Shown: one piece after another, positions 1 through 64,000 of the stretch
Layout: every line of letters starts with the position of its first letter
Numbering within the stretch: the stretch's first letter is position 1
NCBI RefSeq assembly: GCF_009731355.2
Contig: NZ_AP022810.1
Span: forward strand, 3,190,001 to 3,254,000
DNA from: Desulfuromonas sp. AOP6
GTDB lineage: Bacteria > Desulfobacterota > Desulfuromonadia > Desulfuromonadales > SZUA-540
Direction of reading: 5' to 3'
DNA length: 64,000 nucleotides
Made by a program: the position numbers and the translations under genes
The notes under the pieces: generated by a model
What the model saw: the letters and a program-made list of their open reading frames with translations, nothing else
Database searches by the model: none
What the model was told of the DNA's origin: nothing

Positions 1-1027
1 CGTAGTTGCGTGTGACCCGCAGCTCGATCTCTGCCGGAATGATCGTTCCCCGCATGGATTCCACCGCCTCGATGGCCTCCGCGGCCACCCGCACCGCATT
101 GGTTCCCTTCTGCTTGGACACGGCGATGTGCACGGCCTGGTATTCCTTGCTGCGATCAGCCCCCGGTTCGGCCGGGCCAAAGCGCAGGCGGGTATAGCTC
201 TTGACTTCCTCCATGCCATCTTCAACGACGGCCACATCCCGCAGAAAAACAGGTCTGCCATTCTGGACGCCGACGACCAGAGCTTCCATTTCGGCAGCGG
301 AGCTCAGGAATGTACCGCCGCGCACGAGGACCTCTTCGTTGTTGCGCTGGAAGGAGCCGGCAGGCAGGTCCAGGTTGGCCGCCTGCAGGGCCCGTTTCAA
401 GTCCAGCAGATCCAGGCCCCGCGCCGCCAGCGCGACGGCATCCACGGCCACCTGCACCTGGCGGGAATGACCCCCGATCACCGAAGTCACCGAGGTGTTC
501 TTCACCGACTGCAGGCGGTCGACTACCTCTTCAGAGACCCGGCGCAAATCATAGGCGGACAGGGCTTCCGTATAGAGCGTCAGGTTAACAATGGGGACAT
601 CATCCACTTCCACCGGCTTGATGACCCAGCCGCTGACCCCCGGCGGCACAATATCGATGTGAGTGATAATCTTGTTGTGCAGCTTGACAAGAGAATCGAT
701 ACGATCCTCGCCGACATAGAACCGTACGGTGACAATGGCCAGATCCGGGCGGGACATGGAATAGACGTATTCGACCCCGTCGACCTGCAGCAGTAGCTTC
801 TCCAGGCGGGTAGATACCTGCTTTTCCACTTCCTCGGCGCTGGCACCGGGCATGTGTACGTAGACATCGGCCAACGGCACCACGATCTGTGGCTCTTCTT
901 CCCGGGGCGTGAGCATGAGGGCGGCGATACCGGCAATAACCGAAAGCAGGATGAGGATGACCGACAGGTTGCCGTCGAGAAACTTGTCGACAATCCGGGT
1001 CGGCAGTGAGAGCTTTTTTTCCGTCAT
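1..1027 (-). CDS. RND efflux permease, N-terminal part (cut by window edge)
   Basis: Inner-membrane proton-driven RND (AcrB/AcrD/AcrF superfamily) pump subunit. Reading the minus strand from the ATG at 1027 gives an uninterrupted frame to base 1 (about 342 residues), starting MTEKKLSLPTRIVDKFLDG, then one hydrophobic TM segment and the periplasmic porter domain with the typical stretch REEEPQIVVP, PGASAEEVE and GVEYVYSMSRPD. The ATG overlaps the TGA of the upstream adaptor gene (ATGA), so adaptor and pump are translationally coupled. The C-terminal two thirds, including the TM4 proton-relay residues, lie outside the window. The sequence resembles the environmental multidrug or solvent-type RND branch rather than Czc metal pumps, but the substrate cannot be told. 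Confidence 0.9.
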   Translation of the reverse strand, partial: MTEKKLSLPTRIVDKFLDGNLSVILILLSVIAGIAALMLTPREEEPQIVVPLADVYVHMPGASAEEVEKQVSTRLEKLLLQVDGVEYVYSMSRPDLAIVTVRFYVGEDRIDSLVKLHNKIITHIDIVPPGVSGWVIKPVEVDDVPIVNLTLYTEALSAYDLRRVSEEVVDRLQSVKNTSVTSVIGGHSRQVQVAVDAVALAARGLDLLDLKRALQAANLDLPAGSFQRNNEEVLVRGGTFLSSAAEMEALVVGVQNGRPVFLRDVAVVEDGMEEVKSYTRLRFGPAEPGADRSKEYQAVHIAVSKQKGTNAVRVAAEAIEAVESMRGTIIPAEIELRVTRNY

Positions 1028-2094
1028 CGCGCCTCCTCGACCCTGGCGCCATGGCGGGCTTTTTCCACGTCATCGGCCAGGATGCGCTCCCCTGCGGAGA
1101 GTCCGGAGAGGATTTCCACCTCGTCACCGAGCTGACGACCTGTCTTCACCAGGCGGTAGTGCAAAATGTTTTTATCCAGGGCGTAGACTCCCGCCAGCTG
1201 GCCCCGTTGCAGAAGAGCCGAGCGGGGAATAAACAGGGTTGTCCGATCCGCGTCCGGTACGAACACCCGGGCGAAGAGCCCGGAAGTGAGTCCATCCTCG
1301 GCACCGAGAGCCACTTTGACCTGGAAGGTACGGCTCAGGGGATCGGCGGCTGGCAGCACTTCGGTAACGGCGCCTTCCAGTTGTCTTGAAAGGGAAGGAA
1401 TCTCGACCCGAAGCCGGGTGCCGGAAACAAAACGGCCCGCATAGGATTCGGGCACATCTACCCTTACCCGCCAGGAGCCCTGGCGTTCGATTTCCAGCAG
1501 GGGGGTACCAGGCAGGATCGTGCTCCCTTCCTCGACCAGATGCCGCAGGACTCGGCCATCATAGGGGGCCAGGATACGGGTCTGGGCCGAAGAGATTCTG
1601 GCAGCCTCAACGGCCGCGGCGGCTGCCGCCTGTCCGTCCCGGGCCACGTTCAGGTCGGCCACTACCTGGTCCAATTCCTGGGGTGTTATCGCTTCTTTTT
1701 CAAACAGCCGCTGGTAACGGGCAAAAGTCTTTTCCGCCAGTTCCAAACGGGCTGTCGCCATGCCCAAAGCGCCTTCGGCCTCTTGCAATTTCCTGCCGGC
1801 CGTGTTGTCGCCAATGGTCGCCAGCAGTTCCCCCTTTTTCACCAGACTTCCTTCACGGGCTGCCAGGCGCAGAAGACGGCCGTCGGTACGTGCCGTGAGA
1901 AGGGCCCGGTCAGAACTTTCCACCGTCGCGACCAGGGCTCCCTCTTCCAGGGCCACCGACGTCGTCACGGTATGAAACCGCAGGTCCGTCAGGAGCGTCT
2001 CTTCCAAATCCGTCTGCCCTGGTGAAATCTTCCCGTCGCAGGCCGTCAGGAACAGAAGGGTCACCGCTGCGCAATAGGTCATCAGTTTTTTCAC
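1024..2094 (-). CDS. RND efflux periplasmic adaptor (HlyD/MFP family lipoprotein)
   Basis: Membrane fusion protein (356 aa) that bridges the RND pump at 1-1027 and the TolC-type protein at 2091-3425. The N-terminus is a lipoprotein signal with lipobox LTAC, predicting a lipidated Cys19. Next come a barrel-sandwich half (GRLLRLAAREGSLVKKGELLATI), an alanine-rich coiled-coil hairpin around residues 100-170, the second lipoyl half (APYDGRVLRHLVEEGSTI), and beta-barrel and membrane-proximal domains. It overlaps both neighbours by 4 bp, so the order is outer membrane factor, adaptor, pump in one operon. Length is typical for the family. Confidence 0.92.
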   Translation of the reverse strand: MKKLMTYCAAVTLLFLTACDGKISPGQTDLEETLLTDLRFHTVTTSVALEEGALVATVESSDRALLTARTDGRLLRLAAREGSLVKKGELLATIGDNTAGRKLQEAEGALGMATARLELAEKTFARYQRLFEKEAITPQELDQVVADLNVARDGQAAAAAAVEAARISSAQTRILAPYDGRVLRHLVEEGSTILPGTPLLEIERQGSWRVRVDVPESYAGRFVSGTRLRVEIPSLSRQLEGAVTEVLPAADPLSRTFQVKVALGAEDGLTSGLFARVFVPDADRTTLFIPRSALLQRGQLAGVYALDKNILHYRLVKTGRQLGDEVEILSGLSAGERILADDVEKARHGARVEEAR

Positions 2095-3425
2095 GGGTTC
2101 ATCTCCTCGGTGGGCAGAAAAGTCTGCAAAAAGGTGCCCTGTTGAAAATGGCGGCTAGCCAGGGAAAAAATGAGTTGGGCCTCGGCCTGAATAGACTCCA
2201 GGCGAATGCGTTCCACGGCCGTCTGGGCCGCCAGCAGGTCGGCCATGTCCGTCAGACCTTCTGCGTAACGCTCCCTGAGCAGGCGCAGGCTTTCGGCGCC
2301 CTGAACCTCGCTTTGACGGGCCGTTTCCAGGTTCAGGCGGGCTTCTTCTATGCGACGCCCTGCCTCATCACTCTGCAGAGCCGCCTGACGAACCGCTTCC
2401 TGCCGCCGCCACTGCACTGCTTCACGGGTAGCCTCGGCCCGACTCCGGCTCTGCGAACGCCGGAAGCCGTCAAAAAGCTCCCAGGTCAGGCCGGCATGCA
2501 GCATCCAGCTTTCCGCTTCGGTGCCGAGAGGCGACGAGCCGTCGTGGAAAACATAGGAGGCACCAAGCCCCACTTTGGGGAAATAGGCCGCCCGGCTTTG
2601 CTTCACGGCCAGCCTGGCTTCTTCCTCCCGGAGGAACAAAGCCCTGATATCGCCTCGATCAATCTCAGAGTCGACGACAGGATCAGGAAAATCTTCCGGG
2701 CGCAGGGGACTGCCAAGACTGACATCGCTGCCATCACGCCCCAGAGCCAAGGCCAGGGCTTGGCGCGCCTGGGCGACGTCGTTGGATGCACGCCGCTCTT
2801 GACGCTGTGCATCCGCAAGAAAAACGGCCGCCTGCAAAGTATCCGCCTTCAGTCCCAGCCCTGCCGCCTGGCGCTCTTGAGCGAGGCGAAGCACTTCTTC
2901 AGCCTGACGGCGCGCGCTTGCTGCCCAGTCCTGCGCGCCCACGGCCTGCTGTAACCCCAGGTAAGCCCGCAGCAGGGCGAATCCAGCCTCTTCTTCGGCC
3001 CAGCGGGCCTGTTCATTGGCAGCGGCCGCCCCCTTTTGAGCGCGCCGATAGCCATAGGAGACATCCGGGTCATAAAGCACCTGATTCAGATCAAACCGTG
3101 TTTCGAAGTCCTTGCGATCATCAGGGTTATTGTAGTAATCAGCCCCCCGGATAAGGAGATCCTCCTGGTTCAGGCTGATAAAGAGACTGCTACCCGGTTC
3201 ATTCGTCCAGGTAAATCTCTCGGAAAAGGTCAGGCTGGGGAGATAGCGGCTGCGCGCTTCCCCTGCCGCACCAACCGCCGCCTCGGCGTCCTTGCGGGCC
3301 GCTGCGGCAAAAGGCCGTGACTGGATTGCCTCCTGCAGGGCCGTTGAAAAATCGAGGGCTTCCGCCCAGATGGTGGTGGGCAACGACAATAGAAAGAATA
3401 GAAACAAGGACATCCTGGGGTGCAT
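2091..3425 (-). CDS. TolC family outer membrane efflux protein
   Basis: Outer membrane channel of the tripartite pump (444 aa from the chosen start). An N-terminal Sec signal (about residues 1-22, ending IWA) precedes two repeated OEP domains rich in long Ala/Glu/Arg helices, as in TolC/OprM. A GTG at 3434 also opens the frame, but AAAGGTGG lies about 5 nt before the ATG at 3425, so the ATG is preferred. It is first gene of the operon; its 3' end overlaps the adaptor start by 4 bp. A promoter and an AT-rich inverted repeat lie just upstream (see 3452-3485). Confidence 0.9.
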   Translation of the reverse strand: MHPRMSLFLFFLLSLPTTIWAEALDFSTALQEAIQSRPFAAAARKDAEAAVGAAGEARSRYLPSLTFSERFTWTNEPGSSLFISLNQEDLLIRGADYYNNPDDRKDFETRFDLNQVLYDPDVSYGYRRAQKGAAAANEQARWAEEEAGFALLRAYLGLQQAVGAQDWAASARRQAEEVLRLAQERQAAGLGLKADTLQAAVFLADAQRQERRASNDVAQARQALALALGRDGSDVSLGSPLRPEDFPDPVVDSEIDRGDIRALFLREEEARLAVKQSRAAYFPKVGLGASYVFHDGSSPLGTEAESWMLHAGLTWELFDGFRRSQSRSRAEATREAVQWRRQEAVRQAALQSDEAGRRIEEARLNLETARQSEVQGAESLRLLRERYAEGLTDMADLLAAQTAVERIRLESIQAEAQLIFSLASRHFQQGTFLQTFLPTEEMNP

Positions 3426-3451
3426 CAGGGCCACCTTTCATGTATGCAAAA

Positions 3452-3479
3452 AATAATATATATCTACATTTATATTATT
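3452..3479. promoter_or_regulatory. Inverted repeat, candidate repressor operator
   Basis: AATAATATA (3452-3460) and TATATTATT (3471-3479) form a perfect 9-bp inverted repeat around a 10-bp spacer. It fills the space between the -35 and -10 boxes of the efflux promoter, so a bound dimeric repressor would block it. The AT-rich arms resemble ArsR/SmtB or MarR sites, but no regulator gene is adjacent in the window. Confidence 0.5.
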
Positions 3480-3485
3480 AGTCAA
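3457..3485 (-). promoter_or_regulatory. Promoter of the first RND operon
   Basis: On the minus strand TTGACT (3480-3485) and TATATA (3457-3462) are separated by exactly 17 nt, a good sigma70 arrangement, about 30 nt before the tolC-like start codon at 3425. Confidence 0.65.
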
Positions 3486-3660
3486 GGGGGTCGCCCACAA
3501 CAAAGGCCTCTTTAAAAGTATCCAACTTTCTGCGCACTGCAAGACAGATCCGCCCTTACGACGCATTGTTTTTTCTTGACCCCCCCTCAGGTTAAGCTTT
3601 AGTCTTCTTTCTCATGCTTCTTTTGCTCTTGCCATTTACGTACATTAAAAGGGGGTTTAT

Positions 3661-4710
3661 ATGAAAGTGCGCGCGCAACTCATCTTTCCTCTCGTTCTGC
3701 TGTTATTCTGCCTCACCGGAACCCTGGCTTCTGCTGCCAGCCAGCAGGAACTGCTGGACCAGTGGAAGCCGAAGTTCGATCCCAGCGGAGCCAAATACAC
3801 CTATATTCTTTCCAACGTGGACCATCCGGCCATCGAGGGAATAGCCGTCGGCTACCATATTCGTGATCGCCTCTGGGAGCGCAGCAATGGGCAGATTTAT
3901 GTGGATTTTCGCCCCTTCGCCCAGATGGGCGGCGAAAAGGATGTCATCAGTAAGCTTAAAATGGGCGCCGTGCAGGGGATGCTCTGCTCTTCAGTGGCCG
4001 CCGTCAATGTGGCCAGTACCCTCGGCATCGTCAACCTCCCCTTTGTCATCGACAGCTTCGACAAACTGGAGCGTTTCCGCAACGAACCCGAACTCTTCCG
4101 TCCTTTCAGCCTGAGCGGCGAATCCCAGGGGGTTAAGGTCGTCGACTTCACCGGCTACGGCACCTACGGTTGGGCGACCACCACACCGGTGCGGACACTG
4201 GCTGACGCCAACAACACCAATTTCCGCGTGGCCCAAGCCCCCGTCAATGCCGACATCTATAAAGCCTGGGGCCTCAAATTCACCGTCATGCCCTGGCCCG
4301 ACGTACCACAGGCCTTGGCGACAGGCGTCATCAATGGCCTTGACCACACGCCCATTGTCTGCAGCATCACCAATAAATTTGACGTGGCCAAGTACTTCAC
4401 CCGTCTCGACTATGCCCAGGGGCTGTACATCCACCTCATGAACAAGAAATGGTTCGACGCCCTCCCTGCCGATCTGCAAGCCATCATGCTGGAGGTTATT
4501 GCCGAAGAGAGCGCCAAGGCCCGCGCACTCACCCTGAAGCAGCAAGATGAGCAGATTGCCGCTGCCCAAAAACAGGGCATCGAATTTATCACCTTGTCAC
4601 AGGCCGACCGCCAGAAGCTCGTGGAAAAGAGTGAGCCTGTCTACCAGAAATGGGGAGAAAAGATCGGGGCTGATTATCTGAAAAAGGTGCGCGAGACCCT
4701 GGCCCAGTAG
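3661..4710 (+). CDS. TRAP transporter substrate-binding protein, DctP family (copy 1)
   Basis: Periplasmic solute receptor (349 aa) for a tripartite ATP-independent transporter. A Sec signal covers about residues 1-26 (cleavage after ASA). The mature protein shows the DctP fold signatures: GGEKDVISKLKMGAVQGM, the NLPFVIDSFDKLERF helix, and the conserved arginine that usually salt-bridges the substrate carboxylate (R189 in NFRVAQAP). A strongly similar paralogue follows at 4943, with the permease subunits at 6177 and 6711. A hairpin terminator separates copy 1 from copy 2, so copy 1 may be the more abundant transcript. The substrate is likely an organic acid or similar carboxylate, but it is not determined. 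Confidence 0.93.
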   Translation: MKVRAQLIFPLVLLLFCLTGTLASAASQQELLDQWKPKFDPSGAKYTYILSNVDHPAIEGIAVGYHIRDRLWERSNGQIYVDFRPFAQMGGEKDVISKLKMGAVQGMLCSSVAAVNVASTLGIVNLPFVIDSFDKLERFRNEPELFRPFSLSGESQGVKVVDFTGYGTYGWATTTPVRTLADANNTNFRVAQAPVNADIYKAWGLKFTVMPWPDVPQALATGVINGLDHTPIVCSITNKFDVAKYFTRLDYAQGLYIHLMNKKWFDALPADLQAIMLEVIAEESAKARALTLKQQDEQIAAAQKQGIEFITLSQADRQKLVEKSEPVYQKWGEKIGADYLKKVRETLAQ

Positions 4711-4736
4711 CTCGGTGCACCCCTTCGAACAAATAC

Positions 4737-4775
4737 CCGGGTGGCGAAAGACGTCTCTTTTGCCACCCGGTTTTT
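4737..4775 (+). terminator. Rho-independent terminator after first dctP
   Basis: CCGGGTGGC (4737-4745) pairs with GCCACCCGG (4762-4770), followed by TTTTT. It sits 27 nt after the stop of the first DctP gene and before the second copy. Confidence 0.8.
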
Positions 4776-4942
4776 CATTATCCGCCAGTTTAACCTCCCC
4801 AAAAAAGTTTCCATACCTCCAAAATATCCGTTTTTACGAACTTTTCAGGCAAAACCTCTTTACTTTAAAACAGGGTTTGTACTAGCATAACTTCCTGCTT
4901 CAGCTTCCGACTCATATCATTTTTCGCCGCACAGGAGTTTCT

Positions 4943-5983
4943 ATGAAAAAGTTCTCTTCGCTTCTGCTGACCCTCGTCGCTCTGACCTGGGCCGGGACTG
5001 CCCTGGCCGCAGACCCCAATGATCCCCTGGCCGCCTGGAAGCCTGCTTTTGATCCGAAAGGGGCCGAGTACACCTATATCCTCTCCAACGTCTCCCACCC
5101 CGCTATCGAAGGGGTCGGAGTCGGCTACCGTATTCGCGATAAAGTCTGGGAGCGCAGCGGCGGCCGCCTTTTTGTAGACTTTCGCCCCCTTTCCCAGCTT
5201 GGCGGCGAGAAGGATGTCATCAGCAAACTAAAAATGGGGGCCATTCAGGGGATGCTCTCCTCTTCCGTAGCTGCCGCCAATGTCTCTGACAAGCTCGGCA
5301 TCGTCAACCTTCCCTACGTCGTCGACAGCTTTGACAAACTCGACCGTTTCCGTCAATCCGAGGAGCTCTTCGGCGAATTCAAGCAGAGTGCCCTGAGCAG
5401 TGGCATCATGGTCGTGGATATTACCGGCTACGGCACCTACGGCTGGGCCACCACCACCCCCGTGCGCAATCTGGAAGACGCTAAAAAAGTCAATTTCCGC
5501 ATTGCCCAGGCGCCGGTGAATACCGATATCTACAAGAGCTGGGGTCTTAAATTTACCGTCATGCCCTGGCCGGACGTCCCCCAGGCCCTGCAGACCGGGG
5601 TTATCAATGGGCTGGACCACACGCCGATTGTGTGCAACATCACCAAGAAGTTCGATGTCGCCAAATACTTTACTCAGGTCGACTACGCGCAAGGCCTTTT
5701 TGTTCACCTGATGAACAAGCGCTGGTTTGACAAACTGCCGCAGGATCTGCAGACCGTTCTCATCGATGTCATCGAGGAAGAGAGTGCCGCCTCCCGCGAC
5801 CGCACCAGAACTCAGCATGACGAACAGGTGGCGGCCGCCAAGGCCAAGGGGGTCGAATTTTTCGCCCTTTCCGCCGAGGACCGTGCCCGCCTGGTTGAAA
5901 TGGCCGCTCCCGTATATGAATCCTGGGGAGCGAAGATCGGTCCCGACTACCTGCAAAAAGTACGCACTGTTCTTGGCCCCTAA
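4943..5983 (+). CDS. TRAP transporter substrate-binding protein, DctP family (copy 2)
   Basis: Second periplasmic TRAP receptor (346 aa), roughly 70% identical by eye to the preceding copy along its whole length. It has its own Sec signal (cleavage after ALA near residue 22) and keeps the same signatures, including the arginine in NFRIAQAP (R186) and the MPWPDVPQALQTGVINGLDH block. A good ribosome site (AGGAG) precedes the ATG at 4943. The conserved ligand-pocket segments suggest the two copies bind the same or closely related carboxylates, with divergence mainly in the C-terminal helix region. It is followed by a strong hairpin (5994-6023) and then dctQ. Confidence 0.93.
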   Translation: MKKFSSLLLTLVALTWAGTALAADPNDPLAAWKPAFDPKGAEYTYILSNVSHPAIEGVGVGYRIRDKVWERSGGRLFVDFRPLSQLGGEKDVISKLKMGAIQGMLSSSVAAANVSDKLGIVNLPYVVDSFDKLDRFRQSEELFGEFKQSALSSGIMVVDITGYGTYGWATTTPVRNLEDAKKVNFRIAQAPVNTDIYKSWGLKFTVMPWPDVPQALQTGVINGLDHTPIVCNITKKFDVAKYFTQVDYAQGLFVHLMNKRWFDKLPQDLQTVLIDVIEEESAASRDRTRTQHDEQVAAAKAKGVEFFALSAEDRARLVEMAAPVYESWGAKIGPDYLQKVRTVLGP

Positions 5984-5993
5984 TCAGTTTACG

Positions 5994-6023
5994 GCAGGGC
6001 CCTGACGCTGTGCAGGGCCCTGC
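5994..6023 (+). terminator. Hairpin between dctP2 and dctQ (attenuator or RNA-processing site)
   Basis: GCAGGGCCCTG (5994-6004) is complementary to CAGGGCCCTGC (6013-6023) with an 8-nt loop. No T-tract follows directly, so it may stabilise the upstream mRNA and reduce permease expression relative to the binding protein, as is common in binding-protein operons. That role is inferred. Confidence 0.55.
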
Positions 6024-6176
6024 AAATTCCTTGATTTTGCTCCCTTCCTCCGCTATCCTGCCCGCATTTGCTGCTTTTTTACTGCCCAAAAGATCGACAA
6101 AACCACTATCGCCCGGCAATCCCGGCGGGACCGTCGGGGATTTCCAGTCGGGCTCTCATCCTGTGAAATGTGAGCC

Positions 6177-6671
6177 ATGATCAAAAAAAGCTTTCGGATC
6201 ATCGATCGGATCTTCGCCTTCGTGGAGGACTGGTCCCTTTTCCTGACGGTGGCGATCGCCCTGACCACCGCCATGGCCAATGTCATCCTGCGCAAGACCA
6301 CCAGTATCAACCTCTACTGGTCCGACGAGGTGGTGCGCAAGGTCATTTTCTTTTCCACCTACGTCGGTTGCAGTGCCGCTATCCGCAAGCGATCCCTCAT
6401 TCGCATCGATGCGCTGCCTCAGCTCATGCCTGTTTTGCGCAAACCCTTGACCCTGTTCAGTCACCTGGTGGTTCTGCTTTTTGGCGCCACTATGATGTGG
6501 CTCGGCTACCAGCTTACCCGGCAGGTCTATCTGGATGAGTACGCCCGTACGGCGACCCTGCAGATACCGGAGTGGTATTTTTACGCCGTGCTGCCTGTCA
6601 TCGGCTTCATGATGTCTGTGCGTACGTTTATTGTCATGATTGAGGATTGGCGAGGCCCCCTCAAAGACTAG
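6177..6671 (+). CDS. TRAP transporter small permease, DctQ family
   Basis: Small inner-membrane subunit (164 aa) with four predicted TM segments (about residues 20-40, 55-75, 95-115 and 135-155). It carries the DctQ signatures LYWSDEVVRKVIFFSTYVG and RKRSLIRIDALPQ, in which a conserved acidic/arginine pair faces the cytoplasmic side. It pairs with the large permease 39 nt downstream. The ATG at 6177 is preceded by TGTGAG, a poor ribosome site, so expression may depend on the upstream dctP genes. Confidence 0.92.
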   Translation: MIKKSFRIIDRIFAFVEDWSLFLTVAIALTTAMANVILRKTTSINLYWSDEVVRKVIFFSTYVGCSAAIRKRSLIRIDALPQLMPVLRKPLTLFSHLVVLLFGATMMWLGYQLTRQVYLDEYARTATLQIPEWYFYAVLPVIGFMMSVRTFIVMIEDWRGPLKD

Positions 6672-6710
6672 TCGATTTATTTCTTGCGGCTCTGAACCAG
6701 GATATTTCTC

Positions 6711-8006
6711 ATGGAAGCCAATCATCTGCTTATCCTTGCCATTCTTATCGGCGCCCTGGCTACCACGGTGCCCGTCTTCATGGCGCTCTTTTTTACCGGG
6801 CTCGTCGGTCTGACCTTTCTCGTGGGTATCGACCCGCAGATCGTGGTCGAGGTGCTTTACCGCAGCATGGACAAGTTCGCGCTCATTGTGGTCCTCTTCT
6901 TTGTGCTCTGCGGTAATATCATGACGACTGGCAGCATCGTGCAGAAGCTCATCAAGACGGCCAACGTGGTGGTAGGCTTCCTGCCCGGCGGCCTCGCCAT
7001 GGCCGGCATTCTCGCCTGCGGCTTTTTCGGCGCCATCTCAGGCTCCACCGTAGCCACTGTGGTCGCCATCGGCGGCTTCATGATCCCGGCCCTTATCCAA
7101 AACGGCTATGAGGAGGAATTCAGCGTCGGCGTCATGACCACGGCACCCATCCTGGGCGTCATCATTCCCCCTTCCATCGCCATGATTCTCTACGCCATGG
7201 TCACCAACGATTCGGTAGAAGCACTGTTTCTCACCGGTTTTCTGCCGGGCTTGCTCATTATGGTCGCCATGTCCCTCTATGCCTACTTCTTCTGCAAAAA
7301 CAAGGGCCTGGTTACCCAAAAAAAACCAACCTTTAAAGAGCTTCTGGCAGTTCTGAAAGAAAGTATCTGGGCCCTGCTGCTGCCCGTGCTGATTTTTGGC
7401 GGTATTTACTCAGGCCTGTTCACCGCCAACGAGGCGGCGGTGGTGGCCTGCTTCTACGCCTTTTTCGTCGAAATCGCTATTCATCGGGACATGAAATTCG
7501 GCGACATCAAGAAAGTCGTGGTCTCCTCGGCAATCACCTCGGCGACCCTGCTGATCATCGTCGCCGGCGCCTCGGTCTTTGGCGAGTACCTGACCTTCGA
7601 ACAGATACCGGATCGCATCGCCAACGCCGTCGTTGCCAATATTGAGTCCCCTCTGGTCTTTCTGCTGGCGGTCAATATCCTGCTGCTGGTGATCGGCATG
7701 TTCATGGACATCATCTCGGCGACCTTGATCCTGACCCCGATCTTCCTCCCCCTGCTGGCCAAGTTCGGCATCGACAGCCTCCACTTCGGCCTGCTCATGA
7801 CCATCAACCTGGGCATAGGCTACTGCACTCCACCCTTGGGAGTCAGCCTGTACATATCCGGCGCCGTGGTGGATCGGGATCTACTCTATGTCAGCCGTGC
7901 CGTCATGCCCTTTTTGCTGATCCAGATCGCCCTGCTGCTGGTGTTTACCTACTGGGCCGACCTCGTCCTGCTGCTGCCGCGCCTCATCTACGGCTACGGA
8001 AGCTGA
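6711..8006 (+). CDS. TRAP transporter large permease, DctM family
   Basis: Large permease (431 aa, typical length) of the TRAP system, an IT-superfamily Na+-coupled transporter with about 11-12 TM helices. Visible hallmarks are GFLPGGLAMAGILACGFFGAISGSTVAT near residues 85-115, the PPSIAMILYA motif, and the second-half repeat GMFMDIISATLILTPIFLP with NLGIGYCTPPLG. It works with the DctQ at 6177 and the two DctP proteins upstream. The ribosome site is weak (CAGGATATTTCTC). A UspA gene follows after 28 nt. Confidence 0.95.
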   Translation: MEANHLLILAILIGALATTVPVFMALFFTGLVGLTFLVGIDPQIVVEVLYRSMDKFALIVVLFFVLCGNIMTTGSIVQKLIKTANVVVGFLPGGLAMAGILACGFFGAISGSTVATVVAIGGFMIPALIQNGYEEEFSVGVMTTAPILGVIIPPSIAMILYAMVTNDSVEALFLTGFLPGLLIMVAMSLYAYFFCKNKGLVTQKKPTFKELLAVLKESIWALLLPVLIFGGIYSGLFTANEAAVVACFYAFFVEIAIHRDMKFGDIKKVVVSSAITSATLLIIVAGASVFGEYLTFEQIPDRIANAVVANIESPLVFLLAVNILLLVIGMFMDIISATLILTPIFLPLLAKFGIDSLHFGLLMTINLGIGYCTPPLGVSLYISGAVVDRDLLYVSRAVMPFLLIQIALLLVFTYWADLVLLLPRLIYGYGS

Positions 8007-8034
8007 CAACCCTCATTCTTTGCAAGGATTGGAT

Positions 8035-8460
8035 ATGGACCCCAGAATTCTTGTTCCCATCGACGGCTCCACGACTTCCGAGAAAACTATGCTGGCGATC
8101 CTGGCGGACAGGGAACGTTTTCCGCTGCCACTGGTGCTGCTGCACGTGCTGGATATCGACAAGTTCGCCTATCGCATGATTCCCGATTTTCAGGTCGACA
8201 TGATTCGGGAAAACGCCCGCAGAGCCGGCGAACTGCTCCTGCAGAAGCAGCTTCCGCGTTTCCTCGACGCCGGCTTTCAGGCTGAAACCCGCCTGGAAAT
8301 GGGCTCCCCGCGGGAAGTGGTCACGCGCCTCGCCAACGAAGAAAACATTGCCCTGGTTGTCCTGGGGCGGCGCCGGCAGGGGGAAGTCCGGGATATTCTG
8401 TTCGGTTCTGTTTCCAACTACGTTCTGCACCATGTCCGCTGCCCGGTACTGCTTTTCTGA
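8035..8460 (+). CDS. Universal stress protein (UspA family), TRAP-associated
   Basis: Cytoplasmic nucleotide-binding protein of 141 aa starting MDPRILVPIDGS. A TTG at 8020 opens the frame earlier, but AAGGA 6 nt before the ATG at 8035 fixes the start. The C-terminal loop LGRRRQGEVRDILFGSVSNY matches the ATP-binding G-x2-G-x9-G(S/T) region of ATP-binding Usps, with one less-typical spacing. Its place as last gene of a TRAP operon parallels TeaD, the UspA-type protein that modulates the Halomonas TeaABC ectoine TRAP transporter. A similar regulatory role is inferred here. Confidence 0.9.
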   Translation: MDPRILVPIDGSTTSEKTMLAILADRERFPLPLVLLHVLDIDKFAYRMIPDFQVDMIRENARRAGELLLQKQLPRFLDAGFQAETRLEMGSPREVVTRLANEENIALVVLGRRRQGEVRDILFGSVSNYVLHHVRCPVLLF

Positions 8461-8484
8461 TCATCTAACAGATTTCTGCAGCTC

Positions 8485-8526
8485 AAACGACAAAAGCTCC
8501 GGTCATGACCGGAGCTTTTGTCGTTT
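8485..8526. terminator. 42-bp perfect palindrome, bidirectional terminator
   Basis: Bases 8485-8505 are the exact reverse complement of 8506-8526, with AAA/TTT at the ends and a GC-rich core (AGCTCCGGTCA on the left arm). It lies between the convergent uspA and antiporter genes and can terminate transcription from both sides. Confidence 0.85.
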
Positions 8527-8551
8527 GGGGAGTTTCGGATGACTTTTGGGC

Positions 8552-10243
8552 TCAGTGCCCCTGGCTGCTGCGCACCAGAGCGAGAAACTCCGTAAATCCC
8601 GTGACACCGCTGGCTTTTTCACGCACCTCCCTCGCCTTGAAGGTAGTGGCAATGTCGGAGAGAATCTCCAGTTGCGCACCGTTATCCATGGTCGGGGTCA
8701 GAATGAGAAAAATGATACTGGCCGGCATATCGTCAGGGGCGTCAAAATCGATGCCGATAACTGGCAGCCCAACGGCGACCACCGGTTCTTTCAGATCGGG
8801 CAATCGTGCATGGGGAACGGCAAGTCCATTCCCGATGCCTGTGGGCATCAGTTGCTCACGCGCCATGACCGCCTCGCAGATGGCCTCGCTGTCCAGGTCA
8901 TAGGCTTCGGCGACAACCTTGGCCAGCGACTGGATCGCCTCGGTGCGTGTGTGGCATGACAGAGGACAGAGGAAAGTTCGCGATATCAGGAAATCCGTAA
9001 AGTGCCGTGGTTTTTTGAGACGCAGAATCCATTGCAGCATCGGACCGCTCACCAGCGAGGTGATGAGGGCCATCACCACGAGGGAGACGAAGACCTGCTC
9101 GCTGATCAATCCATACTGCAGAGCGAGAACACCAAGGATAATCCCCATGGTGCCCTGCGCACTCATACCGAAGCCCACGGCGAAGGAGTCGCGCCTCGAA
9201 AGCCCCCCCAGACGCGCACCCAGTGCACTGCCGATAACCTTGCCGCTCAGGGCCAGGCCGAGAACCGTCAGGGTCAGTAGCAGATCGAAATTGGCGGCAA
9301 AATTCACCTTGAGGCCGATGCTGGCAAAAAAGAGGGGCGCGAAGATAAAGGAGACAAACTGGTCGATGGTGGTACGGGTACGCTCCCGCAGGTGACTGGA
9401 GTGACCGAGAGCCACCCCGGCCAGAAAAGAGCCGAAGATGGCGTGAATGCCGATCCACTCGGTGAAGGCCGCCGCCAGCAGGCCGAAGGAGAGGGCAAAG
9501 CCAAGCACCCCGCCGGGCCAGCTGGCATGGGCCTGAATCCAGGGGAGCAGACGGTGAATCACCCAGGGGACCACCGTGAGCATGGCGGCGGTAAAGACCA
9601 GAGTGAGCCAGAGCGTGTGGGCCAGGGGCATGCCGCTGCTGGCCCCCAACATCCCCAGAATCACGGCAAAAACGAGCCAGCCCAGCAGATCGTTGAAAAC
9701 CGCCGCGGCCACCACCGTCACGCCCAGGTCGCTACGGTAGATGTTGAGATCCATCAGGATCTTGGCAATGATAGGCAGGGCCGAAATGGAAAGCGCTGTG
9801 GCCATGAAGAGGGCAAAGGCCAGAGGATTGACGCCGGGCTGATAGCCCACCAGCCCCGGCAGCCACCAGGCCACCGCAAAGCCGAGGGCAAAGGGGAGCA
9901 GCATCCCGGCCAGGGCCACCCAAAGGGCCACCTTCCCCTGCCGCCATACGGTGGAAAGATTGACCTCCATGCCGGCGACCAACAGAAAAAGGACGATGGC
10001 CAGGGTCGTCAGGGCGTCAAAGGCGACGGCCCCACCACCTGTACGGGGGAAGAGAAAGGTGTGGGCGGCGGGGGCGAGGACGCCGAAGATCGTCGGCCCC
10101 CACAGAATGCCGGCGAGAATCTCGCCGAGGACGGATGGCAGGTTGAAGCGGCGGGCCGTCTCTCCCAGCAGGCGAGCCGTGGCCAGCAGCAGCCCCAGAG
10201 CGAGGAACAGGGCCGTTATTTCATGGTGACGGAGAACTTCCAT
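8552..10243 (-). CDS. CPA2-type cation/proton antiporter fused to a PTS EIIA domain
   Basis: 563-residue inner-membrane protein. Residues 1 to about 400 form a Na+/H+ exchanger (CPA2/KefB-like) with 12-13 TM helices. Typical segments are NLPSVLGEILAGILWGP and FNDLLGWLVFAVILG, but the helix carries N-D (FNDL) instead of the usual D-D or Q-D pair, which should be compared with family members. Residues about 410-560 are a cytosolic PTS EIIA (type 2, fructose/Ntr) domain that keeps the phospho-acceptor histidine in AVPHARL (about H478). Such fusions suggest control of ion exchange by PTS phosphorylation state. The gene stands alone, transcribed towards the palindrome at 8485. Confidence 0.9.
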   Translation of the reverse strand: MEVLRHHEITALFLALGLLLATARLLGETARRFNLPSVLGEILAGILWGPTIFGVLAPAAHTFLFPRTGGGAVAFDALTTLAIVLFLLVAGMEVNLSTVWRQGKVALWVALAGMLLPFALGFAVAWWLPGLVGYQPGVNPLAFALFMATALSISALPIIAKILMDLNIYRSDLGVTVVAAAVFNDLLGWLVFAVILGMLGASSGMPLAHTLWLTLVFTAAMLTVVPWVIHRLLPWIQAHASWPGGVLGFALSFGLLAAAFTEWIGIHAIFGSFLAGVALGHSSHLRERTRTTIDQFVSFIFAPLFFASIGLKVNFAANFDLLLTLTVLGLALSGKVIGSALGARLGGLSRRDSFAVGFGMSAQGTMGIILGVLALQYGLISEQVFVSLVVMALITSLVSGPMLQWILRLKKPRHFTDFLISRTFLCPLSCHTRTEAIQSLAKVVAEAYDLDSEAICEAVMAREQLMPTGIGNGLAVPHARLPDLKEPVVAVGLPVIGIDFDAPDDMPASIIFLILTPTMDNGAQLEILSDIATTFKAREVREKASGVTGFTEFLALVRSSQGH

Positions 10244-10449
10244 GGCTCCTCAAACGGAAAAGGGCGTTTTCTTTCTGGCTACCCAAATTCAAAACACAGT
10301 TTTGTTATTGCCGATGAACGGTCAATTTATCCGCAGAAATGGCTTCTTGGCAAGCAAAAAGCCCACGGGCAGTCCCCCGCCTAAAGGGGCGATCACCGGT
10401 GCTGACCCCATTTGCCTGGAAACCGGCAGGCTTTGACAAAGAGTGGGGG

Positions 10450-11244
10450 CTAGAAGAAACCGAGCAGCAGGCGGGTGCCCATGACCATGAGGAAGAGGGC
10501 GAAAATCCGCTTGAGCCGCGCCACCGGCAGACTGTGGGCCAGTCGCACCCCCAAGGGGGCCGTCAGCACACTGGCCAAGCAGATGCCGACCAGGGCAGGA
10601 AGATAGACAAAGCCGAGGCTGCCGGCCGGGAGTTCGGCCACAGCCAACCCGTTGAGAACATAGCCGGCGGTACCGGCCACGGCGATGGGAAAGCCGATGG
10701 CGGCGGAAGTGCCGACAGCCGTGTGGACCGGCAGGTTGCAGCGCACGAGAAAGGGGACGGACAGACTGCCACCGCCGATGCCGACCAGGCTGGAGACGCC
10801 GCCGATGACATTGCCTATCGCAAACAGACCGGCCGGCTTCGGCAGGGTCATGGAAGCCTGGGGACGGACATTGAAAAACATGCGCAGAGACACGGTATAG
10901 AGGAAGACCACGAAAAAGGCGCTGAGAAAGCGTCCGCTCAACTGGGCCGCCACCCAGGAACCGAAAAAAGTGCCGGTGAGGATGCCCAGGGAGATGCCGC
11001 GCACCACCCCCCAGTGTACGGCGCCGCGGGCGTGATGCGCCCGGAAGCTGGAAATCGAGGTCAGGATGATGCTGGCCAGGGAGGTGCCGAGGGCAAGGTG
11101 AAGAATATAGGCTTCGGGCATCTGCTGACTGGTGAAGACAAAGGTCAGTAGCGGCACGACGATCAGACCACCGCCCACGCCCAGCAGGCCGGCAAAAATC
11201 CCCGTAAAGGCGCCTGTGGCCAGATAAAGCAGCCAGAAAGTCAA
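10450..11244 (-). CDS. TSUP family transporter (TauE/SafE sulfite/sulfonate exporter)
   Basis: 264-residue membrane protein with about eight TM helices and the TauE/SafE repeats: GAFTGIFAGLLGVGGGLIVVPLL in the first half and GGVSSLVGIGGGSLSVPFLV in the second. Members move sulfite, sulfonates or other small anions across the inner membrane. It is divergently placed from the SLC13 permease at 11561 and lies near a persulfide dioxygenase-rhodanese and a YeeE/YedE pair. That combination resembles the reactive-sulfur (cst) clusters of Firmicutes, where TauE exports sulfite. The substrate is inferred. Confidence 0.88.
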   Translation of the reverse strand: MTFWLLYLATGAFTGIFAGLLGVGGGLIVVPLLTFVFTSQQMPEAYILHLALGTSLASIILTSISSFRAHHARGAVHWGVVRGISLGILTGTFFGSWVAAQLSGRFLSAFFVVFLYTVSLRMFFNVRPQASMTLPKPAGLFAIGNVIGGVSSLVGIGGGSLSVPFLVRCNLPVHTAVGTSAAIGFPIAVAGTAGYVLNGLAVAELPAGSLGFVYLPALVGICLASVLTAPLGVRLAHSLPVARLKRIFALFLMVMGTRLLLGFF

Positions 11245-11560
11245 AGGTATCTCCCCTCTACTACATGTCTCGTGGCCAACCGGCTTGAAACATCATGTTG
11301 TATCGAAGTGGAATACGAGAAGTCTCTCGGAGAAAGAATCAACATATCCGGATTATTTCTGGCAAGGCAAGCTAAAATTCCTTTTTGACGCTGGCGCCGG
11401 ACACATCTGCCGTCTAATAGCTGTGGTTTGCCACAATAAAGTATTTCGCCACAAGATGATTGTTAACCAAGCGTCTTGCGGTACTATTTTTTATAATTTT
11501 CATGACTTCGAATTTTTGCGGACCGGACTTAATCGGCACCGTTCGCTTGGGAGAGGCCGG
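11245..11560. other. 316-bp divergent intergenic region
   Basis: No convincing gene was seen between the TSUP exporter and the SLC13 permease. The right third is AT-rich. A weak candidate promoter for the permease is TTGTTA with TACTAT 16 nt later, around 11461-11490. No RNA motif was recognised. Confidence 0.4.
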
Positions 11561-13435
11561 ATGACCCAGGATCAGATTCTGATTATTGCCATTTTGCTGG
11601 TGACTATTGTCCTTTTTCTTTGGGGCCGCTGGCGCCATGATATCGTAGCCGGCGGCGCTCTGCTGGCCTGTGTGATCGCCGGCTTAGTCCCAGCCGGAGA
11701 GGCTTTTCTCGGCTTCGGGCATCCCGCTGTCATCACCGTGGCTTGTGTACTGGTGCTGAGCCAGGGCTTGCAGATGACGGGTGCCGTCGATGCCCTGGCT
11801 CAGAAAGTCCTGCCCTCTTCCGCCGGGCCGATAATGACCATTACCGCCCTGACCGCTCTCGGCGCCGTTCTTTCTGCCTTCATGAACAATGTCGGCGCCC
11901 TGGCTCTGCTGATGCCGGTCGCCTTCCAGCTTGCCGACAAAAAAGGCCTTTCACCCGGCAGAGTCCTCATGCCCCTATCCTTTGGCACCATTCTCGGTGG
12001 CATGACCACCCTGATCGGCACTCCGCCGAACCTGATCGTCGCCAGCTTTCGCCAAACCAACGGGGTGAACGGATTTTCCATGTTCGACTACACGCCGGTA
12101 GGACTGACCGTCGCCGTAACCGGTATCATTTTTATTGTTTTGCTCGGCTGGCGCCTTGTTCCCATCCGAAAACAGGAAGGGATCAGCGGCTTCGAAACAG
12201 GCGCCTACTTTACCGAAGTGCGCATTGGCGAAGACAGCAAGGTCGTGGACAGGCCGCTGCGCGACCTGGAACACCAACTGGAGGAGGCCGATGCCCAGAT
12301 CGTCGGTATGGTGCGCCACAAAATGCGGGTGATCGCCCCCAACCCGCGCCGGCTGCTGCACGCCGGCGACATTCTGGTCATCGAGGCCGACCCGGAAGCG
12401 CTGGCCGGCCTGCTCTCATCCCTGAATCTTGAACTGGAGGAAGCTATCGCTTCGAAAAAAGAGGACGAGGAGGACGGTGACCAGTCAAACGAGGCGCCCC
12501 TGACTGCCCAGGTCCAGGCCGCGGCAACGCCAACAACGGGCGATAAAACGGAGAAGGAACAGCAGCGGCACGAAAGTGAGGAAACGGTCATTCAGGAACT
12601 GGTGGTCATGCCCAACGCCCGGCTGATCAGTCGCACGGCAACCGATCTGCAGCTGCGCACCCGCTACGGTCTGAACCTGCTCGCCCTTTCGCGCCAGGGT
12701 CGCCGCTCCATCAAACGGCTGCGGGTCACGCGCATTCTGGCCGGCGACCTGTTGCTCATGCAGGGTTCACCGGAAGCCCTCTCCGCCTTTGCCTCCGAGT
12801 TCTCCTGCGTTCCGTTGGCGGCGCGCGCCATCCGCATCCCGGATCGCCGCAAGGCCCTGGTCGCCACCCTGACGATGCTGGCCGCGGTCGGCGGCGCCGC
12901 CTTTGGTCTGCTCCCCGCCGCCATCGCTTTTGCGGCAGGAGTCCTGGTGATGATGACTCAGCGGATTATTCCCCTGCAAAAGCTTTACGAAGCCATCGAC
13001 TGGCCCGTTATCGTCCTGTTGGCCGCCCTTATTCCCGTGGCCGGCGCCATGGCCAGCACCGGCACCGCCGACCTGCTGGCCCAGGGCCTTCTGCAGAACC
13101 TGGCCCAGGGCCGGCCGGTTCTCGCTCTGGCCCTGATCCTCATCACGACCATGACTCTGTCCGATTTCATGAACAATGCCGCCACAGCGGCCGTCATGTG
13201 CCCCCTGTCCATCAGCACCGCGACGCAACTCAACGCCAGCCCCGACGCTTTTCTCATGGCTGTGGCCGTCGGCGCCTCCTGCGCTTTTCTCACCCCTATC
13301 GGCCACCAGAACAACACCCTGATTCTCGGCCCCGGCGGCTTTCGCTTTGGCGACTACTGGCGCCTGGGGCTACCCATGGAAATCCTCGTCGTTGCCGTCA
13401 GCATCCCCATGCTGCTGTGGGTCTGGCCCCTGTAA
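11561..13435 (+). CDS. SLC13/DASS family permease with two TrkA-C domains
   Basis: 624-residue divalent anion:Na+ symporter family protein. The frame is open from 11285, but GAGAGG 5 nt before ATG 11561 and the hydrophobic N-terminus (MTQDQILIIAILLVTIVLF) fix the start. TM helices occupy about residues 1-215 and 420-624, with the paired motifs SAFMNNVGALALLMPVAF plus GTPPNLIVAS, and SDFMNNAATAAVMCPL plus GHQNNTLILGPGG. Between them are two RCK_C/TrkA-C ligand-sensing domains (about 220-290 and 345-415) joined by an acidic, low-complexity linker. Sulfate, thiosulfate or dicarboxylates are candidate substrates. It converges on the YeeE/YedE genes. Confidence 0.9.
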   Translation: MTQDQILIIAILLVTIVLFLWGRWRHDIVAGGALLACVIAGLVPAGEAFLGFGHPAVITVACVLVLSQGLQMTGAVDALAQKVLPSSAGPIMTITALTALGAVLSAFMNNVGALALLMPVAFQLADKKGLSPGRVLMPLSFGTILGGMTTLIGTPPNLIVASFRQTNGVNGFSMFDYTPVGLTVAVTGIIFIVLLGWRLVPIRKQEGISGFETGAYFTEVRIGEDSKVVDRPLRDLEHQLEEADAQIVGMVRHKMRVIAPNPRRLLHAGDILVIEADPEALAGLLSSLNLELEEAIASKKEDEEDGDQSNEAPLTAQVQAAATPTTGDKTEKEQQRHESEETVIQELVVMPNARLISRTATDLQLRTRYGLNLLALSRQGRRSIKRLRVTRILAGDLLLMQGSPEALSAFASEFSCVPLAARAIRIPDRRKALVATLTMLAAVGGAAFGLLPAAIAFAAGVLVMMTQRIIPLQKLYEAIDWPVIVLLAALIPVAGAMASTGTADLLAQGLLQNLAQGRPVLALALILITTMTLSDFMNNAATAAVMCPLSISTATQLNASPDAFLMAVAVGASCAFLTPIGHQNNTLILGPGGFRFGDYWRLGLPMEILVVAVSIPMLLWVWPL

Positions 13436-13450
13436 TACCGCCATCACCTG

Positions 13451-14017
13451 CTAAAGACCGGCGCTTTCCAGCCAAGCCAGCAGCAGCACGATAAGCAGGG
13501 ACACCGGCGCCACCACGGCCCAGTCATTGACCCTGAACAGTTTCGGTAAGGTCCGATCGCCAAAGTCGCCTTTTTGCAGGATACCTTTCTGCAGCCTCGG
13601 ATAGAGTGCGGCAAACAGAGCGGTGCCGATGATGATCCCAGCCAGACCGCCGACCAGAGCATCAAGGTAGCCGTTGCCGATGGCCCCGGCGATGGTGCCG
13701 GGGCAGTAGCCGAGCACAGCGAATCCCACACCGAAGAGGAGGCCTCCGGGGATGTTCATGCCCAGCGAGCCCGCCTTGGGCGAGAGGGTGATCCAGCCCC
13801 GGCCCTTCATGAAATAGACGCCGATCATACCGGTCACTACGGCACTGAGCATGATCTTGAGGACGGTAAAATCCTCCAGCAGGAGCTGGCCAAGGATGAC
13901 GTCGTATTTGGTGGCGCCCCCTTTGTGCAGGAGGAAACCGAAAATAAGACCGATAAGCAGCCCCCATTTCGGGGAAGGCTCCTTCGACTGGCCTTGTTGC
14001 CTTGGTTTCCGTGTCAT
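13451..14017 (-). CDS. YeeE/YedE family membrane protein (sulfur-transport domain)
   Basis: 188 residues from the ATG at 14017, which has AGGGGG 5 nt upstream; longer in-frame extensions to 14149 lack a ribosome site and overlap the upstream gene. It has about five TM helices and the YeeE/YedE (PF04143) signatures KGGATKYDVILGQLLLEDFT and GFAVLGYCPGTIAGAIGNG, whose cysteine (in GYCPGT) matches the conserved Cys of the YeeE thiosulfate channel. It forms a split two-gene transporter with the paralogue at 14026-14544, 8 bp away. Related pairs take up thiosulfate or other sulfane-sulfur species. Confidence 0.88.
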   Translation of the reverse strand: MTRKPRQQGQSKEPSPKWGLLIGLIFGFLLHKGGATKYDVILGQLLLEDFTVLKIMLSAVVTGMIGVYFMKGRGWITLSPKAGSLGMNIPGGLLFGVGFAVLGYCPGTIAGAIGNGYLDALVGGLAGIIIGTALFAALYPRLQKGILQKGDFGDRTLPKLFRVNDWAVVAPVSLLIVLLLAWLESAGL

Positions 14018-14025
14018 ATATCCCC

Positions 14026-14544
14026 CTATCCGGCCAGAGCGAAGAGCCCGAAGGCCGCCAGGATGCCGCCGATAAAGAAGCAGATGGCCGATATCCAGCT
14101 GGAAACGGCGAGTTGAAGGGTGCCGCTGATGCCGTGACCGCTGGTGCAACCCCCGGCCCAGCGGGCGCCGAAACCGAGGAAAATCCCGCCGATCAGGGCG
14201 ACGACCACGCGCCGGAGAGGACTGTCACCAAAGGCCAGCGCCCAACGGTTCGGCACCCACTGCCAGTGAAAATCCCCCGACAGCAGCGCCGAGACCAACG
14301 CGCCCAGCACGACCCCCAACACGAGAAGCCCCTGCCAGCCCAGCTTGAGGCCGATTTTCTGATAATAGGGCCTATTTTCCACGCCTTTGCCCTGGAGGGC
14401 CTGCAGGATGCGGCCGCCCAGGCGGGCGAAGGTTGTTGAACAGGCGAGGGGCTTGCCCGACACGAGGAAACTGAACCAGCTCAACACCCCGAGACCGATC
14501 CCGACCGCATAGGGTGACCAGCGTACTTCCGTGAGAAAATCCAT
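14026..14544 (-). CDS. YeeE/YedE family membrane protein, partner half
   Basis: 172-residue membrane protein with five TM segments, beginning MDFLTEVRWSPYAVGIGLG. Conserved elements are SGKPLACSTTFARLGG near residues 30-45 and GARWAGGCTSGHGISGTLQLA near residues 125-145; the cysteines in PLACS and GGCTSGH are the expected sulfur-relay positions of this family. It lies 15 bp after the persulfide dioxygenase-rhodanese gene and 8 bp before the second half-transporter, so all three are probably one operon. Predicted role: import of thiosulfate-like sulfur, or sulfur relay to the rhodanese. Confidence 0.88.
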   Translation of the reverse strand: MDFLTEVRWSPYAVGIGLGVLSWFSFLVSGKPLACSTTFARLGGRILQALQGKGVENRPYYQKIGLKLGWQGLLVLGVVLGALVSALLSGDFHWQWVPNRWALAFGDSPLRRVVVALIGGIFLGFGARWAGGCTSGHGISGTLQLAVSSWISAICFFIGGILAAFGLFALAG

Positions 14545-14559
14545 CTATCCCGCCTCCTC

Positions 14560-16014
14560 TCAATTCTCTTCGTTCCAGTCCTGCTTGCCATCGATCACGC
14601 TGGAATAAAAACGCGAACCGTGGGGATTGACACAGGCCCGGCACTCCTTGACGAACCCGGCGGCACTGTAGCCAGTGAGCCCGCCCGCCACGTTGAACAG
14701 CTGCCTGAAGCCGTGTTTTGCCAGGATGCTGGCCCCCAGGCTGGAGCGGTTGCCCGAGCTGCAGATCACATAAATATCCTTGTCCTGGTCGAGCTCCTGG
14801 TGGCGGCTGCGCAACTCCGCCACCGGTATATTGACGGCCCCCTCGATATGGCTGTCCGCAAATTCGAGAGGTGCCCGCACATCGAGAAGGACAAAGTTCG
14901 AGTCCCCCTGCATGCGCTCATGCAGCTCTTCGGTTGAGGCCTGCCGGAAGGAGTTGGAGCTCAGGCCGGAGGTGGCCCAGGCCGACATGCTGCCGGCCAG
15001 GATTCCGACAATGCGATCCACCCCCACACGCCGGGCCCAGCGCAGGGCCTCCTTCGCCTTCGCATAGTCATCGGCCACCAGCAGAATGTCCCGGCCCGTC
15101 GGCAGCACCCAGCCGGCGAAGGTTGGGAAATTCCCCTTGAGATCGAGGTGCCAGGCCCCCGGAACATGCTGGCTGCTAAAGGCGTGATAGCTGCGGGCGT
15201 CCAGAACCTCGAGGCCGGAGTCCTGCAGGCGGGCGTTGAACTGGGCCGCGTCCAGCTCTTCCAGAGCGGGTAGCTCAGCCAGCCGCGCCGGCCCCTGCCG
15301 GTTGATATCGCTGCAGCGGCTGAAGTGATCGGGTGCCGGCGGCATATCCTCGGTGAGGGATTTGATAAAAGCGTCCTTGTTGTCAATCTGCAGGGCATTA
15401 TTGAAGCGGCGCTCGTAACCGATAGTGCTGCGCCACTTGGCGCCCATGGACCGCCCGCACAGGGAACCGGCCCCATGGGCGGGGTAGACTTCGCAATAGT
15501 CAGGCAGCTTCAGAAGTTTGTCGTGCAGGCTGTGATAGAGCTTGCCAGCCAGCTGCCGGGCCTGGTCGGGAAAGAGATCGGGCCGCCCAACATCGCCGAC
15601 AAAAAGGGTGTCGCCGACGAAAACGCCGATGGGACTGTCAGCGCGGGAGGTATCCACCACCACGTAGCTCAGGTGTTCGGGGGTATGGCCTGGCGTCTCC
15701 AGCACCTCCAGGCGCATATCCTCCAGCTCCACCCGGTCCCCTTCCACCAGCGGAACATGATCAAAGGTACAGTTGGCCGAACGGGCCACGTAAATTTTGG
15801 CCCCCGTCTTCTGGGCCAGATCCATATGCCCGGAAACAAAGTCAGCGTGCAGGTGCGTCTGTAGAATGTGAGTGATCTTAACCCCCAGGGCGCGGGCTTC
15901 CTGGAGGTAGACATCGATATCGCGTTGAGGGTCGATAATGGCACAGTTTTTCTGCCCGGCCAGCAGATAAGAGCTGTGCGCAATCTTTTCCACGAAATAG
16001 TGCTTGAGTAGCAT
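14560..16014 (-). CDS. Persulfide dioxygenase-rhodanese fusion (CstB-like, MBL-RHD-RHD)
   Basis: 484-residue cytoplasmic protein. GGAGAAGATC directly before the ATG at 16014 fixes the start. Residues about 1-245 are a metallo-beta-lactamase fold of the ETHE1/CstB type, with the iron-site motif QTHLHADFVSGH near residues 52-62 (Phe where hydrolases have the second-site His, as in many persulfide dioxygenases) and a PAHGAGS motif. Residues about 265-355 are a rhodanese fold with no active-site Cys; residues about 375-460 are an active rhodanese with CSSGNRS (Cys about 418). This matches CstB, which oxidises low-molecular-weight persulfides to thiosulfate. Neighbouring YeeE/YedE and SLC13 genes fit sulfur detoxification. 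Confidence 0.9.
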   Translation of the reverse strand: MLLKHYFVEKIAHSSYLLAGQKNCAIIDPQRDIDVYLQEARALGVKITHILQTHLHADFVSGHMDLAQKTGAKIYVARSANCTFDHVPLVEGDRVELEDMRLEVLETPGHTPEHLSYVVVDTSRADSPIGVFVGDTLFVGDVGRPDLFPDQARQLAGKLYHSLHDKLLKLPDYCEVYPAHGAGSLCGRSMGAKWRSTIGYERRFNNALQIDNKDAFIKSLTEDMPPAPDHFSRCSDINRQGPARLAELPALEELDAAQFNARLQDSGLEVLDARSYHAFSSQHVPGAWHLDLKGNFPTFAGWVLPTGRDILLVADDYAKAKEALRWARRVGVDRIVGILAGSMSAWATSGLSSNSFRQASTEELHERMQGDSNFVLLDVRAPLEFADSHIEGAVNIPVAELRSRHQELDQDKDIYVICSSGNRSSLGASILAKHGFRQLFNVAGGLTGYSAAGFVKECRACVNPHGSRFYSSVIDGKQDWNEEN

Positions 16015-16037
16015 GATCTTCTCCTTTTCTAAAAGAG

Positions 16038-17828
16038 TTAGAGATAAAACAAATAAAACAGACTGACGACGACCAGCAGAAAGAGCAGGGTGAGTCCGCC
16101 GCCAGCCCGGATATAGTCGGCATTGCGGTAGCCGCCGGGTGACATGTACAGCACGTTGACCTGATGAGTGGGCAGCATAAAGGAGTTGGCGGCGCAGACG
16201 GCGGCCAGGAGCACCAGGGGGCGAGGGGGCAGTCCGGCGAGCTCCGCCATGCCGATGACCAAGGGCGCCAGCACTACGATGGCTCCCACGTTGGACATGA
16301 AGAGGGAGAACAACGTGGAGAGGACGGCCACGCTCAGCAGAAAGAACAAGGGATGCGCCCCCTGCACCAGGGTCATGAGTTTCCGGGCAAGAAATTCGGC
16401 GGCCCCTGTCTTCTGCATGGCCAGGCCAAGGGGAATCAAGCCGGCGAGAAGGAAGACGACCTTCCATTCAATGGCCTCGTAGGCCGCCTCGATGCTGAGC
16501 ACTCCCGTCAAAATCATGGCAAGGGCCCCGGACAGAAAGGCCAGAGCTAGAGGGAAACCGGCGAGGGCCAGCCCCACAGCCCCTGCAAAGCACAGCAGGG
16601 CCGGCCAAGCCCTGGCGTCGGCATGTCGCCGGCCAGAAGAGGGGGTGGCAACGACGAAATCACCGCCGCCCTTCAGGTCATCCATGTTTTCCCACAGGCC
16701 ATATACGACAAAAGTATCGCCGGGGGCAATGTCGCGATCGGAAAAATCCCCCCGCACCTCTTCTCCACGGTTGAACATCATGACCGGTTCGACGGCGTAG
16801 CGGCGACGCAGGGCAAAACTGCGCAGGGTCTGTCCGACCAGGGCCGAACGGGGCGGGATGATGACTTCGGCGAAGCCGGCTAGCTCCGGGTCGCGCAGAG
16901 GGGCGAAACGCCCCCCTTTCCCCTCTTGGCGCAGGTCGAAGGCCGCCGCGAACCGTACCGCCTTGGCCTCCTCCCCCAGCAGGGCCAAGGTCTGACCGGC
17001 CTCCAGGCGCGTCTGCCGCCAGGGGGCATAACGGATGCCACTGTCGCTGGCCAAGCCAAGGATATTCAGGCCGAAGCGGCTCCATATCCCGGCCTCCTCC
17101 GGTGTCTGGCCGACCAGGGAACTTCCCTCGGGGATGGTGTAGAGCCAGATATGATCGGGCAGGTGCAGGGCCTCAACGAGCCGTTCCTGTTCGGAAGGAG
17201 CGACCTCCCGAGACGCCGTGTCTGGCAGGACCTTCTTGCCGAACAGCACGAAATAGAGAATACCGGCGCCGAGCAGGGCCAGTCCGACAGGGGTCACGCT
17301 AAGCAGTCCGTAGGGGGCCTGGCCGCCGACCCGCAGCAGATCGTTGATAAGAATGAGAGGCCCTGAGCCCACCATGCTGAGCGTTCCGCCCAAAATGGCG
17401 GCGAAGCCGATCGGCATGACCAGGGTCGAGGCCGGTATCTGCTGCCGCCGGGAGATGTCCAGAATGGCTGGCAGAAAAAGGGCGGCGGCGCCGACATTCT
17501 GGATGAAGCCCGACAGCGCTCCGACGGACAGAGACAGTAGCGCCACAATGCGCGATGGCTTATCTCCCACCTTGCTGATGAAAAAGCGGGCGAAGCGATC
17601 CATCAGTCCCGTTCTGGCCAGGCCGCGACCCAGGATCATCACCGCCATCATGGCTACCACGGCATTGCTGGCAAAGCCCGACAGGGCTTCCTGCGGCTCC
17701 AGTACGCCGGTCCAGGCCAGAGCCAGCAGACAGAGTATGGCCGTTACGTCGAGACGAAATACCTCCAGGGCCAACAGGGCCATGGTAACAGCCAGAATGA
17801 TGAGGACGGTCAGGATGGCGGCATCCAT
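16038..17828 (-). CDS. SLC13/DASS family permease with TrkA-C domains (second copy)
   Basis: 596-residue inner-membrane transporter, a distant paralogue of the one at 11561. TM blocks are about 1-190 and 395-596, with the motifs SGFIQNVGAAALFLPAI and FMSNVGAIVVLAPLVIG, and NSFMLPTHQVNVLYMSPGGYRNAD in the second anion/Na+ binding repeat. The central cytosolic part (about 200-375) holds two TrkA-C-like domains (EGSSLVGQTPEEAGIW and PRSALVGQTLRSFAL). It lies 23 bp upstream of the persulfide dioxygenase gene. Sulfate/thiosulfate/sulfite-type anions are plausible substrates, inferred from context only. Confidence 0.9.
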   Translation of the reverse strand: MDAAILTVLIILAVTMALLALEVFRLDVTAILCLLALAWTGVLEPQEALSGFASNAVVAMMAVMILGRGLARTGLMDRFARFFISKVGDKPSRIVALLSLSVGALSGFIQNVGAAALFLPAILDISRRQQIPASTLVMPIGFAAILGGTLSMVGSGPLILINDLLRVGGQAPYGLLSVTPVGLALLGAGILYFVLFGKKVLPDTASREVAPSEQERLVEALHLPDHIWLYTIPEGSSLVGQTPEEAGIWSRFGLNILGLASDSGIRYAPWRQTRLEAGQTLALLGEEAKAVRFAAAFDLRQEGKGGRFAPLRDPELAGFAEVIIPPRSALVGQTLRSFALRRRYAVEPVMMFNRGEEVRGDFSDRDIAPGDTFVVYGLWENMDDLKGGGDFVVATPSSGRRHADARAWPALLCFAGAVGLALAGFPLALAFLSGALAMILTGVLSIEAAYEAIEWKVVFLLAGLIPLGLAMQKTGAAEFLARKLMTLVQGAHPLFFLLSVAVLSTLFSLFMSNVGAIVVLAPLVIGMAELAGLPPRPLVLLAAVCAANSFMLPTHQVNVLYMSPGGYRNADYIRAGGGLTLLFLLVVVSLFYLFYL

Positions 17829-17858
17829 GCTTACAGATCTTCGCTCCCGGTCCCCCGG

Positions 17859-18740
17859 CTAGCGCCTCTCCCGCAGGGCGGCGATGCGCTCTTCGAGGGG
17901 AGGGTGGGTCATGAACAGACGTTTGAGCCCTCGACCGATGTTGCCGGAGATGCCGAAGGCCGCCATCTGGTCGGGAAGGTGGGGCTGACCGGCAGACATG
18001 CGCAGCCGCTCCAGCGCCGCTACCATCTTTTCGCGGCCGGCGAGGGTGGCGGCGCCGGCATCGGCCCGAAATTCACGCTGACGACTGAACCAGAAGACGA
18101 TGACGCTGGCCAGAATACCGAAGACCATCTGAGCGACGAGGGTAGTGATAAAGAAGCCGGGGCCATGGCCCCGCTCGGTTTTGAAAACCACGCGGTCGAC
18201 CAGGTGTCCCACCACCCGCGAGGCCACAATGACGAAAGTATTCACCACCCCTTGAATGAGAGCCAGGGTGATCATGTCCCCATTGGCGACGTGGCTGACC
18301 TCGTGAGCCAGCACTGCCTCGGCCTCATCCCTGTTCATGCCCCGCAGCAACCCGGTGCTTACCGCTACCAAAGCGCTGTTGCGACGCATGCCGGTGGCAA
18401 AGGCGTTGACGTCCGGGGCGTTGTAGATGGCCACCTCGGGCATGCCAATCCCCGCCGCCGAAGCCTGGCGCCGCACCGTTTCCACCAGCCAGATCTCCTG
18501 CTCGCTGGAGGGCTGGCTGATGACCTGGGCGCCGGTGAGGCGCTTGGCCGTCCACTTGGAGATGGCGAGGGAGATGAGGGAGCCACCGAAGCCGAAAACT
18601 GCTGCAAAGGCGATGAGGCTCGGCATGTTGAGGCCCTCTTCCCGCAGCATCGGGCCGACCCCGAGCAGGTTAAGCACAAAACTCAGCACCACAAGAATGG
18701 CGATATTGGTGATGACAAACAGTCCGATGCGTTTAAACAT
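17859..18740 (-). CDS. htpX: Membrane zinc metalloprotease HtpX
   Basis: M48 peptidase of 293 aa (E. coli HtpX is also 293). Two N-terminal TM helices (about residues 5-25 and 35-55) precede the catalytic HExxH, seen as [11 protein letters not shown] (H146, E147, H150); the third zinc-ligand glutamate lies in [14 protein letters not shown]. Two further hydrophobic segments (about 157-180 and 190-220) follow. It degrades misfolded inner-membrane proteins together with FtsH; HflKC, which regulates FtsH, is encoded nearby at 20578-22538. GGAGGAGTTCATC precedes the ATG. It sits between the Na/Pi transporter and the SLC13 gene in the same direction. Confidence 0.95.
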
Positions 18741-18773
18741 GATGAACTCCTCCTCTACCTATGGATATACGCC

Positions 18774-20423
18774 TTACTCAGGCGAGTAATTCTCCTCGCT
18801 TTGCGCTTCGATGACCTGGGCCCTGGCGGGATCGCGCAGCAGCCGATCGGCCTTGACCAGCTGTTCCACCATGCGCCGCGTCGTGCTAAGCACCCCGAGC
18901 AGGTGATCAGCCTGCTCAACTCGCAGTCTTCTGGCCACGGCTGCCGCCAGAATTTCTCCCTTGGCCTGCTGATAGGCCCCCTGAAAATCGTCCAGCGCCT
19001 GTTGACGATGCACATCGGCCCCCGCAAAATCCTCATCGCGCCCCGTCAGGTCGCAGCAAGTCTTCACCGTGGTGACGAGGTGTTCAAGGACATCGACGAT
19101 CTGGCGGTCGCTGCTGGTGGCCATCTCCCGGCGCAGCTCCAAGGCATTGCCCGACATCCGCGCGGCCTCATCGAGATAGCGAGCAATGCGCAGATCCCGG
19201 GCCAGGCTCTCCCCCACTTCCCGGGACAGGCTTTCCGTACGGACCTTGCTGATAAAGTCTGTGATGGCGGCGCCCAGGGTCCGCATGGCCGCCGCCTGCT
19301 GTTCCACCAGCGCCGCCGGTTGCTCGGGATGCAGCAGCGCGTCATACACCATCTGGTTGGCCATAAGGCGCAAGCGGGCCAGTTCGGCGGCCAGAGCCGA
19401 TTCGGCCAGCTCAGGGGTGGCCGTCAAGGTCGTATCGAGGTGCCGCGGTCGGCCGGCTTCCTCCTCCTGGCTGCGAAAAAGCCGTTGCAGCCAGCGGGTC
19501 AGCAGACCGGCCACGGGCAGCATCAACAGAACCCCGAGCACATTGAAGACCGTGTGGAAAAGAGCCAGCACCGCCGCCGGGCTCCCTTCCAGCTCGAGGC
19601 CATCCGCCAGCAGATGGATGCCCCACATGAGCAGCGGCAACAGCGCCAGCGCCACAATACCTGTAATGAGGTTAAAGAGAATATGACCAAGAGCCAGTCG
19701 CTTGGCGTTGGGGGTGGCGCGCAGTACCGCCATGGCCGCCGTCGAGGTGCTGCCGAGATTGGCGCCGATGATGGCGACAGCGGCCGGGTACATGCCGATC
19801 ACACCGCCGCTGACCGCAGTCAGCACAATGGCGATGGAGGCACTGGAGGACTGAGTCAGTACCGTCGCCACAAAGCCGATAGCCAAAAAGAGGAGGGTTC
19901 CGCCGGTTTCGCCGTCCGTCAGCGTGGCGCTGTAGCTCGAGGCCAAGCCGCCGAAACCCTCCTTGAGGACGGATAGCCCCAGAAAAAACAGGCCGAATCC
20001 CGCCAGGGCTTCTCCCAGCCCACGCAATCGCCTGTCGCTAAGGCCAAGTCGCAGCATGACGCCCAGCGCCAGAATCGGGAGGGCGAAGTTTTCGATTTTG
20101 AACCCGAAGCCGACCAGACTTACCAGCCAGCCGGTGACCGTGGTGCCAATGTTGGTGCCGAACACCACCGTTAGCGCCTGGGCCAGGGTGAAGACCCCGG
20201 CATTGACGAAACCGATCGTCGCCACGGTGACAGCGCTGGAGGACTGCACAAGCCCCGTCACCAGGATGCCGGCCAGTACACCCCGCAAAGGTGTAGAGGT
20301 ATAACGATTCAGCAGCTGTTTGAGGCCGCCGCCGGCGAAGACCTTGAGGCCTTCAGTCATCATCATCATGGCGAGCATGAATAGCGCCAACCCGCCCAGG
20401 GTATTCAAGGCAATCTGCATCAT
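18774..20423 (-). CDS. Na+/phosphate cotransporter (NptA/YjbB family) with PhoU-like domain
   Basis: 549-residue membrane protein. Two Na/Pi-cotransporter repeats are visible: QSSSAVTVATIGFVNAG plus NIGTTVTGW near residues 60-100, and TQSSSASIAIVLTAVSGG plus GANLGSTSTAAMAV near residues 185-235. The QSS motifs form the substrate site. The C-terminal 200 residues are helical and cytosolic, resembling PhoU. Related bacterial proteins such as YjbB export phosphate. It is the first gene of a same-strand run leading to htpX and the sulfur genes. Confidence 0.9.
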   Translation of the reverse strand: MMQIALNTLGGLALFMLAMMMMTEGLKVFAGGGLKQLLNRYTSTPLRGVLAGILVTGLVQSSSAVTVATIGFVNAGVFTLAQALTVVFGTNIGTTVTGWLVSLVGFGFKIENFALPILALGVMLRLGLSDRRLRGLGEALAGFGLFFLGLSVLKEGFGGLASSYSATLTDGETGGTLLFLAIGFVATVLTQSSSASIAIVLTAVSGGVIGMYPAAVAIIGANLGSTSTAAMAVLRATPNAKRLALGHILFNLITGIVALALLPLLMWGIHLLADGLELEGSPAAVLALFHTVFNVLGVLLMLPVAGLLTRWLQRLFRSQEEEAGRPRHLDTTLTATPELAESALAAELARLRLMANQMVYDALLHPEQPAALVEQQAAAMRTLGAAITDFISKVRTESLSREVGESLARDLRIARYLDEAARMSGNALELRREMATSSDRQIVDVLEHLVTTVKTCCDLTGRDEDFAGADVHRQQALDDFQGAYQQAKGEILAAAVARRLRVEQADHLLGVLSTTRRMVEQLVKADRLLRDPARAQVIEAQSEENYSPE

Positions 20424-20519
20424 CTCCCATATCCGGTGCGCATCTGGCGTTGGAATAACAAGAGTTTACTTGTCTTCGACAGCAATGCAAGGTGCAGTCG
20501 GCTGACCTTTAAAGGCAAT

Positions 20520-20551
20520 AAGGCCCGCCTTTGCTGGGAAAGGCGGGCCTT
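20520..20551 (-). terminator. Terminator after hflC
   Basis: AAGGCCCGCCTTT (20520-20532) and AAAGGCGGGCCTT (20539-20551) form a 13-bp stem with a 6-nt loop, 27 nt downstream of the hflC stop. The T-run on the minus strand is short. Confidence 0.7.
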
Positions 20552-20577
20552 GCGATGGTCTGCATTTCAATGGACGG

Positions 20578-21516
20578 CTATTTGACGTCCTGCAGATATT
20601 TGTAGAAAGGCGAGTCGGTTCCGATCACCAGCCGGCCATTCTTGCCGATGACCTTCTTGTAGGACTCGAGGGTGCGCAAAAAGGAGTAGAATTCCTTGTC
20701 GCGGCTGTAGGCCGTGGCATAGATGCCCGCCGCTTCGGCGTCGGCCTTGCCCCGAATTTCCAGGGCCAGACGGTAGGCTTCCGAGGTAATCTGCTTGAGC
20801 TCGCGCTCCATCTTGCCCAGAATCTCGGCTTTTTCTCCCTCACCTTCCGAGCGATATTCAGCCGCCACCTGGTTACGCTCGTTAACCATGCGTTCGTAGA
20901 CGCGGGTCAAAACCTGATCGACATAATTGATGCGTTTGATCTGCACATCGATAAGCTCAATGCCGTACTCAGGGGTGCTGGCTCGGGCCTTGCCGAGCAG
21001 GCCCTCCAGAATTTCCTCGCGGCCGACCAGTTCGCTTTCACTGACAACTTGGCCTTCGACCTCAAACACCTCTACTTTCCCCTCGCCCTTCGGCGACTTG
21101 TAATCGCTGCCGCGCACGAGTTCGGCCAGCAGACGACCGGACACGGCATCGCGCACCACCGAGTCGATGATGTCGTCGAGCCGGCTCTGGGCACCGACTT
21201 GCGTCGCCACGGTCTTGTAGAAGAGCAGGGGATCGACAATACGCCAGCGCGCCGTGGTGTCGACCCAGATGAAGCGCTTGTCCTTGGTGGGAATCTGATT
21301 GGGGGCGCTGTCCCACTTCATGATGCGCTTTTCAAAGCGCTTGACCTCTTGAATGAGGGGTATTTTGACGTGTATTCCCGCCCCCCTGACATCCCCCACG
21401 GGCTTGCCAAACTGGGTGACGATGGCCTGTTCGGCCTCCGTGACCACAAAAAGACTACTGCTGATGCCGACGACAGCGACAAAGACCAGCAGGATAATTA
21501 CGGGTAATATTTTCAT
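20578..21516 (-). CDS. hflC: FtsH regulator HflC (SPFH domain)
   Basis: 312-residue type II membrane protein with one N-terminal TM segment (about residues 4-24) and an SPFH/band-7 domain (about 20-200), followed by a coiled-coil region rich in Glu/Arg/Ala (ERNQVAAEYRSEGEGEKAEI) and a short C-terminal domain. The typical HflC stretch TVVTQFGKPV appears here as IVTQFGKPVGDVRGAGIHVK. It forms a large periplasmic cage with HflK around FtsH hexamers. It overlaps hflK by 4 bp (ATGA), so the two are co-translated. Confidence 0.95.
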   Translation of the reverse strand: MKILPVIILLVFVAVVGISSSLFVVTEAEQAIVTQFGKPVGDVRGAGIHVKIPLIQEVKRFEKRIMKWDSAPNQIPTKDKRFIWVDTTARWRIVDPLLFYKTVATQVGAQSRLDDIIDSVVRDAVSGRLLAELVRGSDYKSPKGEGKVEVFEVEGQVVSESELVGREEILEGLLGKARASTPEYGIELIDVQIKRINYVDQVLTRVYERMVNERNQVAAEYRSEGEGEKAEILGKMERELKQITSEAYRLALEIRGKADAEAAGIYATAYSRDKEFYSFLRTLESYKKVIGKNGRLVIGTDSPFYKYLQDVK

Positions 21517-22538
21517 TGTTTCCCTCCCTGACTCTCGCTGCGCATCGGCAGCAGCGGCAGCAGGTTACTCCCGGCGCCGTCCATCACGTAGATCTCTTCC
21601 AGCTTCGGCAGCACCTCTTCCATGGTTTCGAGGAAAATGCGGCGCTTGGTCACTTCAGGCGCCTTGCGGTATTCAAGCAGCAGGGCTTCAAAACGGTTGG
21701 TCTCACCGCGGGCTTTGTTGATGCGTTCGATGGCGTAGCCTTCAGCCTCTTCCACCGTTTTCTTCGCTTCGCCACGAGCCCGGGGCACTTCGCGGTTGAA
21801 CTGCTCGCGGGCCTGGAAGATCATACTCTCCTTCTGCTGCTCGGCCTCGTTGACCTCGTTGAAAGCTTTTTTGACGGGATCAGGCGGCGTGACATCCTGA
21901 AACTTGACGGTGACAACACGCACGCCGATATCGTACTGATTAAGGGTTTGCTGCAGATCCTGCTGGATGAGGGAGGCCAGCATGGCGCGCTCGGTGGTCA
22001 ATACGTCGGTGACGTTGCTGTTGCCGATAACCTTGCGCACCATGGCCTCACTGACGTCGCGGATGGTGTCCACCGGATTTTTTAGTTGGAAAACGTACTT
22101 ATAGGGATCGATCACCTGAAACTGGACGATCCATTCCACATCGCTGACATTGAGGTCACCGGTCAAGGTCAGTGATTCTTCTTCCAAGCCTTTCTTGGTA
22201 TAGGTCGTGCGTTCTCCCGGCAGAACCGTGCGGAAACCAAACTCTTCTTTAAAGACACGGCCGGTCTTCACCAAATAGACGCGATCGATGCCAAAAGGCA
22301 GCTTGAAGTGGAGTCCCGGCTGTGAATAACCAGTGAATTTGCCGAAACGCAAGATAACCCCGGTCTCCTCCGTGTCGACCTTGTAAAAGCTGCTCATGCC
22401 GATAAAAACTGCCAGGACCGCAACCGCGACGAGAAAGAGATTTTTACTAGGACGAAACTCTTTCTTGAGCTTCTGCCCTATGTCGATGATTTTCTTTTCC
22501 AGGTCCTCTGCCGAGGGACCTTCTCCCCAATTTTGCAT
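21513..22538 (-). CDS. hflK: FtsH regulator HflK (SPFH domain)
   Basis: 341-residue partner of HflC. A short cytosolic N-terminus is followed by a TM segment (about residues 38-57, LFLVAVAVLAVFIG), an SPFH domain with the signature GVILRFGKFTGYSQPGLHFK, and a helical coiled coil ending in a flexible tail. The N-terminal cytosolic Gly-rich domain of E. coli HflK is mostly missing, as in many delta-proteobacterial forms. GGGAGGATCA precedes the ATG. A 7-bp GC hairpin lies in the leader at 22562-22582. Confidence 0.95.
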   Translation of the reverse strand: MQNWGEGPSAEDLEKKIIDIGQKLKKEFRPSKNLFLVAVAVLAVFIGMSSFYKVDTEETGVILRFGKFTGYSQPGLHFKLPFGIDRVYLVKTGRVFKEEFGFRTVLPGERTTYTKKGLEEESLTLTGDLNVSDVEWIVQFQVIDPYKYVFQLKNPVDTIRDVSEAMVRKVIGNSNVTDVLTTERAMLASLIQQDLQQTLNQYDIGVRVVTVKFQDVTPPDPVKKAFNEVNEAEQQKESMIFQAREQFNREVPRARGEAKKTVEEAEGYAIERINKARGETNRFEALLLEYRKAPEVTKRRIFLETMEEVLPKLEEIYVMDGAGSNLLPLLPMRSESQGGKQ

Positions 22539-22603
22539 TGATCCTCCCTGTCTGGGTTGGTGGGGCCCCTGTTGTTGGGCCCCTGTCGCAAATAAAAAGA
22601 AAT

Positions 22604-22628
22604 GGTAGCATAAAAGAATGCGGCTACC
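22604..22628 (-). terminator. Imperfect hairpin between the RND operon and hflK
   Basis: On the minus strand GGTAGCCGCAT and ATGCTACC pair with a small bulge and are followed by a T-rich stretch (ATTTCTTTTTATTT). It sits 40 nt after the RND fusion stop and is a plausible, imperfect terminator. Confidence 0.45.
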
Positions 22629-22667
22629 TAGCAGATCCGGTCGAAGACAGGTCGCTTTTGCTTCAAT

Positions 22668-25600
22668 CTATTCCCCCAGGGACGACAGACGACCACCGGC
22701 CAGTTCTTCCGCCAGACTCGCCAGGATCAGGGCCCGTTCTGCCTGACGGAGCAGGCTGCTCGCCTGCAGCAAAGCGGCTTCGGCGTCGAGCACCTCGTTG
22801 ACCGATCCTCTCTGCGCCTCGTACTTGAGCCGTTCGAGACGCAAAGCCTCACGGGCCTGCACCATCCCTTTGCCGTGAGCCTGTTGCCTGACACGGGCGC
22901 TGGCGACCTCGGCGCGGGCGACGGCCAGTTCACGCCGCGCGTTAAGTTGAGCCTCGCGCAGGCGGGCCCGGGCCCTATCTGCTTCAGCGCGGGCCTGCGT
23001 CACCTTGCCGGCCCGTAAACCGCCGTCCAACAGCGGAACGGTCAGCTTCACGCCGACCGTCGCATCGGTCTGGCTGTCGTCGCCGGGCACACCGGCCGCC
23101 ATCGACAGGGGATCATCGGCCCCGTAATATCCGGCACTGGCAAAGAGCCGCAGCTCCGGCAGGTAAGCCCGCTTCGCCCCGACGGGCTGTCGGCGGGCAG
23201 ACTCGACCTCGGCCTGCCGCGCCGCCAGGTCATCGCGGTGGCTCCCCCCATCCCTGTTTTCCGCCGAGGGTTGGGTCACTGCGGCGGGATCGACGTCGGT
23301 CAACGGCGGCAGTTCACCCTCACATCCCAAGACCGCCAGTAAGGCGTATTCAGCCTCGACGAGGGCAGCCTTCACCTCGGCCAGCTGACTTTCCACCTCA
23401 GCCAGACGCACCTCGACCTTGAGCTTGTCCACCCGCGCCGTCCGCCCCTGCCGCCACAGCTGCTCGGCAGCACGGTCGAGAGCAGACAGACTGTCCAGGG
23501 AGGCGAGGGTGGCCAGGCGAATATCGCGCAGGGACAATACCTGCAAAAACTGTTGGGAAATCTGAAAGGCCACCTCGTCCCTGGCTCGGGCCGCCTGATG
23601 CCGGACCCCCTCCTGCTGGGCCCTGGCGGCCTTCAGACGGGCCCGGGTCGCACCGAAGTCGGCGAGAAGCAGATCGGCGCTGGCCGTGGCCTGATAGACG
23701 CGATGGGCAAACCCCTGATTCTGGGGCGCCAGCCCCGGCGCCATGTTGTGCCGCTCCTGCGACCAGGCGGCGCTCCCTTCCAGGCGCAGCTGCACCCCGC
23801 GCGGGGCCCCGGCGCTCCGCACCAGGCCCTGGCTGCGTTCTACTTCGGCGGCGGCCTGGGCCAGAGCCGGACTGTGTTCGAGGCCATAGGCCACCGCCTC
23901 CGTCAGCGACAGGGGCGCGGGCAGCTCGGCCCCCCAGGCCAGGTCCGTCTGGGGCGGCAGCAGGGCGCTGAACAGGAGAAGGGTAACCGCCGGTTTTCTG
24001 GCCGCGCGCCACAGCATCCTCAGTTTCTCCTGCGCGTCATCCAGAAGTACGTAGACCAGAGGCAGATAGACCATGGTCACCACCGTCCCTACCAGCAGAC
24101 CGGAGGCGGCGGCGATACCCAGGGGGCTCATGCGCTCCAGGCCGACGGCCATCTCGAAGATCAGGGGCGAAAAACCGATGACCGTGGAGGTCGCCGTCAT
24201 GAAGATGGGGCGCAGTCGCAGCCGCACCGAGGCGATGATGGCTTCGTCACGGCTCATCCCCTCCCGGCGCGCCTCCAGAATAAAGTCGAGCATGAGGATG
24301 GCGTTATTGACGATGGTGCCGCCGAGCAGAATGATCCCCATCAGGGCCGGCATGCAGAAGGGTTTATCGAAGAGCAGCAGGCCCCACACCGCCCCGGCCA
24401 CGGCCAGGGGAATGGAGAGGACGATGGCCAATGGTGGCAGAAAAGAGCGAAACATGGCGAAGAGCAGAATGAAGAGGAGCACCAGGCCGATGAGCAGCGC
24501 CCGCCCCATTTCGCCCTGGCTCTGGCCCATGTCGCGGGCCGTGCCGGCGATCTCCAGCGCGTAACCGGCCGGCAGGGGCATGTCCCGCAGACGCTGTTCG
24601 GCTAAACTGGTGACCTGGGCGATGGTCAGCACCTGGTTGCCCGCCGTCAGATCGATGGTCGGGCTCAAATTTTCGCGGGTGATGAAGGGGGGCTGCACTT
24701 CGCTGCGCACCTGTGCCAGGGTGCCGAGCTTGATCGGCCCCTGGGCCGTGGGAATATCCACCTGCAGCAAAGCCTCGGGTTCATCGATCTGGCTCTGTTG
24801 ATAGCGCAGGCGGATGGGGATATCGAGATAGCCCTGCAGGCGCAGCTCACTGCCCGCCATCCCCTGCACCGCCTGGCGCAGCGACTCGGCCACTCCACCG
24901 GCGGAGGTTCCGTAGAGGCGGGCCAACTCGGCATCGACCGCCACCGTCTGCTGCACCTTGTCGCGGTACCAGGAACGCCGCAGATCCGTCAGACCGGGGA
25001 GGCCCCGCAGGCGCTGCAGCGCTTCGTCCGCCAGGCTGTCGAGCATCGGCAGCTCCGGACCCGTGATCACCAGGTTGAAGGGAGCCTTGGTGGTCGCCAC
25101 CGGGGTGGCTCCATACTCGGAGACCCGGAAAGTGCGCACCCCCTCAAGGCGCCGCAAGCCCTGCCGCCAGCGCTCCTGAATCTGCCAGATATCGGCCTCG
25201 CGCTCGGTACGGGAGATGAGGTGAATGGTGAGCTTGGCGCTCTGGGTGGTGGTCCCGCCACCGCCGAAGCTGACCGCCTGCGGCTCCGACCCGACCACCG
25301 CCGAAATGCTCTTGACCTCGGGGGACTGACCGAGCAGGGCTTCCACCCGGCTCAGCACCTCTTCCACCTGGCGGGGGCTGGCCGAGGCATCCGTGTCGAA
25401 CTCCACCAGGGCGATCCCCGTGTCCATGGGCGGCATCTGCTCGCCACCCAGCAGAGGCCGCACCACGCGCATGGTGAAGACCAGAAAAACCAGGGCGAGG
25501 ATGACAAAGAGCAGGCGGCGGCGCAGGACCAGGCCCACCAGGCCGACATAGAAATCGCTCAATCGGTCGAGGCCCGTCTCCACCGGATTTGCCAGCCGCT

Positions 25601-27110
25601 CCAGGCCCCGCCGCTGCCGGCGTTGCCCGCCGAGCAGGCGGGAGGCCACCAGGGGGATGACGGTCAGGGAGACGAGCAGCGAGGTGACCAGAGTGGCGAT
25701 AATGATGATATTCAAGGGGGCCATCACCCGGCCCGTGTAGCCCTGGGTAAAGATTACCGGCACCAGCACCACCACCGTGGTCAGCATGCCGGCGGTGACG
25801 GCCAGGGAGACCTGGCGCGTTCCCTCCAGCGCCGCCTGGGCGGGATCTTCCCCCGCCAGGTCGTGATGACGGCGATAGATGTTCTCCAGCACCACCACCG
25901 AGGCATCAACGACCATGCCGACGGCGATGATCAGCGCCGACAGGGTCACCATGTTCAGCGTGTAGGGACTGAACCACAACACGACCAGCGCCCCCAGAAA
26001 GGAGAGGGGGATGGAGACGCTTACTGTCGCGGCGGCACGCAGGTTGCCGAGGAAGAAAAAGATGACCAGCACCGTGAGGATGACGGCCTGCACCAGGGAG
26101 GAACGCATGCCGCTGACGTTGAGATCGATGAGCGGCTGCTGGTCGTCGGTTATCTCGAAGAGCAGGTCGGGATAGCGGGCCTCGAGGCCCGGCAGGGCAG
26201 CTTTAAGATTTTTGATCGCCTTGACCGTCTCCCCCTTTTCCGGGCGCAGCAGATTCAGGGCGATAGCGGCCTTGCCGTTGCCATGGTAGAGGCTGCGCGC
26301 ATCGGCCGTTTCCAGCCGAACCTCGGCGACATCGCGCAGATAGACGGTCTGGCCCTGGGCGCTGCGCAGCGGCAGGTTCTGCAAGGCCGCCGCCGAGGCA
26401 AATTCGCCGGCGACGTTGACCAGGTATTCCCGGCGATCGCCGTAGAGGATGCCGGCCGGCGCCGAGACGTTCTGCCCCGCCAGGGCCGCCATCACCGTTT
26501 CCAGGCCGAGGCCGTGGGCACGCAGGGCCTCCCGGTCAAGGCGCACCGACACCTCGGCCCGGTGGCCGCCAAAGACCTGCACATCGCCGATGCCGTCAAG
26601 GCGCAGCAGGCTGTCCTTGAGATCGTTTTCGGCCAGCAGGCGGACATCCGCCAGCGTCTTCAGACTGTCCGGCCGGGGGGAGAGGGCCAGGGTCAACAGA
26701 GGGCGGTTGGAATCGGTAATGCGAAAGAGACGGGGCTGGGCCGCGCCGGCCGGCAGGCTCCCCTGCACGCGGGCGACTGCATTCTGCACATCGGTGACCG
26801 CCTCGCCAATAGGTTTGTCGTAGGCGAACTCCACGTTGATGGAGGAGACCTCATCGCGGGAGGTGGAACTGACCCGGGTGACGCCCGAGAGGGTGTGCAG
26901 CTCCTTTTCCAGCACCTGGGTCACCTGGTCGGCCATGTCGCGCGCCACTGCTCCCGGCTTCACCGTGACCACCGCCACCTGCGGCGGCACCGTGTCGGGA
27001 AAGAGATCCGTCGGCGTTTTCCAGAAGGCGAAACCGCCGAGAGCGAAGACGACCATCGCCAGCGCCGCCACCAGGTGCGGCTGCTTCAGCGCGAAACGGG
27101 GCAGACTCAT
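22668..27110 (-). CDS. RND efflux permease fused in frame to a TolC-type outer membrane factor
   Basis: A single 1480-codon frame. Residues 1-1031 are a complete RND permease (12 TM, two porter repeats) with the usual block MVVDASVVVLENIYRRHHD near residue 400 and LGGTIVNNAILMLDFILEARR near residue 920. Residues 1032-1480 are a complete outer membrane factor: a signal-peptide-like segment (KPAVTLLLFSALLPP), then two long-helix OEP repeats (SLTEAVAYGLEHSPALAQA onward). At codon 1032 an ATG (24017) is preceded by AGGAGA (24026-24031) with a 9-nt spacer, so the OMF could also be made alone. The adaptor and a MarR regulator are upstream. RND-OMF fusions are known in some Bacteroidetes metal pumps, but this junction keeps the OMF signal. 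Confidence 0.92.
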   Translation of the reverse strand: MSLPRFALKQPHLVAALAMVVFALGGFAFWKTPTDLFPDTVPPQVAVVTVKPGAVARDMADQVTQVLEKELHTLSGVTRVSSTSRDEVSSINVEFAYDKPIGEAVTDVQNAVARVQGSLPAGAAQPRLFRITDSNRPLLTLALSPRPDSLKTLADVRLLAENDLKDSLLRLDGIGDVQVFGGHRAEVSVRLDREALRAHGLGLETVMAALAGQNVSAPAGILYGDRREYLVNVAGEFASAAALQNLPLRSAQGQTVYLRDVAEVRLETADARSLYHGNGKAAIALNLLRPEKGETVKAIKNLKAALPGLEARYPDLLFEITDDQQPLIDLNVSGMRSSLVQAVILTVLVIFFFLGNLRAAATVSVSIPLSFLGALVVLWFSPYTLNMVTLSALIIAVGMVVDASVVVLENIYRRHHDLAGEDPAQAALEGTRQVSLAVTAGMLTTVVVLVPVIFTQGYTGRVMAPLNIIIIATLVTSLLVSLTVIPLVASRLLGGQRRQRRGLERLANPVETGLDRLSDFYVGLVGLVLRRRLLFVILALVFLVFTMRVVRPLLGGEQMPPMDTGIALVEFDTDASASPRQVEEVLSRVEALLGQSPEVKSISAVVGSEPQAVSFGGGGTTTQSAKLTIHLISRTEREADIWQIQERWRQGLRRLEGVRTFRVSEYGATPVATTKAPFNLVITGPELPMLDSLADEALQRLRGLPGLTDLRRSWYRDKVQQTVAVDAELARLYGTSAGGVAESLRQAVQGMAGSELRLQGYLDIPIRLRYQQSQIDEPEALLQVDIPTAQGPIKLGTLAQVRSEVQPPFITRENLSPTIDLTAGNQVLTIAQVTSLAEQRLRDMPLPAGYALEIAGTARDMGQSQGEMGRALLIGLVLLFILLFAMFRSFLPPLAIVLSIPLAVAGAVWGLLLFDKPFCMPALMGIILLGGTIVNNAILMLDFILEARREGMSRDEAIIASVRLRLRPIFMTATSTVIGFSPLIFEMAVGLERMSPLGIAAASGLLVGTVVTMVYLPLVYVLLDDAQEKLRMLWRAARKPAVTLLLFSALLPPQTDLAWGAELPAPLSLTEAVAYGLEHSPALAQAAAEVERSQGLVRSAGAPRGVQLRLEGSAAWSQERHNMAPGLAPQNQGFAHRVYQATASADLLLADFGATRARLKAARAQQEGVRHQAARARDEVAFQISQQFLQVLSLRDIRLATLASLDSLSALDRAAEQLWRQGRTARVDKLKVEVRLAEVESQLAEVKAALVEAEYALLAVLGCEGELPPLTDVDPAAVTQPSAENRDGGSHRDDLAARQAEVESARRQPVGAKRAYLPELRLFASAGYYGADDPLSMAAGVPGDDSQTDATVGVKLTVPLLDGGLRAGKVTQARAEADRARARLREAQLNARRELAVARAEVASARVRQQAHGKGMVQAREALRLERLKYEAQRGSVNEVLDAEAALLQASSLLRQAERALILASLAEELAGGRLSSLGE
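24026..24031 (-). promoter_or_regulatory. Internal Shine-Dalgarno for a separate outer membrane factor
   Basis: AGGAGA on the minus strand lies 8-9 nt before the in-frame ATG at 24017 (codon 1032). Initiation there would yield a 449-residue TolC-like protein beginning MLWRAARKPAVTLLLF, with a signal-like hydrophobic stretch. Confidence 0.5.
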
Positions 27111-28285
27111 GGCCGGACCTCCACGGCTTCCCCGCCGGAGAGACGGTTCCAGCCCAGATAGGTGCTGAGCACCACGGTGACCCCCTCCTCAAGACCGCTT
27201 ACCGCCGCCAGCCCGCCCTCCGACAGCAGCAGCTGCACCGGAAGGGGACGGGTGACGCCCTCCTCGACGACGAAGACCGCCAACCCCCCTTCCGGCGACG
27301 GAATCAGGCTCTCTTCCGGCACTAGGATGACATCCGCCGCCCGCTCCACCACCGTGGATACGGGGACATAGGCTCCGGGCCGCCAGGAGGTCACGGCCGG
27401 CAGCTCCGCCTCCATGGTCAGGGTCTGGTCGGGATTGACGGTAGGATAAAAGCGGGAGATGGCCAGAGCCTGTTTCTGCCCGTCTCCTTCGACGATGACC
27501 TGGCGCTCTTTTTCGACCAGGGGCACATCCTTTTGGGGTATGTCGAAACGTATCTTCAGGCGGCTGTGGTCCTCAATTTCCAGCAGGCGCTGGCCCGGTG
27601 CCGCCAGATCGCCGGGATCGACCAGGCGGCGGGCAACAAGGCCATCAAAGGGGCTGCGGATTTCCGTGTAGGCCAGGCGCGCTGCCGCCTCCTGTTGCTG
27701 CTGCCGCTGAGATTCCACCAGACTGCGGGCCGCCTGCAGTGACTGCAGGGTCGCCTCCAGCTCCCCGCGCACCTGATTCAGGCGATCGGCCGTAGCCTCA
27801 GCCTGGGCCGGGGCGATGGCACCTGCCGATGCCAGAGTGCGGTCCCGTTCCTCTTCCTTCTCCCAGAAGACCAGACTCTGCCGCAGGCTGCTGACCTTGG
27901 CCGCTACCGCCTCGGCCTGGTCACGGGCATTGGCCACCCGGGCAGCCGCGCCCTGCAGCGCCCGGCGCAGCTCCGTGTCGTCGAGGCGCAGCAGTACCTC
28001 GCCCTGCCGAACCTTTTCTCCTTCCCGCGCTTTGACCTCGCCGACCACCGAGGTGATCCGGCTCGAAATGCCGGCACTCTGCCAGGCTTCCACCCGGCCC
28101 AGGTAGGTACGCGTGCGCGTCAGGTCACCCCGCTCGCTTACAGCCGTACGGACCACCGTCGGCTGCAGGGTAGGACGTGGCGCCTCGGCCAGCTCCATTT
28201 TTTTGCGCGCGACCAGCAACAGGGCCGCGGCCAGTACGACGAGCAGGACAAGCACTCCAAGAAGGCGTTTCTTCATCATCTTCAA
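27107..28285 (-). CDS. RND efflux periplasmic adaptor (HlyD/MFP family)
   Basis: 392-residue membrane fusion protein with an N-terminal uncleaved TM or signal anchor (residues 6-27, LLGVLVLLVVLAAALLLVA). The split lipoyl domain is at about residues 60-100 (GEVKAREGEKVRQGEVLLRL) and 205-235 (IRSPFDGLVARRLVDPGDLA), separated by an Ala/Gln-rich coiled-coil hairpin. Beta-barrel and membrane-proximal domains follow. It overlaps the MarR stop and the RND start by 4 bp each, giving a fully coupled marR-adaptor-pump operon. No lipobox Cys is present, unlike the other two adaptors in the window. Confidence 0.92.
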   Translation of the reverse strand: MKMMKKRLLGVLVLLVVLAAALLLVARKKMELAEAPRPTLQPTVVRTAVSERGDLTRTRTYLGRVEAWQSAGISSRITSVVGEVKAREGEKVRQGEVLLRLDDTELRRALQGAAARVANARDQAEAVAAKVSSLRQSLVFWEKEEERDRTLASAGAIAPAQAEATADRLNQVRGELEATLQSLQAARSLVESQRQQQQEAAARLAYTEIRSPFDGLVARRLVDPGDLAAPGQRLLEIEDHSRLKIRFDIPQKDVPLVEKERQVIVEGDGQKQALAISRFYPTVNPDQTLTMEAELPAVTSWRPGAYVPVSTVVERAADVILVPEESLIPSPEGGLAVFVVEEGVTRPLPVQLLLSEGGLAAVSGLEEGVTVVLSTYLGWNRLSGGEAVEVRP

Positions 28286-28722
28286 CTCCCCGAATTTTCC
28301 AGGTTATGGCGCACCCGGGTAAGGACCCCGATGGCCTGTGCGATTTCGGTGCTCTTGATCCCCCGGCTGGCCTGTTCCAGCACGTCGCGGGCGTAAAAGG
28401 AAATCTCCGCCCACATGGAATGGGCTTTTTCCGTGATGATCAGGCGGTTGATCCGGCGGTCCCTGGGGTCGGGCTGACGCTCCACCCAGCCGTCACGCTC
28501 CATGCGGTCGACGAGACGGGCCGTGGAGGCGGCGGTGATAAAGAGCTTGTCGCCCAGTTCATTCTGGGAAAGGGGGCCCAGCGCCATCAGGTGAGCGAGG
28601 GCGAGAACATGGACCGGGCTAATGCCGGTGCCCTGCAGGCGTTTCTCCAGAGCCTGGCGAAAGGCCTTAAAGGTGAGGGAGCAATGGAAGCCGATGCTGT
28701 CGGCCGGATTAAAGAATGGCAT
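28282..28722 (-). CDS. MarR family transcriptional regulator
   Basis: 146-residue winged-helix repressor. Helices around residues 45-75 contain LAHLMALGPLSQNELGDKLFITAASTARLVDRMERDGWVERQ-type recognition sequence (shown in part: SQNELGDKLFITAASTA), followed by the wing DPRDRRINRLIITEKA, a clear MarR signature. It is first in the operon with the RND adaptor and fusion pump, so it probably represses its own pump operon and is released by pump substrates. A palindrome TTAGCCTGCTAA lies between the promoter boxes upstream. Confidence 0.93.
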   Translation of the reverse strand: MPFFNPADSIGFHCSLTFKAFRQALEKRLQGTGISPVHVLALAHLMALGPLSQNELGDKLFITAASTARLVDRMERDGWVERQPDPRDRRINRLIITEKAHSMWAEISFYARDVLEQASRGIKSTEIAQAIGVLTRVRHNLENSGS

Positions 28723-28749
28723 GCCTGTCTCCTTTGGTTGTCAGGCAAA

Positions 28750-28778
28750 TATTTAGCAGGCTAACTAATGACTGTCAA
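28750..28778 (-). promoter_or_regulatory. Promoter of the marR-RND operon
   Basis: TTGACA (28773-28778) and TAAATA (28750-28755) on the minus strand are separated by 17 nt, about 30 nt before the marR ATG. AAAGGAGA provides the ribosome site. Confidence 0.75.
28753..28764. promoter_or_regulatory. Candidate MarR operator
   Basis: The 12-bp sequence TTAGCAGGCTAA is an inverted repeat (TTAGC / GCTAA around a 2-bp centre) placed between, and touching, the -10 box. Position and AT-flanked symmetry fit MarR autorepression. Confidence 0.6.
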
Positions 28779-28806
28779 GGGGGCCAGCATCCCGTCGGCG
28801 ATTACC

Positions 28807-29811
28807 TTAATGACCCAGATAGGGAACCAGGGGGATCAGTTGCTGGTAGTGCTGAGTGGTCAGCGAAGTTTCCCAATGCCCTGTCGCCATACCGAGCAGA
28901 ACGCCGATGCCATAGAGGGATAGGGCGAGGACGGGGAAAACCCAGCGGGGGAAGGTCGGGGAGACGGCCGGTGGCGCCATGGCCAGGGCGCGCTCGGGGC
29001 AGGCCTCGACGCAGGTCAGGCAGCCGGTGCACTCGGGACTGCGCACCCTCGCCTTCTGCTGCACAGGGAGCCAGGCGGGACAGGCGCGACTGCAGGCACC
29101 ACAGTCGGTACAGCGCTCCGGGGCGCGGCGAATCTTGAAGGGGCTGAGCAGACTGGCCAGGCCCATGAGGGCGCCATAGGGGCAGAGGTAGCGGCACCAG
29201 AAATTCTGGTAGAGGAGTGACAGCCCGGTAAGAACGAGGATGACCACCAGGGCCGTCAGGCTCATGCGGGTGAAAAAATGCAGCATCTTCACGTCGCTCA
29301 CCGCCCAGTAGGGCGCGTCCATGAAGGCTCCCAGCGCGCGGGCCGGCATATCGAGCAGGATAATCTTGGCGAAGAAAAAGAGCAGGAGGTATTTGAGGGA
29401 GCGCAGCAGCGTATCGAGCCAGCGCCAGGGCTTGAAGGTGCGGCCGAAAAGATGGCGGCCCAGCTTCCAGGCTCCTTCCGACAGCGTCCCCACCGGGCAA
29501 AGCCAGGAGCAGAAGGACTTCTTGGCCAGCAGACTCATGACCAAGAAGGTCAAAAAGAGCACGAGGGCCGCCGGATGCACGTCGTGGACAAAACCGTTGA
29601 CCAGCCAGTGCTTGAGGCTGACCAAGGCGCCGATGGGCAGAAATCCTTCCACTCCAGGCGGCCTGGAAACATAGGGAGCGGCGCCGCCTGACTCAAAGTG
29701 GCGCACAAAGAGGCCGAAGCGAACGCCGATAAAGACAATCCAGGCCAGAAATCCCCATTGCACCAAAGCGCGCCAGAAAGAGGTTTTTTGCCTTATCTCG
29801 ATCCAGTTCAT
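28807..29811 (-). CDS. NapH/MauN-type membrane polyferredoxin
   Basis: 334-residue inner-membrane iron-sulfur protein with about five TM helices. Two CX3CP motifs at membrane edges (CSWLCPVGTLSE and CRYLCPYGALMG) are typical of NapH/NosR/CcoG-like proteins. A soluble loop carries two 4Fe-4S ferredoxin motifs (CTDCGACSRACP and CTGCLTCVEACPERALAM). Members pass electrons from the quinone pool or cytosol to periplasmic enzymes or assembly factors. No oxidoreductase partner is adjacent, so the specific acceptor is unknown. GGGG precedes the ATG at 29811. Confidence 0.88.
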   Translation of the reverse strand: MNWIEIRQKTSFWRALVQWGFLAWIVFIGVRFGLFVRHFESGGAAPYVSRPPGVEGFLPIGALVSLKHWLVNGFVHDVHPAALVLFLTFLVMSLLAKKSFCSWLCPVGTLSEGAWKLGRHLFGRTFKPWRWLDTLLRSLKYLLLFFFAKIILLDMPARALGAFMDAPYWAVSDVKMLHFFTRMSLTALVVILVLTGLSLLYQNFWCRYLCPYGALMGLASLLSPFKIRRAPERCTDCGACSRACPAWLPVQQKARVRSPECTGCLTCVEACPERALAMAPPAVSPTFPRWVFPVLALSLYGIGVLLGMATGHWETSLTTQHYQQLIPLVPYLGH

Positions 29812-29942
29812 CCCCTGTCTCCCTTATCTCTCAAACAAAAATAGAAAGACGGTAGCCCAGGGATGGGACCATTTCTTTGACCTGGGTCATTTTTAAACTG
29901 CCGATAGGCACTTTTGCGGGATTGCACAGAGAACATACGGAT

Positions 29943-30374
29943 TTATAGCGGCCACCAGGAAGAGAGCCCTAGGATGGTCAGGTAACGCAGCCCCTTGCCG
30001 ATGGCCACCAGCAGCAGAAACAGCCAGACGCGCACCTTCATGACGCCGGCCACCAGGGTCAGAGCGTCCCCCACCACCGGCAGCCAGGCCAGCAGCAACA
30101 CCCAGAAACCATAGTGCTGAAACCAGCGCTGGCCCTTGTCGATCTGCTCGCCGCTGAAATAGAACCAGCGGCGGTCACGGTAGTGCAGGAGCCAGCGCCC
30201 CAGCCCATAGTTGGCGAAGGAACCCAGGGTATTGCCCAGGGTCGCCGTCGCCAGTAGCACAAAGGGCGGATAGCCTTCGCGCAGCAGAGCGAAGAGGATC
30301 ACCTCAGAGGAAAAAGGCAGAATGGTCGCCGCCAGAAAAGAGGCGGCAAAGAGCATCAGGCAGGACAGGACCAT
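29943..30374 (-). CDS. YqaA/DedA-related membrane protein (SNARE-associated superfamily)
   Basis: 143-residue protein of the YqaA branch of the DedA/VTT superfamily, with four to five hydrophobic segments. It contains the features FAASFLAATILPFSSEVILFA (N-terminal re-entrant loop), the GNTLGSFANYGLGRWLLHYRDR segment with conserved glycines and Arg, and LAWLPVVGDALTLVAGVMKV. VTT-fold proteins are membrane scramblases or lipid flippases; the exact role of YqaA is not established. Transcribed in the same direction as the polyferredoxin 130 bp downstream. Confidence 0.85.
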   Translation of the reverse strand: MVLSCLMLFAASFLAATILPFSSEVILFALLREGYPPFVLLATATLGNTLGSFANYGLGRWLLHYRDRRWFYFSGEQIDKGQRWFQHYGFWVLLLAWLPVVGDALTLVAGVMKVRVWLFLLLVAIGKGLRYLTILGLSSWWPL

Positions 30375-30418
30375 GGCGTCAGTCAGTCACTCAGGCAGAA
30401 AGATGGAGCAGACCTCAA

Positions 30419-30449
30419 AAAAGTACCCCCGGACAACCCAGTCCGGGGG
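30419..30449 (-). terminator. Terminator after the Pmp3/YqaE gene
   Basis: CCCCCGGAC (30426-30434) pairs with GTCCGGGGG (30441-30449). On the minus strand the stem is followed by TACTTTTTT, about 25 nt after the YqaE stop. Confidence 0.85.
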
Positions 30450-30472
30450 CGGTAAATAAAGGATTCATCGCC

Positions 30473-30631
30473 CTAGCGTTTGGCGATGATCCAGACGGCA
30501 TGCACGATGCCGGGGATATAGCCGAGCAGGGTCAGCAGGATATTGATCCAGAATTGGGCCCCGATGCCCACCTGCAGAAAGACCCCGAGGGGAGGCAGCA
30601 GAATCGCGATGAGAATGCGTACGAGATCCAT
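30473..30631 (-). CDS. Pmp3/YqaE family small membrane protein
   Basis: 52-residue proteolipid: MDLVRILIAILLPPLGVFLQ at the start, then two TM helices with the PF01679 pattern ILLPPLGVFLQVG and LLTLLGYIPGIVHAVW, ending IIAKR. Homologues (yeast Pmp3, E. coli YqaE) are stress-induced and affect membrane potential under salt stress. GGAC/AAAGGA upstream of the ATG (30631) supports translation, and a strong terminator closes the unit. It lies next to a BCCT osmolyte transporter. Confidence 0.93.
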   Translation of the reverse strand: MDLVRILIAILLPPLGVFLQVGIGAQFWINILLTLLGYIPGIVHAVWIIAKR

Positions 30632-30689
30632 GGAAAGTGTCCTTTCTTGTTTGCGGGTTTTTGACTGTTTTTGTCCGTCAGGACATATC

Positions 30690-31370
30690 TCAGTGCGGCT
30701 TGAGACCTTCTTTCTCCATCAGGTCGACGCCATAATCGATGGCCACAGCGTAGGAGATATTGGTGTTCGTTTCCACTGTATTTCGCCCGTCCGTATACTC
30801 CTTGGAGGCTTCCTGGGGATCAAAGCGGCCATTGATGATACCGATGACCAGACCGTCTTCTACACTTACCAGAGGACCGCCCCGATCACCATGATGGATC
30901 ATGCTGTCGAAAAGAAGAAGCCGCGTCTGATTGTTGGAGAGCACCTTGCCGCTCACCACAGCGTTCATCGCTACCAGGGTATGCAGGGATTGGTGACCGA
31001 AGGCGAATCCCAGGGCCATGACACTGTTGCCAGTCATGGTGCTCATCGCCGTCCCGATAAAATGATCAGGCATGCGGATGCCGATGTCTTGGTCCATTTT
31101 CAGCAGGGCGAGGTCTCGCTCGTGGCTTCGCCGAACAACCTTTACCGGGATGGAGGTCACCGTCTCCTGGTTGATGGAAACGAACTCGCTGCCCGAATCA
31201 CCAGGGACCACCATCAGTTGTCCTTCCTCGGGCAGAATGTGGGAAACCGACAGAAGATAACCATCTTCATGAACCAGAAAGGCCGTGCCAAGAAACTGCA
31301 CATTTTCCCCCTGGCGCCGAAAGATCATCATGCAGCCGCCGCTGAATTTCTGGAACACATTGCCGAGCAT
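30690..31370 (-). CDS. Trypsin-fold (S1 family) protein with the catalytic serine replaced
   Basis: 226 residues from the ATG at 31370, preceded by AGGGGG; an earlier in-frame ATG at 31415 has no good site. The fold resembles HtrA/trypsin_2-type proteases: FLGTAFLVHEDGYLLSVSHIL (His44), ERDLALLKMD (Asp86), then HHGDRGGPLVS, in which the canonical GDSGGP/GNSGGP serine is arginine (R163). No signal peptide, PDZ domain or TM segment is seen, so it should be cytoplasmic. The missing nucleophile predicts a binding or sensor pseudo-protease. It follows the BCCT gene by 70 bp on the same strand. Confidence 0.8.
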   Translation of the reverse strand: MLGNVFQKFSGGCMMIFRRQGENVQFLGTAFLVHEDGYLLSVSHILPEEGQLMVVPGDSGSEFVSINQETVTSIPVKVVRRSHERDLALLKMDQDIGIRMPDHFIGTAMSTMTGNSVMALGFAFGHQSLHTLVAMNAVVSGKVLSNNQTRLLLFDSMIHHGDRGGPLVSVEDGLVIGIINGRFDPQEASKEYTDGRNTVETNTNISYAVAIDYGVDLMEKEGLKPH

Positions 31371-31439
31371 ATAACCCCCTCTCCATCCATCTATTAATTG
31401 GATAACTGCTGACACTGCCCTTTTCCCGTCCCTTCAGCC

Positions 31440-33050
31440 CTACCAGAAGCGTCGCCGGCCAAAGGTAGGCAGCTTGGCCGTTGGCCTGGTCCTGAACTCC
31501 CGCGTTCGCGCCCCATCAATGGACAGTTCGAACGATTGGCCTTCCTTGTATTCGGCAAGACCTTTGTGCAGGGCCACACACATGCCCAGCAGGATAACGG
31601 AAAAGGGGAGCCCGGTGGCAATGGCCGCCGTCTGCAGAGCCACCAGACCGCCACCGAAGAGGAGCACCGCCGCCACCACGCCTTCGAGGATCGCCCAGAA
31701 TACACGCTGCATGAGCGGCGGTTCAGGATTGCCTCCCGCCGTGATGATATCGATCACCAGGGAGCCTGAATCGGAGGAGGTGACAAAAAAGGTGATGACA
31801 ACGACGATGGCCAGCATGGAAGTCACCGACTGCAAGGGATAGTGTTCCAACAGCTTAAAGAGGGAGACCGGTACATTCTCCTGGACCGCCTTTCCGATAT
31901 CGCCCGCGCCGAACATCTCGATATTGATGGCGCTGTTGCCGAAGACTGTGATCCAGATAAAAGTGATGAAAGTCGGTATCAGCAGAACTCCCTTGATGAA
32001 CTCACCTACGGTCCGGCCGTAGGAAACCCGCGCGATGAACATGCCGACAAAAGGCGACCAGGAAATCCACCAGCCCCAGTAGAAAATCGTCCAGGCCTGC
32101 TGCCAGTCCGTCGCCTCATAGGTTTCGTTCCAGGTGGCCAATTGGGGCAGATTCTGCAGATAGAACCCGATATTCTCCATCAGCGCTTTCATGATGAACA
32201 AGGTCGGACCCAGCAGCAGGACAAAGAGCATCAGACCACCGGCGAGATAGACGTTAATCTCGCTGAGCAGCTTGATGCCGCTATTGATGCCGCGCACAAC
32301 GGACCAGGTAGCTACGGCGGTGATGCCGGCAATGAGCATCACCTGCACCGTGACGGACTGGGGAATGCCGAAGAGATGATTGAGGCCGGCGTTGACCTGC
32401 TGGACTCCCAGGCCGAGGGAGGTGGCGACACCGAACAGGGTCGCCACGGTGGCCATGATATCGATGATATTGCCGATCGGTCCGTAGATGCGCTCCCCGA
32501 AGAGAGGGTAGAAGACCGAACGGATCGACAGGGGCAGCCCCTTATTGAAGGCGAAAAAGGCCAGAGACAGGCCGACAATGGAGTAAATGGCCCAGGGATG
32601 GAGCCCCCAGTGGAGAAAGGTCAGGTCCATACCGACCCGGGCCGCCTCGGCCGTCCCCGGTTCCACCAGGGGCGAGGCGATGAAATGGAACATCGGTTCG
32701 GCCACCCCGTAAAAGAGCAGACCGATCCCCATCCCGGCAGAAAAGAGCATGGAAAACCAGCCCAGGGTAGTGAACTCGGGAACCGCCTCGGCCCCTCCGA
32801 GGCGAATGCCGGAGAAGCGCCCAAGGAGCAGAGAGACGACATAGACCAGGATGATGTTCATGGTCCAGACAAAAAACCAGCCGGCATAGGTGCCGATGAA
32901 GGACTGCAGACTGGCAAAAAAGTCGTCCACGTTGGCCCCAAAAATGAGAGTCAGGGCGACAAAAAGCACGATCAGCCCGGCCGAGGTGAAAAACACCCAC
33001 GGGTGAACATCCAGGTGAAACCAGCCTTTTTCCTCCCCTTTTTCGTCCAT
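31440..33050 (-). CDS. BCCT family betaine/carnitine/choline transporter
   Basis: 536 residues from the ATG at 33050, which has GGGAGG 7 nt upstream (a TTG at 33071 is unlikely). Twelve TM helices. The BCCT signature is present as YWGWWISWSPFVGMFIARVSYGRT (given in part), together with FSMLFSAGMGIGLLFYGVAEP and the tryptophans of the aromatic substrate box. Members import compatible solutes such as glycine betaine using Na+ or H+. A short polar C-terminal tail may sense osmotic state. Suggests a saline habitat. Confidence 0.93.
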   Translation of the reverse strand: MDEKGEEKGWFHLDVHPWVFFTSAGLIVLFVALTLIFGANVDDFFASLQSFIGTYAGWFFVWTMNIILVYVVSLLLGRFSGIRLGGAEAVPEFTTLGWFSMLFSAGMGIGLLFYGVAEPMFHFIASPLVEPGTAEAARVGMDLTFLHWGLHPWAIYSIVGLSLAFFAFNKGLPLSIRSVFYPLFGERIYGPIGNIIDIMATVATLFGVATSLGLGVQQVNAGLNHLFGIPQSVTVQVMLIAGITAVATWSVVRGINSGIKLLSEINVYLAGGLMLFVLLLGPTLFIMKALMENIGFYLQNLPQLATWNETYEATDWQQAWTIFYWGWWISWSPFVGMFIARVSYGRTVGEFIKGVLLIPTFITFIWITVFGNSAINIEMFGAGDIGKAVQENVPVSLFKLLEHYPLQSVTSMLAIVVVITFFVTSSDSGSLVIDIITAGGNPEPPLMQRVFWAILEGVVAAVLLFGGGLVALQTAAIATGLPFSVILLGMCVALHKGLAEYKEGQSFELSIDGARTREFRTRPTAKLPTFGRRRFW

Positions 33051-33212
33051 GACGGAACCTCCCGGTCTCAAGATTTATCGCGCTTCATCAGCCCAGTTTT
33101 GCCGAGAAAGTCTAACAAAGCTGGTGGGTTTTGCAAGACTTTGAATCTTTTGACCCCTATGGGAGGCCTGACCGAATACCCTCCCGGGGCAAATCTTTCC
33201 TCTCGGTAAAGG

Positions 33213-33256
33213 TCAAAAAAAAAGCCCTGGTATCCTTTCAAAAATACCAGGGCTTT
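33213..33256 (-). terminator. Terminator of the TetR-controlled efflux operon
   Basis: AAAGCCCTGGTAT (33221-33233) pairs with ATACCAGGGCTTT (33244-33256). Read on the minus strand the hairpin is followed by nine T residues, 31 nt after the stop of the OMF gene. Confidence 0.9.
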
Positions 33257-33286
33257 GCACAAACTGATGCGATAGGGGGCTATACG

Positions 33287-34693
33287 CTAAAACGCCCCGC
33301 CGCCCAGCACTTTGTAAAGGGAGACCAAGTTCTCCAGGCGCGCCAGCCGAACGGCAACCAGGCCCTGGCGGGCGCCGTACAAGGAGCGCTGGGAGTCGAG
33401 CAGGCTGAGGAAACTGTCCACGCCCCGCGTATAACGCAGCTCGGAAAGGTTGTAAGTGGCCGCCGTCGCCTCGACCAGGGCCTGCTGGGCCTGCAGTTGA
33501 TCGACGATCGTTTCCTGCCGGACGAGGGCGTCGGCCACCTCGCGGAAAGCCCCCTGGATGGCCCCCTCGTAGCGGGCCAGGGAGATCTCCCGGTCGACCT
33601 TGGAGACCTGCAGGCGCGCCCGCAGGCTGCCCGCCGTGAAGATGGGCAGATCCAGCCGGGGCGAGAAGGCCCAGGCCCGGGAGGCGTCGTCGAAGAGGGT
33701 AGAGAGCTCCGAGCTGCCAAAGCCGGCCGAGGCCGTCAAGGCGATGCGCGGGAAGAAGGCGGCCCGGGCCGCACCGATATTGGCGTAAGCGGCTTTGAGC
33801 TGGTATTCGGCTGCCAGGATATCCGGGCGCTGCTGCAGCACCTCCGAAGGGACACCGGCGGGGATCTCCGTCACGGCCGCCAGTTCCGTCACCGGCGCCG
33901 CGGGCAGCAGGTCAGGCGGAAATTCCTGTCCCACCAGCTGGCGCAGGGCGTTCTCCCCCTCGGCCACGAGGCTGTCGTAACGGGCCCTATCCACCCGCGC
34001 CGCCTCAACGCTGGTCTGGGCCTGGCGCAGGTCGAGCTCGGAAGCGACTCCGGCGTCATAGCGCCGCTGGGTCAGCGCCAGAGTCTCCCGGTAGCTGGCC
34101 AGGGTCTCTTCGGCCAATTGCCGGCGTTCCCGGTCGGCGGCCAGAACCAGGTAGGCCCTCGCCACCTCCGAGACCAGAGCCAGGCGGGCGCTGCGATAGG
34201 CTTCTTCGCTGGCCAGATAGGTCTGAAGCGCCTGCTTTTTCAGGCTGCGTAAGCGCCCGAAAAAGTCGATCTCCCAGGCCGTCGTCGCCAGGGACACATT
34301 GTACTGCTCCAGATGGATAACGCGCCCAAAGCCTGACGTATCGGGGACCCGCTGGCGGTTGTAGCCGGCCCCGGCCTGCAGGCCAGGGAAGAGCTCGGAA
34401 CGCTGGATGCGGTATTGGGCGCGGGTCCGCTCAATGGTCAAAGCCGTCACCCGCAGGTCGCGATTGCTTTCCAGGGCCAGCCTGATGAGTTCCTTGAGGT
34501 TTCCATCCACAAAAAAGTCCTGCCAGGACATGGCTGCATAAGCAGGTGCCGCCGGATCTTTATCCCCTTCCAGGTTGGCGTCAGCGGCCCAGGATGTCGG
34601 CACAGGAGCCTCCGGCCGGCTGTAATGAGGCGCCAGCGTACAGCCGCTTAGCAGCAAAACAGTCAATAGCAGGCAGATTGCCATTCTATGCAT
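33287..34693 (-). CDS. Outer membrane efflux lipoprotein, NodT/OprM family
   Basis: 468 residues from the ATG at 34693 (AGGAGG 9 nt upstream, overlapping the end of the pump gene). Signal with lipobox LLSGC, lipid-anchored Cys18, then the typical mature start CTLAPHYSRPEAPVPTSW (TLAPxYxRP motif of NodT proteins). Two OEP repeats with coiled-coil helices form the trimeric channel. It is the last gene of the tetR-adaptor-RND-OMF operon, 1 bp after the pump stop. Confidence 0.93.
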   Translation of the reverse strand: MHRMAICLLLTVLLLSGCTLAPHYSRPEAPVPTSWAADANLEGDKDPAAPAYAAMSWQDFFVDGNLKELIRLALESNRDLRVTALTIERTRAQYRIQRSELFPGLQAGAGYNRQRVPDTSGFGRVIHLEQYNVSLATTAWEIDFFGRLRSLKKQALQTYLASEEAYRSARLALVSEVARAYLVLAADRERRQLAEETLASYRETLALTQRRYDAGVASELDLRQAQTSVEAARVDRARYDSLVAEGENALRQLVGQEFPPDLLPAAPVTELAAVTEIPAGVPSEVLQQRPDILAAEYQLKAAYANIGAARAAFFPRIALTASAGFGSSELSTLFDDASRAWAFSPRLDLPIFTAGSLRARLQVSKVDREISLARYEGAIQGAFREVADALVRQETIVDQLQAQQALVEATAATYNLSELRYTRGVDSFLSLLDSQRSLYGARQGLVAVRLARLENLVSLYKVLGGGAF

Positions 34694-34694
34694 A

Positions 34695-37600
34695 TCAGTG
34701 GCCCTCCTTGGTCGGTGCAGGCTTGGCCTTGAAAAGTCGGCGGATGGTGACGAAAAAGACCGGTACGAAGAATATCGCCAGCACCGTGGCGGTGACCATG
34801 GCGCCGTTGACGGCGGTCCCCATGGCGTTCTGGGCACCCGAGCCCGCCCCCGTGTTGAGGGCCAGCGGGAGCACGCCGAAGAAGAAGGCCAGCGAGGTCA
34901 TCAGGATGGGACGCAGGCGCAAGCGGACAGCTTCCAGGGTCGCCTCGACCAGGCCCATGCCGCGTTCCATTTCTTCTTTGGCAAACTCGACGATGAGGAT
35001 GGCATTCTTCGACGACAGGCCGATTGTGGTCAAAATGGCGATCTGGAAATACACGTCATTGGAGTAACCGCGGGAGGTCGCCGCCACGACGGCGCCAATG
35101 ATCCCCAGGGGCACAACCAGCATGACCGAAAAGGGAACCGCCCAACTCTCGTAGAGAGCCGCCAGACAGAGAAAGACCACCAGCAGGGAGATGGCGTAGA
35201 GGGCCGGAGCCTGGGCGCCGGCCAGTCTTTCCTCGTAGGACAGGCCAGTCCATTCGTAGCCGATACCCGGGGGCAGCTGCGCCGCCAGCGCTTCCATCTG
35301 GGACATGGCTTCTCCCGAGCTCACGCCGGGAGCCGCCTGCCCCATGATCTGTATGGAGGGCATCCCGTTGTAACGCTCCAGGCGCGGGGAACCATACTGC
35401 CAATGGGCCGTGGAAAAGGCCGAGAAGGGCACCATCTCGCCGCGATTGTTGCGGGCGTACCAGCTACCGATATCCTCGGGAAGCATGCGATACTGGGGGG
35501 CCCCCTGAACGTAGACCCTTTTGACCCGGCCATTCTGGATAAAGTCATTGACATAGCTGCTCCCCCAGGCCGTGGCCAGCAGGCTGTTGATCTGGGCCAG
35601 GGGGATCCCCAGGGCTCCGGCGCGCACGTCATCAACATCCAGCTTATACTGGGGTGTATCGTCCTGGCCGTTGGGGCGCACCGCCACCAGGTTGGGACTC
35701 TGCATTGCCATGCCCAGCAGCTGGTTGCGGGCCGCCATGAGCTTTTCGTGGCCGAGACCGCCGCGGTCCTGCAGCTGAAAGTCGAAGCCGTTGGCGTTGC
35801 CCAGTTCCATTACCGCCGGCGGCACGAAGGCAAAGACCATGGCATCTTTGATCTGGCTGAAGGCGCCCATGGCCCGCCCGGCAATCGCCGGAGCCTTAAG
35901 GGCAGGATCCTGGCGAAGCTCCCAGTCTTTCAGGCGGATAAAGGCGATCCCCATATTCTGGCCGCGTCCGGCGAAACTGAAACCGGCCACGGTCATGAGG
36001 GAATCAATCGCTTCTCCCTCTTTTTCAAGAAAATGATGCTCCACCTGCTTGATCACTTCCATGGTTCTGGCCTGGGTGGCTCCCGCCGGCAGCTGCAGCT
36101 GCACCATGATGATGCCCTGGTCTTCCTCCGGCAAAAAGGCCGTGGGCATACGCAGAAAGAGCCAGGCCATGACCACGACGATGAGCCCGTAGATCACCAT
36201 GAAACGTCCGGTGCGCCTCAGCATGCGGCCGACGAGGGACTGATACATATTATTGCTGCGGTCGAACCATTTGTTGAACCAGCGGAAGAAACCCTTGAAC
36301 CAGCCGCTGTCCGCCGCCACATGCCCCTTGGCCACCGGTTTTAGCAGGGTGGCGCAGAGAGCTGGGGTCAGGATGACTGCCACCAGCACCGACAGAGCCA
36401 TGGCCGAGACGATGGTGATGGAGAACTGCCGGTAGATAACCCCGGTGGAACCGCTGAAAAAGGCCATGGGGACAAAAACCGCCGACAGCACCAGGGCGAT
36501 GCCAACCAGGGCGCCGATGATCTGGTCCATGGACTTGATGGTCGCTTCCCGCGGCGGCAGGCCCTCCTCCGTCATGATGCGCTCGACGTTCTCCACCACG
36601 ACGATGGCGTCGTCCACCAGCAGGCCGATGGCCAGCACCATGGCGAACATGGTCAGGGTATTGATGGAGAAGCCCGCGGCCGCCAGCACGCCGAAGGTGC
36701 CGAGCAGCACCACCGGCACGGCGATGGTGGGGATGAGGGTGGCGCGGATGTTCTGCAGAAAGAGAAACATGACGACGAAGACCAGGAAGACGGCCTCGAT
36801 GAGGGTGCGCACCACCTCTTCGATGGAAATCTTGACGAAGGGGGTGGTGTCGTAGGGATAGACGACCTTCATCCCCTGCGGAAAGAACCCGGACAGCTCC
36901 ACCATCTTCTCTTTGATGCGCTCGGCCGTATCGAGGGCATTGGCACCGGCGGCCAGCTTGATCCCCAGTCCGGCGGCCGGGCTCCCTTTGTAGCGGGCCA
37001 GAATGTCGTAGTTTTCGGTGCCGATGGCCACCTCAGCCACGTCCTTCAGGCGGACGGTCGAGCCGTCGGCGTTGGTCCGCAGCACAATGGCCTCAAACTG
37101 TTCCGGCGTCTGCAGAAGGGTTCTGGCCGTTATGGTGGCATTGAGCTGCTGCCCCGCCACGGCCGGCAAGCCGCCGAACTGGCCGGCGGATACCTGGGCG
37201 TTCTGCGCCTGCAGCGCCGTCACCACATCTGCCGGGATCAGCTTGTAATTGGTCAGCTTGGTCGGGTTGAGCCAGATGCGCATGGCGTTCTGGGAACCGA
37301 AGAGCTGCACCTCGCCGACCCCTTCGAGGCGGCTGAGAATATCCTGGATATTGGAGACGGCATAGTCGGCGAGGTCGTAGCGGGTCATGGAGCCATCCTC
37401 CGAGACCAGGCCGACAATCAGCAGAAAGTTGCGCGTCGACTTGACGACCGAGATGCCCTGGCGCTGGACCACTTCGGGCAGCAGGGGTGTCGCCAGCTGC
37501 AGCTTGTTCTGGACCTGCACCTGGGCCAGATTGGGGTCGGTGCCGGCCTTGAAGGTCAGCGTCACCGTGCCCAGGCCGGCCGAGTCGCTGTTGGAGGCCA

Positions 37601-37832
37601 TGTAAATCAGGTTGTCGATCCCGTTCATCTTCTGTTCGATGATCTGGGTGACCGTGTCCTGCACCGTCTGGGCCGAGGCCCCCGGATAGACGGCGTTGAT
37701 GGATATCTGCGGCGGCGCGATGGAAGGGTACTGCGAAACCGGCAGCGTCTTGATCGCCAGCAGGCCGGCCAGCATGATGATAATTGCTATGACCCAGGCA
37801 AATATGGGTCGGTCTATGAAAAATCGGGCCAT
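34695..37832 (-). CDS. RND multidrug efflux permease, HAE1 family (AcrB/MexB-like)
   Basis: 1045-residue inner-membrane pump, full length. Starts [20 protein letters not shown], the classic AcrB N-terminus. Hallmarks include the [18 protein letters not shown] porter start, the proton-relay Asp pair in [16 protein letters not shown] (TM4, about residues 400-415), and the C-terminal repeat [18 protein letters not shown] with the conserved TM10 lysine. It works with the adaptor at 37844 and the NodT-type OMF at 33287. Likely substrates are hydrophobic drugs, bile-like compounds or solvents. Confidence 0.96.
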
Positions 37833-37843
37833 GTGGAACTCCT

Positions 37844-39031
37844 TTAGTTGCCGGGGACCGTGTTTTGAGGGGCTGCATCAGGGGTGACATAGGGAACCGT
37901 TTTGACGGACGTTCCCGGTCTCGCCTTCTGAATACCTTCCATAATCACACGATCGCCTGCCTGCAGGCCCTTTTCCACCAGCCATTGATCGCCCATGGTG
38001 CGATTCACTTCGATGATCCGAGGAGCAACTTTGTCTTCCGCTGTAACCACAAAAACCATGGCGTTACCAGCGGGGTTGCGGGTCACCGCCCGCTGCGGCA
38101 CCATTATGGCCTGTTCTTTTACCCCCTCAAGAACGATGGCCCGGACAAAAAGACCGGGCAGCAGAGTCTGCTCGGGGTTGGGAAAGAGGGTGCGTAACGT
38201 CACCGAACCCGTGCTTTCCTCTACGGTTACCTCGGAGAACTTCAGGGTTCCAGCCAGCGGGTAGGGGGTGCCATCCTCCAGCATCAGCTTCACTTCGGCC
38301 TGGCGGGGATCACCTTCCTGGACCAGTCCACCGGCAATCTGACGTTTGAGACTCAGCAGCTCGGCCGCCGATTGGGTCACATCGACATACATGGGGTCAA
38401 GCTGCCGGATGGTGGCCAGAGGCGCGGCCTGACTGGCGGTGACCAAAGCGCCGGTGGTGACGGAAGAGCGGCCGATTCGGCCCGCAATCGGCGCCTTTAT
38501 CTGTGTGTAGTTCAGGTTGATGCGGGCTCGCTCCACCGCGGCCCTGGCCGCTTCAATCTCAGCCTGGGCGCTTTTCATCGCCGAACGTGTATCATCGTAG
38601 TCCTGCTGGCTGACCGCCTTCATGTCGACCAGCTCCCGATACCGCTCTTCCCGCAGCTGCAAGGCCTCGAAATTGGCTTCGGCCTGGGCAAGGGATGCTT
38701 GGGCGCTGTTGTATTCCGCCTGGTGGACAGCCGGATCGATCTGGTACAACACCTGCCCCGCCTTCACCTCGGAGCCTTCGGTGAAGAGCCGTTTCTGGAT
38801 GATGCCACCCACCTGGGGGCGCACCTCAGCAATGAGACGGGGAGCTGTGCGGCCCGGCAGTTCCGTAGTCAAGGTTACGGTCTCTTCTTTCACCGTCAGT
38901 ACCGACACCTCCGGGGCCGGTCTGGCACCCTGGGGCCCGGCCGGCCCATTTTTTTCGCACCCGGCCAGCAGCAGCCCGGCAATGAGGAGCCCTGTCAATG
39001 TTATGATCGTTCTTCTGAAACTGGTTCGCAT
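37844..39031 (-). CDS. RND efflux periplasmic adaptor lipoprotein (AcrA/MexA-like)
   Basis: 395 residues from the ATG at 39031, with AGAGG 5 nt upstream; a GTG two codons earlier lies within that site. Lipobox LLAGC gives lipidated Cys25. The lipoyl domain ([20 protein letters not shown] near residue 75, [18 protein letters not shown] near residue 175), a helical hairpin, the beta-barrel and a C-terminal MP domain follow in AcrA order. Typical length. Second gene of the tetR-led operon, 12 bp before the RND pump. Confidence 0.94.
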
Positions 39032-39142
39032 AAACACCTCTATCCTTGTCCTAAATGATATTGAGTAACTTGCCGGCGAGCCGATGGCGCCATCGCCGCT
39101 GTTAAGATTTGACTCGTTCCTCTGCCTCCGCGGCTGGCGTCT

Positions 39143-39709
39143 TCACCGCATCCCAACAGGCCTTGATCGTTTCGTCGATAACCGGTCGTCCAACGGTAAA
39201 AACCCAAGCACATGGTCGCGGGCCACAGACAGAATGGGGCCGAAAGCCAGGGCCAGCAGGATGGACAGCGGCAGGTCTTTCAGCAGCTTTTTTGAGACGC
39301 CTTCGTCAAAGAGATGCAGGCAGACATCCCGCTCCTGCCGGCGCACCAACAGCCGTTCCCGACGAAAGGCAACCCCATAGGGGGAGTTGTGAAACTGTTC
39401 CACGTAGCGGAAATCAAGGGGGTTTTCGGTAAAATATTTCAGCAGAGCCTTGAGCAGGTGGAAAAAACGTTCCCGGAAAGGCTGGTTCACGTCATAACCG
39501 GCGGTGATAACCGGATTGACGCGGTTTTCCACTTCCTGATAAAGTTCGGTGATCAACACATCCTTGTTCGCAAAATAACGATAGATCGTGCCGGCCCCCA
39601 CCTTGGCCTGCTCGGCGATGAGGGCCATGGGCGTGCCGTGGTATCCCCGCTCGGCGATCAGCTCAAGGGCGGCCCTGACGATCTCTTCCCGTTTGTCTGT
39701 CTTGGTCAT
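39143..39709 (-). CDS. TetR/AcrR family transcriptional regulator
   Basis: 188 residues from the ATG at 39709 (AGGACAGGAC upstream); a 12-codon longer start at 39745 lies inside the operator-like palindrome and is less likely. N-terminal TetR HTH: IVRAALELIAERGYHGTPMA and the recognition helix AKVGAGTIYRYFANKDVL. The C-terminal helical ligand domain is typical in length. It precedes the AcrAB/OprM-type genes on the same strand by about 110 bp and probably represses itself and the pump until a pump substrate binds. Confidence 0.92.
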   Translation of the reverse strand: MTKTDKREEIVRAALELIAERGYHGTPMALIAEQAKVGAGTIYRYFANKDVLITELYQEVENRVNPVITAGYDVNQPFRERFFHLLKALLKYFTENPLDFRYVEQFHNSPYGVAFRRERLLVRRQERDVCLHLFDEGVSKKLLKDLPLSILLALAFGPILSVARDHVLGFLPLDDRLSTKRSRPVGMR

Positions 39710-39730
39710 GTCCTGTCCTGTCCTTGATCC

Positions 39731-39748
39731 GGAATGAATAATCATTCC
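39731..39748. promoter_or_regulatory. Candidate TetR operator
   Basis: GGAATGA (39731-39737) and TCATTCC (39742-39748) form a perfect inverted repeat with a 4-bp centre, about 20 nt before the regulator start codon and just downstream of a TATAAA-like -10 box on the minus strand. Size and position fit TetR-family autoregulation. Confidence 0.65.
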
Positions 39749-39839
39749 ATTTTATAGAAAAGGCGAGAAAACGTCCAGCATTTTTTACGGCCCAAGATAA
39801 AAAGATTAAAAGGATGGCTTCCCTGTTAGCACAAAAGTG

Positions 39840-39873
39840 AAAAGGCGGCGGATATAATCACCCGCCGCCCTTT
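39840..39873 (-). terminator. Terminator after purE
   Basis: AAAGGCGGCGG (39840-39850) pairs with CCGCCGCCCTTT (39861-39872) with one bulged base, 33 nt beyond the purE stop; A-rich sequence (T-rich on the minus strand) lies beyond. Confidence 0.65.
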
Positions 39874-39904
39874 TCGTCAAGCATGCTGAAAACCCTGACT
39901 AAGC

Positions 39905-40441
39905 TCAGGCTTTTTTGTCACTCAGACGGGCCAGGGCCTCATCGGCGGTCTGATCGTAACGAGCTCGTTCCTTTGCTGCCATATCCTTCAGACCCTGGGC
40001 GATTTCGGGATATTTGAGGGCCAGGATACGGGCCGCCATGATAGCGGCGTTACGGGAACCATCGATGGCCACCGTCGCCACCGGTACGCCCGGGGGCATC
40101 TGCACGGTAGAGAGGAGGCTGTCCCAGCCGGAGAGGGGACCGTTGCCCAGGGGCAAGCCGATGACCGGCAGCTGGGTATGACCAGCGATCACGCCGGCCA
40201 GGTGGGCGGCCACACCGGCACAGCCGATAAGGACCTCAACCCCCTCGGCGTGGGCGCGGTCGAGGTAGGCGAAAACCTTGTCGGGGGTGCGGTGGGCCGA
40301 AGCGACGACAATTTCGCTGCGAATACCCAGCTCATCGAGGGTGTCCCGCACCTTGACCACCTTGGGCAGATCGTTGGGACTGCCGGTAAGGATGCCGACG
40401 AGAACCTTGTCCTTGGGTGAAGCCGTTCCTGCTTTAGTCAC
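39905..40441 (-). CDS. purE: PurE-type N5-carboxyaminoimidazole ribonucleotide mutase
   Basis: 178 residues from the GTG at 40441, chosen because AAAGGAG sits 8 nt upstream; the frame is open upstream without a good site. It converts N5-CAIR to CAIR in purine synthesis. Class I PurE motifs are present: [28 protein letters not shown], and [21 protein letters not shown]. The N-terminal GSxSD loop is altered to GSPND and the glycine-rich segment reads GCAGVAAH instead of GAGGAAH, so it is a divergent member. No purK neighbour. It stands behind a long leader with a riboswitch-like fold and a strong terminator, an unusual setting for purE. Confidence 0.85.
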
Positions 40442-40520
40442 TTTACAATCTCCTTTGTTGGGGGAGGCCGACAAGGCCACCACGACATACCGTTCAAGAA
40501 TGCATCTGCCTGTCAAACAC

Positions 40521-40580
40521 AAATAAAAACAAAAGACCTTTATTCACATCACTTCGGTTCGTGGTGTGAATAAAGGTCTT
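40521..40580 (-). terminator. Strong terminator at the end of the purE leader RNA
   Basis: A 20-bp stem (40533-40552 with 40561-40580, one G-U pair) and an 8-nt loop is followed on the minus strand by TTGTTTTTATTT. It lies about 80 nt upstream of the purE start, so read-through is needed for purE expression from the upstream promoter. Confidence 0.85.
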
Positions 40581-40686
40581 GCAAATTCCGATCAAAGATC
40601 GCAACCCCGCGCCCGGGTGACTGGCACCGTATTGACGAATCGCGGGCCGGCTCTTTTCCAGCCGGAAGCTACTCCCCTTTAAAGGC
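40581..40686 (-). ncRNA. Structured leader, candidate yybP-ykoY (Mn2+) riboswitch
   Basis: Downstream of a strong promoter the minus-strand transcript begins with AAAGGGGAGUAGC, the hallmark 5' motif of yybP-ykoY manganese riboswitches. It continues with a CCGGCU/AGCCGG hairpin, then CCCGCG paired with CGCGGG enclosing UCGUCAAUACGG and a GGUG/CACC hairpin. UAAAGG at the 5' end can pair with CCUUUA in the 5' arm of the terminator, giving an antiterminator. The motif assignment is from memory of the family and not verified by covariance model. Confidence 0.6.
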
Positions 40687-40690
40687 AAAA

Positions 40691-40719
40691 ATATTATTGG
40701 ACGTGCGGGCCCATGTCAA
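40691..40719 (-). promoter_or_regulatory. Strong promoter of the riboswitch-like leader
   Basis: TTGACA (40714-40719), 17-nt spacer, TAATAT (40691-40696) on the minus strand: almost consensus sigma70. The start of transcription is expected near 40684, just before the AAAGGGGAGUAG motif. Confidence 0.85.
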
Positions 40720-40748
40720 TAGAAATAGGCACCTATGCAACGACTTCT

Positions 40749-41195
40749 TTACCCTATGGTTACCTGCCGGGTCTCTTCCCACAGCCCATGGAGATTACAG
40801 AACTCACGGGCCCTGAGGGTGGCCGGTCCCTCCACAGTGATAAAAAAGGTGACCTTGGGAGCATTCTGGCCTGGCGTCAACGTGGCCCTGCCGGCCGGCT
40901 TGTCGTCGACGAACAGCTCAACATAGTCGATGTAATGTTCCTTGACCATGGGATGGATGACTTCCCCCACCGTGATCGTCACCGGGAAGGGCACTCCCTT
41001 GGTCAGGCGCTCCGGCACCTCGATTACCGGCACATGCTTCTGTTCGGACAAGGATTTGTTGGCTGGATCTTTGGCCGTGAAGACATGCATCTCTGACTCG
41101 GCGGCGCGCACACTGGGAACACCCATGAAAAGACCAGCAGCCAAAACCGTCGAACCCGTCAGCAGAAACTCCCGTCGCTTCACATCAGCACCCAT
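40749..41195 (-). CDS. Superoxide reductase (neelaredoxin type), Tat-exported
   Basis: 148 residues; AAAGGAGG 7 nt before the ATG. The N-terminus carries a twin-arginine motif (KRREFLL, R7-R8) and a hydrophobic stretch ending in RAAE, so it is probably exported folded. The mature domain is a class II (one-iron) SOR with the His4Cys site H54, H81, H87, C133 and H136 (KHVP, HPM, KEHY, CNLHGLW). The usual Glu before Lys-His is Gln (Q52-K53-H54), a substitution also known in some active SORs. It reduces superoxide to peroxide without making oxygen. TatA/B and TatC are encoded at 58030-59152. Confidence 0.9.
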   Translation of the reverse strand: MGADVKRREFLLTGSTVLAAGLFMGVPSVRAAESEMHVFTAKDPANKSLSEQKHVPVIEVPERLTKGVPFPVTITVGEVIHPMVKEHYIDYVELFVDDKPAGRATLTPGQNAPKVTFFITVEGPATLRAREFCNLHGLWEETRQVTIG

Positions 41196-41341
41196 ATGCT
41201 TGCCTCCTTTTAGTTATATTTAGGAACTATATCCGGCTTTGCAATTCTTGCAAGAGACGGCTGCCCTGTCTGGGGCGATTTCACTTGCTCCTGCACAAGA
41301 AGGTATTATATATTGAAAGTCCTATCTTATGGAGGAGCCTT

Positions 41342-41488
41342 ATGGAAATACTCAGTATCCTCGGCATTGTTGCCATCTGGTACGTCGTCAACAAGTGGGT
41401 TTTGCCCAAGATGGGCGTCCAAACCTGACTGTCCGACAGTTGCAGCCTTCCGGTCCGGAAGGAAGAAGAAAAAAAAGAAAACCAATAA
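41342..41488 (+). CDS. Candidate small membrane selenoprotein (in-frame UGA)
   Basis: GGAGGAGCCTT precedes an ATG that opens MEILSILGIVAIWYVVNKWV, a single TM helix, then LPKMGVQT and a TGA at 41426-41428. If the TGA is read as selenocysteine the frame continues as ULSDSCSLPVRKEEEKKENQ to TAA at 41486-41488, giving 48 residues with a U29-x4-C34 redox pair and a charged cytosolic tail. A SECIS-like hairpin follows the UGA: CCTTCCG (41446-41452) / CGGAAGG (41456-41462) with apical loop GUC, 24 nt after the UGA. A strong terminator follows. If UGA is a stop the product is a 28-residue TM peptide. I do not know a characterised homologue. Confidence 0.6.
41446..41462 (+). promoter_or_regulatory. 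SECIS-like stem-loop
   Basis: A perfect 7-bp stem with loop GUC; the first loop base is G and lies 25th after the UGA, within the 16-37 nt spacing known for bacterial SECIS elements. It is inside the predicted extended reading frame. Confidence 0.5.
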
Positions 41489-41506
41489 TTCTCGTATCTG
41501 TGCATT

Positions 41507-41550
41507 CAGCCCCCCGGAAAGACCATTCCGGCGGGGCTGATTTTTTTTGC
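41507..41550 (+). terminator. Terminator after the small UGA-containing gene
   Basis: CAGCCCCCCGGAA and TTCCGGCGGGGCTG pair across the loop AGACCA, followed by ATTTTTTTT, 20 nt after the TAA at 41488. Confidence 0.88.
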
Positions 41551-41590
41551 AAACAAAAGGGCCACCCCGGTTGGGCGGCCCTTTTGTTTG
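41551..41590 (-). terminator. Terminator after the octaheme cytochrome gene
   Basis: AAACAAAAGGGCC and GGCCCTTTTGTTT form a 13-bp stem just downstream of the minus-strand stop at 41611. The A/T ends allow function in both directions. Confidence 0.8.
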
Positions 41591-41610
41591 CTCGGTGTTC
41601 TTGATCGGTT

Positions 41611-42993
41611 TTATTTGCTCCGGGCCCACTTGGGGTTGACCATCGGATCCCCTTTGTAGCCCAGCGCTTTCCAGTTCAGGCGGCCGTTGTCTCCATGACA
41701 GTCGAGGCAGTTGAGGGCTTCGCTGGCCGGAGAGACCATGTGGTTGAGACGCCAGTACATGCGGGTCTCGATAAAGTCGACCTCACCGCTGAAGGGCAGT
41801 CCTGCCGCCTTCATGCCGATTTCGGCCGAGCGCTTCCAGTCGAAGGTGGTCCAGTAACCATCGTCGCCGATCTGATGGACGGCCAGCAGGGTTTTGTTGA
41901 CAGGGTCAAAGGCCTGTTTGCCGCCCATCACCTTGAAGGGATAAATGCGGGCCTTTTTGTCCTTGATGGTCGACGTCGGTCCAGCCACCATCAGCACTTT
42001 GTTCGGATCCTTGATCTTCTGGCCGCGTACATGGTTGATGGCCTCGCCCGTCTCAAACCAGGCATACTCGGGTTGAACCATTTTGCCGTACTTCATGTCC
42101 CCCTTTTTCTTCACATACAGGGGCAGACCGTATTTATCCTTGATGATATCACGGCTGTCATCGCCGGCGGTCGACCAGTCCCACCAGATTTTGGTCGGAA
42201 TCTCTTTGGCATAATACGGAATGTGGCAGGTCTGACAGGCGATGTTGGCCGCGTGATCGTTGAGACGGCTTTCCTGGTGGACAGCACCGGCGTGGCAATC
42301 TTCGCAGCGGAGCTGGCTGGCGGCACCCGGAGAGACGCCGAGGGAATTACCAGGGATGACATGGTTTTTGGTCACATGGCAGGACTGGCAGGAAAAGTCC
42401 TGGCCGTCGAGACCCATGTGGATGTCGGTCTTGCTTTCAGGATAGGACATGGAGGAATCGAGGTCGCCGTGCTTGACAGCATCACCACCGCCGCCGTAGA
42501 AGTGGCAGGCACCGCAGTTGTCACGTACGGGTGCGCCGACATTCTGAGCAATCCGCAGCAGGTTAAGGCCTTCGGCGGGCCAGCCGGCATCGCCCTTGAC
42601 GTAAGTGCCTGTCGTGTCGTGGCAGACCAGACAGTCCACCCTGGTCTTATCGCTGAAATCGAAACTGTCGTCCTCGAAACCGTAACCGGCATGGCAACGG
42701 TTGCACGAAGTCTCGTTACTTTTAATCTGGGTGCAGTAGTTATTGAGCACATTGCGCTTGCCGGCGGCTACTTTTTTCCCGTCAATCTCCTGTTCGAGGG
42801 CCCAGGTCCAGTGACTGGTCTTCATGAAGTCTTCGGCCTGCTGCTCATGGCAGTCCAGGCAGACCCTGGTGACATCTGGCCCTGTTTTGAATTCCCCTTG
42901 AACATATTCGGTGTGAGGATTGGCGGCCAGGGCTGCTCCTCCCCATAAACCCAGAATCAAAAATAACGCCAAAATCCTTTTCAACTGTCGCAT
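41611..42993 (-). CDS. Octaheme c-type cytochrome, tetrathionate reductase (OTR) family
   Basis: 460-residue periplasmic cytochrome with a Sec signal (cleavage after ALA, about residue 23). Eight CXXCH sites are visible in order: CLDCH, CNRCH, CLVCH, CGACH, CQSCH, CEDCH, CQTCH and CLDCH. The unusually long gap (about 150 residues) before the last haem, and the WWDWSTAGDDSRD and WFETGEAINH segments, match the OTR family, which in vitro reduces tetrathionate, nitrite or hydroxylamine. The physiological substrate is uncertain. CCAAGGAGG precedes the start. Monocistronic between terminators. Confidence 0.88.
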   Translation of the reverse strand: MRQLKRILALFLILGLWGGAALAANPHTEYVQGEFKTGPDVTRVCLDCHEQQAEDFMKTSHWTWALEQEIDGKKVAAGKRNVLNNYCTQIKSNETSCNRCHAGYGFEDDSFDFSDKTRVDCLVCHDTTGTYVKGDAGWPAEGLNLLRIAQNVGAPVRDNCGACHFYGGGGDAVKHGDLDSSMSYPESKTDIHMGLDGQDFSCQSCHVTKNHVIPGNSLGVSPGAASQLRCEDCHAGAVHQESRLNDHAANIACQTCHIPYYAKEIPTKIWWDWSTAGDDSRDIIKDKYGLPLYVKKKGDMKYGKMVQPEYAWFETGEAINHVRGQKIKDPNKVLMVAGPTSTIKDKKARIYPFKVMGGKQAFDPVNKTLLAVHQIGDDGYWTTFDWKRSAEIGMKAAGLPFSGEVDFIETRMYWRLNHMVSPASEALNCLDCHGDNGRLNWKALGYKGDPMVNPKWARSK

Positions 42994-43211
42994 GCATCGA
43001 CCTCCTTGGAATATTGCTTATAGTGTGAACCCTCTAACCGCAGCAAATTGGATGCCATTTTTTCTGAAGATATCAATCGGCGAAGAAAGACCTGAGGTCA
43101 CCCCTTTTTGGGGGGTAGTTTCAATCCTTCGACCTGGAGCACAGGGCCCTGTCGATGGGCGCGAAATGACCCAGTGCACGCTAAATGGCGAAGAAGAGAC
43201 AGCGTGCCAAC

Positions 43212-44639
43212 CTACAGGTAGGGGGAAAATAGCTTCACTGCGGCATCACGAATTTTTTGCCAGAGTGGCCGGGCATCGATCTTTTCTAGAGTCATGCGGG
43301 CAGACCCTTCCCTGACCCGATCAAAGTGGCGAGCCATTTCTTCTACGAAGCTGCGGTCGTAGATCTCCATCGTAAATTCGAAATTAAGCCGCAGGCTACG
43401 TGGGTCCAGGTTCGCCGAGCCGATCTGGGCATAGTGATCGTCTACCAGCAGCAGCTTGCTGTGCACAAAGGGCGGGGGCTGGTAGTAGACGGCGACACCG
43501 TGCTGAAGGAGTTCCCACAGATAAGAGCGGGTGGCCCAATCGACATAGGGAAGATTGTTCTTTTCCGGCAGTAGAATCTCGACCCGGACGCCCCTTAACG
43601 CCGCCGTATTGATGGCGAAAATCATCGCCCTGTCGGGAATGAAGTAAGGGGTCATGATGCGCACCCGGCTGCGTGCACAGTTTAGGGCACCAATGAGCAG
43701 CCACACCAGCTTTTCAAAATCTTCATTGGGGCCGGCGCTGATGCCTCGACAGAAAGCATGCCCCGCATCGGGTGCCGGAGGATAGGTGATGTTTTTAAAA
43801 GGTTCGCGGGTAGCAAAGGACCAGTCCTCCAGAAAAGCCTCCTGCAACTGGCCGACCACAGGTCCTTCCACACAAAAGTGTACGTCTACCACGCGTCCAG
43901 GATCCTGGCGTCGCGCCAGGTGACGTTCACCGATATTCATGCCGCCGGTATAACCGGTTTCGCCATCCACCACCAGCAGCTTGCGATGATTGCGCAGGTT
44001 GAGATGGATCCCCCGCCCCGATAAAGACGGGGGCAGAAAGCGCACATAGCGCACCTTCGATTTCTTGAACTGCCGGCGGATGGGTGGATACGAATAACGC
44101 TCCCCAAGGCCATCGACCAGAACCCGGACATCCACACCACGCTCGGCTGCCACCCTGAGGGCTTCGGCGAATTGAAAGCCGATGCCGTCCGAATCGAATA
44201 TGTAGGTGGAGAGAAAAATGGTCTGTCGGGCCGCCGCCAGGCTTTGCAGCATGGCGGGATAGGCTTCTTCGCCGTTGTGAAGAGGCGTGATTTTGTTTCC
44301 CTGCAGCAGCGGCCGCCGCGTCACCTGGTCAGCCAGCGCCAGCTGGGCACAGAAGTTTTCGAGGCGAAAGGGCTGGTCCATGCCATGGTCGAAGGACCAG
44401 GGACACAGCTCGTTTTCACGCCAGAACATCCCCTGACCCCGCAGCTGCCAGTCCTTGGCGGTGGAGCGAATGCGGTTAACCCCGAGCACCCAGTAAAAAA
44501 AGGCTCCCACACCCGGCACACCGACGCACAGCACGATCCAAATCAGCGCGGAACGCGGATCGCGTTTATTGAGGAGCGCGTGCCCGGCCGACCAGAGACC
44601 GAAAAGCGTCAGTACCCATCCTAGGATCCAATACAGCAA
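43212..44639 (-). CDS. cls: Cardiolipin synthase (phospholipase D superfamily)
   Basis: About 475 residues from the TTG at 44639 (GAGG 5 nt upstream); a GTG at 44693 would lengthen it by 18 polar residues and overlap the upstream gene. Two N-terminal TM helices (YWILGWVLTLFGLW and ALIWIVLCVGVPGVGAFFYW) precede two HKD catalytic motifs: NHRKLLVVDGETGYTGG and HSKLLLVDDHYAQIGSAN. The protein makes cardiolipin from two phosphatidylglycerols at the inner membrane. It lies downstream of a zinc-ribbon gene with a gap of 34 bp, so the two may be co-transcribed. Confidence 0.9.
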   Translation of the reverse strand: MLYWILGWVLTLFGLWSAGHALLNKRDPRSALIWIVLCVGVPGVGAFFYWVLGVNRIRSTAKDWQLRGQGMFWRENELCPWSFDHGMDQPFRLENFCAQLALADQVTRRPLLQGNKITPLHNGEEAYPAMLQSLAAARQTIFLSTYIFDSDGIGFQFAEALRVAAERGVDVRVLVDGLGERYSYPPIRRQFKKSKVRYVRFLPPSLSGRGIHLNLRNHRKLLVVDGETGYTGGMNIGERHLARRQDPGRVVDVHFCVEGPVVGQLQEAFLEDWSFATREPFKNITYPPAPDAGHAFCRGISAGPNEDFEKLVWLLIGALNCARSRVRIMTPYFIPDRAMIFAINTAALRGVRVEILLPEKNNLPYVDWATRSYLWELLQHGVAVYYQPPPFVHSKLLLVDDHYAQIGSANLDPRSLRLNFEFTMEIYDRSFVEEMARHFDRVREGSARMTLEKIDARPLWQKIRDAAVKLFSPYL

Positions 44640-44673
44640 AAGGTCCTCATCAACATGTTGACTGTCATTCTCT

Positions 44674-45003
44674 TCATCGCAAACTGGTTGCACAGCGCGG
44701 ACAGGTGAGCATGCTGGTGGAAGGCACCCTGTGTCCGCAGGTCGGGCAGAAGAACCAGTAGCGGCAGTATTTGCACTGAGGTTCGGACACGCCCTGTTTT
44801 TTCTTACATTTAGGGCATATACGATACATTTTTTTCTGTTCGAGATAGTCCGCGAAGATCAGGGCACAACGGGGACATTCCCGAGCGTCGCGATTGCGAA
44901 TTTCGGCACCGCAATTGGGGTTGGGGCATAAAAAAACCGTTTTACAGCCACTGCACCAGTATTTTCCCTTTTTCATTTCCTTACATACGGGGCACTTATC
45001 CAT
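44674..45003 (-). CDS. Multi zinc-ribbon protein of unknown function
   Basis: 109 residues from the ATG at 45003 (AGAGG upstream; frame extensions further upstream run through a terminator). Eight Cys pairs are visible: CPVC, CSGC, CPNPNC, CPRC, CPKC, CKYC, CPTC and CPRC, enough for four zinc ribbons in tandem covering nearly the whole protein. The linkers are basic and aromatic (KKKQG, RYWFF). I do not recognise a named family. Such ribbons bind nucleic acid or proteins, but no role can be assigned. Followed by cls. Confidence 0.75.
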   Translation of the reverse strand: MDKCPVCKEMKKGKYWCSGCKTVFLCPNPNCGAEIRNRDARECPRCALIFADYLEQKKMYRICPKCKKKQGVSEPQCKYCRYWFFCPTCGHRVPSTSMLTCPRCATSLR

Positions 45004-45057
45004 GATCAACCTCTTGACTTTATTGTTGCTGCCGAGCCGATATCGGTTATCTCGCGT

Positions 45058-45086
45058 AAAAAAAGCCGGTCCCTGAAGACCGGCTT
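45058..45086 (-). terminator. Terminator upstream of the zinc-ribbon gene
   Basis: AAGCCGGTC (45063-45071) and GACCGGCTT (45078-45086) pair with a 6-nt loop. Read on the minus strand the stem is followed by seven T residues. It closes the short transcript starting near 45250. Confidence 0.88.
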
Positions 45087-45102
45087 GTAGCAGGGCCATT
45101 TC

Positions 45103-45219
45103 TCACGGGGATAAAACTACGATGTCATGGTCCGGTATTTTCCATGGCCCCTCCACTGGAGACAGGAGCCGTCGGAAAAGCACGTTGCTGAACTTGGTAC
45201 GCTGCTCACTGTGAACCAT
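45103..45219 (-). CDS. Possible 38-residue small protein between promoter and terminator
   Basis: On the minus strand the ATG at 45219 opens MVHSEQRTKFSNVLFRRLLS, ending IPDHDIVVLSP and TGA at 45103. A purine-rich AAAGGGAGA abuts the ATG, closer than ideal for a ribosome site. The frame sits within a compact unit with an almost consensus promoter (45258-45286) and a strong terminator (45058-45086). No homologue is recognised; the transcript could instead be a non-coding RNA or an attenuated leader of the zinc-ribbon/cls genes. Confidence 0.3.
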   Translation of the reverse strand: MVHSEQRTKFSNVLFRRLLSPVEGPWKIPDHDIVVLSP

Positions 45220-45257
45220 TCTCCCTTTTTGAAACCTGCCTAAATCGCCGAATTTTG

Positions 45258-45286
45258 ATTATTCTATAGACCTCCGGCCTTGTCAA
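45258..45286 (-). promoter_or_regulatory. Promoter downstream of trkA
   Basis: TTGACA (45281-45286), 17-nt spacer, AATAAT (45258-45263) on the minus strand. It lies between the trkA stop (45305) and the small frame at 45219. Confidence 0.65.
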
Positions 45287-45304
45287 CCGCGACCAGGAAA
45301 ATCC

Positions 45305-45952
45305 CTACTGCAGTTTTTCAAGGTTCTCCTTTTTCCCCATGAGGATCATGGCCGAATCGACCTCAAAAACGAAATTGGCCGAGGGAATAAGATGGATACG
45401 GTCTGTTAGAATCTCTTTCACCGCGATAACAACGACATCGTGGTGGCGGCGCAAATCGATATCACCGAGACTGCGGCCGACAAACCGGTCAGGTATGGCG
45501 ACTTCCACGATATCGTAATCGGGGGCCAGGGGAATATGCTCGATCAGGTTCGGCTGGTGCAGCGTGCGCGCCAGATGGCGGGCGCCTTCCTGTTCGGGAT
45601 TGATCCACTCCGTCGCTCCGATGGCTTTGACGATCTTGCCGATTGTGGGGGTCTCGGCCTTGACAATGATGCGCTTCACGCCGAGATCCACCAGGTTGAG
45701 CGTCGTCAGGGCCATGGCTTCGAGGTTGTCGCCGAGATTGAGTATGGCCGCTTCCATGTCGGCACTGACAAAATCGGCCAGGGCTTCCTTGTCCCTTGCG
45801 TCGGCAATGACAGAGGCCGTTACCTGGTCTCTCAGCTCTTCGACCCGTCTTTCATCCCTGTCCACGGCCAGGACTTCTTCCCCATAGGAGGCGAGTTCAA
45901 GGGCGACATTCCGGCCGAAATTTCCCAATCCGATCACGACATAGCTTTTCAT
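45305..45952 (-). CDS. trkA: Trk/Ktr potassium uptake regulator TrkA (RCK protein)
   Basis: 215 residues from the ATG at 45952 (GGAGGG upstream). One RCK_N Rossmann domain with the NAD(H)/ATP-binding glycine motif GLGNFGRNVALELASYG and the acidic AVDRDE, followed by one RCK_C domain (about 140-215). It is a cytosolic ring that gates the TrkH/KtrB channel encoded 20 bp upstream. The single RCK unit makes it KtrA-like rather than the double-length E. coli TrkA. Confidence 0.93.
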   Translation of the reverse strand: MKSYVVIGLGNFGRNVALELASYGEEVLAVDRDERRVEELRDQVTASVIADARDKEALADFVSADMEAAILNLGDNLEAMALTTLNLVDLGVKRIIVKAETPTIGKIVKAIGATEWINPEQEGARHLARTLHQPNLIEHIPLAPDYDIVEVAIPDRFVGRSLGDIDLRRHHDVVVIAVKEILTDRIHLIPSANFVFEVDSAMILMGKKENLEKLQ

Positions 45953-45972
45953 TCGCTCACTCCCTCCCACAC

Positions 45973-47310
45973 TCAGCCCAAGGCCAGGTCGGCCTCCGGA
46001 TAGCTGTAATGTTCCTTTTTGGATCGCCTGAAAAGAGAATACCCCAACAACAGGGGGCCCACCCGGCCGGCGAACATGCTCAGCAGGATCAGACTCTTGC
46101 CGAAGGGCGTCAGGTCGGCCGTCAGCCCGGTGGAAAGACCGACCGTTCCGAGGGCGGAGACGACCTCGAACAAGATTCCTGAGAGCTCGGCATCCTCGGT
46201 AAAGAGGAGGGCCCCCGTCGCCAGCATGATCCAGAAAAGAGCCAGACTGACCAGGGCCAATACCTTGTTCAAAAGAAGGGGCGAAATCTTGTTGCCACCA
46301 ACCACGGTATCCGCTCTTCCGGCCAGATGGTCGCGCAGATACGTGAGCAGCAACGCGAACGAAAGCGTCTTGATTCCCCCTCCCGATCCGCCCGGCGAGG
46401 CGCCGATAAACATAAGAGCGATGAGCACCCACAGGGTCGCCATTGGAAGACTGCCGATATCCAGGGTGTAAAACCCTGTGGTCGTAGCCGCCGACAGAGC
46501 CTGAAAGGAGGCATCAAGCCACTGTTGTCCAAGGGGAATGACTTGCGGCACCTGTCGATTGCCAAGCCACACCAGCGCCGTACCGGCCACAGCCAGAAAA
46601 AAACTCGTTTTGATAACGAGGCGGCTCTGCAGAGACGCTTTCTCCCGTTTGCAGCCCTCCCCCCGCTTCTTCCCTGCCAGCAGGTCGTGGATCACCAGGA
46701 ACCCCAGAGCGCCAAGGCCCATGAGGACATGAATCACCAGCTGAATCGCTGCCGACTGGCGCGTGCCGCTCAGACTGTCGGCATCAAGCCCGAATCCCGC
46801 CGTACAAAAGGCCGAAACAGCATGAAAAAAGCCACTATAGAGGGCCTCTTGCGCAGGATAATCCGCACTGAACAGCCAGGCCAACCCCAGGGTTCCGGTC
46901 AATTCCACCACCAGGGTAAGGCCTACAATGAATTTGCCATAGGCCAGCATGTCCACCCGCGGGGGCCTGGCCATTGATTCCCGCAGAAGAACCCGCGAAC
47001 TCAGGGACAGTCTGCCGCCCAAACCGGTAAGGATGCCGGCCAGCAGGAGCATATAGCCAAGGCCGCCGATTTGGAATAGAGCCAGGATGACCAGCTCGCC
47101 AAAGAGGGAATAGGCTGAGCCGATATCCACCACGGTCAGGCCGGTGGTGGTGACAGCGGAGGTGGCACAGAACAGGGTATCGAGGAAAGGTTGTGTACGG
47201 GAGTCCTCACTGGCTGCTGGCAGGCTGAGCAAAAAGGCCCCTGCCAGGATAACGATGACATAACCGAGGACGATCTGCTGAAGAGCGTTGAGTCTGAGGC
47301 GGTGCGTCAT
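45973..47310 (-). CDS. Trk/Ktr family potassium transporter, membrane subunit
   Basis: 445-residue TrkH/KtrB protein with four M1-P-M2 repeats. Selectivity-filter-like loops are seen as TSAVTTTGLTVVDIGS (repeat 1), HAVSAFCTAGFGLDADS (repeat 2), QALSAATTTGFYTLDIGS (repeat 3) and EVVSALGTVGLSTGLT (repeat 4). Takes up K+ with Na+ or H+; gated by the TrkA encoded directly downstream. Length is typical of KtrB. Confidence 0.94.
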   Translation of the reverse strand: MTHRLRLNALQQIVLGYVIVILAGAFLLSLPAASEDSRTQPFLDTLFCATSAVTTTGLTVVDIGSAYSLFGELVILALFQIGGLGYMLLLAGILTGLGGRLSLSSRVLLRESMARPPRVDMLAYGKFIVGLTLVVELTGTLGLAWLFSADYPAQEALYSGFFHAVSAFCTAGFGLDADSLSGTRQSAAIQLVIHVLMGLGALGFLVIHDLLAGKKRGEGCKREKASLQSRLVIKTSFFLAVAGTALVWLGNRQVPQVIPLGQQWLDASFQALSAATTTGFYTLDIGSLPMATLWVLIALMFIGASPGGSGGGIKTLSFALLLTYLRDHLAGRADTVVGGNKISPLLLNKVLALVSLALFWIMLATGALLFTEDAELSGILFEVVSALGTVGLSTGLTADLTPFGKSLILLSMFAGRVGPLLLGYSLFRRSKKEHYSYPEADLALG

Positions 47311-47430
47311 GACTGTTCCCGTCCGGCTGAAGAGGGAGGACCATGAGGCCAGGTCACCCTGTCCCGAATTTTAAGTCCCTGCTATCCCTCTATCAGCCGC
47401 CTGGGAAAAGTCAATGCAACCGGGTCATCT

Positions 47431-50244
47431 TTAAAGGTTCAGATAGGAACGCAGATAACGTCCCGTGTGGGAGGCCGAACAGCGGGCCACCTCCTCGGGC
47501 GTGCCGCACACGACGATCTCGCCGCCGCGGCTGCCGCCTTCCGGTCCCAGGTCGATCAGGTGATCGGCCACCTTGATCACATCCAGATTGTGCTCGATGA
47601 TGATCACGGTATTGCCGGCGTCGACCAAGCGCTGCAAGACGTCCAGCAGCTTCTGAATATCAGCAAAGTGCAACCCTGTGGTCGGTTCGTCCAGAATATA
47701 GATCGTTTTGCCAGTGGCCCGCTTGGACAGCTCCTTGGCCAGCTTCACCCGCTGGGCTTCGCCACCGGAGAGGGTGGTGGCGCTCTGTCCCACCTTGATA
47801 TAGCCGAGGCCCACGTCCCGCAGGGTCTGCAGCTTGTTGCGAACACGCGGGATATTTTCCAGAAACTCGCTGGCCTGATTGACCGTCATGTCCAGCACAT
47901 CGGCGATGCTTTTGCCCTTGTAGCGCACCTCCAGGGTCTCCCGGTTGTAGCGCGCCCCTTTGCAGACCTCGCACTGGACGTAAACGTCGGGCAGAAAATG
48001 CATTTCGATTTTCAGGATACCATCGCCCTGGCAGGCTTCGCAGCGCCCACCCTTGACATTGAACGAAAAGCGCCCCGCCTTGTAGCCGCGCACTTTGGCT
48101 TCGGGGAGCTGGGCGAAAATATCGCGGATATCCGTGAAGACGCCCGTGTAGGTCGCCGGGTTCGAGCGGGGGGTGCGTCCGATGGGGGACTGGTCGATAT
48201 CGATAACCTTGTCCAGCATGTCGAGACCGATAATGGCGTCGACCTTGCCCGCCTTCTCTTTGGAGCGGTAGAGCTGCTGGGACAGGGCTCGAAAGAGGGT
48301 GTCGATGACCAGGGTGGATTTGCCGGAGCCGGAGGCGCCGGTGACGCAGGTCATCACCCCCAGGGGAAAGGCTACATCGATGCCCTGTAAGTTGTTTTCT
48401 CGCGCGTTTTTGATCTCGAGAAAGCGGTCACCGCGCCGGCGCTCCTTGGGCAGCGGGATGGAGAGGGCGCCGGAAAGGTAGCGCCCCGTCAGCGAATTGG
48501 GATCGCGCAGAATCTCCTGCGGCGTGCCCTGGGCCACGATGCTCCCCCCGTGCACACCGGCGGCCGGCCCCATGTCGATAACGTGGTCGGCCTCCAGTAT
48601 CGTTTCTTCGTCATGCTCGACCACCAGCACCGTATTGCCGAGGTCACGCAAGCGCTTGAGGGTTTCGAGCAGGCGGCGGTTGTCCCGCTGGTGCAGCCCG
48701 ATGGAGGGTTCGTCGAGGATGTAAAGCACCCCCACCAGGGAAGAGCCGACCTGAGTGGCCAGGCGGATACGCTGCCCTTCGCCGCCGGAGAGGGTGCCGG
48801 AGGCGCGGTCGAGCGTCAGGTAGTCGAGGCCGACATGGGTCAGGAAGGAAAGACGCTCGCGGATCTCCTTGAAGATGCGCCGGGCAATCTCCTCCTCCTT
48901 GGGAGTGAGGGTGATGGCGGCGAAAAAGACCTCCGCCTCGACGATGGACATCGCCGTCACCTCGCGGATGCTTTTGCCCGCCACCCGCACATTCAGGGAC
49001 TCGGGACGCAGGCGGGCTCCGTGGCAGGTGGGGCAGGGCATGACGTTCATGAAGCGCTCGAGATTTTCCCGCACGTTTTCCGAATCGGTTTCGCGGTATT
49101 TGCGCTCCAGGTTCGGGATGATGCCCTCGAATACCTTGTGGTAAAAGTGACGGCGGCCGCCCTGGTCGAAAAAGAAACGGACCTCTTCCTTGCCGCTGCC
49201 GTGCAGCAGCACCTCCCGGATACGGGCCGGCAGCTCGGCGAAGGGGGTATTGATGTCGAAGCCGTAATGATCGGCCAAAGCCTCGATCAACTGCTGATAG
49301 TAGAAACCGGTGCGGGTCTCCCAGGGGACGACAGCCCCTTCGCGCAAGGACAGGGCCGGATTGGGCACCACCTGTTCCGGGTCGAAGTACATGCGGGTTC
49401 CCAGACCGGAACAGTCGGGACAGGCGCCGTAGGGGTTGTTGAAGGAGAACATGCGGGGGGTGATTTCAGGATAGGAGATGCCGCAGTCGACGCAGGCGTG
49501 TTTTTCGGAAAAGAGCTGGCTCTCGCCGTCGACGACTTCCACCCGCACCACCCCGTCGGCCAGACGCAGGGCCGTCTCCAGCGAATCGGCCAGGCGGCGT
49601 TCCAGCCCCTCCTTGATGACCAGGCGGTCCACGACCACTTCAATCGTATGCTTTTTGTTCTTGTCGAGCTCGATGGGCTCGCCCAGCTCATGCATCTGTC
49701 CATCGACCCGAACCCGCACGAAACCGTCGGCCTGCAGTTGCTTGAGCTCCTTGCGGTACTCGCCCTTGCGCCCGGCGACGATGGGGGCCAGCAGCAGCAG
49801 CTTCGTCTTTTCGGGCAGCTGCATAATGCGATCCACCATCTGCTCCACGGTCTGCGAGGCGATTTCCTTGCCGCAGCCCGGGCAGTAGACCCGACCCACG
49901 CGGGCGAAGAGCAGGCGCAGATAGTCATAGATTTCGGTGACCGTGCCGACGGTGGAGCGGGGGTTTTTCGAGGTCGTCTTCTGTTCGATGGAGATGGCCG
50001 GCGATAGACCCTCGATGCTGTCGACGTCGGGCTTCTCCATCTGCCCCAGAAACTGGCGGGCATAGGCGGAAAGGCTCTCGACGTAGCGCCGCTGGCCTTC
50101 GGCGTAAATGGTGTCGAAGGCCAGCGTGCTCTTGCCGGAGCCGGAAACGCCGGTAATGACGACCAGCTTTTCCCGGGGGATTTCGACGTCGATCCCCTTG
50201 AGGTTGTGCTCGCGGGCGCCTTTTATGATGATTTTGTCAATCAT
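47431..50244 (-). CDS. uvrA: Excinuclease ABC subunit A
   Basis: 937-residue DNA damage recognition ATPase of nucleotide excision repair. Two ABC cassettes: Walker [15 protein letters not shown] near residue 31 and [14 protein letters not shown] near residue 640; signatures [12 protein letters not shown] and [15 protein letters not shown]. Zinc modules are present: CVDCG...CPDC in the first insertion, [12 protein letters not shown], and CEACQGDG...[10 protein letters not shown]. Full length. It overlaps the pdxA stop by 4 bp, an unusual but clear operon partner. Mfd, the transcription-repair coupling factor that recruits UvrA, is encoded nearby at 53396. Confidence 0.97.
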
Positions 50245-51272
50245 GGATTTGATCCTTTGTGTTCATCGCGATCTTTGGCGGCCATGTCCTCGGCCAGACG
50301 CAGCGCCGCCAGCAGGCTCTGGCAACTGGCCCGCCCCGTGCCGGCCAGATCGTAGGCCGTGCCGTGATCGACGGAGGTACGAATGATGGGCAGGCCGAGG
50401 GTGACGTTGACCCCATCCTCGAAATGAAGCAGCTTCAGGGGGATGAGCCCCTGGTCGTGATACATGCAGACCACGGCGTCATAAGCGCCCCGGACGGCAA
50501 AGTGGAAGAGGGTGTCGGCGCTGTGGGGTCCGCTGGCCTCGATCCCCTCTCGGCGCGCGGCGGCAATGGCCGGCACGATGAGGCGCTGCTCTTCGTCGCC
50601 GAACAGTCCTCCCTCGCCGGCGTGGGGGTTGAGGGCCAGCACGGCGAGGCGAGGGGCTCGCTCCTTTACGAAATAACGGCGGAAGGCGGCATCGGTGAGC
50701 CGTATCGTCTCGAGGATGTCCGCGGTGGTGAGAGCCGTCGGTACCTGGTTCAGGGCCATATGGGTCGTCACCAGGCAGACCTTGAGCCGCTCGCCGCCGA
50801 GCATCATGACGACCCGAGGCACCCGGCAGCGATGGGCCAGCAGCTCCGTGTGGCCGGGAAAATCACAGCCGGCCGCATGAATGGCTTCCTTGTTGATGGG
50901 GCCGGTCACCATGGCCCTGCCATGACCGGCCAGCACCTGATCGCAGCTCCATTCGATATAGTCGAGCATGGCGCGGCCACAGGCCGGGGTCGGCTGTCCG
51001 AAAGACAGACTGGTTGCCGGCAGTTCGGACAGCGCGCGCACGGGGAGGATGTTTCCCTCGATCTCAAGTTGATGCGTGGCCAGCCCCCGACCCGGAGTCA
51101 GCACGGCTGTCCGGTCGAAAATCCGGGCGGCCCGGGCCAGCACCCCTGCATCCCCGGCTACCAGCAAGGATGGGGCGGCCGCCTGCAGCTCTCCGGAGAT
51201 GAGGGCTTTGATCAAAAGTTCCGGACCGACCCCGACAGGATCTCCCATGCTGACGATAACAGGCTTTTCCAT
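50241..51272 (-). CDS. pdxA: 4-hydroxythreonine-4-phosphate dehydrogenase
   Basis: 343-residue NAD-dependent enzyme of pyridoxal phosphate synthesis (DXP-dependent route). Starts [20 protein letters not shown], the family N-terminus GDPxGIGPE. Substrate and metal ligands are seen as the His of FPGHTELLA, the [11 protein letters not shown] motif and [13 protein letters not shown] near the C-terminus. Cytoplasmic homodimer. First gene of an operon with uvrA. A terminator hairpin of the upstream gene pair lies at 51330-51363. Confidence 0.95.
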
Positions 51273-51329
51273 TCCTGGCTCCTGACCTGATAGTATCCCG
51301 AAGGTCTTCCTTTTTCTTGGCCTTAAAAA

Positions 51330-51363
51330 CAGGAGCCCCGCCGATGGTTCGACGGGGCCCCTG
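51330..51363 (-). terminator. Terminator after the SurA-type gene
   Basis: CAGGAGCCCCGCCG and CGACGGGGCCCCTG pair with two imperfect positions and a 6-nt loop; the minus strand then reads TTTTT. It lies 27 nt after the stop at 51391. Confidence 0.75.
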
Positions 51364-51390
51364 ACATCGGTACGGTTACAGCGCGTGTAT

Positions 51391-52341
51391 TTATATCTTG
51401 ATCTCGATGAAGGCCTTCGCTTTGAGCTCTTCCATCCAGTCCTTGACCCCTTGCGTCTTTTTGCTCTCGATCACCTTGCGGCTGATTTCCTCTTTAACGG
51501 TGTCGAAGTGCCGGATATTGCCATCGCTGCGCTCTATCAGAAAGAGGACATGGTAGCCCTCCGGGGTTGACACGACTTCGCTGACCTGGCCCTGCCGCAG
51601 ATCCGCAACGGCCCTCTCAAAGGCCGGGGACAGCTCCCCTTGGCCAAAGGCGCCCAGATCGCCACCGCCCGCCTGCCCACTTTCTGCATAGCTGGCCAGC
51701 ACCCTGGCAAAGTCCTCCCCCAATTTGAGACGGGAGACAGCGTCCTGCGCCAGAGCGTAGCGCCTTTCCAACTCTGCCTTGCTGGCGTCGGTAGGAACAG
51801 GGAAGGTGATATGGCTCAGGCGGATAAAGGGATTCCCGCGAAATTCACCGATATGCTCCCGGAAATAGTCGCGGATCTCCTGATTGTTCACCTCCAGACG
51901 GCTCTGCACTTCGCGACCGAGCAATTTAAAGCTCTGAATCTGCTCCCGCAGATTTTCCCGGTACTCCTCGAAATTCATCCCCTGGGCACTCAGCGCCTGC
52001 CGCAACTGTTCGCGGGTCAGATTATTCTGCTTCTCCACGTCGCGAATGGCCTCTTCCACCTCGGCGTCGCTGACGGCCAGGCCCAACTCCGTGGCGCGCT
52101 GGCGCATGAGCGCTTCCTCGATAAGGCCCTGCAAAATCTCCCGTCGCCGACTATCCATGGCGATAGGACCAAGGTTCTCTTGTTCAGCCGGAGAAATCCG
52201 CTCAGCCACGGCCCTGTCCAGATCGTAGGTTGTTATGGCTTCCTCGTTGACGATGGCGGCAACTTCATTGAGAACCCGTGCCGCAGCCGGGGCAACAAGC
52301 AACAACATAGCGACTAGGGCGATAGTGACAATACGTAACAT
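51391..52341 (-). CDS. Periplasmic peptidyl-prolyl isomerase, SurA-like
   Basis: 316 residues from the ATG at 52341 (AAGGG about 9 nt upstream). A Sec signal ending APAAA (about residue 21) is followed by a SurA N-domain: VLNEVAAIVNEEAITTYDLD, and a helical LIEEALMRQRATELGL segment. One parvulin domain (about 180-270) contains ASYAESGQAGGGDLGAFGQGEL and VSEVVSTPEGYHVLFLIER. A chaperone for outer membrane protein folding. It follows another isomerase lipoprotein gene by 22 bp, giving a two-gene folding operon downstream of mfd. Confidence 0.9.
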   Translation of the reverse strand: MLRIVTIALVAMLLLVAPAAARVLNEVAAIVNEEAITTYDLDRAVAERISPAEQENLGPIAMDSRRREILQGLIEEALMRQRATELGLAVSDAEVEEAIRDVEKQNNLTREQLRQALSAQGMNFEEYRENLREQIQSFKLLGREVQSRLEVNNQEIRDYFREHIGEFRGNPFIRLSHITFPVPTDASKAELERRYALAQDAVSRLKLGEDFARVLASYAESGQAGGGDLGAFGQGELSPAFERAVADLRQGQVSEVVSTPEGYHVLFLIERSDGNIRHFDTVKEEISRKVIESKKTQGVKDWMEELKAKAFIEIKI

Positions 52342-52363
52342 GAAAAGAACCCTTCTAAAAAAA

Positions 52364-53293
52364 TTACAGTCGTTCCCAGTCGACCTCGATGACAGCCCGC
52401 CCCCGTAACTCATGGAGCCATTGCTGGTAGGTCCGTTCTTCTTTCTGGGTTCTCAGCGTCTGGCGAATGTCATCTTTTACTTCGTCCAACGGCAGACGCA
52501 CGGCCTTTCGTTTTTCTTCTACCTTGAAGATATGATAACCGTAGGAACTTTGGGTCAGGTCACTGATTCGTCCCGCTGCCAGACTGAACACAACGGCATC
52601 GAACTCGGTCGGCATTTCGCCCCGGCTGAAAAAGCCGAGATCTCCTCCTTCTTCGGCATCGGGGGAGAGGGAGTATTTACGGGCGACGGCGTCAAAATCC
52701 TCGCCCTGCCGCAGCAGGCCAAGCACACGCTCGCCTTCCTCCTTACTGCCGACCAGAATCTGGCGGGCCCGAACCTGCTCAGGACGATCAAACTCTTCGC
52801 GATACTCGTCATAATAAGCGGCTATTTCCTCATCACTGACCTCGACGCGAGAATAGACGGCCTCTTTGAGCACCTTCTCCATCAGCAGGCCCTCGCGCAA
52901 TTCCCTTTTCCAATCCTCCAGGGTAATACCGCGGCTTCCGAGCATTTGGTCGAAGGTGTTTTCGGGATAATCGCGGCGATATTCCTGAAAAGCTGCTTCT
53001 TCCTCTTGCACATTGACCGAGAGACCCAACCTGTCCGCTTCGGCCAACGCCAGCTCCCGGTCAATGACCTGGACGAGAAAAGACCGCTTCATTTCGCTAC
53101 GCTCTTCATCCGAGACGGTCTGGTCGGCCGGCAACGATTTTTCCAGGTCGCGCTCGAACTGCTCCAAGGTGACGACACGTCCATCCACCCGGACCAGGAC
53201 CTCAGCCTGGGAAGCGTCATTTTGCTGGCAGGCACAGAGCCCGGCAGCCAGAAACAGGAGCAGAAAAAAGGATACTTGACAGCGATTGAACAT
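52364..53293 (-). CDS. Parvulin-type peptidyl-prolyl isomerase lipoprotein (PrsA/SurA-like)
   Basis: 309-residue lipoprotein with lipobox LCAC (Cys22). The N-terminal SurA_N-like helical region covers about residues 30-165. A parvulin domain (about 165-260) holds VRARQILVGSKEEGERVL, SLSPDAEEGGDLGFFSRGEM and DLTQSSYGYHIFKVEEKR. A C-terminal helix closes the chaperone cradle. It probably helps fold outer membrane or extracytoplasmic proteins such as the multihaem cytochromes and TolC-type channels encoded here. Confidence 0.9.
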   Translation of the reverse strand: MFNRCQVSFFLLLFLAAGLCACQQNDASQAEVLVRVDGRVVTLEQFERDLEKSLPADQTVSDEERSEMKRSFLVQVIDRELALAEADRLGLSVNVQEEEAAFQEYRRDYPENTFDQMLGSRGITLEDWKRELREGLLMEKVLKEAVYSRVEVSDEEIAAYYDEYREEFDRPEQVRARQILVGSKEEGERVLGLLRQGEDFDAVARKYSLSPDAEEGGDLGFFSRGEMPTEFDAVVFSLAAGRISDLTQSSYGYHIFKVEEKRKAVRLPLDEVKDDIRQTLRTQKEERTYQQWLHELRGRAVIEVDWERL

Positions 53294-53395
53294 GGTGGTT
53301 TGAGGCCTCGGGAAAAGCAGGAGAAAAGGTTCGTCCGTCGTAAAGCAGGCGGACTCCCGGTGAAAAACCGGTCTTAAAGGGTCACGCTAGCACAG

Positions 53396-56300
53396 TTACA
53401 AAAAAGCTTGCAATTCTTTTTTAGCCGCGGCTACTAGCTCTTCGGCGGAGGTTTTCGCCATCCGTACCGAAAGGCGATAATCTGGGGTAAAGCGATAGCG
53501 ACCGCTGGTGTCTTCTATCAATTGTAGAATTTTATCCGGGGGTACAGGCGTCTCGGCGTGAAAACCAAAAACCAGCTGGCGACCGTCAAATTCTGCAAAC
53601 TCCACCTTCAACTGCTTCATCAGGACACGCAACTTCATCACCTCGAAGAGCAGTGATGTTGGTGGGGGAATCTCTCCATACCGATCCCGCAATTCATCGG
53701 CAATGGCGTAGAGTTGTGCCTCGTCAGGTACCGAAGCCATTTTTTTGTAAAGCACCAGGCGCTGGTTGGGATCGGGAACATATTTCTCCGGCAGGAAAGC
53801 AGAAACCCCCAGACGGATTTCCGGATCGATACGCTCTTCCATCGTCTGCCCGCGCAGTTCGTGAATCGTCTCTTCCAGCAGCTCGGCATAGAGCTCGAAG
53901 CCGATGGCCGCGATCTGACCGGCCTGCCTGTCTCCCAGCAGATCGCCGGCGCCACGCAGTTCCAGGTCATGGCTGGCGATGCGGAAACCTGCCCCCAGCT
54001 CCGTTAACTCCTGCAAAACCTTCAGCCTTTCCCGTGCCTCACGGGTCAGGGAGCCTTCTCCTGGAATGAGCAGATAGGCATAGGCCCGCTGATTGGAGCG
54101 CCCGACCCTGCCACGGAGCTGATAAAGCTGGGCCAGCCCGAAACAATCAGCCCGATTGACGATGATGGTATTGGCCCGGGAGATATCCAGACCGTTTTCA
54201 ATGATGGTGCTGCTGACCAGAACGTTGGTTTTGCCCTCGATAAATTCGAGCATGACCTTTTCCAGCTCTCGCTCGCCCATCTGACCATGGCCGACGGCAA
54301 TTTTGGCCTCGGGTATGAGCTTGCCTAAAAATTCGGCCATGGCACCGATGGTCTGCACCCGGTTGTGGACAAAAAAGACCTGGCCGCCACGGCGCAACTC
54401 CCGCAATACCGCCTCGCGGATCAGCTCGTCGTCGAAGCGTGTCACATAGGTGCGCACCGCCAATCGATCGATAGGGGGCGTATCGATGACGGAAAGGCTG
54501 CGCAGCCCCATGAGGCCCATGTGCAGGGTGCGCGGTATGGGGGTGGCGGTGAGGGTGAGAGTCGCCACTTCGGCCCGCAACTTTTTGAGTCGTTCTTTGT
54601 GGGAAACACCGAAACGCTGCTCCTCATCGACGATCATGAGACCCAGGTCGCGAAAGCGGACGTCCCTCTGCAGCAGGCGATGGGTACCGATAAGGACGTC
54701 AATCTTGCCTTCCGCTGTCTTCTGCAGAATCTCCTTCTGCTCCTTGGGCGTACGAAAACGCGAGACCATCTCCACCTCAAGGGGATAGCCCTTGAAACGC
54801 TCCCGGAAACTCTCCAGGTGTTGCTGGGCGAGAATGGTGGTCGGCACCAGCACCGCCACTTGCTTGCCATCCATAGCCGCTTTAAAGGCCGCTCTGATGG
54901 CTACTTCCGTCTTGCCGAAGCCGACATCACCGCAGATCAGGCGATCCATGGGCTTGCCTGACTGCATATCGTCCAGAGTGTCGGTAATGGCTTCGAGCTG
55001 GTCCGGGGTCTCCTCATAGGGGAAGGCTGCCTCGAATTCCCGGAAGGTCCGGTCCGGCGGCGAAAAACTATAGGCCTCAGCCATCTCGCGGCGGGCATAG
55101 ATATTGAGCAGTTCACGGGCCAGTTCCTCCACCGCAGCCCTGGCTCGCAGCCTGGCTTTTTCCCAGGACCCACTGCCCAAACGGTCGAGGCGGGGCACAT
55201 GTCCCTCGCCGCCGACGTATTTTTGGACTTTTTCGATGCGGTCCACCGGCAGGTACAGCCGATCGCCACCGGCGTACTCGATCTGAAGGAAATCCCCTTC
55301 GATGCCGTTCATCTCCAGGTGCTGGAGGCCACGATAGAGGGCGATGCCGTGATCGGCATGCACGACATAGTCGCCTTCCTTGAGTTCCGCCAGCGAGGAG
55401 AGAAGAGCTTTGGCCCGCGCCTCGGTAAGGGCCCGGCGGCGAACCCGCTGCCCGAAGATTTCCTCTTCGGTGATGACTGCCCACTTTTCATCGGGGAGAC
55501 GGAAACCCGCCTGCAACTCACCCCGCACCAGTGCAATTTCACCTGGTTCGGGGCTGTGCGCCTTGGAGCTTCCGGAGAAAAACAGTTCCAGGCCATAGGG
55601 ACGCAGCAGATCGGCCATGCGTTCCGCCTGACCCCGCTGATGACAGACCAGCAGGATGCGCCAAGACTCCTCTTGCCACTGCGCCATTCTGTCGGCAAAC
55701 TGGGCCAGGCCTTCCCCCTCTTTGAACAAGGAGCGGATATCCCCATTGCCATCGACCCGAAGCCGATACAGCTCACGGTCCTCCTGCAGGCGATACACGG
55801 GCAGGATGGGCAGGTCGATACGACCCGTACCTCCGGCCAGGGCGTTCTCCACTTCGACTGGAGTCAGATATAACTCAGCGGCCGGGGCATAGGCCTCTTC
55901 CCGATTGGCAGCATGCCTTTCCCCTTCGGCAATCTCGGCACTGAAGGCATCGATTTCCTGCTCGACTTCGGGCGGATCGACGACCACCAGTCGGGCCTTG
56001 GGGAGATAATCGAACAGGGTATCCAGGGAAGGGTAGTTCAAGGGAAGCAGGAAGGAGCGTCCAGGCGAAAGCAACCCTTCGCGGGCCTCTTCCAGGATGG
56101 ACTCCCGCTGGGTGCGCGGCAAACCGAGGTCGTCGCAGCGTTCTTTGAGACGCCGGGCGAAAGTTTCCAGGTAATCCCCCGTCAGAATCATTTCCCGGGC
56201 CGGTAGCAGTTCAATTTCTTCCAGTTCCTGCTGTTCCGAGCGCTGGGTCGCCGCCTGGAAGGGGCGCATGCGTTCGATGGTGTCGCCAAAGAACTCGATA

Positions 56301-56884
56301 CGGACCGGAGCCTGGCGGGAGGCCGGGAAAATGTCAAGAATATCGCCCCGGATCGAAAAGGTGCCCCGATCCTCCACCAGGGGAACCGGGTTGTAGCCCA
56401 AAGCCAGCAGGCGATCGATGAGGGCTGTGCGCTCGTAATCGTCCCCACAGACCAGCAGGCCGCTCAGATTGGTCAGAACCGACCCGGGTATGACCTTCTG
56501 CATGAGCGCCCGCACCGAAACAACCGCCGCACGCACGCGCCCCTGCAGCAGACCGGCAAGGGCGGAAAGACGGGTCGCTTCAACTTCCGGGTGGGGCGTA
56601 AGGGGTTCGTAGGGATGCACTTCCCAATGAGGAATGACCACTATTTCACCCTGACGGCCATGATAAAAATCAAGCGCCGAAGCCAAGGCATCGGCCTGTT
56701 TCTGATTCGCGGTCAGCACCAGCAGGGTCTCGGTACTTTTGGCCAGATAGCGCGCCAGCACATAGGCGGAACTGGAACCTGTCAGACCGACAACTTCGGC
56801 ATGCTGACGACGCTCCAGCAGACTGTCGACGCACTCCTCCACAGAGGTTGGCTTTTTATCGGTATGTGTCTGCTCGTTCTGCAT
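53396..56884 (-). CDS. mfd: Transcription-repair coupling factor
   Basis: 1162 residues from the ATG at 56884. A GTG at 56920 lies inside the upstream terminator and is rejected; the ribosome site is weak. Order of domains: UvrB-homology (residues about 20-340), RNA polymerase interaction CarD-like domain (about 480-560; LKEGDYVVHADHGIALYRGL), superfamily 2 helicase motor with Walker A CGDVGFGKTEVAIRAAF and DEEQ box VDEEQRFGVSHKE, the translocation-in-repair region, and a C-terminal UvrA-binding TRCF domain. It removes stalled polymerase and recruits UvrA. Confidence 0.97.
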   Translation of the reverse strand: MQNEQTHTDKKPTSVEECVDSLLERRQHAEVVGLTGSSSAYVLARYLAKSTETLLVLTANQKQADALASALDFYHGRQGEIVVIPHWEVHPYEPLTPHPEVEATRLSALAGLLQGRVRAAVVSVRALMQKVIPGSVLTNLSGLLVCGDDYERTALIDRLLALGYNPVPLVEDRGTFSIRGDILDIFPASRQAPVRIEFFGDTIERMRPFQAATQRSEQQELEEIELLPAREMILTGDYLETFARRLKERCDDLGLPRTQRESILEEAREGLLSPGRSFLLPLNYPSLDTLFDYLPKARLVVVDPPEVEQEIDAFSAEIAEGERHAANREEAYAPAAELYLTPVEVENALAGGTGRIDLPILPVYRLQEDRELYRLRVDGNGDIRSLFKEGEGLAQFADRMAQWQEESWRILLVCHQRGQAERMADLLRPYGLELFFSGSSKAHSPEPGEIALVRGELQAGFRLPDEKWAVITEEEIFGQRVRRRALTEARAKALLSSLAELKEGDYVVHADHGIALYRGLQHLEMNGIEGDFLQIEYAGGDRLYLPVDRIEKVQKYVGGEGHVPRLDRLGSGSWEKARLRARAAVEELARELLNIYARREMAEAYSFSPPDRTFREFEAAFPYEETPDQLEAITDTLDDMQSGKPMDRLICGDVGFGKTEVAIRAAFKAAMDGKQVAVLVPTTILAQQHLESFRERFKGYPLEVEMVSRFRTPKEQKEILQKTAEGKIDVLIGTHRLLQRDVRFRDLGLMIVDEEQRFGVSHKERLKKLRAEVATLTLTATPIPRTLHMGLMGLRSLSVIDTPPIDRLAVRTYVTRFDDELIREAVLRELRRGGQVFFVHNRVQTIGAMAEFLGKLIPEAKIAVGHGQMGERELEKVMLEFIEGKTNVLVSSTIIENGLDISRANTIIVNRADCFGLAQLYQLRGRVGRSNQRAYAYLLIPGEGSLTREARERLKVLQELTELGAGFRIASHDLELRGAGDLLGDRQAGQIAAIGFELYAELLEETIHELRGQTMEERIDPEIRLGVSAFLPEKYVPDPNQRLVLYKKMASVPDEAQLYAIADELRDRYGEIPPPTSLLFEVMKLRVLMKQLKVEFAEFDGRQLVFGFHAETPVPPDKILQLIEDTSGRYRFTPDYRLSVRMAKTSAEELVAAAKKELQAFL

Positions 56885-56902
56885 AGGTCTGTCGCATAAA
56901 AG

Positions 56903-56927
56903 AAGGGCGTGCCTGCGCACGCCCCGC
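56903..56927 (-). terminator. Terminator after nadA
   Basis: GGGCGTGC and GCACGCCC pair with a 4-nt loop at 56908-56927; the minus strand continues TTCTTTT. It separates nadA from mfd. Confidence 0.8.
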
Positions 56928-56959
56928 TTCAGTAGAAGGAATTTCCCGTGGCAAAGGCC

Positions 56960-57874
56960 TCAATCGCGCGGGACAGCCAGCATGCGGTCAAGGGCCGTGC
57001 GGGCCTTCTTTCGCACCTCTGATGGCACGGTGATCTCCGGCGACAAGGTCTGTAAACTGTGGAGGACATCCTCCAGCGAAGTCAGCTTCATGTTGGGGCA
57101 AATCAGACGGGAAGTCGGCAGAATGAACTCCCGGTCCGGATTTTCCCGACGCAGGCGAAAGAGGATGCCGGCTTCCGTCCCGACAATGAACTGACGGGCA
57201 GCACTGGTGCGAACATAGTCGTACATACCGCTGGTGGAGCAGATGTGGTCGGCCAGGGCCAGGATGGAAGGGTGGCATTCGGGATGGGCCATGAACACCG
57301 CCTCCGGATAATCTTTTTTAGCCCGTTCGACATCGGCCACCTCGAGGCGCTCATGGGTGGGGCAGTATCCCTCCCAGAAATGGCAGACCTTGTCCGTATG
57401 CCCGGCAATATAGTGCCCCAGATTGCGATCCGGGACCAGGATGACTTCGGCCGCGTCGAGGGAATTTACCACTTTTATGGCGTTGGCGCTGGTGCAGCAG
57501 ATATCGCTCTCTGCCTTTACCGCGGCACTGCTGTTTACATAGGTGACGACGGGAACACCGGGATGTTTAGCCTTCAACTGGCGCAGACCCTCGGGCGTCA
57601 CCATGTCGGCCATGGGGCAACCGGCATCGGGCCGCGGCAGCAGGACGATCTTGTCGGGAGCCAGAATCGCCGCACTTTCCGCCATGAAATGAACGCCGCA
57701 AAAGACGATTACATCCTTGTCCGTTCTGGCCGCCTCCATGGAGAGACCCAGGGAGTCTCCCGTTATATCGGCAATTTCCTGAATCTCATCCCGCTGATAG
57801 TTATGGGCGAGAAGCAGGGCGTTCCTTTCTTGGGCCAACCGGCGAATTTCCGCTTTGATCTCTTGCTGGTTCAT
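56960..57874 (-). CDS. nadA: Quinolinate synthase
   Basis: 304-residue 4Fe-4S enzyme that makes quinolinate from iminoaspartate and DHAP for NAD synthesis. Family landmarks: [36 protein letters not shown] (first Cys ligand), [43 protein letters not shown] (second ligand region) and LICPNMKL (third). Length typical of the short bacterial form. Has its own promoter: TTGACA (57928-57933), 18-nt spacer, TAGTAT (57904-57909) on the minus strand. Confidence 0.95.
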
Positions 57875-57903
57875 TGCCTACCTTCCCCTGATTTTTAGGG
57901 CGT

Positions 57904-57933
57904 ATACTACATGTAAAACTCCCGCTATGTCAA
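57904..57933 (-). promoter_or_regulatory. nadA promoter
   Basis: TTGACA (57928-57933) and TAGTAT (57904-57909) with an 18-nt spacer on the minus strand, about 30 nt before the nadA start. No NadR- or NrtR-type site was recognised. Confidence 0.6.
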
Positions 57934-57953
57934 ACCCTTATCGGGCTTCACCC

Positions 57954-57982
57954 TTGACAGGGCAGGGGAGAAGGACTATCCT
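57954..57982 (+). promoter_or_regulatory. tat operon promoter
   Basis: TTGACA (57954-57959), 17-nt spacer, TATCCT (57977-57982), about 48 nt before the tatA/B start. Confidence 0.6.
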
Positions 57983-58029
57983 CATCGCTTCTGATCCGTC
58001 CTTTTCTTTTTTATTTTGAGGATCTCTCT

Positions 58030-58368
58030 ATGTTTGGTATCGGCATGCCCGAACTGCTCCTTATCCTGGCTGTGGCGCTCATAGTCATTGGCCCTAAAAA
58101 GCTCCCCGATATTGCCAAAGCTCTCGGTCGCGGACTTGGTGAATTCAAAAAAGCCACTGAGGAATTCAAAAACACGATCGATGTGGAATCACGGCAGGAT
58201 AATAACCGCGATTCCCTGCTTAAATCCGGCAAAATGACCCCGCCAGGGGCTGAATCCCAGACCCGGCCTGAGGACTCCCAGGAGGAAGAGGATGCGTCCG
58301 CGGAGTCTTCCAGCACTAGTGAAGACGCCGAGACCGACCATAAAGAACAGACTCCCTCCAGCCACTGA
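58030..58368 (+). CDS. Sec-independent (Tat) translocase protein TatA/TatB
   Basis: 112-residue protein: N-terminal TM helix ([20 protein letters not shown]), the hinge IGPKKLPD, an amphipathic helix ([20 protein letters not shown]) and an acidic disordered tail. The GPKKLP hinge and tail length are TatB-like, but in delta-proteobacteria such proteins are often annotated TatA; function as either cannot be decided. With the TatC 16 bp downstream it exports folded proteins, for example the Tat-signal superoxide reductase at 40749. Confidence 0.9.
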
Positions 58369-58384
58369 TGAAGGACCGCACCGC

Positions 58385-59152
58385 ATGAGCGAAGAAGCTC
58401 TCCCTTTCACTGCCCACCTTGAAGAACTGCGCAAGCGCCTCATCATTGCTGCGGGTTCCTGGTTTGTGGGTTTTCTGGCCTGCTATGGCTTCGCCGAGCG
58501 CCTCTTTCAGGTCATTTCGGCCCCCGTGCACAATGCTCTTCCCGAAGGCAGCTCTCTTGTCTTCATCAATGCCACGGAACCTTTTTTCACCTATCTCAAA
58601 CTGGGAGCTTTGGCCGGCCTTCTCGTTTCTCTGCCTGTTATCCTCTGGCAAATCTGGGCTTTTATTGCACCTGGCCTCTATGCTCATGAAAAGAAACTGG
58701 CGATTCCTTTTGTTGTGGCCAGCTTTCTCTGTTTTATCACCGGAGCCTACTTTGGCTTCTTCTATGTCTTTCCCTTCATTTTTACCTTTCTCATTCAATT
58801 CGGCACCAGCACTGGACAAATCGAGGCCATGCTTTCCATGGGAGCTTATCTTTCCCTCTCCAGTAAACTTTTGCTCGCCTTCGGGCTCGTTTTCGAGCTG
58901 CCGATCGTTATCTTCTTTCTAGCCCGCATGGGTATCGTCGATCACGTCTGGCTCGCTAAAAATCGCAAATACGCACTGCTGTTCGCTTTTATTATCGGGG
59001 CAGTACTTACTCCGCCCGACATCATCTCGCAAACGGCCCTGGCCATCCCCTTCGCCATTCTTTATGAAGTGGGCATCTTGGTTGCCCGTTTCTTCGGGAA
59101 AAAGAAGACAGCCGCGGACCCCTCTGATGAGGATACCCCTTCTTCGTCCTGA
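58385..59152 (+). CDS. tatC: Tat translocase receptor subunit TatC
   Basis: 255 residues from the ATG at 58385 (AAGGA 9 nt upstream; an earlier frame extension overlaps tatA/B). Six TM helices. Conserved features: [13 protein letters not shown] at the N-terminus (twin-arginine signal recognition Glu), the [23 protein letters not shown] region and FVFPFIFTF-like P-rich TM3 with [14 protein letters not shown] in TM4. It recognises RR signal peptides. Confidence 0.95.
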
Positions 59153-59194
59153 TCCTGTGCTATTTTTGTTTCGTCACTCTGCTTCAGGTAGCCC

Positions 59195-60118
59195 ATGAGT
59201 CTGGCCCTTGACATCCAGAGTCTCAATAAATCCTTTTCCGGCTCCCACGTCGTCAAGGACCTGAGCTTTTCTATTCAACCCGGTGAAATTTTTGGCCTTC
59301 TGGGCCCCAACGGTGCCGGCAAGAGCACCACAATCAATATGGTCGGCGGGGTGACCCGGATCGATTCCGGAACTATCCGCATTTTCGGACATGACAATCA
59401 GCGCGAAAGTCTTATCAGCCGGCGCTTGGTCGGCGTCATGCACCAGGAAATCGTCACCGACACTTTCTTCACCATTGACCGCTCTCTCAGAATCCATCCT
59501 GGCTATTATGGTGTTCCCCTCGACACCGCTTGGATGAATCTGCTTATCGAACGTCTAGCCCTGGGTCCCCATCTGCACAAACCAATGAATAAACTCTCTG
59601 GTGGGCTCAAACGTCGGCTTATGGTGGCCAAAGCACTTATTCATAAACCACGGCTGCTTATTCTTGATGAACCCACGGCCGGCGTCGATGTGGAGCTCCG
59701 TCACAATCTCTGGCAGTTTGTACGTGAAATCAACCAGGAAGGAACCACCGTCCTACTCACTACCCATTACCTGGAAGAAGCCCAGCAGATGTGCGGCCGC
59801 ATCGCCATTATGAACCATGGTCGCCTGGCCGCCCTGGGCAGTACCTCACATCTTTTATCCCAAGTGGAAGGACGCAAAATAGTTCTCGAACTTAGTCAAC
59901 CGCTGACGGCTGTCCCCTTCGAACTTACTGAATTCAACGGGCAATTGCAGGGAGGGGGTACCAGGCTCACGCTACGCCTGCCTCCTGGTATCGCCACCGG
60001 CGAGGCCTTGCACCGTATGTGCGCACTCGGGCTGCCCGTCACTGAAGTGGAAACCCAAAGCGTCAGCCTTGAAGATGTCTTTATTGAATTAACCGGCCTC
60101 AAAGGGGGTTCTGAATGA
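59195..60118 (+). CDS. ABC transporter ATP-binding protein (YadG-like)
   Basis: 307-residue ABC ATPase. Walker A GPNGAGKSTT (about residues 38-47), Q-loop MHQEIVTD, signature LSGGLKRRLMVAKAL, Walker B LLILDEPTAGVD, H-loop TTHYLEEAQQM. After the NBD there is a C-terminal extension of about 90 residues typical of ABC-2 exporters such as YadG and DrrA. It pairs with the permease that overlaps its stop by 4 bp. Substrate unknown. Confidence 0.93.
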   Translation: MSLALDIQSLNKSFSGSHVVKDLSFSIQPGEIFGLLGPNGAGKSTTINMVGGVTRIDSGTIRIFGHDNQRESLISRRLVGVMHQEIVTDTFFTIDRSLRIHPGYYGVPLDTAWMNLLIERLALGPHLHKPMNKLSGGLKRRLMVAKALIHKPRLLILDEPTAGVDVELRHNLWQFVREINQEGTTVLLTTHYLEEAQQMCGRIAIMNHGRLAALGSTSHLLSQVEGRKIVLELSQPLTAVPFELTEFNGQLQGGGTRLTLRLPPGIATGEALHRMCALGLPVTEVETQSVSLEDVFIELTGLKGGSE

Positions 60119-60909
60119 ACGGTTCGAGTCAGCAGGATCAACCCTTTTATCCCTGGTTGCCCTTTCTGACCCTTCTGAAAAAAGAAGTTCTACGGTTTTT
60201 TCGCGTTTCCGTGCAGACGCTGCTAACTCCCATCATCTCCGCGTCTCTCTATCTTTTTGTCTTCGGCGCCACCCTTGGCACGCGCATCTCTGTTTTGGAG
60301 GGGTTCACCTACGCCCAGTTTGTCATCCCCGGCCTGGTCTTGATGGGAATTATCAACAACTCCTTTGCCAACGTCTCCTCGTCCCTGTTCATGTCCCGCT
60401 ACCTCGGCAACATCGTCGACCTGCTGGTGGCGCCGATCACGCCCAGCCAGATTATTTTTGCCTATACCTTTGCCGCTATGCTGCGTGGTCTGCTGGTTGG
60501 CTCTGTTGTCACCCTCATCTCGCTTTTTTTTGCCCCGCTGCCCTTTGCCCATCCTTTGCTCGCCATTTTCATGGCCTGTCTCGCCAGTTTTTTGTTTGCT
60601 CAATTCGGTATCATCGCCGCCATCTATTCCAACTCTTTTGACGCTCTTTCCATGTATTCCAACTTCCTTATACTTCCTCTCGTCTATCTTGGTGGTGTCT
60701 TTTATCCCATCTCCATCCTGCCTCCTTTTTGGGAGCACTTGTCCAGGGCCAACCCCCTTTTCTACTTGATTGACGGCTTTCGCCACGCTCTCATCGGGGT
60801 AGGGGAGACTCCCCCCTTCTTTTCTTTTGGTTTTGCCTTTTGCATGAGCATGGGCTTATTTATCTGGGCCGCTCTGCTTATAAAAAAAGGGCACCGTCTA
60901 CGTCCGTGA
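60115..60909 (+). CDS. ABC-2 family permease (YadH-like)
   Basis: 264-residue membrane protein with six TM helices and the ABC-2 signature (VFGATLGTRISVLEGFTYAQFVIPGLVLMGI, shown in part as FTYAQFVIPGLVLMG, and the C-terminal YLGGVFYPISILPPFWEHLSRA). It matches the E. coli YadH/DrrB type. Co-translated with the ATPase upstream (ATGA overlap). The last codons overlap the terminator hairpin of the convergent gene at 60944. Confidence 0.92.
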   Translation: MNGSSQQDQPFYPWLPFLTLLKKEVLRFFRVSVQTLLTPIISASLYLFVFGATLGTRISVLEGFTYAQFVIPGLVLMGIINNSFANVSSSLFMSRYLGNIVDLLVAPITPSQIIFAYTFAAMLRGLLVGSVVTLISLFFAPLPFAHPLLAIFMACLASFLFAQFGIIAAIYSNSFDALSMYSNFLILPLVYLGGVFYPISILPPFWEHLSRANPLFYLIDGFRHALIGVGETPPFFSFGFAFCMSMGLFIWAALLIKKGHRLRP

Positions 60910-60917
60910 CGGTGCCC
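60882..60917 (-). terminator. Terminator of the HD-GYP gene, inside the permease 3' end
   Basis: GGGCACCGTC (60889-60898) and GACGGTGCCC (60908-60917) pair with a 9-nt loop. On the minus strand the stem is followed by TTTTTTT (60882-60888), so it serves the gene at 60944 while lying within the coding end of the convergent permease. Confidence 0.85.
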
Positions 60918-60943
60918 CCCTGCATGCATACCAGATCATTCTC

Positions 60944-61876
60944 CTATGTCAGAAACAGTTTGACAAAGTGCTCAAAGAGTCCAGGCTCCATATCCACAAC
61001 CAGCTTCTCCTTCATCAACTTAAGGGTGTCAAAGGTCGATGATCGGCGGTGATATGGGCGCTCGGAGGTCATCGCCTCATAAATATCCACAACACGGCAG
61101 ATGCGAGCATACGGGTGGATATCCTGACGGGTCAATCCAAAGGGATAACCCCTACCGTCGTCCCGTTCATGGTGCTGGAGTGTCAAATACGTCAATTCCT
61201 CCGTCATCACACCATTTTCCTGCAGGATCTTATAGCCATCCTCAGGGTGGCGATTGACGATCAGCCGCTCTTGCGGCGTCAAGGGACCAGGCTTGTTGAT
61301 GATATGGAGAGGAATGCGGCACTTGCCCAGGTCATGGAGAAAAAATCCGGCGCCAAAGGCTTTAAGTTCCTTGACGGCGTCCTGACCGTAATAGTTTCTG
61401 GCCAGGGCAATCCCGAAGATACCAACGTTGGTCGAATGGGTGTAGGTCTGCCTGTCATAGTCGGTCAGTTTGATCAGGCAGCGTGTGGCTACATCGTCCG
61501 TGACGATAAGGTCCATCGTTGGGGCAATGATATCCATGGCCAGATGAATAAAGGAAGCGCGGGGATCCTCAAACACCTGCCGCAAGATCTCCTGACAAGA
61601 TGCATAGACGACCTGAGCTTTCCGCTCCGATTTTTCTTTTTTGTCGGAAACTATTTGCTCTGTCAGCTTTTTAAGGCTTCCAAAATAGGCGGCACTCTCC
61701 TCCGGTTCTATATACAATGAACGGACGGCGTTTTCACGCAGATTTTCAGCCAAACCCTGCGACAGGGGCAGCCCTTTACGGGCAAAAAGGATATAATCAT
61801 CATCGTGCACCCGGCGAAACATGTCGCACGGGGCAGTGCTTTCCTGGTCAAGAAGGCTTAATCCGACGGCTAACAT
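60944..61876 (-). CDS. HD-GYP domain phosphodiesterase
   Basis: 310-residue cytoplasmic protein. Residues about 1-115 are a poorly conserved helical sensor region of a DUF3391-like type. Residues about 135-300 form the HD-GYP domain: HSTN (H147), HDLGK (H181-D182), HPEDG (H210), HHERDDGRGYP with H235/H236 and the GYP at 243-245, and DIYEAMTSERPY. These are the metal and c-di-GMP binding residues, so it should hydrolyse c-di-GMP or 3',3'-cGAMP. No receiver domain is attached. Monocistronic. Confidence 0.92.
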   Translation of the reverse strand: MLAVGLSLLDQESTAPCDMFRRVHDDDYILFARKGLPLSQGLAENLRENAVRSLYIEPEESAAYFGSLKKLTEQIVSDKKEKSERKAQVVYASCQEILRQVFEDPRASFIHLAMDIIAPTMDLIVTDDVATRCLIKLTDYDRQTYTHSTNVGIFGIALARNYYGQDAVKELKAFGAGFFLHDLGKCRIPLHIINKPGPLTPQERLIVNRHPEDGYKILQENGVMTEELTYLTLQHHERDDGRGYPFGLTRQDIHPYARICRVVDIYEAMTSERPYHRRSSTFDTLKLMKEKLVVDMEPGLFEHFVKLFLT

Positions 61877-61907
61877 AGAGGTAAGCTCTGTTTTGAATGT
61901 CGCAAGG

Positions 61908-62477
61908 CTAAAATTGAGCTGAAAATCCTACCCGCACAGCCTCGTCGATATGCCTTGAATTTTGATGCTCAAAATCCGCATCCATATTTTGATAGGTCGC
62001 CTTAATTTTAATTTTTGGCGTCACCGCATAAAAGATTCCTACTGATGTTTCCAGCAGGCGTTCCAGATCCATGAAATTAAAGATTTTTGGTGCGTAGCAA
62101 ACTTTTCCATCAAGACCCAAACCGCCAAGGGTAGGAGGGGCAAAGGAGGTGTTGCCGCATACGCCAAGGCTCAGCATATCCTGATGATAATCGGTGGTCC
62201 CGCCATAGACTTCACCACCGATGCCAAAGCGAAGCCCTGGCACATGACCTGGCTCACCAGAAAAGTCCAGGCCCAGAGATCCCAGCTTGGTTTCCTTATC
62301 CTCATTATATAGGCCCCTGAAATTCAACGAAGAAGTCCCGTAACCATCCTGGTGAATAACATGAGAGTAGGTCAGCTGGGCACTGTCATCATTAAAATCC
62401 AGGCTTAGCAAATCACCATATGCCTGGGTACTGAGCAAGAGACTTGCCATAACTGCGATTCCGGTCTTTTTCAACAT
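61908..62477 (-). CDS. YfaZ-like outer membrane beta-barrel protein
   Basis: 189 residues from the ATG at 62477 (GAGGAG upstream; longer frame has no site). A Sec signal ends TQAYG (about residue 21). The mature part alternates polar and aromatic residues as in a small beta-barrel, ending VRVGFSAQF with a C-terminal Phe, the BAM insertion signal. Strand-like repeats DLLSLDFNDDSAQLTYSHV and LRFGIGGEVYGGTTDY resemble the YfaZ family, of unknown role. Two Cys (CGNTS, GKVCYAP) might form a disulfide. Confidence 0.75.
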   Translation of the reverse strand: MLKKTGIAVMASLLLSTQAYGDLLSLDFNDDSAQLTYSHVIHQDGYGTSSLNFRGLYNEDKETKLGSLGLDFSGEPGHVPGLRFGIGGEVYGGTTDYHQDMLSLGVCGNTSFAPPTLGGLGLDGKVCYAPKIFNFMDLERLLETSVGIFYAVTPKIKIKATYQNMDADFEHQNSRHIDEAVRVGFSAQF

Positions 62478-62593
62478 ACGACTCCTCACTTCCTTTAATT
62501 GTTTTTCGCAATATCGCACAAGGTGACCCATGAATCAAGAATCGTTCACTCTTTCCGTCCACCATCATTCACTTGTGGCTGCCTTTAAAAAAA

Positions 62594-62621
62594 AACCGGC
62601 GCCTTGAGGGGGGCACCGGTT
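62594..62621 (-). terminator. Terminator after the GntR regulator
   Basis: AACCGGCGCC (62594-62603) and GGCACCGGTT (62612-62621) pair with one G-T pair; the minus strand then reads a run of nine or more T residues. Confidence 0.85.
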
Positions 62622-62647
62622 CCTTTCTATCCTTATGACTGGAAGAT

Positions 62648-63358
62648 TCATACATCCACGGCTTGTTGGTAGATCGCTTTTTCCGCCGTGCGGCCCTCTT
62701 CCCTGGCCATGCTCTGCAGAAGCACCTGCCCACCGTAGTTGGCCGTTTTTTTGACTAAATTATCTGCCTTCTCCCCATTATGCTCTTTAAAGGCTTCAAT
62801 AATTTTTTTGTGTTCTTCAACGGAAATTTTCATGCGTCCAGGCAACGAAAGAGAAGCCATGCGCAGGCGATTGAAACGCATCATCATCTGGCCGATAAGC
62901 TCTCTCAGCTTCTCATTCCCCGCCGCACGAATGAACAAATCATGAAACTCATTGTGCACCTTGAAAAAGGTTTTGATATCTCCTTCATCGGCCAGCTGTT
63001 GCAAACGATCATTGATACTCTCGAGTTTTTCGATATCCTTTTCCGTCATATTTTCGGCAGCCATACGCGCCGCATAGCCTTCGAGGATACTTTTTATAGC
63101 ATAAAACTCCTCCACATCCCTTTCGGACAGGGAAGTTACCACCGCACCTTTTCTGGGAATAACTGTAAGATATCCCTCTGTCTCCAGTTGGCGGAAAGCC
63201 TCCCGGATGGGCGTGCGACTGATGCCGAATCGCTCGGCCAGCTCAGGCTCCGCAACTTTTTCTCCGGGCTTCATCGTACCCTTGAGAATGGAATCCCGAA
63301 TCGTTTCCAGTATTTTTTCCCGCAGCGTCTGATGGCGTTCGATCGGCTTTTTTCGCAT
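62648..63358 (-). CDS. GntR family regulator, FadR/FCD subfamily
   Basis: 236 residues from the ATG at 63358 (GGAGAG upstream). N-terminal winged helix (about 10-75) with EPELAERFGISRTPIREAFR, then the all-helical FCD ligand domain (about 80-225), in which metal-binding residues such as D and H of HNEFHDLFIRAAGN and H of EEHKKIIEAF are seen. FCD members sense organic acids such as pyruvate, lactate or glycolate. A palindrome TGTATAC-A-GTATACA overlaps its own promoter. No target catabolic genes are adjacent; the left neighbour is a YfaZ-like gene. Confidence 0.92.
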   Translation of the reverse strand: MRKKPIERHQTLREKILETIRDSILKGTMKPGEKVAEPELAERFGISRTPIREAFRQLETEGYLTVIPRKGAVVTSLSERDVEEFYAIKSILEGYAARMAAENMTEKDIEKLESINDRLQQLADEGDIKTFFKVHNEFHDLFIRAAGNEKLRELIGQMMMRFNRLRMASLSLPGRMKISVEEHKKIIEAFKEHNGEKADNLVKKTANYGGQVLLQSMAREEGRTAEKAIYQQAVDV

Positions 63359-63390
63359 TGGGGCTCTCCACGTTGGATTGAATTTCACAA

Positions 63391-63418
63391 ATTGTATACA
63401 GTATACATAATCTGTCAA
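63391..63418 (-). promoter_or_regulatory. Promoter of the GntR regulator
   Basis: TTGACA (63413-63418), 16-nt spacer, TACAAT (63391-63396) on the minus strand, about 30 nt before the ATG at 63358. Confidence 0.75.
63393..63407. promoter_or_regulatory. Candidate GntR/FCD operator
   Basis: TGTATACAGTATACA is a perfect 7+1+7 inverted repeat that covers the -10 box and spacer of the regulator's promoter. The GTATAC core resembles operators of FadR/VanR-type regulators. Confidence 0.7.
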
Positions 63419-63778
63419 GGCTTTTCTTGGTTCTTAAGCCTATGCCAACCCGTTATATCTACTTGCCTTTTTTCTTTTCTACCCCCCAAGATTACAGCCC
63501 AATTCAAGACGTCTTTCCCCATTATTTTTTATTCAAACGAGGAAGGCTTCGAAGACTTTCCCTCCTGATAAACATCTTCGCCCCATCACCCGCATGATAA
63601 TTATCCCGCTACGGATAAACTTCACGTAACAGGAACTTCCACTTGCCCACCTTATTAAATGCCGTTAACACACATCCCTATCTTCTCTATCCAATGGTGT
63701 TCTTGATATGCCACCATATTGCCGTTTTATCATTGTCCATGAGGGCACAACCTCGATTTCCTTCTTTGTGACCCTGTA
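63419..63778. other. 360-bp AT-rich intergenic region without recognised genes
   Basis: Low-GC, pyrimidine-rich sequence between the GntR regulator and dinB. No frame longer than about 30 codons with a ribosome site was found on either strand. One imperfect hairpin (GGAAGGCTTCGAAGACTTTCC around 63541-63561) is present. The base composition differs from its surroundings, which may mark a decayed gene or an insertion boundary. Confidence 0.4.
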
Positions 63779-64000
63779 TTAATCCACCAAACTGCCTCTT
63801 TTTATACCTGGATCTCCGTATTTATCCCTGATGCGATCAACGGCTTCGTCAAGAGCTTTTCGTTTACACTTTTCCTGACTGTCCTCAAAAAGCGTCATCT
63901 GGACCGTTTCACATGGAACGAGGTTCCCCGCGATAACACCGAGCAGGCGAATGCCCCGCCGCCCGGCTTCCGTTTTAAAAAATAGGCCTTTTGCCACTGG
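63779..64000 (-). CDS. dinB: DNA polymerase IV, C-terminal end (cut by window edge)
   Basis: The last 74 codons of a Y-family polymerase little-finger domain, read from 64000 down to the stop at 63779. Recognisable elements: GRRGIRLLGVIAGNL, then MTLFEDSQEKCKRKALDEAV and IRDKYGDPGIKRGSLVD, the typical DinB C-terminus (RLLGV, LxLF, A.D.IR.K.G...I.RGSL). The catalytic palm lies outside the window. The canonical beta-clamp binding motif is represented by QMTLFE. Confidence 0.8.
   Translation of the reverse strand, partial: PVAKGLFFKTEAGRRGIRLLGVIAGNLVPCETVQMTLFEDSQEKCKRKALDEAVDRIRDKYGDPGIKRGSLVD

Follow-up and report, generated by a model that had tools for sequence, protein, structure and literature searches.

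Fusion of an RND permease and a TolC-type channel in a single open reading frame of Desulfuromonas sp. AOP6, with a proposed internal signal peptide at the seam

Introduction

Tripartite RND pumps of the HAE-1 type, such as AcrAB-TolC, MdtABC-TolC and MexAB-OprM, are built from three components, and the pump and the channel are usually treated as separately made parts that need to meet. RND permeases comprise 12 helices and end in the cytoplasm. A single frame that encodes an inner-membrane protein and then an exported one is exemplified by FbcH of Bradyrhizobium japonicum, a precursor of cytochrome b and cytochrome c1 whose internal signal peptide is cut by signal peptidase.

The locus analyzed here lies in a stretch of 64,000 nucleotides from Desulfuromonas sp. 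AOP6 (hereafter the window). Its efflux system also has three components but differs from AcrAB-TolC, MdtABC-TolC and MexAB-OprM in that the permease and the channel are encoded by one open reading frame (ORF) and not by two genes. The encoded protein resembles FbcH in its arrangement, a multi-helix inner-membrane protein and then an exported protein in the same frame. However, both products of FbcH stay in the inner membrane, whereas the second product is here predicted to be an outer-membrane channel. CusB-CusF fusions have been reported in a publication that does not describe any natural RND-channel fusion (PMC3548706), and such a fusion is not described either in two other ones (PMC7726332, PMC10434189). 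More generally, no account of a natural RND-channel fusion turned up in our search of the open-licence literature, which also covered internal signal peptides and FbcH. The individual components are known, and fused proteins already have entries in databases; it is the natural fusion itself for which no published description was found.

Organization of the fused gene and of its operon

The fused gene is an ORF of 1480 codons carried by the minus strand (22668..27110, read from 27110 to 22668) and open throughout, residue n of the protein corresponding to window position 27110-3(n-1). It is the last gene of an operon with the order marR - adaptor - [pump::channel], and its ATG overlaps the stop codon of the adaptor gene (atga at 27110-27107). 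The features are:

28282..28722, minus strand, MarR-family regulator, head of the operon (Pfam MarR_2, E 5e-17)
27107..28285, minus strand, periplasmic adaptor (HlyD/RND_mfp) gene of the same operon (TIGR01730, E 5e-44, over its cut-off)
24042..27110, minus strand, RND permease part (HAE-1-like), residues 1-1023 (Pfam ACR_tran)
23931..24041, minus strand, junction, residues 1024-1060, proposed internal signal peptide
24015..24017, minus strand, internal ATG (M1032), with AGGAGA 8 nt upstream
22671..23930, minus strand, TolC-type outer-membrane channel domain, residues 1061-1480 (OEP, TIGR01844)

An initial sequence-only reading had proposed that a full RND permease is followed in the same frame by a full channel. 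This holds, except for the strand, the ORF being on the minus strand. The Pfam profile ACR_tran covers residues 5-1023 over its positions 3-1020/1021 (E 1e-208), hence the full length of about 1020 positions expected for a permease. The closest NCBIfam model is NF033617, whose score (613.7 bits) is under its curated cut-off of 1250 bits, and the permease is also under the cut-off of all the curated multidrug or metal subfamilies tested in NCBIfam. Therefore, its name is justified at the superfamily level only. The best solved relative of this part is MdtB and, on family membership alone, the substrates may be drug-like compounds.

The channel part carries the two OEP stretches expected for this family in Pfam, the best one (residues 1292-1465, E 1e-38) being over the gathering score, and matches the TolC family model TIGR01844 over residues 1066-1476 with a score under the curated cut-off. 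The AlphaFold model of residues 985-1480 is of moderate quality (mean pLDDT of 69), with confidently predicted channel helices and a poor global geometry. Foldseek searches with this model retrieved VceC (E 1e-8), TolC (E 1e-7), CusC and OprM (overall range 1e-8 to 1e-5), with matches that span most of the length of these four channels but with a TM of about 0.3.

Conservation of the fusion

Nine other genomes or contigs carry the same fusion, with 48-95% identity (lineage 1). The closest protein is encoded in the same genus by G001 and shares 95% identity over 1480 aa. The clade further includes proteins from G051 (55%), from Malonomonas rubra DSM 5091 (57%; Thermodesulfobacteriota, Desulfuromonadia, Desulfuromonadales), from a Desulfuromonadales MAG, from a Desulfobacteraceae MAG and, elsewhere in the phylum, from G492, G297, G277 and G584. 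The adaptor gene is kept upstream of the fused gene in the relatives. A stop codon or a frameshift at the junction in all close relatives had been put forward as an observation that would undo the fusion. This is not what is observed: all the relatives of the fused clade have an open frame, with the exception of one that has deleted most of its channel.

An odd domain combination could by itself arouse the suspicion of a lately lost stop codon, hence of accidental read-through, or of a sequencing error that joins two genes, and nothing else points that way. By contrast, isolates and MAGs from several families and classes share this fusion, its RND and channel halves group alike in trees, and its channel half is under purifying selection (dN/dS of 0.21). 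This conservation refutes an artefact or a recently lost stop codon, an explanation that we regard as virtually excluded. The comparison of these sequences indicates that the fusion is real and old and does not result from a sequencing error.

Among plasmid records, none covers 80% of the fusion of the window, and the DNA search returned short patches only; spread of this fusion by plasmids was considered and set aside in view of this search.

The seam between pump and channel

The sequence-only reading had noticed a signal-peptide-like segment retained at the junction. This segment is indeed present, and its pattern is kept across the 43 fused ORFs compared. In the window, the junction reads ...LLDDAQEKLR-M1032-LWRAARKPAVTLLLFSALLPPQTDLAWG↓AELPAP... 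(the arrow marks the candidate cut; upstream DNA gcAGGAGAaactgaggATG), with a basic linker (about residues 1026-1039), a hydrophobic segment (PAVTLLLFSALLPP, residues 1040-1053) and a candidate signal peptidase I site, AWG↓A, after G1060. The succession of a basic linker, a hydrophobic stretch and a signal-peptidase-I-like site is conserved while its letters drift. The dN/dS ratios between the window and its 95%-identical congener amount to 0.058 (pump), 0.56 (junction) and 0.21 (channel). Purifying selection therefore acts on both domains, and the seam is drifting.

Within lineage 1 (ten fused members compared), five candidate sites fall in one shared alignment column: AWG↓A in the window, ASA↓A in G001, VQA↓S in G051 and VRA↓M twice. 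The candidate sites of the remaining members are GRA↓E, PRA↓E, AAA↓E and AYA↓A. Of the 43 fused ORFs, 37 contain a strict [AV]xA motif before or at the end of the hydrophobic run, compared to 19.6% of the hydrophobic runs from the RND part of the same proteins, these ORFs being related sequences and their counts not independent trials. The loose small-x-small form occurs in all 43 but also in 81% of the RND-part runs and, taken alone, does not discriminate. Accordingly, the complete internal segment (basic start, hydrophobic core, small-x-small site) is found in 43/43 fused ORFs with the loose form and in 37/43 with the strict one. The AWG site of the window has the loose form only, fails strict [AV]xA and is among the weaker sites. 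The length of the uncharged, hydrophobic runs (11-26 residues in the 43 fused ORFs, mostly 14-18) overlaps with that of RND helices, and therefore does not decide between a signal peptide and a helix.

The internal ATG

The ATG preceded by AGGAGA that the sequence-only reading had reported at the junction is present. Such a start would give a typical signal peptide, and two products could then be made, the long protein and a free channel that has its own Shine-Dalgarno sequence and signal peptide, initiated at the ATG of residue 1032. However, the AGGAGA doubles as Gln-Glu-Lys codons of the permease frame and is kept in the congener G001, in which the ATG is replaced by ACG; the aligned column contains Thr, Ser or Ala in four relatives, so that the ATG is private to the genome of the window. 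Furthermore, the linker contains an ATG in only three of the 43 fused ORFs and any in-frame ATG, GTG or TTG in 12, the 31 others having none. A conserved internal start is thus ruled out, and the description of this ATG as an intact start, in the sense of a functional element, does not survive the comparison, since the closest relative has lost it and most of the fused homologues lack it. M1032 is probably no conserved functional start, as judged from these alignments. Since the start codon is not conserved and 31/43 ORFs have no candidate, internal initiation cannot be the general route to the channel; the production of two products in this way appears unlikely, and the internal start could be a private addition in the strain of the window.

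Proposed maturation of the fused protein

The fused protein is probably a polyprotein whose internal signal peptide would be cut by signal peptidase I. Because the C-terminus of the permease is cytoplasmic, a channel fused behind it must be exported anew, and the seam supplies the means. The ribosome would make the 12-helix permease, then the short basic linker, then the hydrophobic segment. The latter, acting as an internal signal peptide, would enter the Sec translocon and lead the channel that follows it into the periplasm. Cleavage by signal peptidase I would then take place after the small-x-small motif (AWG↓A in the window; ASA↓E, VQA↓S, VRA↓M and similar in relatives). The freed channel would reach the outer membrane and join the permease trimer and the adaptor, encoded by the overlapping upstream gene, in an ordinary tripartite pump. 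The putative benefit of the fusion would be a coupled, 1:1 and co-localised synthesis. Export, cleavage, assembly and benefit are all deduced here from sequence. The sequence-only reading had offered, as its first option, a single chain processed by signal peptidase after the loss of a stop codon; the processing is the best-supported mechanism, while the proposed origin is not supported (see below).

The protein could also stay uncleaved, its hydrophobic segment forming a permanent 13th helix that ties the channel covalently to the pump. The single open frame and the uncharged runs of mostly 14-18 residues, which could nearly span a membrane, are compatible with such a form. However, TolC-type channels reach about 100 Å into the periplasm and have their N-terminal region in the equatorial domain or at the outer-membrane end (PMC8277102). 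The candidate cut site is separated from the channel domain by about 6-10 residues, and from these dimensions we infer that so few residues cannot bridge the gap in a canonical tripartite pump, the N-terminus of the channel being out of reach of an inner-membrane tether. In addition, an anchor would have no use for a cleavage-site pattern, yet this pattern persists in a segment that changes fast. An uncleaved two-membrane protein is thus rather unlikely, and it is improbable that an uncut polypeptide attached to both membranes makes a pre-tethered tripartite pump of unusual geometry. Under the favoured reading, cleavage by signal peptidase I, the fusion is proposed to be a case of an internal signal peptide that feeds an outer-membrane protein.

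A second fusion lineage

Two other RND::OEP proteins, of 1502 and 1476 aa (G013 and G050), are only 25% identical to that of the window. A search with this second lineage gave strong matches in 32 of the 277 genomes of the class, including a few partial matches, and most of them are single frames of about 1470-1520 aa. Lineage 2 was also found on replicons of Gemmatirosa (Gemmatimonadota) and Persicobacter (Bacteroidota). In two lineage 2 fusions (L112 in G165 and L113 in G164), one TAG is reported inside the matched stretch.

The fused proteins of the two lineages fall into different well-supported clades of the RND tree (FastTree), and three changes of the fusion label are required, consistent with two gains and one loss. 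Each lineage forms a single group in the channel tree (support of 99). These phylogenies indicate that the RND::channel fusion arose at least twice, independently. The proteins of lineage 2, including that of Persicobacter psychrovividus (WP_338399011.1, 1467 aa), share with the window protein the order of domains and a seam with a signal-peptide-like segment, but are about 25% identical to it overall and belong to a separate clade in both trees. The seam of lineage 2 is of the same kind as that of lineage 1: all 29 class sequences examined (29/29) can be read as [AV]xA and then the channel start, with a variable -2 position. Since the search pattern itself demanded [AV]xA, this count shows the presence of a site only and is not an unbiased frequency. 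In the two Gemmatirosa proteins (L090 and L092), 60 and 77 residues separate the last permease helix from the channel start, compared to about 35-46 in most other fusions.

WP_338399011.1 is annotated simply as a permease subunit. The annotation "efflux RND transporter permease subunit" may therefore conceal a channel.

Gene order, origin and reversal of the fusion

The loss of the stop codon between two overlapping genes is too simple an origin. All 12 unfused operons compared (that of the near relative G020 and eleven others) have the order channel - adaptor - pump, whereas all the fused operons examined have the order adaptor - [pump::channel], with no upstream channel within the stretch read. 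Because the sister operons place the channel first, upstream of the adaptor, a simple stop loss is not supported in this gene order. Therefore, the channel moved, or a different channel gene was acquired, before or during the fusion. The channel of the unfused near relative (G020, L063, 3734-5278), located upstream of the adaptor gene, has a lipoprotein-like signal (LNGC), a feature in which the fused channels differ.

The relative that has deleted most of its channel is a Desulfoluna MAG (L076, 5990-6290). Its pump stops inside the former seam; behind the stop, and still in frame, lies a remnant of the channel C-terminus (53% over 30 aa, E 2e-4) that matches the sister protein better. In the RND tree, L076 is sister to the fused Desulfobacteraceae protein (support of 100). 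Its sequence and position indicate that a natural deletion has eliminated most of the channel but left a pump frame of full length, hence a reversal of the fusion. Since the pump was kept at full length, the two halves are separable. A polyprotein that evolved at least twice, together with a natural reversal, allows one to ask whether co-synthesis matters for tripartite assembly.

Other genes of the window

As noticed in the sequence-only reading, the two other RND operons of the window have separate channels, OEP proteins encoded at 33287-34837 and 2091-3434. In the second RND operon (33287-37832), the frame of the separate channel, read from a GTG at 34837, shares about 140 nt with the end of the permease frame (34695), and the real channel start is probably further in than this GTG. 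Directly downstream of the fused gene, the window carries the genes of two neighbouring SPFH/Band 7 proteins (20578-22538).

Follow-up and report, generated by a model that had tools for sequence, protein, structure and literature searches.

A probable 48-residue membrane selenoprotein encoded across an in-frame UGA codon in Desulfuromonas sp. AOP6 and its relatives

The locus and its neighbours

What is encoded between the superoxide reductase and octaheme cytochrome genes of Desulfuromonas sp. AOP6? In the window, by which we mean the whole 64,000-nucleotide stretch of DNA that was analysed, a frame of 28 sense codons is followed by TGA, 19 more sense codons and TAA, and the read-through product, MEILSILGIVAIWYVVNKWVLPKMGVQT-U-LSDSCSLPVRKEEEKKENQ, is 48 residues long. 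Its parts are an N-terminal helix, the motif N-K-W-x-L-P-K-x-G-V-x-T, the putative selenocysteine (Sec29), Cys34 and a charged tail. The features of the locus and its surroundings are:

40749-41195, reverse strand: superoxide reductase (PF01880 and TIGR00332, above cut-off)
41331-41337, forward strand: Shine-Dalgarno sequence GGAGGAG (from the sequence)
41342-41488, forward strand: probable selenoprotein gene, 48 codons, 147 nt including TAA (homologues, alignment A1)
41342-41344, forward strand: ATG start codon (from the sequence)
41345-41410, forward strand: predicted transmembrane helix, residues 2-23 (AlphaFold2, Kyte-Doolittle)
41426-41428, forward strand: UGA, read as selenocysteine, residue 29 (UGA in every extracted homologue)
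41441-41443, forward strand: codon of Cys34, the putative Sec partner (Cys downstream in 158 of 158 distinct sequences)
41446-41462, forward strand: candidate SECIS hairpin CCUUCCG-GUC-CGGAAGG, 7-bp stem (filter, covariation, enrichment)
41453-41455, forward strand: loop GUC of the hairpin, starting 24 nt after the UGA (from the sequence)
41486-41488, forward strand: TAA stop of the selenoprotein frame (from the sequence)
41506-41549, forward strand: intrinsic terminator, then a T run (fold of -26.9 kcal/mol)
41611-42993, reverse strand: octaheme cytochrome of the tetrathionate reductase family (TIGR04315, 576 bits)
44674-45099, reverse strand: Cys-rich zinc-ribbon protein

A preliminary description, made from the sequence of this stretch, had pointed to the 28-codon transmembrane frame with its strong Shine-Dalgarno sequence and TGA at 41426, to the extension to TAA that reading TGA as Sec would give, with a U29-x4-C34 pair and charged tail, and to a strong terminator just past the frame, and each of these was found in the sequence. 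A Shine-Dalgarno-like motif also lies 5' of the start in 78 of the 79 homologues from the same order. The terminator is unusually stable (z -4.7, with none of 200 shuffles equally stable), and the gene is monocistronic in the window, with this terminator at its own end. That the frame might be a leader peptide or attenuator was considered and ruled out, because a strong terminator follows it and its downstream neighbour is encoded on the opposite strand.

The same description had identified the two flanking genes and taken them as a hint of function. The identities stand, but the hint finds no support, since the neighbours differ between families and phyla. A superoxide reductase or rubrerythrin lies near the gene in some Desulfuromonadia, and neither clustering of the flanking open reading frames nor a Pfam tally of the 106 nearest neighbours gave an operon partner common to the loci over and above synteny at the level of lineages; the neighbour that recurred most in that tally, a D-alanyl-D-alanine carboxypeptidase, occurred five times. 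The TIGR04315 octaheme cytochrome family has a Sec-containing member in the 2026 catalogue of selenoproteins (PMC13188914), and the cytochrome frame at 41611-42993 has no in-frame UGA. Of 120 loci examined, 24 have a relative of the zinc-ribbon protein downstream of the selenoprotein gene, and none of these 24 belongs to the distant set.

Decoding of the UGA codon

Is the UGA a stop codon, or is it read as selenocysteine? The 7-bp stem with loop GUC that had been placed 24 nt past the UGA is present, has a free energy of -10.3 kcal/mol and agrees with the bacterial SECIS consensus used for comparison (the model in PMC13188914), applied as a loop of 3-9 nt, a stem of 4-16 bp, G in the first two loop bases, a position 16-37 nt after the UGA and an MFE of at most -7.5. 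The downstream sequences of 74 of the 79 same-order homologues agree with it too. A filter this lax passes about half of random UGAs as well (168 of 316, 53%), and the isolated downstream fold of the window is no more stable than its shuffles (z = -0.95). Both points favour a conventional membrane peptide of 28 residues with the UGA as its stop, the downstream frame and hairpin being chance or 3' UTR; and in the window sequence alone the combination of UGA and hairpin does not rise above chance and is suggestive only.

Comparison with relatives refutes the 28-residue peptide, to which we now assign a negligible probability. The Sec site is TGA in all the homologues extracted (79 from the same order, the best 80 of 196 relatives from GTDB species genomes, and 61 loci from the class and phylum), and Cys, UAA or UAG was found there in none of them, yet UAA or UAG is the final stop in 61 of the 79 same-order members (TAA 43, TAG 18, TGA 18). 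A cysteine lies 3' of the site in 158 of 158 distinct sequences, compared with 30% of reads after random UGAs; the spacing is U-x4-C in 147 and 3, 5, 8 or 11 residues in the other 11, and in the 79 same-order homologues the cysteine is encoded by TGC in 46 and by TGT in 33. Over the 12 codons past the UGA, frame 0 is open in 160 of 160 distinct sequences, as against 136 and 64 for frames 1 and 2, and the third codon positions are the most variable just past the UGA, as they are upstream of it. An invariant cysteine, an open frame and a codon-position pattern, seen across about 160 sequences, would not be expected downstream of a true stop. In the 79 homologues of the order the segment mostly reads T-U-[LM]-S-x-x-C-x-L-P-V-R, or in a second group G-U-G-P-x-x-C-D-L-P-V-R, followed by a variable charged tail. 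Homologues that end at the UGA with nothing conserved beyond it, named beforehand as the outcome that would count against Sec, did not appear: conserved sequence continues and the downstream Cys is invariant in about 158 distinct sequences. The accompanying suggestion that homologues might carry either Cys or UGA at position 29 came out in part, with UGA in every extracted copy and Cys in none anywhere searched. The cells may also make a truncated form of 28 residues.

Two variants of the segment are recorded here. In one subclade (L066-L072 and L074-L079), G-U-G-P-x-x-C replaces T-U-[LM]-S-x-x-C, so that the residue preceding Sec changed in step with the segment that follows it. In L056 (genome G062) the usual stop is missing and the frame of the tail continues for about 160 codons, through either a sequencing error or a real fusion.

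The control rate of the lax filter is misleading, and a position-specific perfect-stem test and an analysis of covariation were therefore used. A perfect stem of 6 bp or more, placed 19-27 nt past the UGA and capped by a loop with G among its first two bases, occurs in 108 of 156 family sequences compared with 1490 of 21915 control UGAs (odds ratio 31, p 4e-86). Among 55 aligned members, double-change cells numbered 34, against 11.4 in shuffles; stem pair 21-37 has 12 double changes, and pair 24-34 (columns of alignment A2, window positions 41449 and 41459) is U-A in 36 and C-G in 19, and broken in none. The C-G state occurs in five families of the order (f4, f8, f13, f17 and f18), one of which, f8, has both states. 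The LPRDG and SPGGR groups keep the hairpin with different amino acids, and the hairpins of the distant phyla, unrelated in sequence, lie at a similar distance and have a G-starting loop, for example GUGCGGUGUCACCGCAC and CUGCUCGGUCGAGCAG. The stem and loop first described in the window are thus joined by enrichment and covariation in its relatives, and taken together the conserved UGA, downstream Cys and frame and the enriched, covarying hairpin go, on comparison of the sequences, beyond what chance would be expected to give. As an observation in its own right, pair 24-34 links the third, synonymous position of a Leu codon with the base that opens the Lys or Glu codon after LPVR, and because the latter base decides between the two residues, Lys or Glu at this place tracks the base pairing over the 55 sequences, an instance in which the structure of the RNA guides the choice of residue in the protein.

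Conserved read-through alone leaves the identity of the inserted residue undefined, and on that ground one might propose a programmed read-through in which the UGA receives an ordinary amino acid such as Trp, with no selenium. Several observations make this exceedingly improbable. In 18 of the 79 members the frame ends at a genuine TGA stop, and the genetic code there is therefore standard; Trp insertion would bring no need to keep UGA over UGG; the position of the hairpin and its G-starting loop fit the bacterial SECIS model (PMC13188914); and the presence of the gene follows that of selB and tRNA-Sec.

The selenocysteine machinery bears on the same question. A check of the genome for selA, selB, selC and selD had been proposed, with absence of selB or selC as the outcome that would speak against Sec, and this objection fails: selA (620 bits), selB (395), selD (359) and tRNA-Sec (77 bits) were all found, with selA, selB and selD in one cluster. 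The selD gene itself has an in-frame UGA, and SelD contains Sec in the motif SAGUAAKLGP (G000:C1:2471810-2472736, L255). Within the order, selB or a strong tRNA-Sec match occurs in 78 of 79 genomes that bear the gene compared with 10 of 19 that lack it (p 5e-7). Across the phylum, selA occurs in 164 of 171 gene-bearing and 191 of 224 gene-lacking genomes (p 6e-4); the link is genuine, though modest, since selA is present in most genomes of the phylum. Seven gene-bearing genomes lack a selA match; the assemblies of several of them are incomplete, and one match is weak. Among the 16 genomes behind outlying matches, selB is above cut-off in 14. Residue 29 is, as judged from these comparisons, almost certainly Sec, and we hold with strong confidence that the locus encodes a SECIS-dependent membrane selenoprotein, in which SelB with Sec-tRNA(Sec) would decode the UGA with the assistance of the hairpin.

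Distribution and the cysteine form

Searches with the read-through product found the gene in 79 of 98 same-order genomes and 44 of 48 genera, each copy with one in-frame TGA. With the profile from alignment A1 it was recovered from 222 of 277 class genomes and from 171 of 395 phylum genomes (114 of 246 genera), with TGA in every match listed. A scan of GTDB species genomes, with a peptide pattern lying wholly upstream of the UGA as query, gave 196 relatives, of which the best 80 come from several phyla and all have U at the Sec site. They include contigs labelled Planctomycetota (L173, L178, L180, L183), Verrucomicrobia (L165, L166), Acidobacteria (L175, L185), Spirochaetes (L186) and KSB1 (L187), labels that may err for single relatives because most are metagenome bins. 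The planctomycete contigs L173, L180 and L183 have in common a tail and a hairpin sequence of their own. The relative labelled Chloroflexi (L150) is probably Desulfuromonadales contamination, since its peptide and that of L154 are identical but for one residue. Related peptides occur in well over 100 bacterial genera, and no match to the family was found on viral contigs or plasmids. One genus, g99 in family f42 (e.g. G309, G346, G381), has two profile matches per genome, unlike most carriers.

Nearly all selenoproteins have Cys homologues (PMC13188914). A DNA pattern for the Cys-codon version of the motif matched in none of the 395 phylum genomes, the TGA version of the same pattern catching 66 of the 79 order members and 40 of the 55 distant members. 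Absence of a Cys form is bounded rather than proven by these searches, which covered the best 80 of 196 GTDB relatives and sampled Sec-less phyla shallowly. We think it likely that this is an old, very widespread prokaryotic Sec-only family, a single-helix membrane micro-protein with a job beyond the reach of cysteine. If so, it would be among the commoner selenoproteins of the Desulfobacterota and could help to explain why lineages of that phylum keep the costly Sec machinery, and a strictly Sec protein would provide a clean system for asking which tasks of selenium lie beyond sulfur and for what reason genomes retain Sec coding.

No match for the 48-residue selenoprotein was found among published or catalogued families, and its family is absent from the catalogue of 119 prokaryotic selenoprotein families and subfamilies of May 2026 (PMC13188914). 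Surveys of prokaryotic selenoproteins rest largely on Cys homologues, and would miss this one because it has no Cys homologue that we could find and an apparent length of 28 codons, below the length that annotation normally keeps; the family thus illustrates a class that those methods cannot see. Desulfuromonas soudanensis WTL (3,958,620 bp), a benchmark genome for deep-Sep, was reported to hold 0 new selenoproteins (PMC12013277); it is apparently the genome (G015) that carries homologue L006, so that this genome was surveyed and the family in it apparently passed over.

Predicted topology, possible roles and known systems

AlphaFold2 gives one helix (residues 2-23), with pLDDT of about 89 over residues 1-20, and leaves the remainder disordered; the Kyte-Doolittle maximum is 2.2 over 15 residues, and nothing meaningful was matched among solved structures. 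From these predictions, membrane anchoring of the 48-residue protein is very likely. Mean net charge changes from -0.7 before the helix core to +1.9 just after it, which by the positive-inside rule places the C-terminus in the cytoplasm, an N-out/C-in orientation that we consider probable. The helix would span the inner membrane, and Sec29, about six residues past the helix, would lie with Cys34 just off the cytoplasmic membrane surface on a flexible tail.

How does such a protein compare with known selenoproteins? The catalogued bacterial SECIS-dependent selenoproteins have the same in-frame UGA and a SECIS hairpin whose loop starts with G, 16-37 nt downstream, and likewise pair Sec with Cys and co-occur with selA, selB and selC. 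The nearest motif in the catalogue is the LULAxC of TsoA (NF045695; PMC13188914), which like the present family has U-L-[S/A] and then a close Cys; its spacing is U-x3-C, however, whereas ours is mostly U-x4-C, and the NF045695 model matches none of 45 members. No NCBIfam model, those for selenoproteins included, gave a relevant match to any of the 45 at E up to 10, and the library searched contains the models that the catalogue lists for Haft and Tolstoy 2025. Pfam, including the putative mercuric transport selenoprotein PF02411, gave no match, the window protein showing only a sub-threshold resemblance to DUF3985 (PF13153) that is weak (E 0.015-0.07; 13.5-15.8 bits against a curated cut-off of 25) and confined to the hydrophobic stretch of an 18-residue helix. 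Among eukaryotic proteins, SELENOK and SELENOS are single-pass membrane selenoproteins with an N-terminal helix and a cytosolic disordered tail that bears Sec, which in SELENOS is paired with a Cys. They are larger and their Sec is near the extreme C-terminus, whereas in the present protein it is mid-protein and near the membrane, and the analogy is one of working principle only.

In the mechanism that we favour for the pair, Sec29 and Cys34 would most probably alternate between the selenol/thiol and selenenylsulfide states and in doing so reduce a membrane-borne oxidant such as a peroxide, a quinone-derived electrophile or an oxidised protein thiol, and would be restored by the thioredoxin system. 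A redox role is suggested by the Sec/Cys pair, and the variable U-to-C spacing (3-11 residues) would also fit metal binding; we give a redox rather than a metal-binding or structural role about an even chance. Binding of a soft metal or metalloid (Hg, Cu, As or Fe) by Sec and Cys, in a chaperone, sensor or trap, is a possibility that we hold doubtful: the variable spacing and flexible linker suit a two-ligand site, and the 2026 catalogue links many membrane and transport selenoproteins to metals (PMC13188914), but no metal-transport gene is a conserved neighbour and MerR-family regulators make up only 4 of the 106 nearest-neighbour proteins. Rather unlikely, too, is a small accessory subunit whose Sec/Cys pair acts inside a larger membrane complex. 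The size, the single helix and the W, P and G conserved where the helix ends would suit packing on a partner, whereas the gene, monocistronic in the window, lacks an operon partner and has neighbours that vary. A set of genomes has selB and tRNA-Sec without the selenoprotein gene (G004, G044, G052, G066, G074 and others, several of them in family f4), and these could serve as a contrast set in the search for a partner or function.
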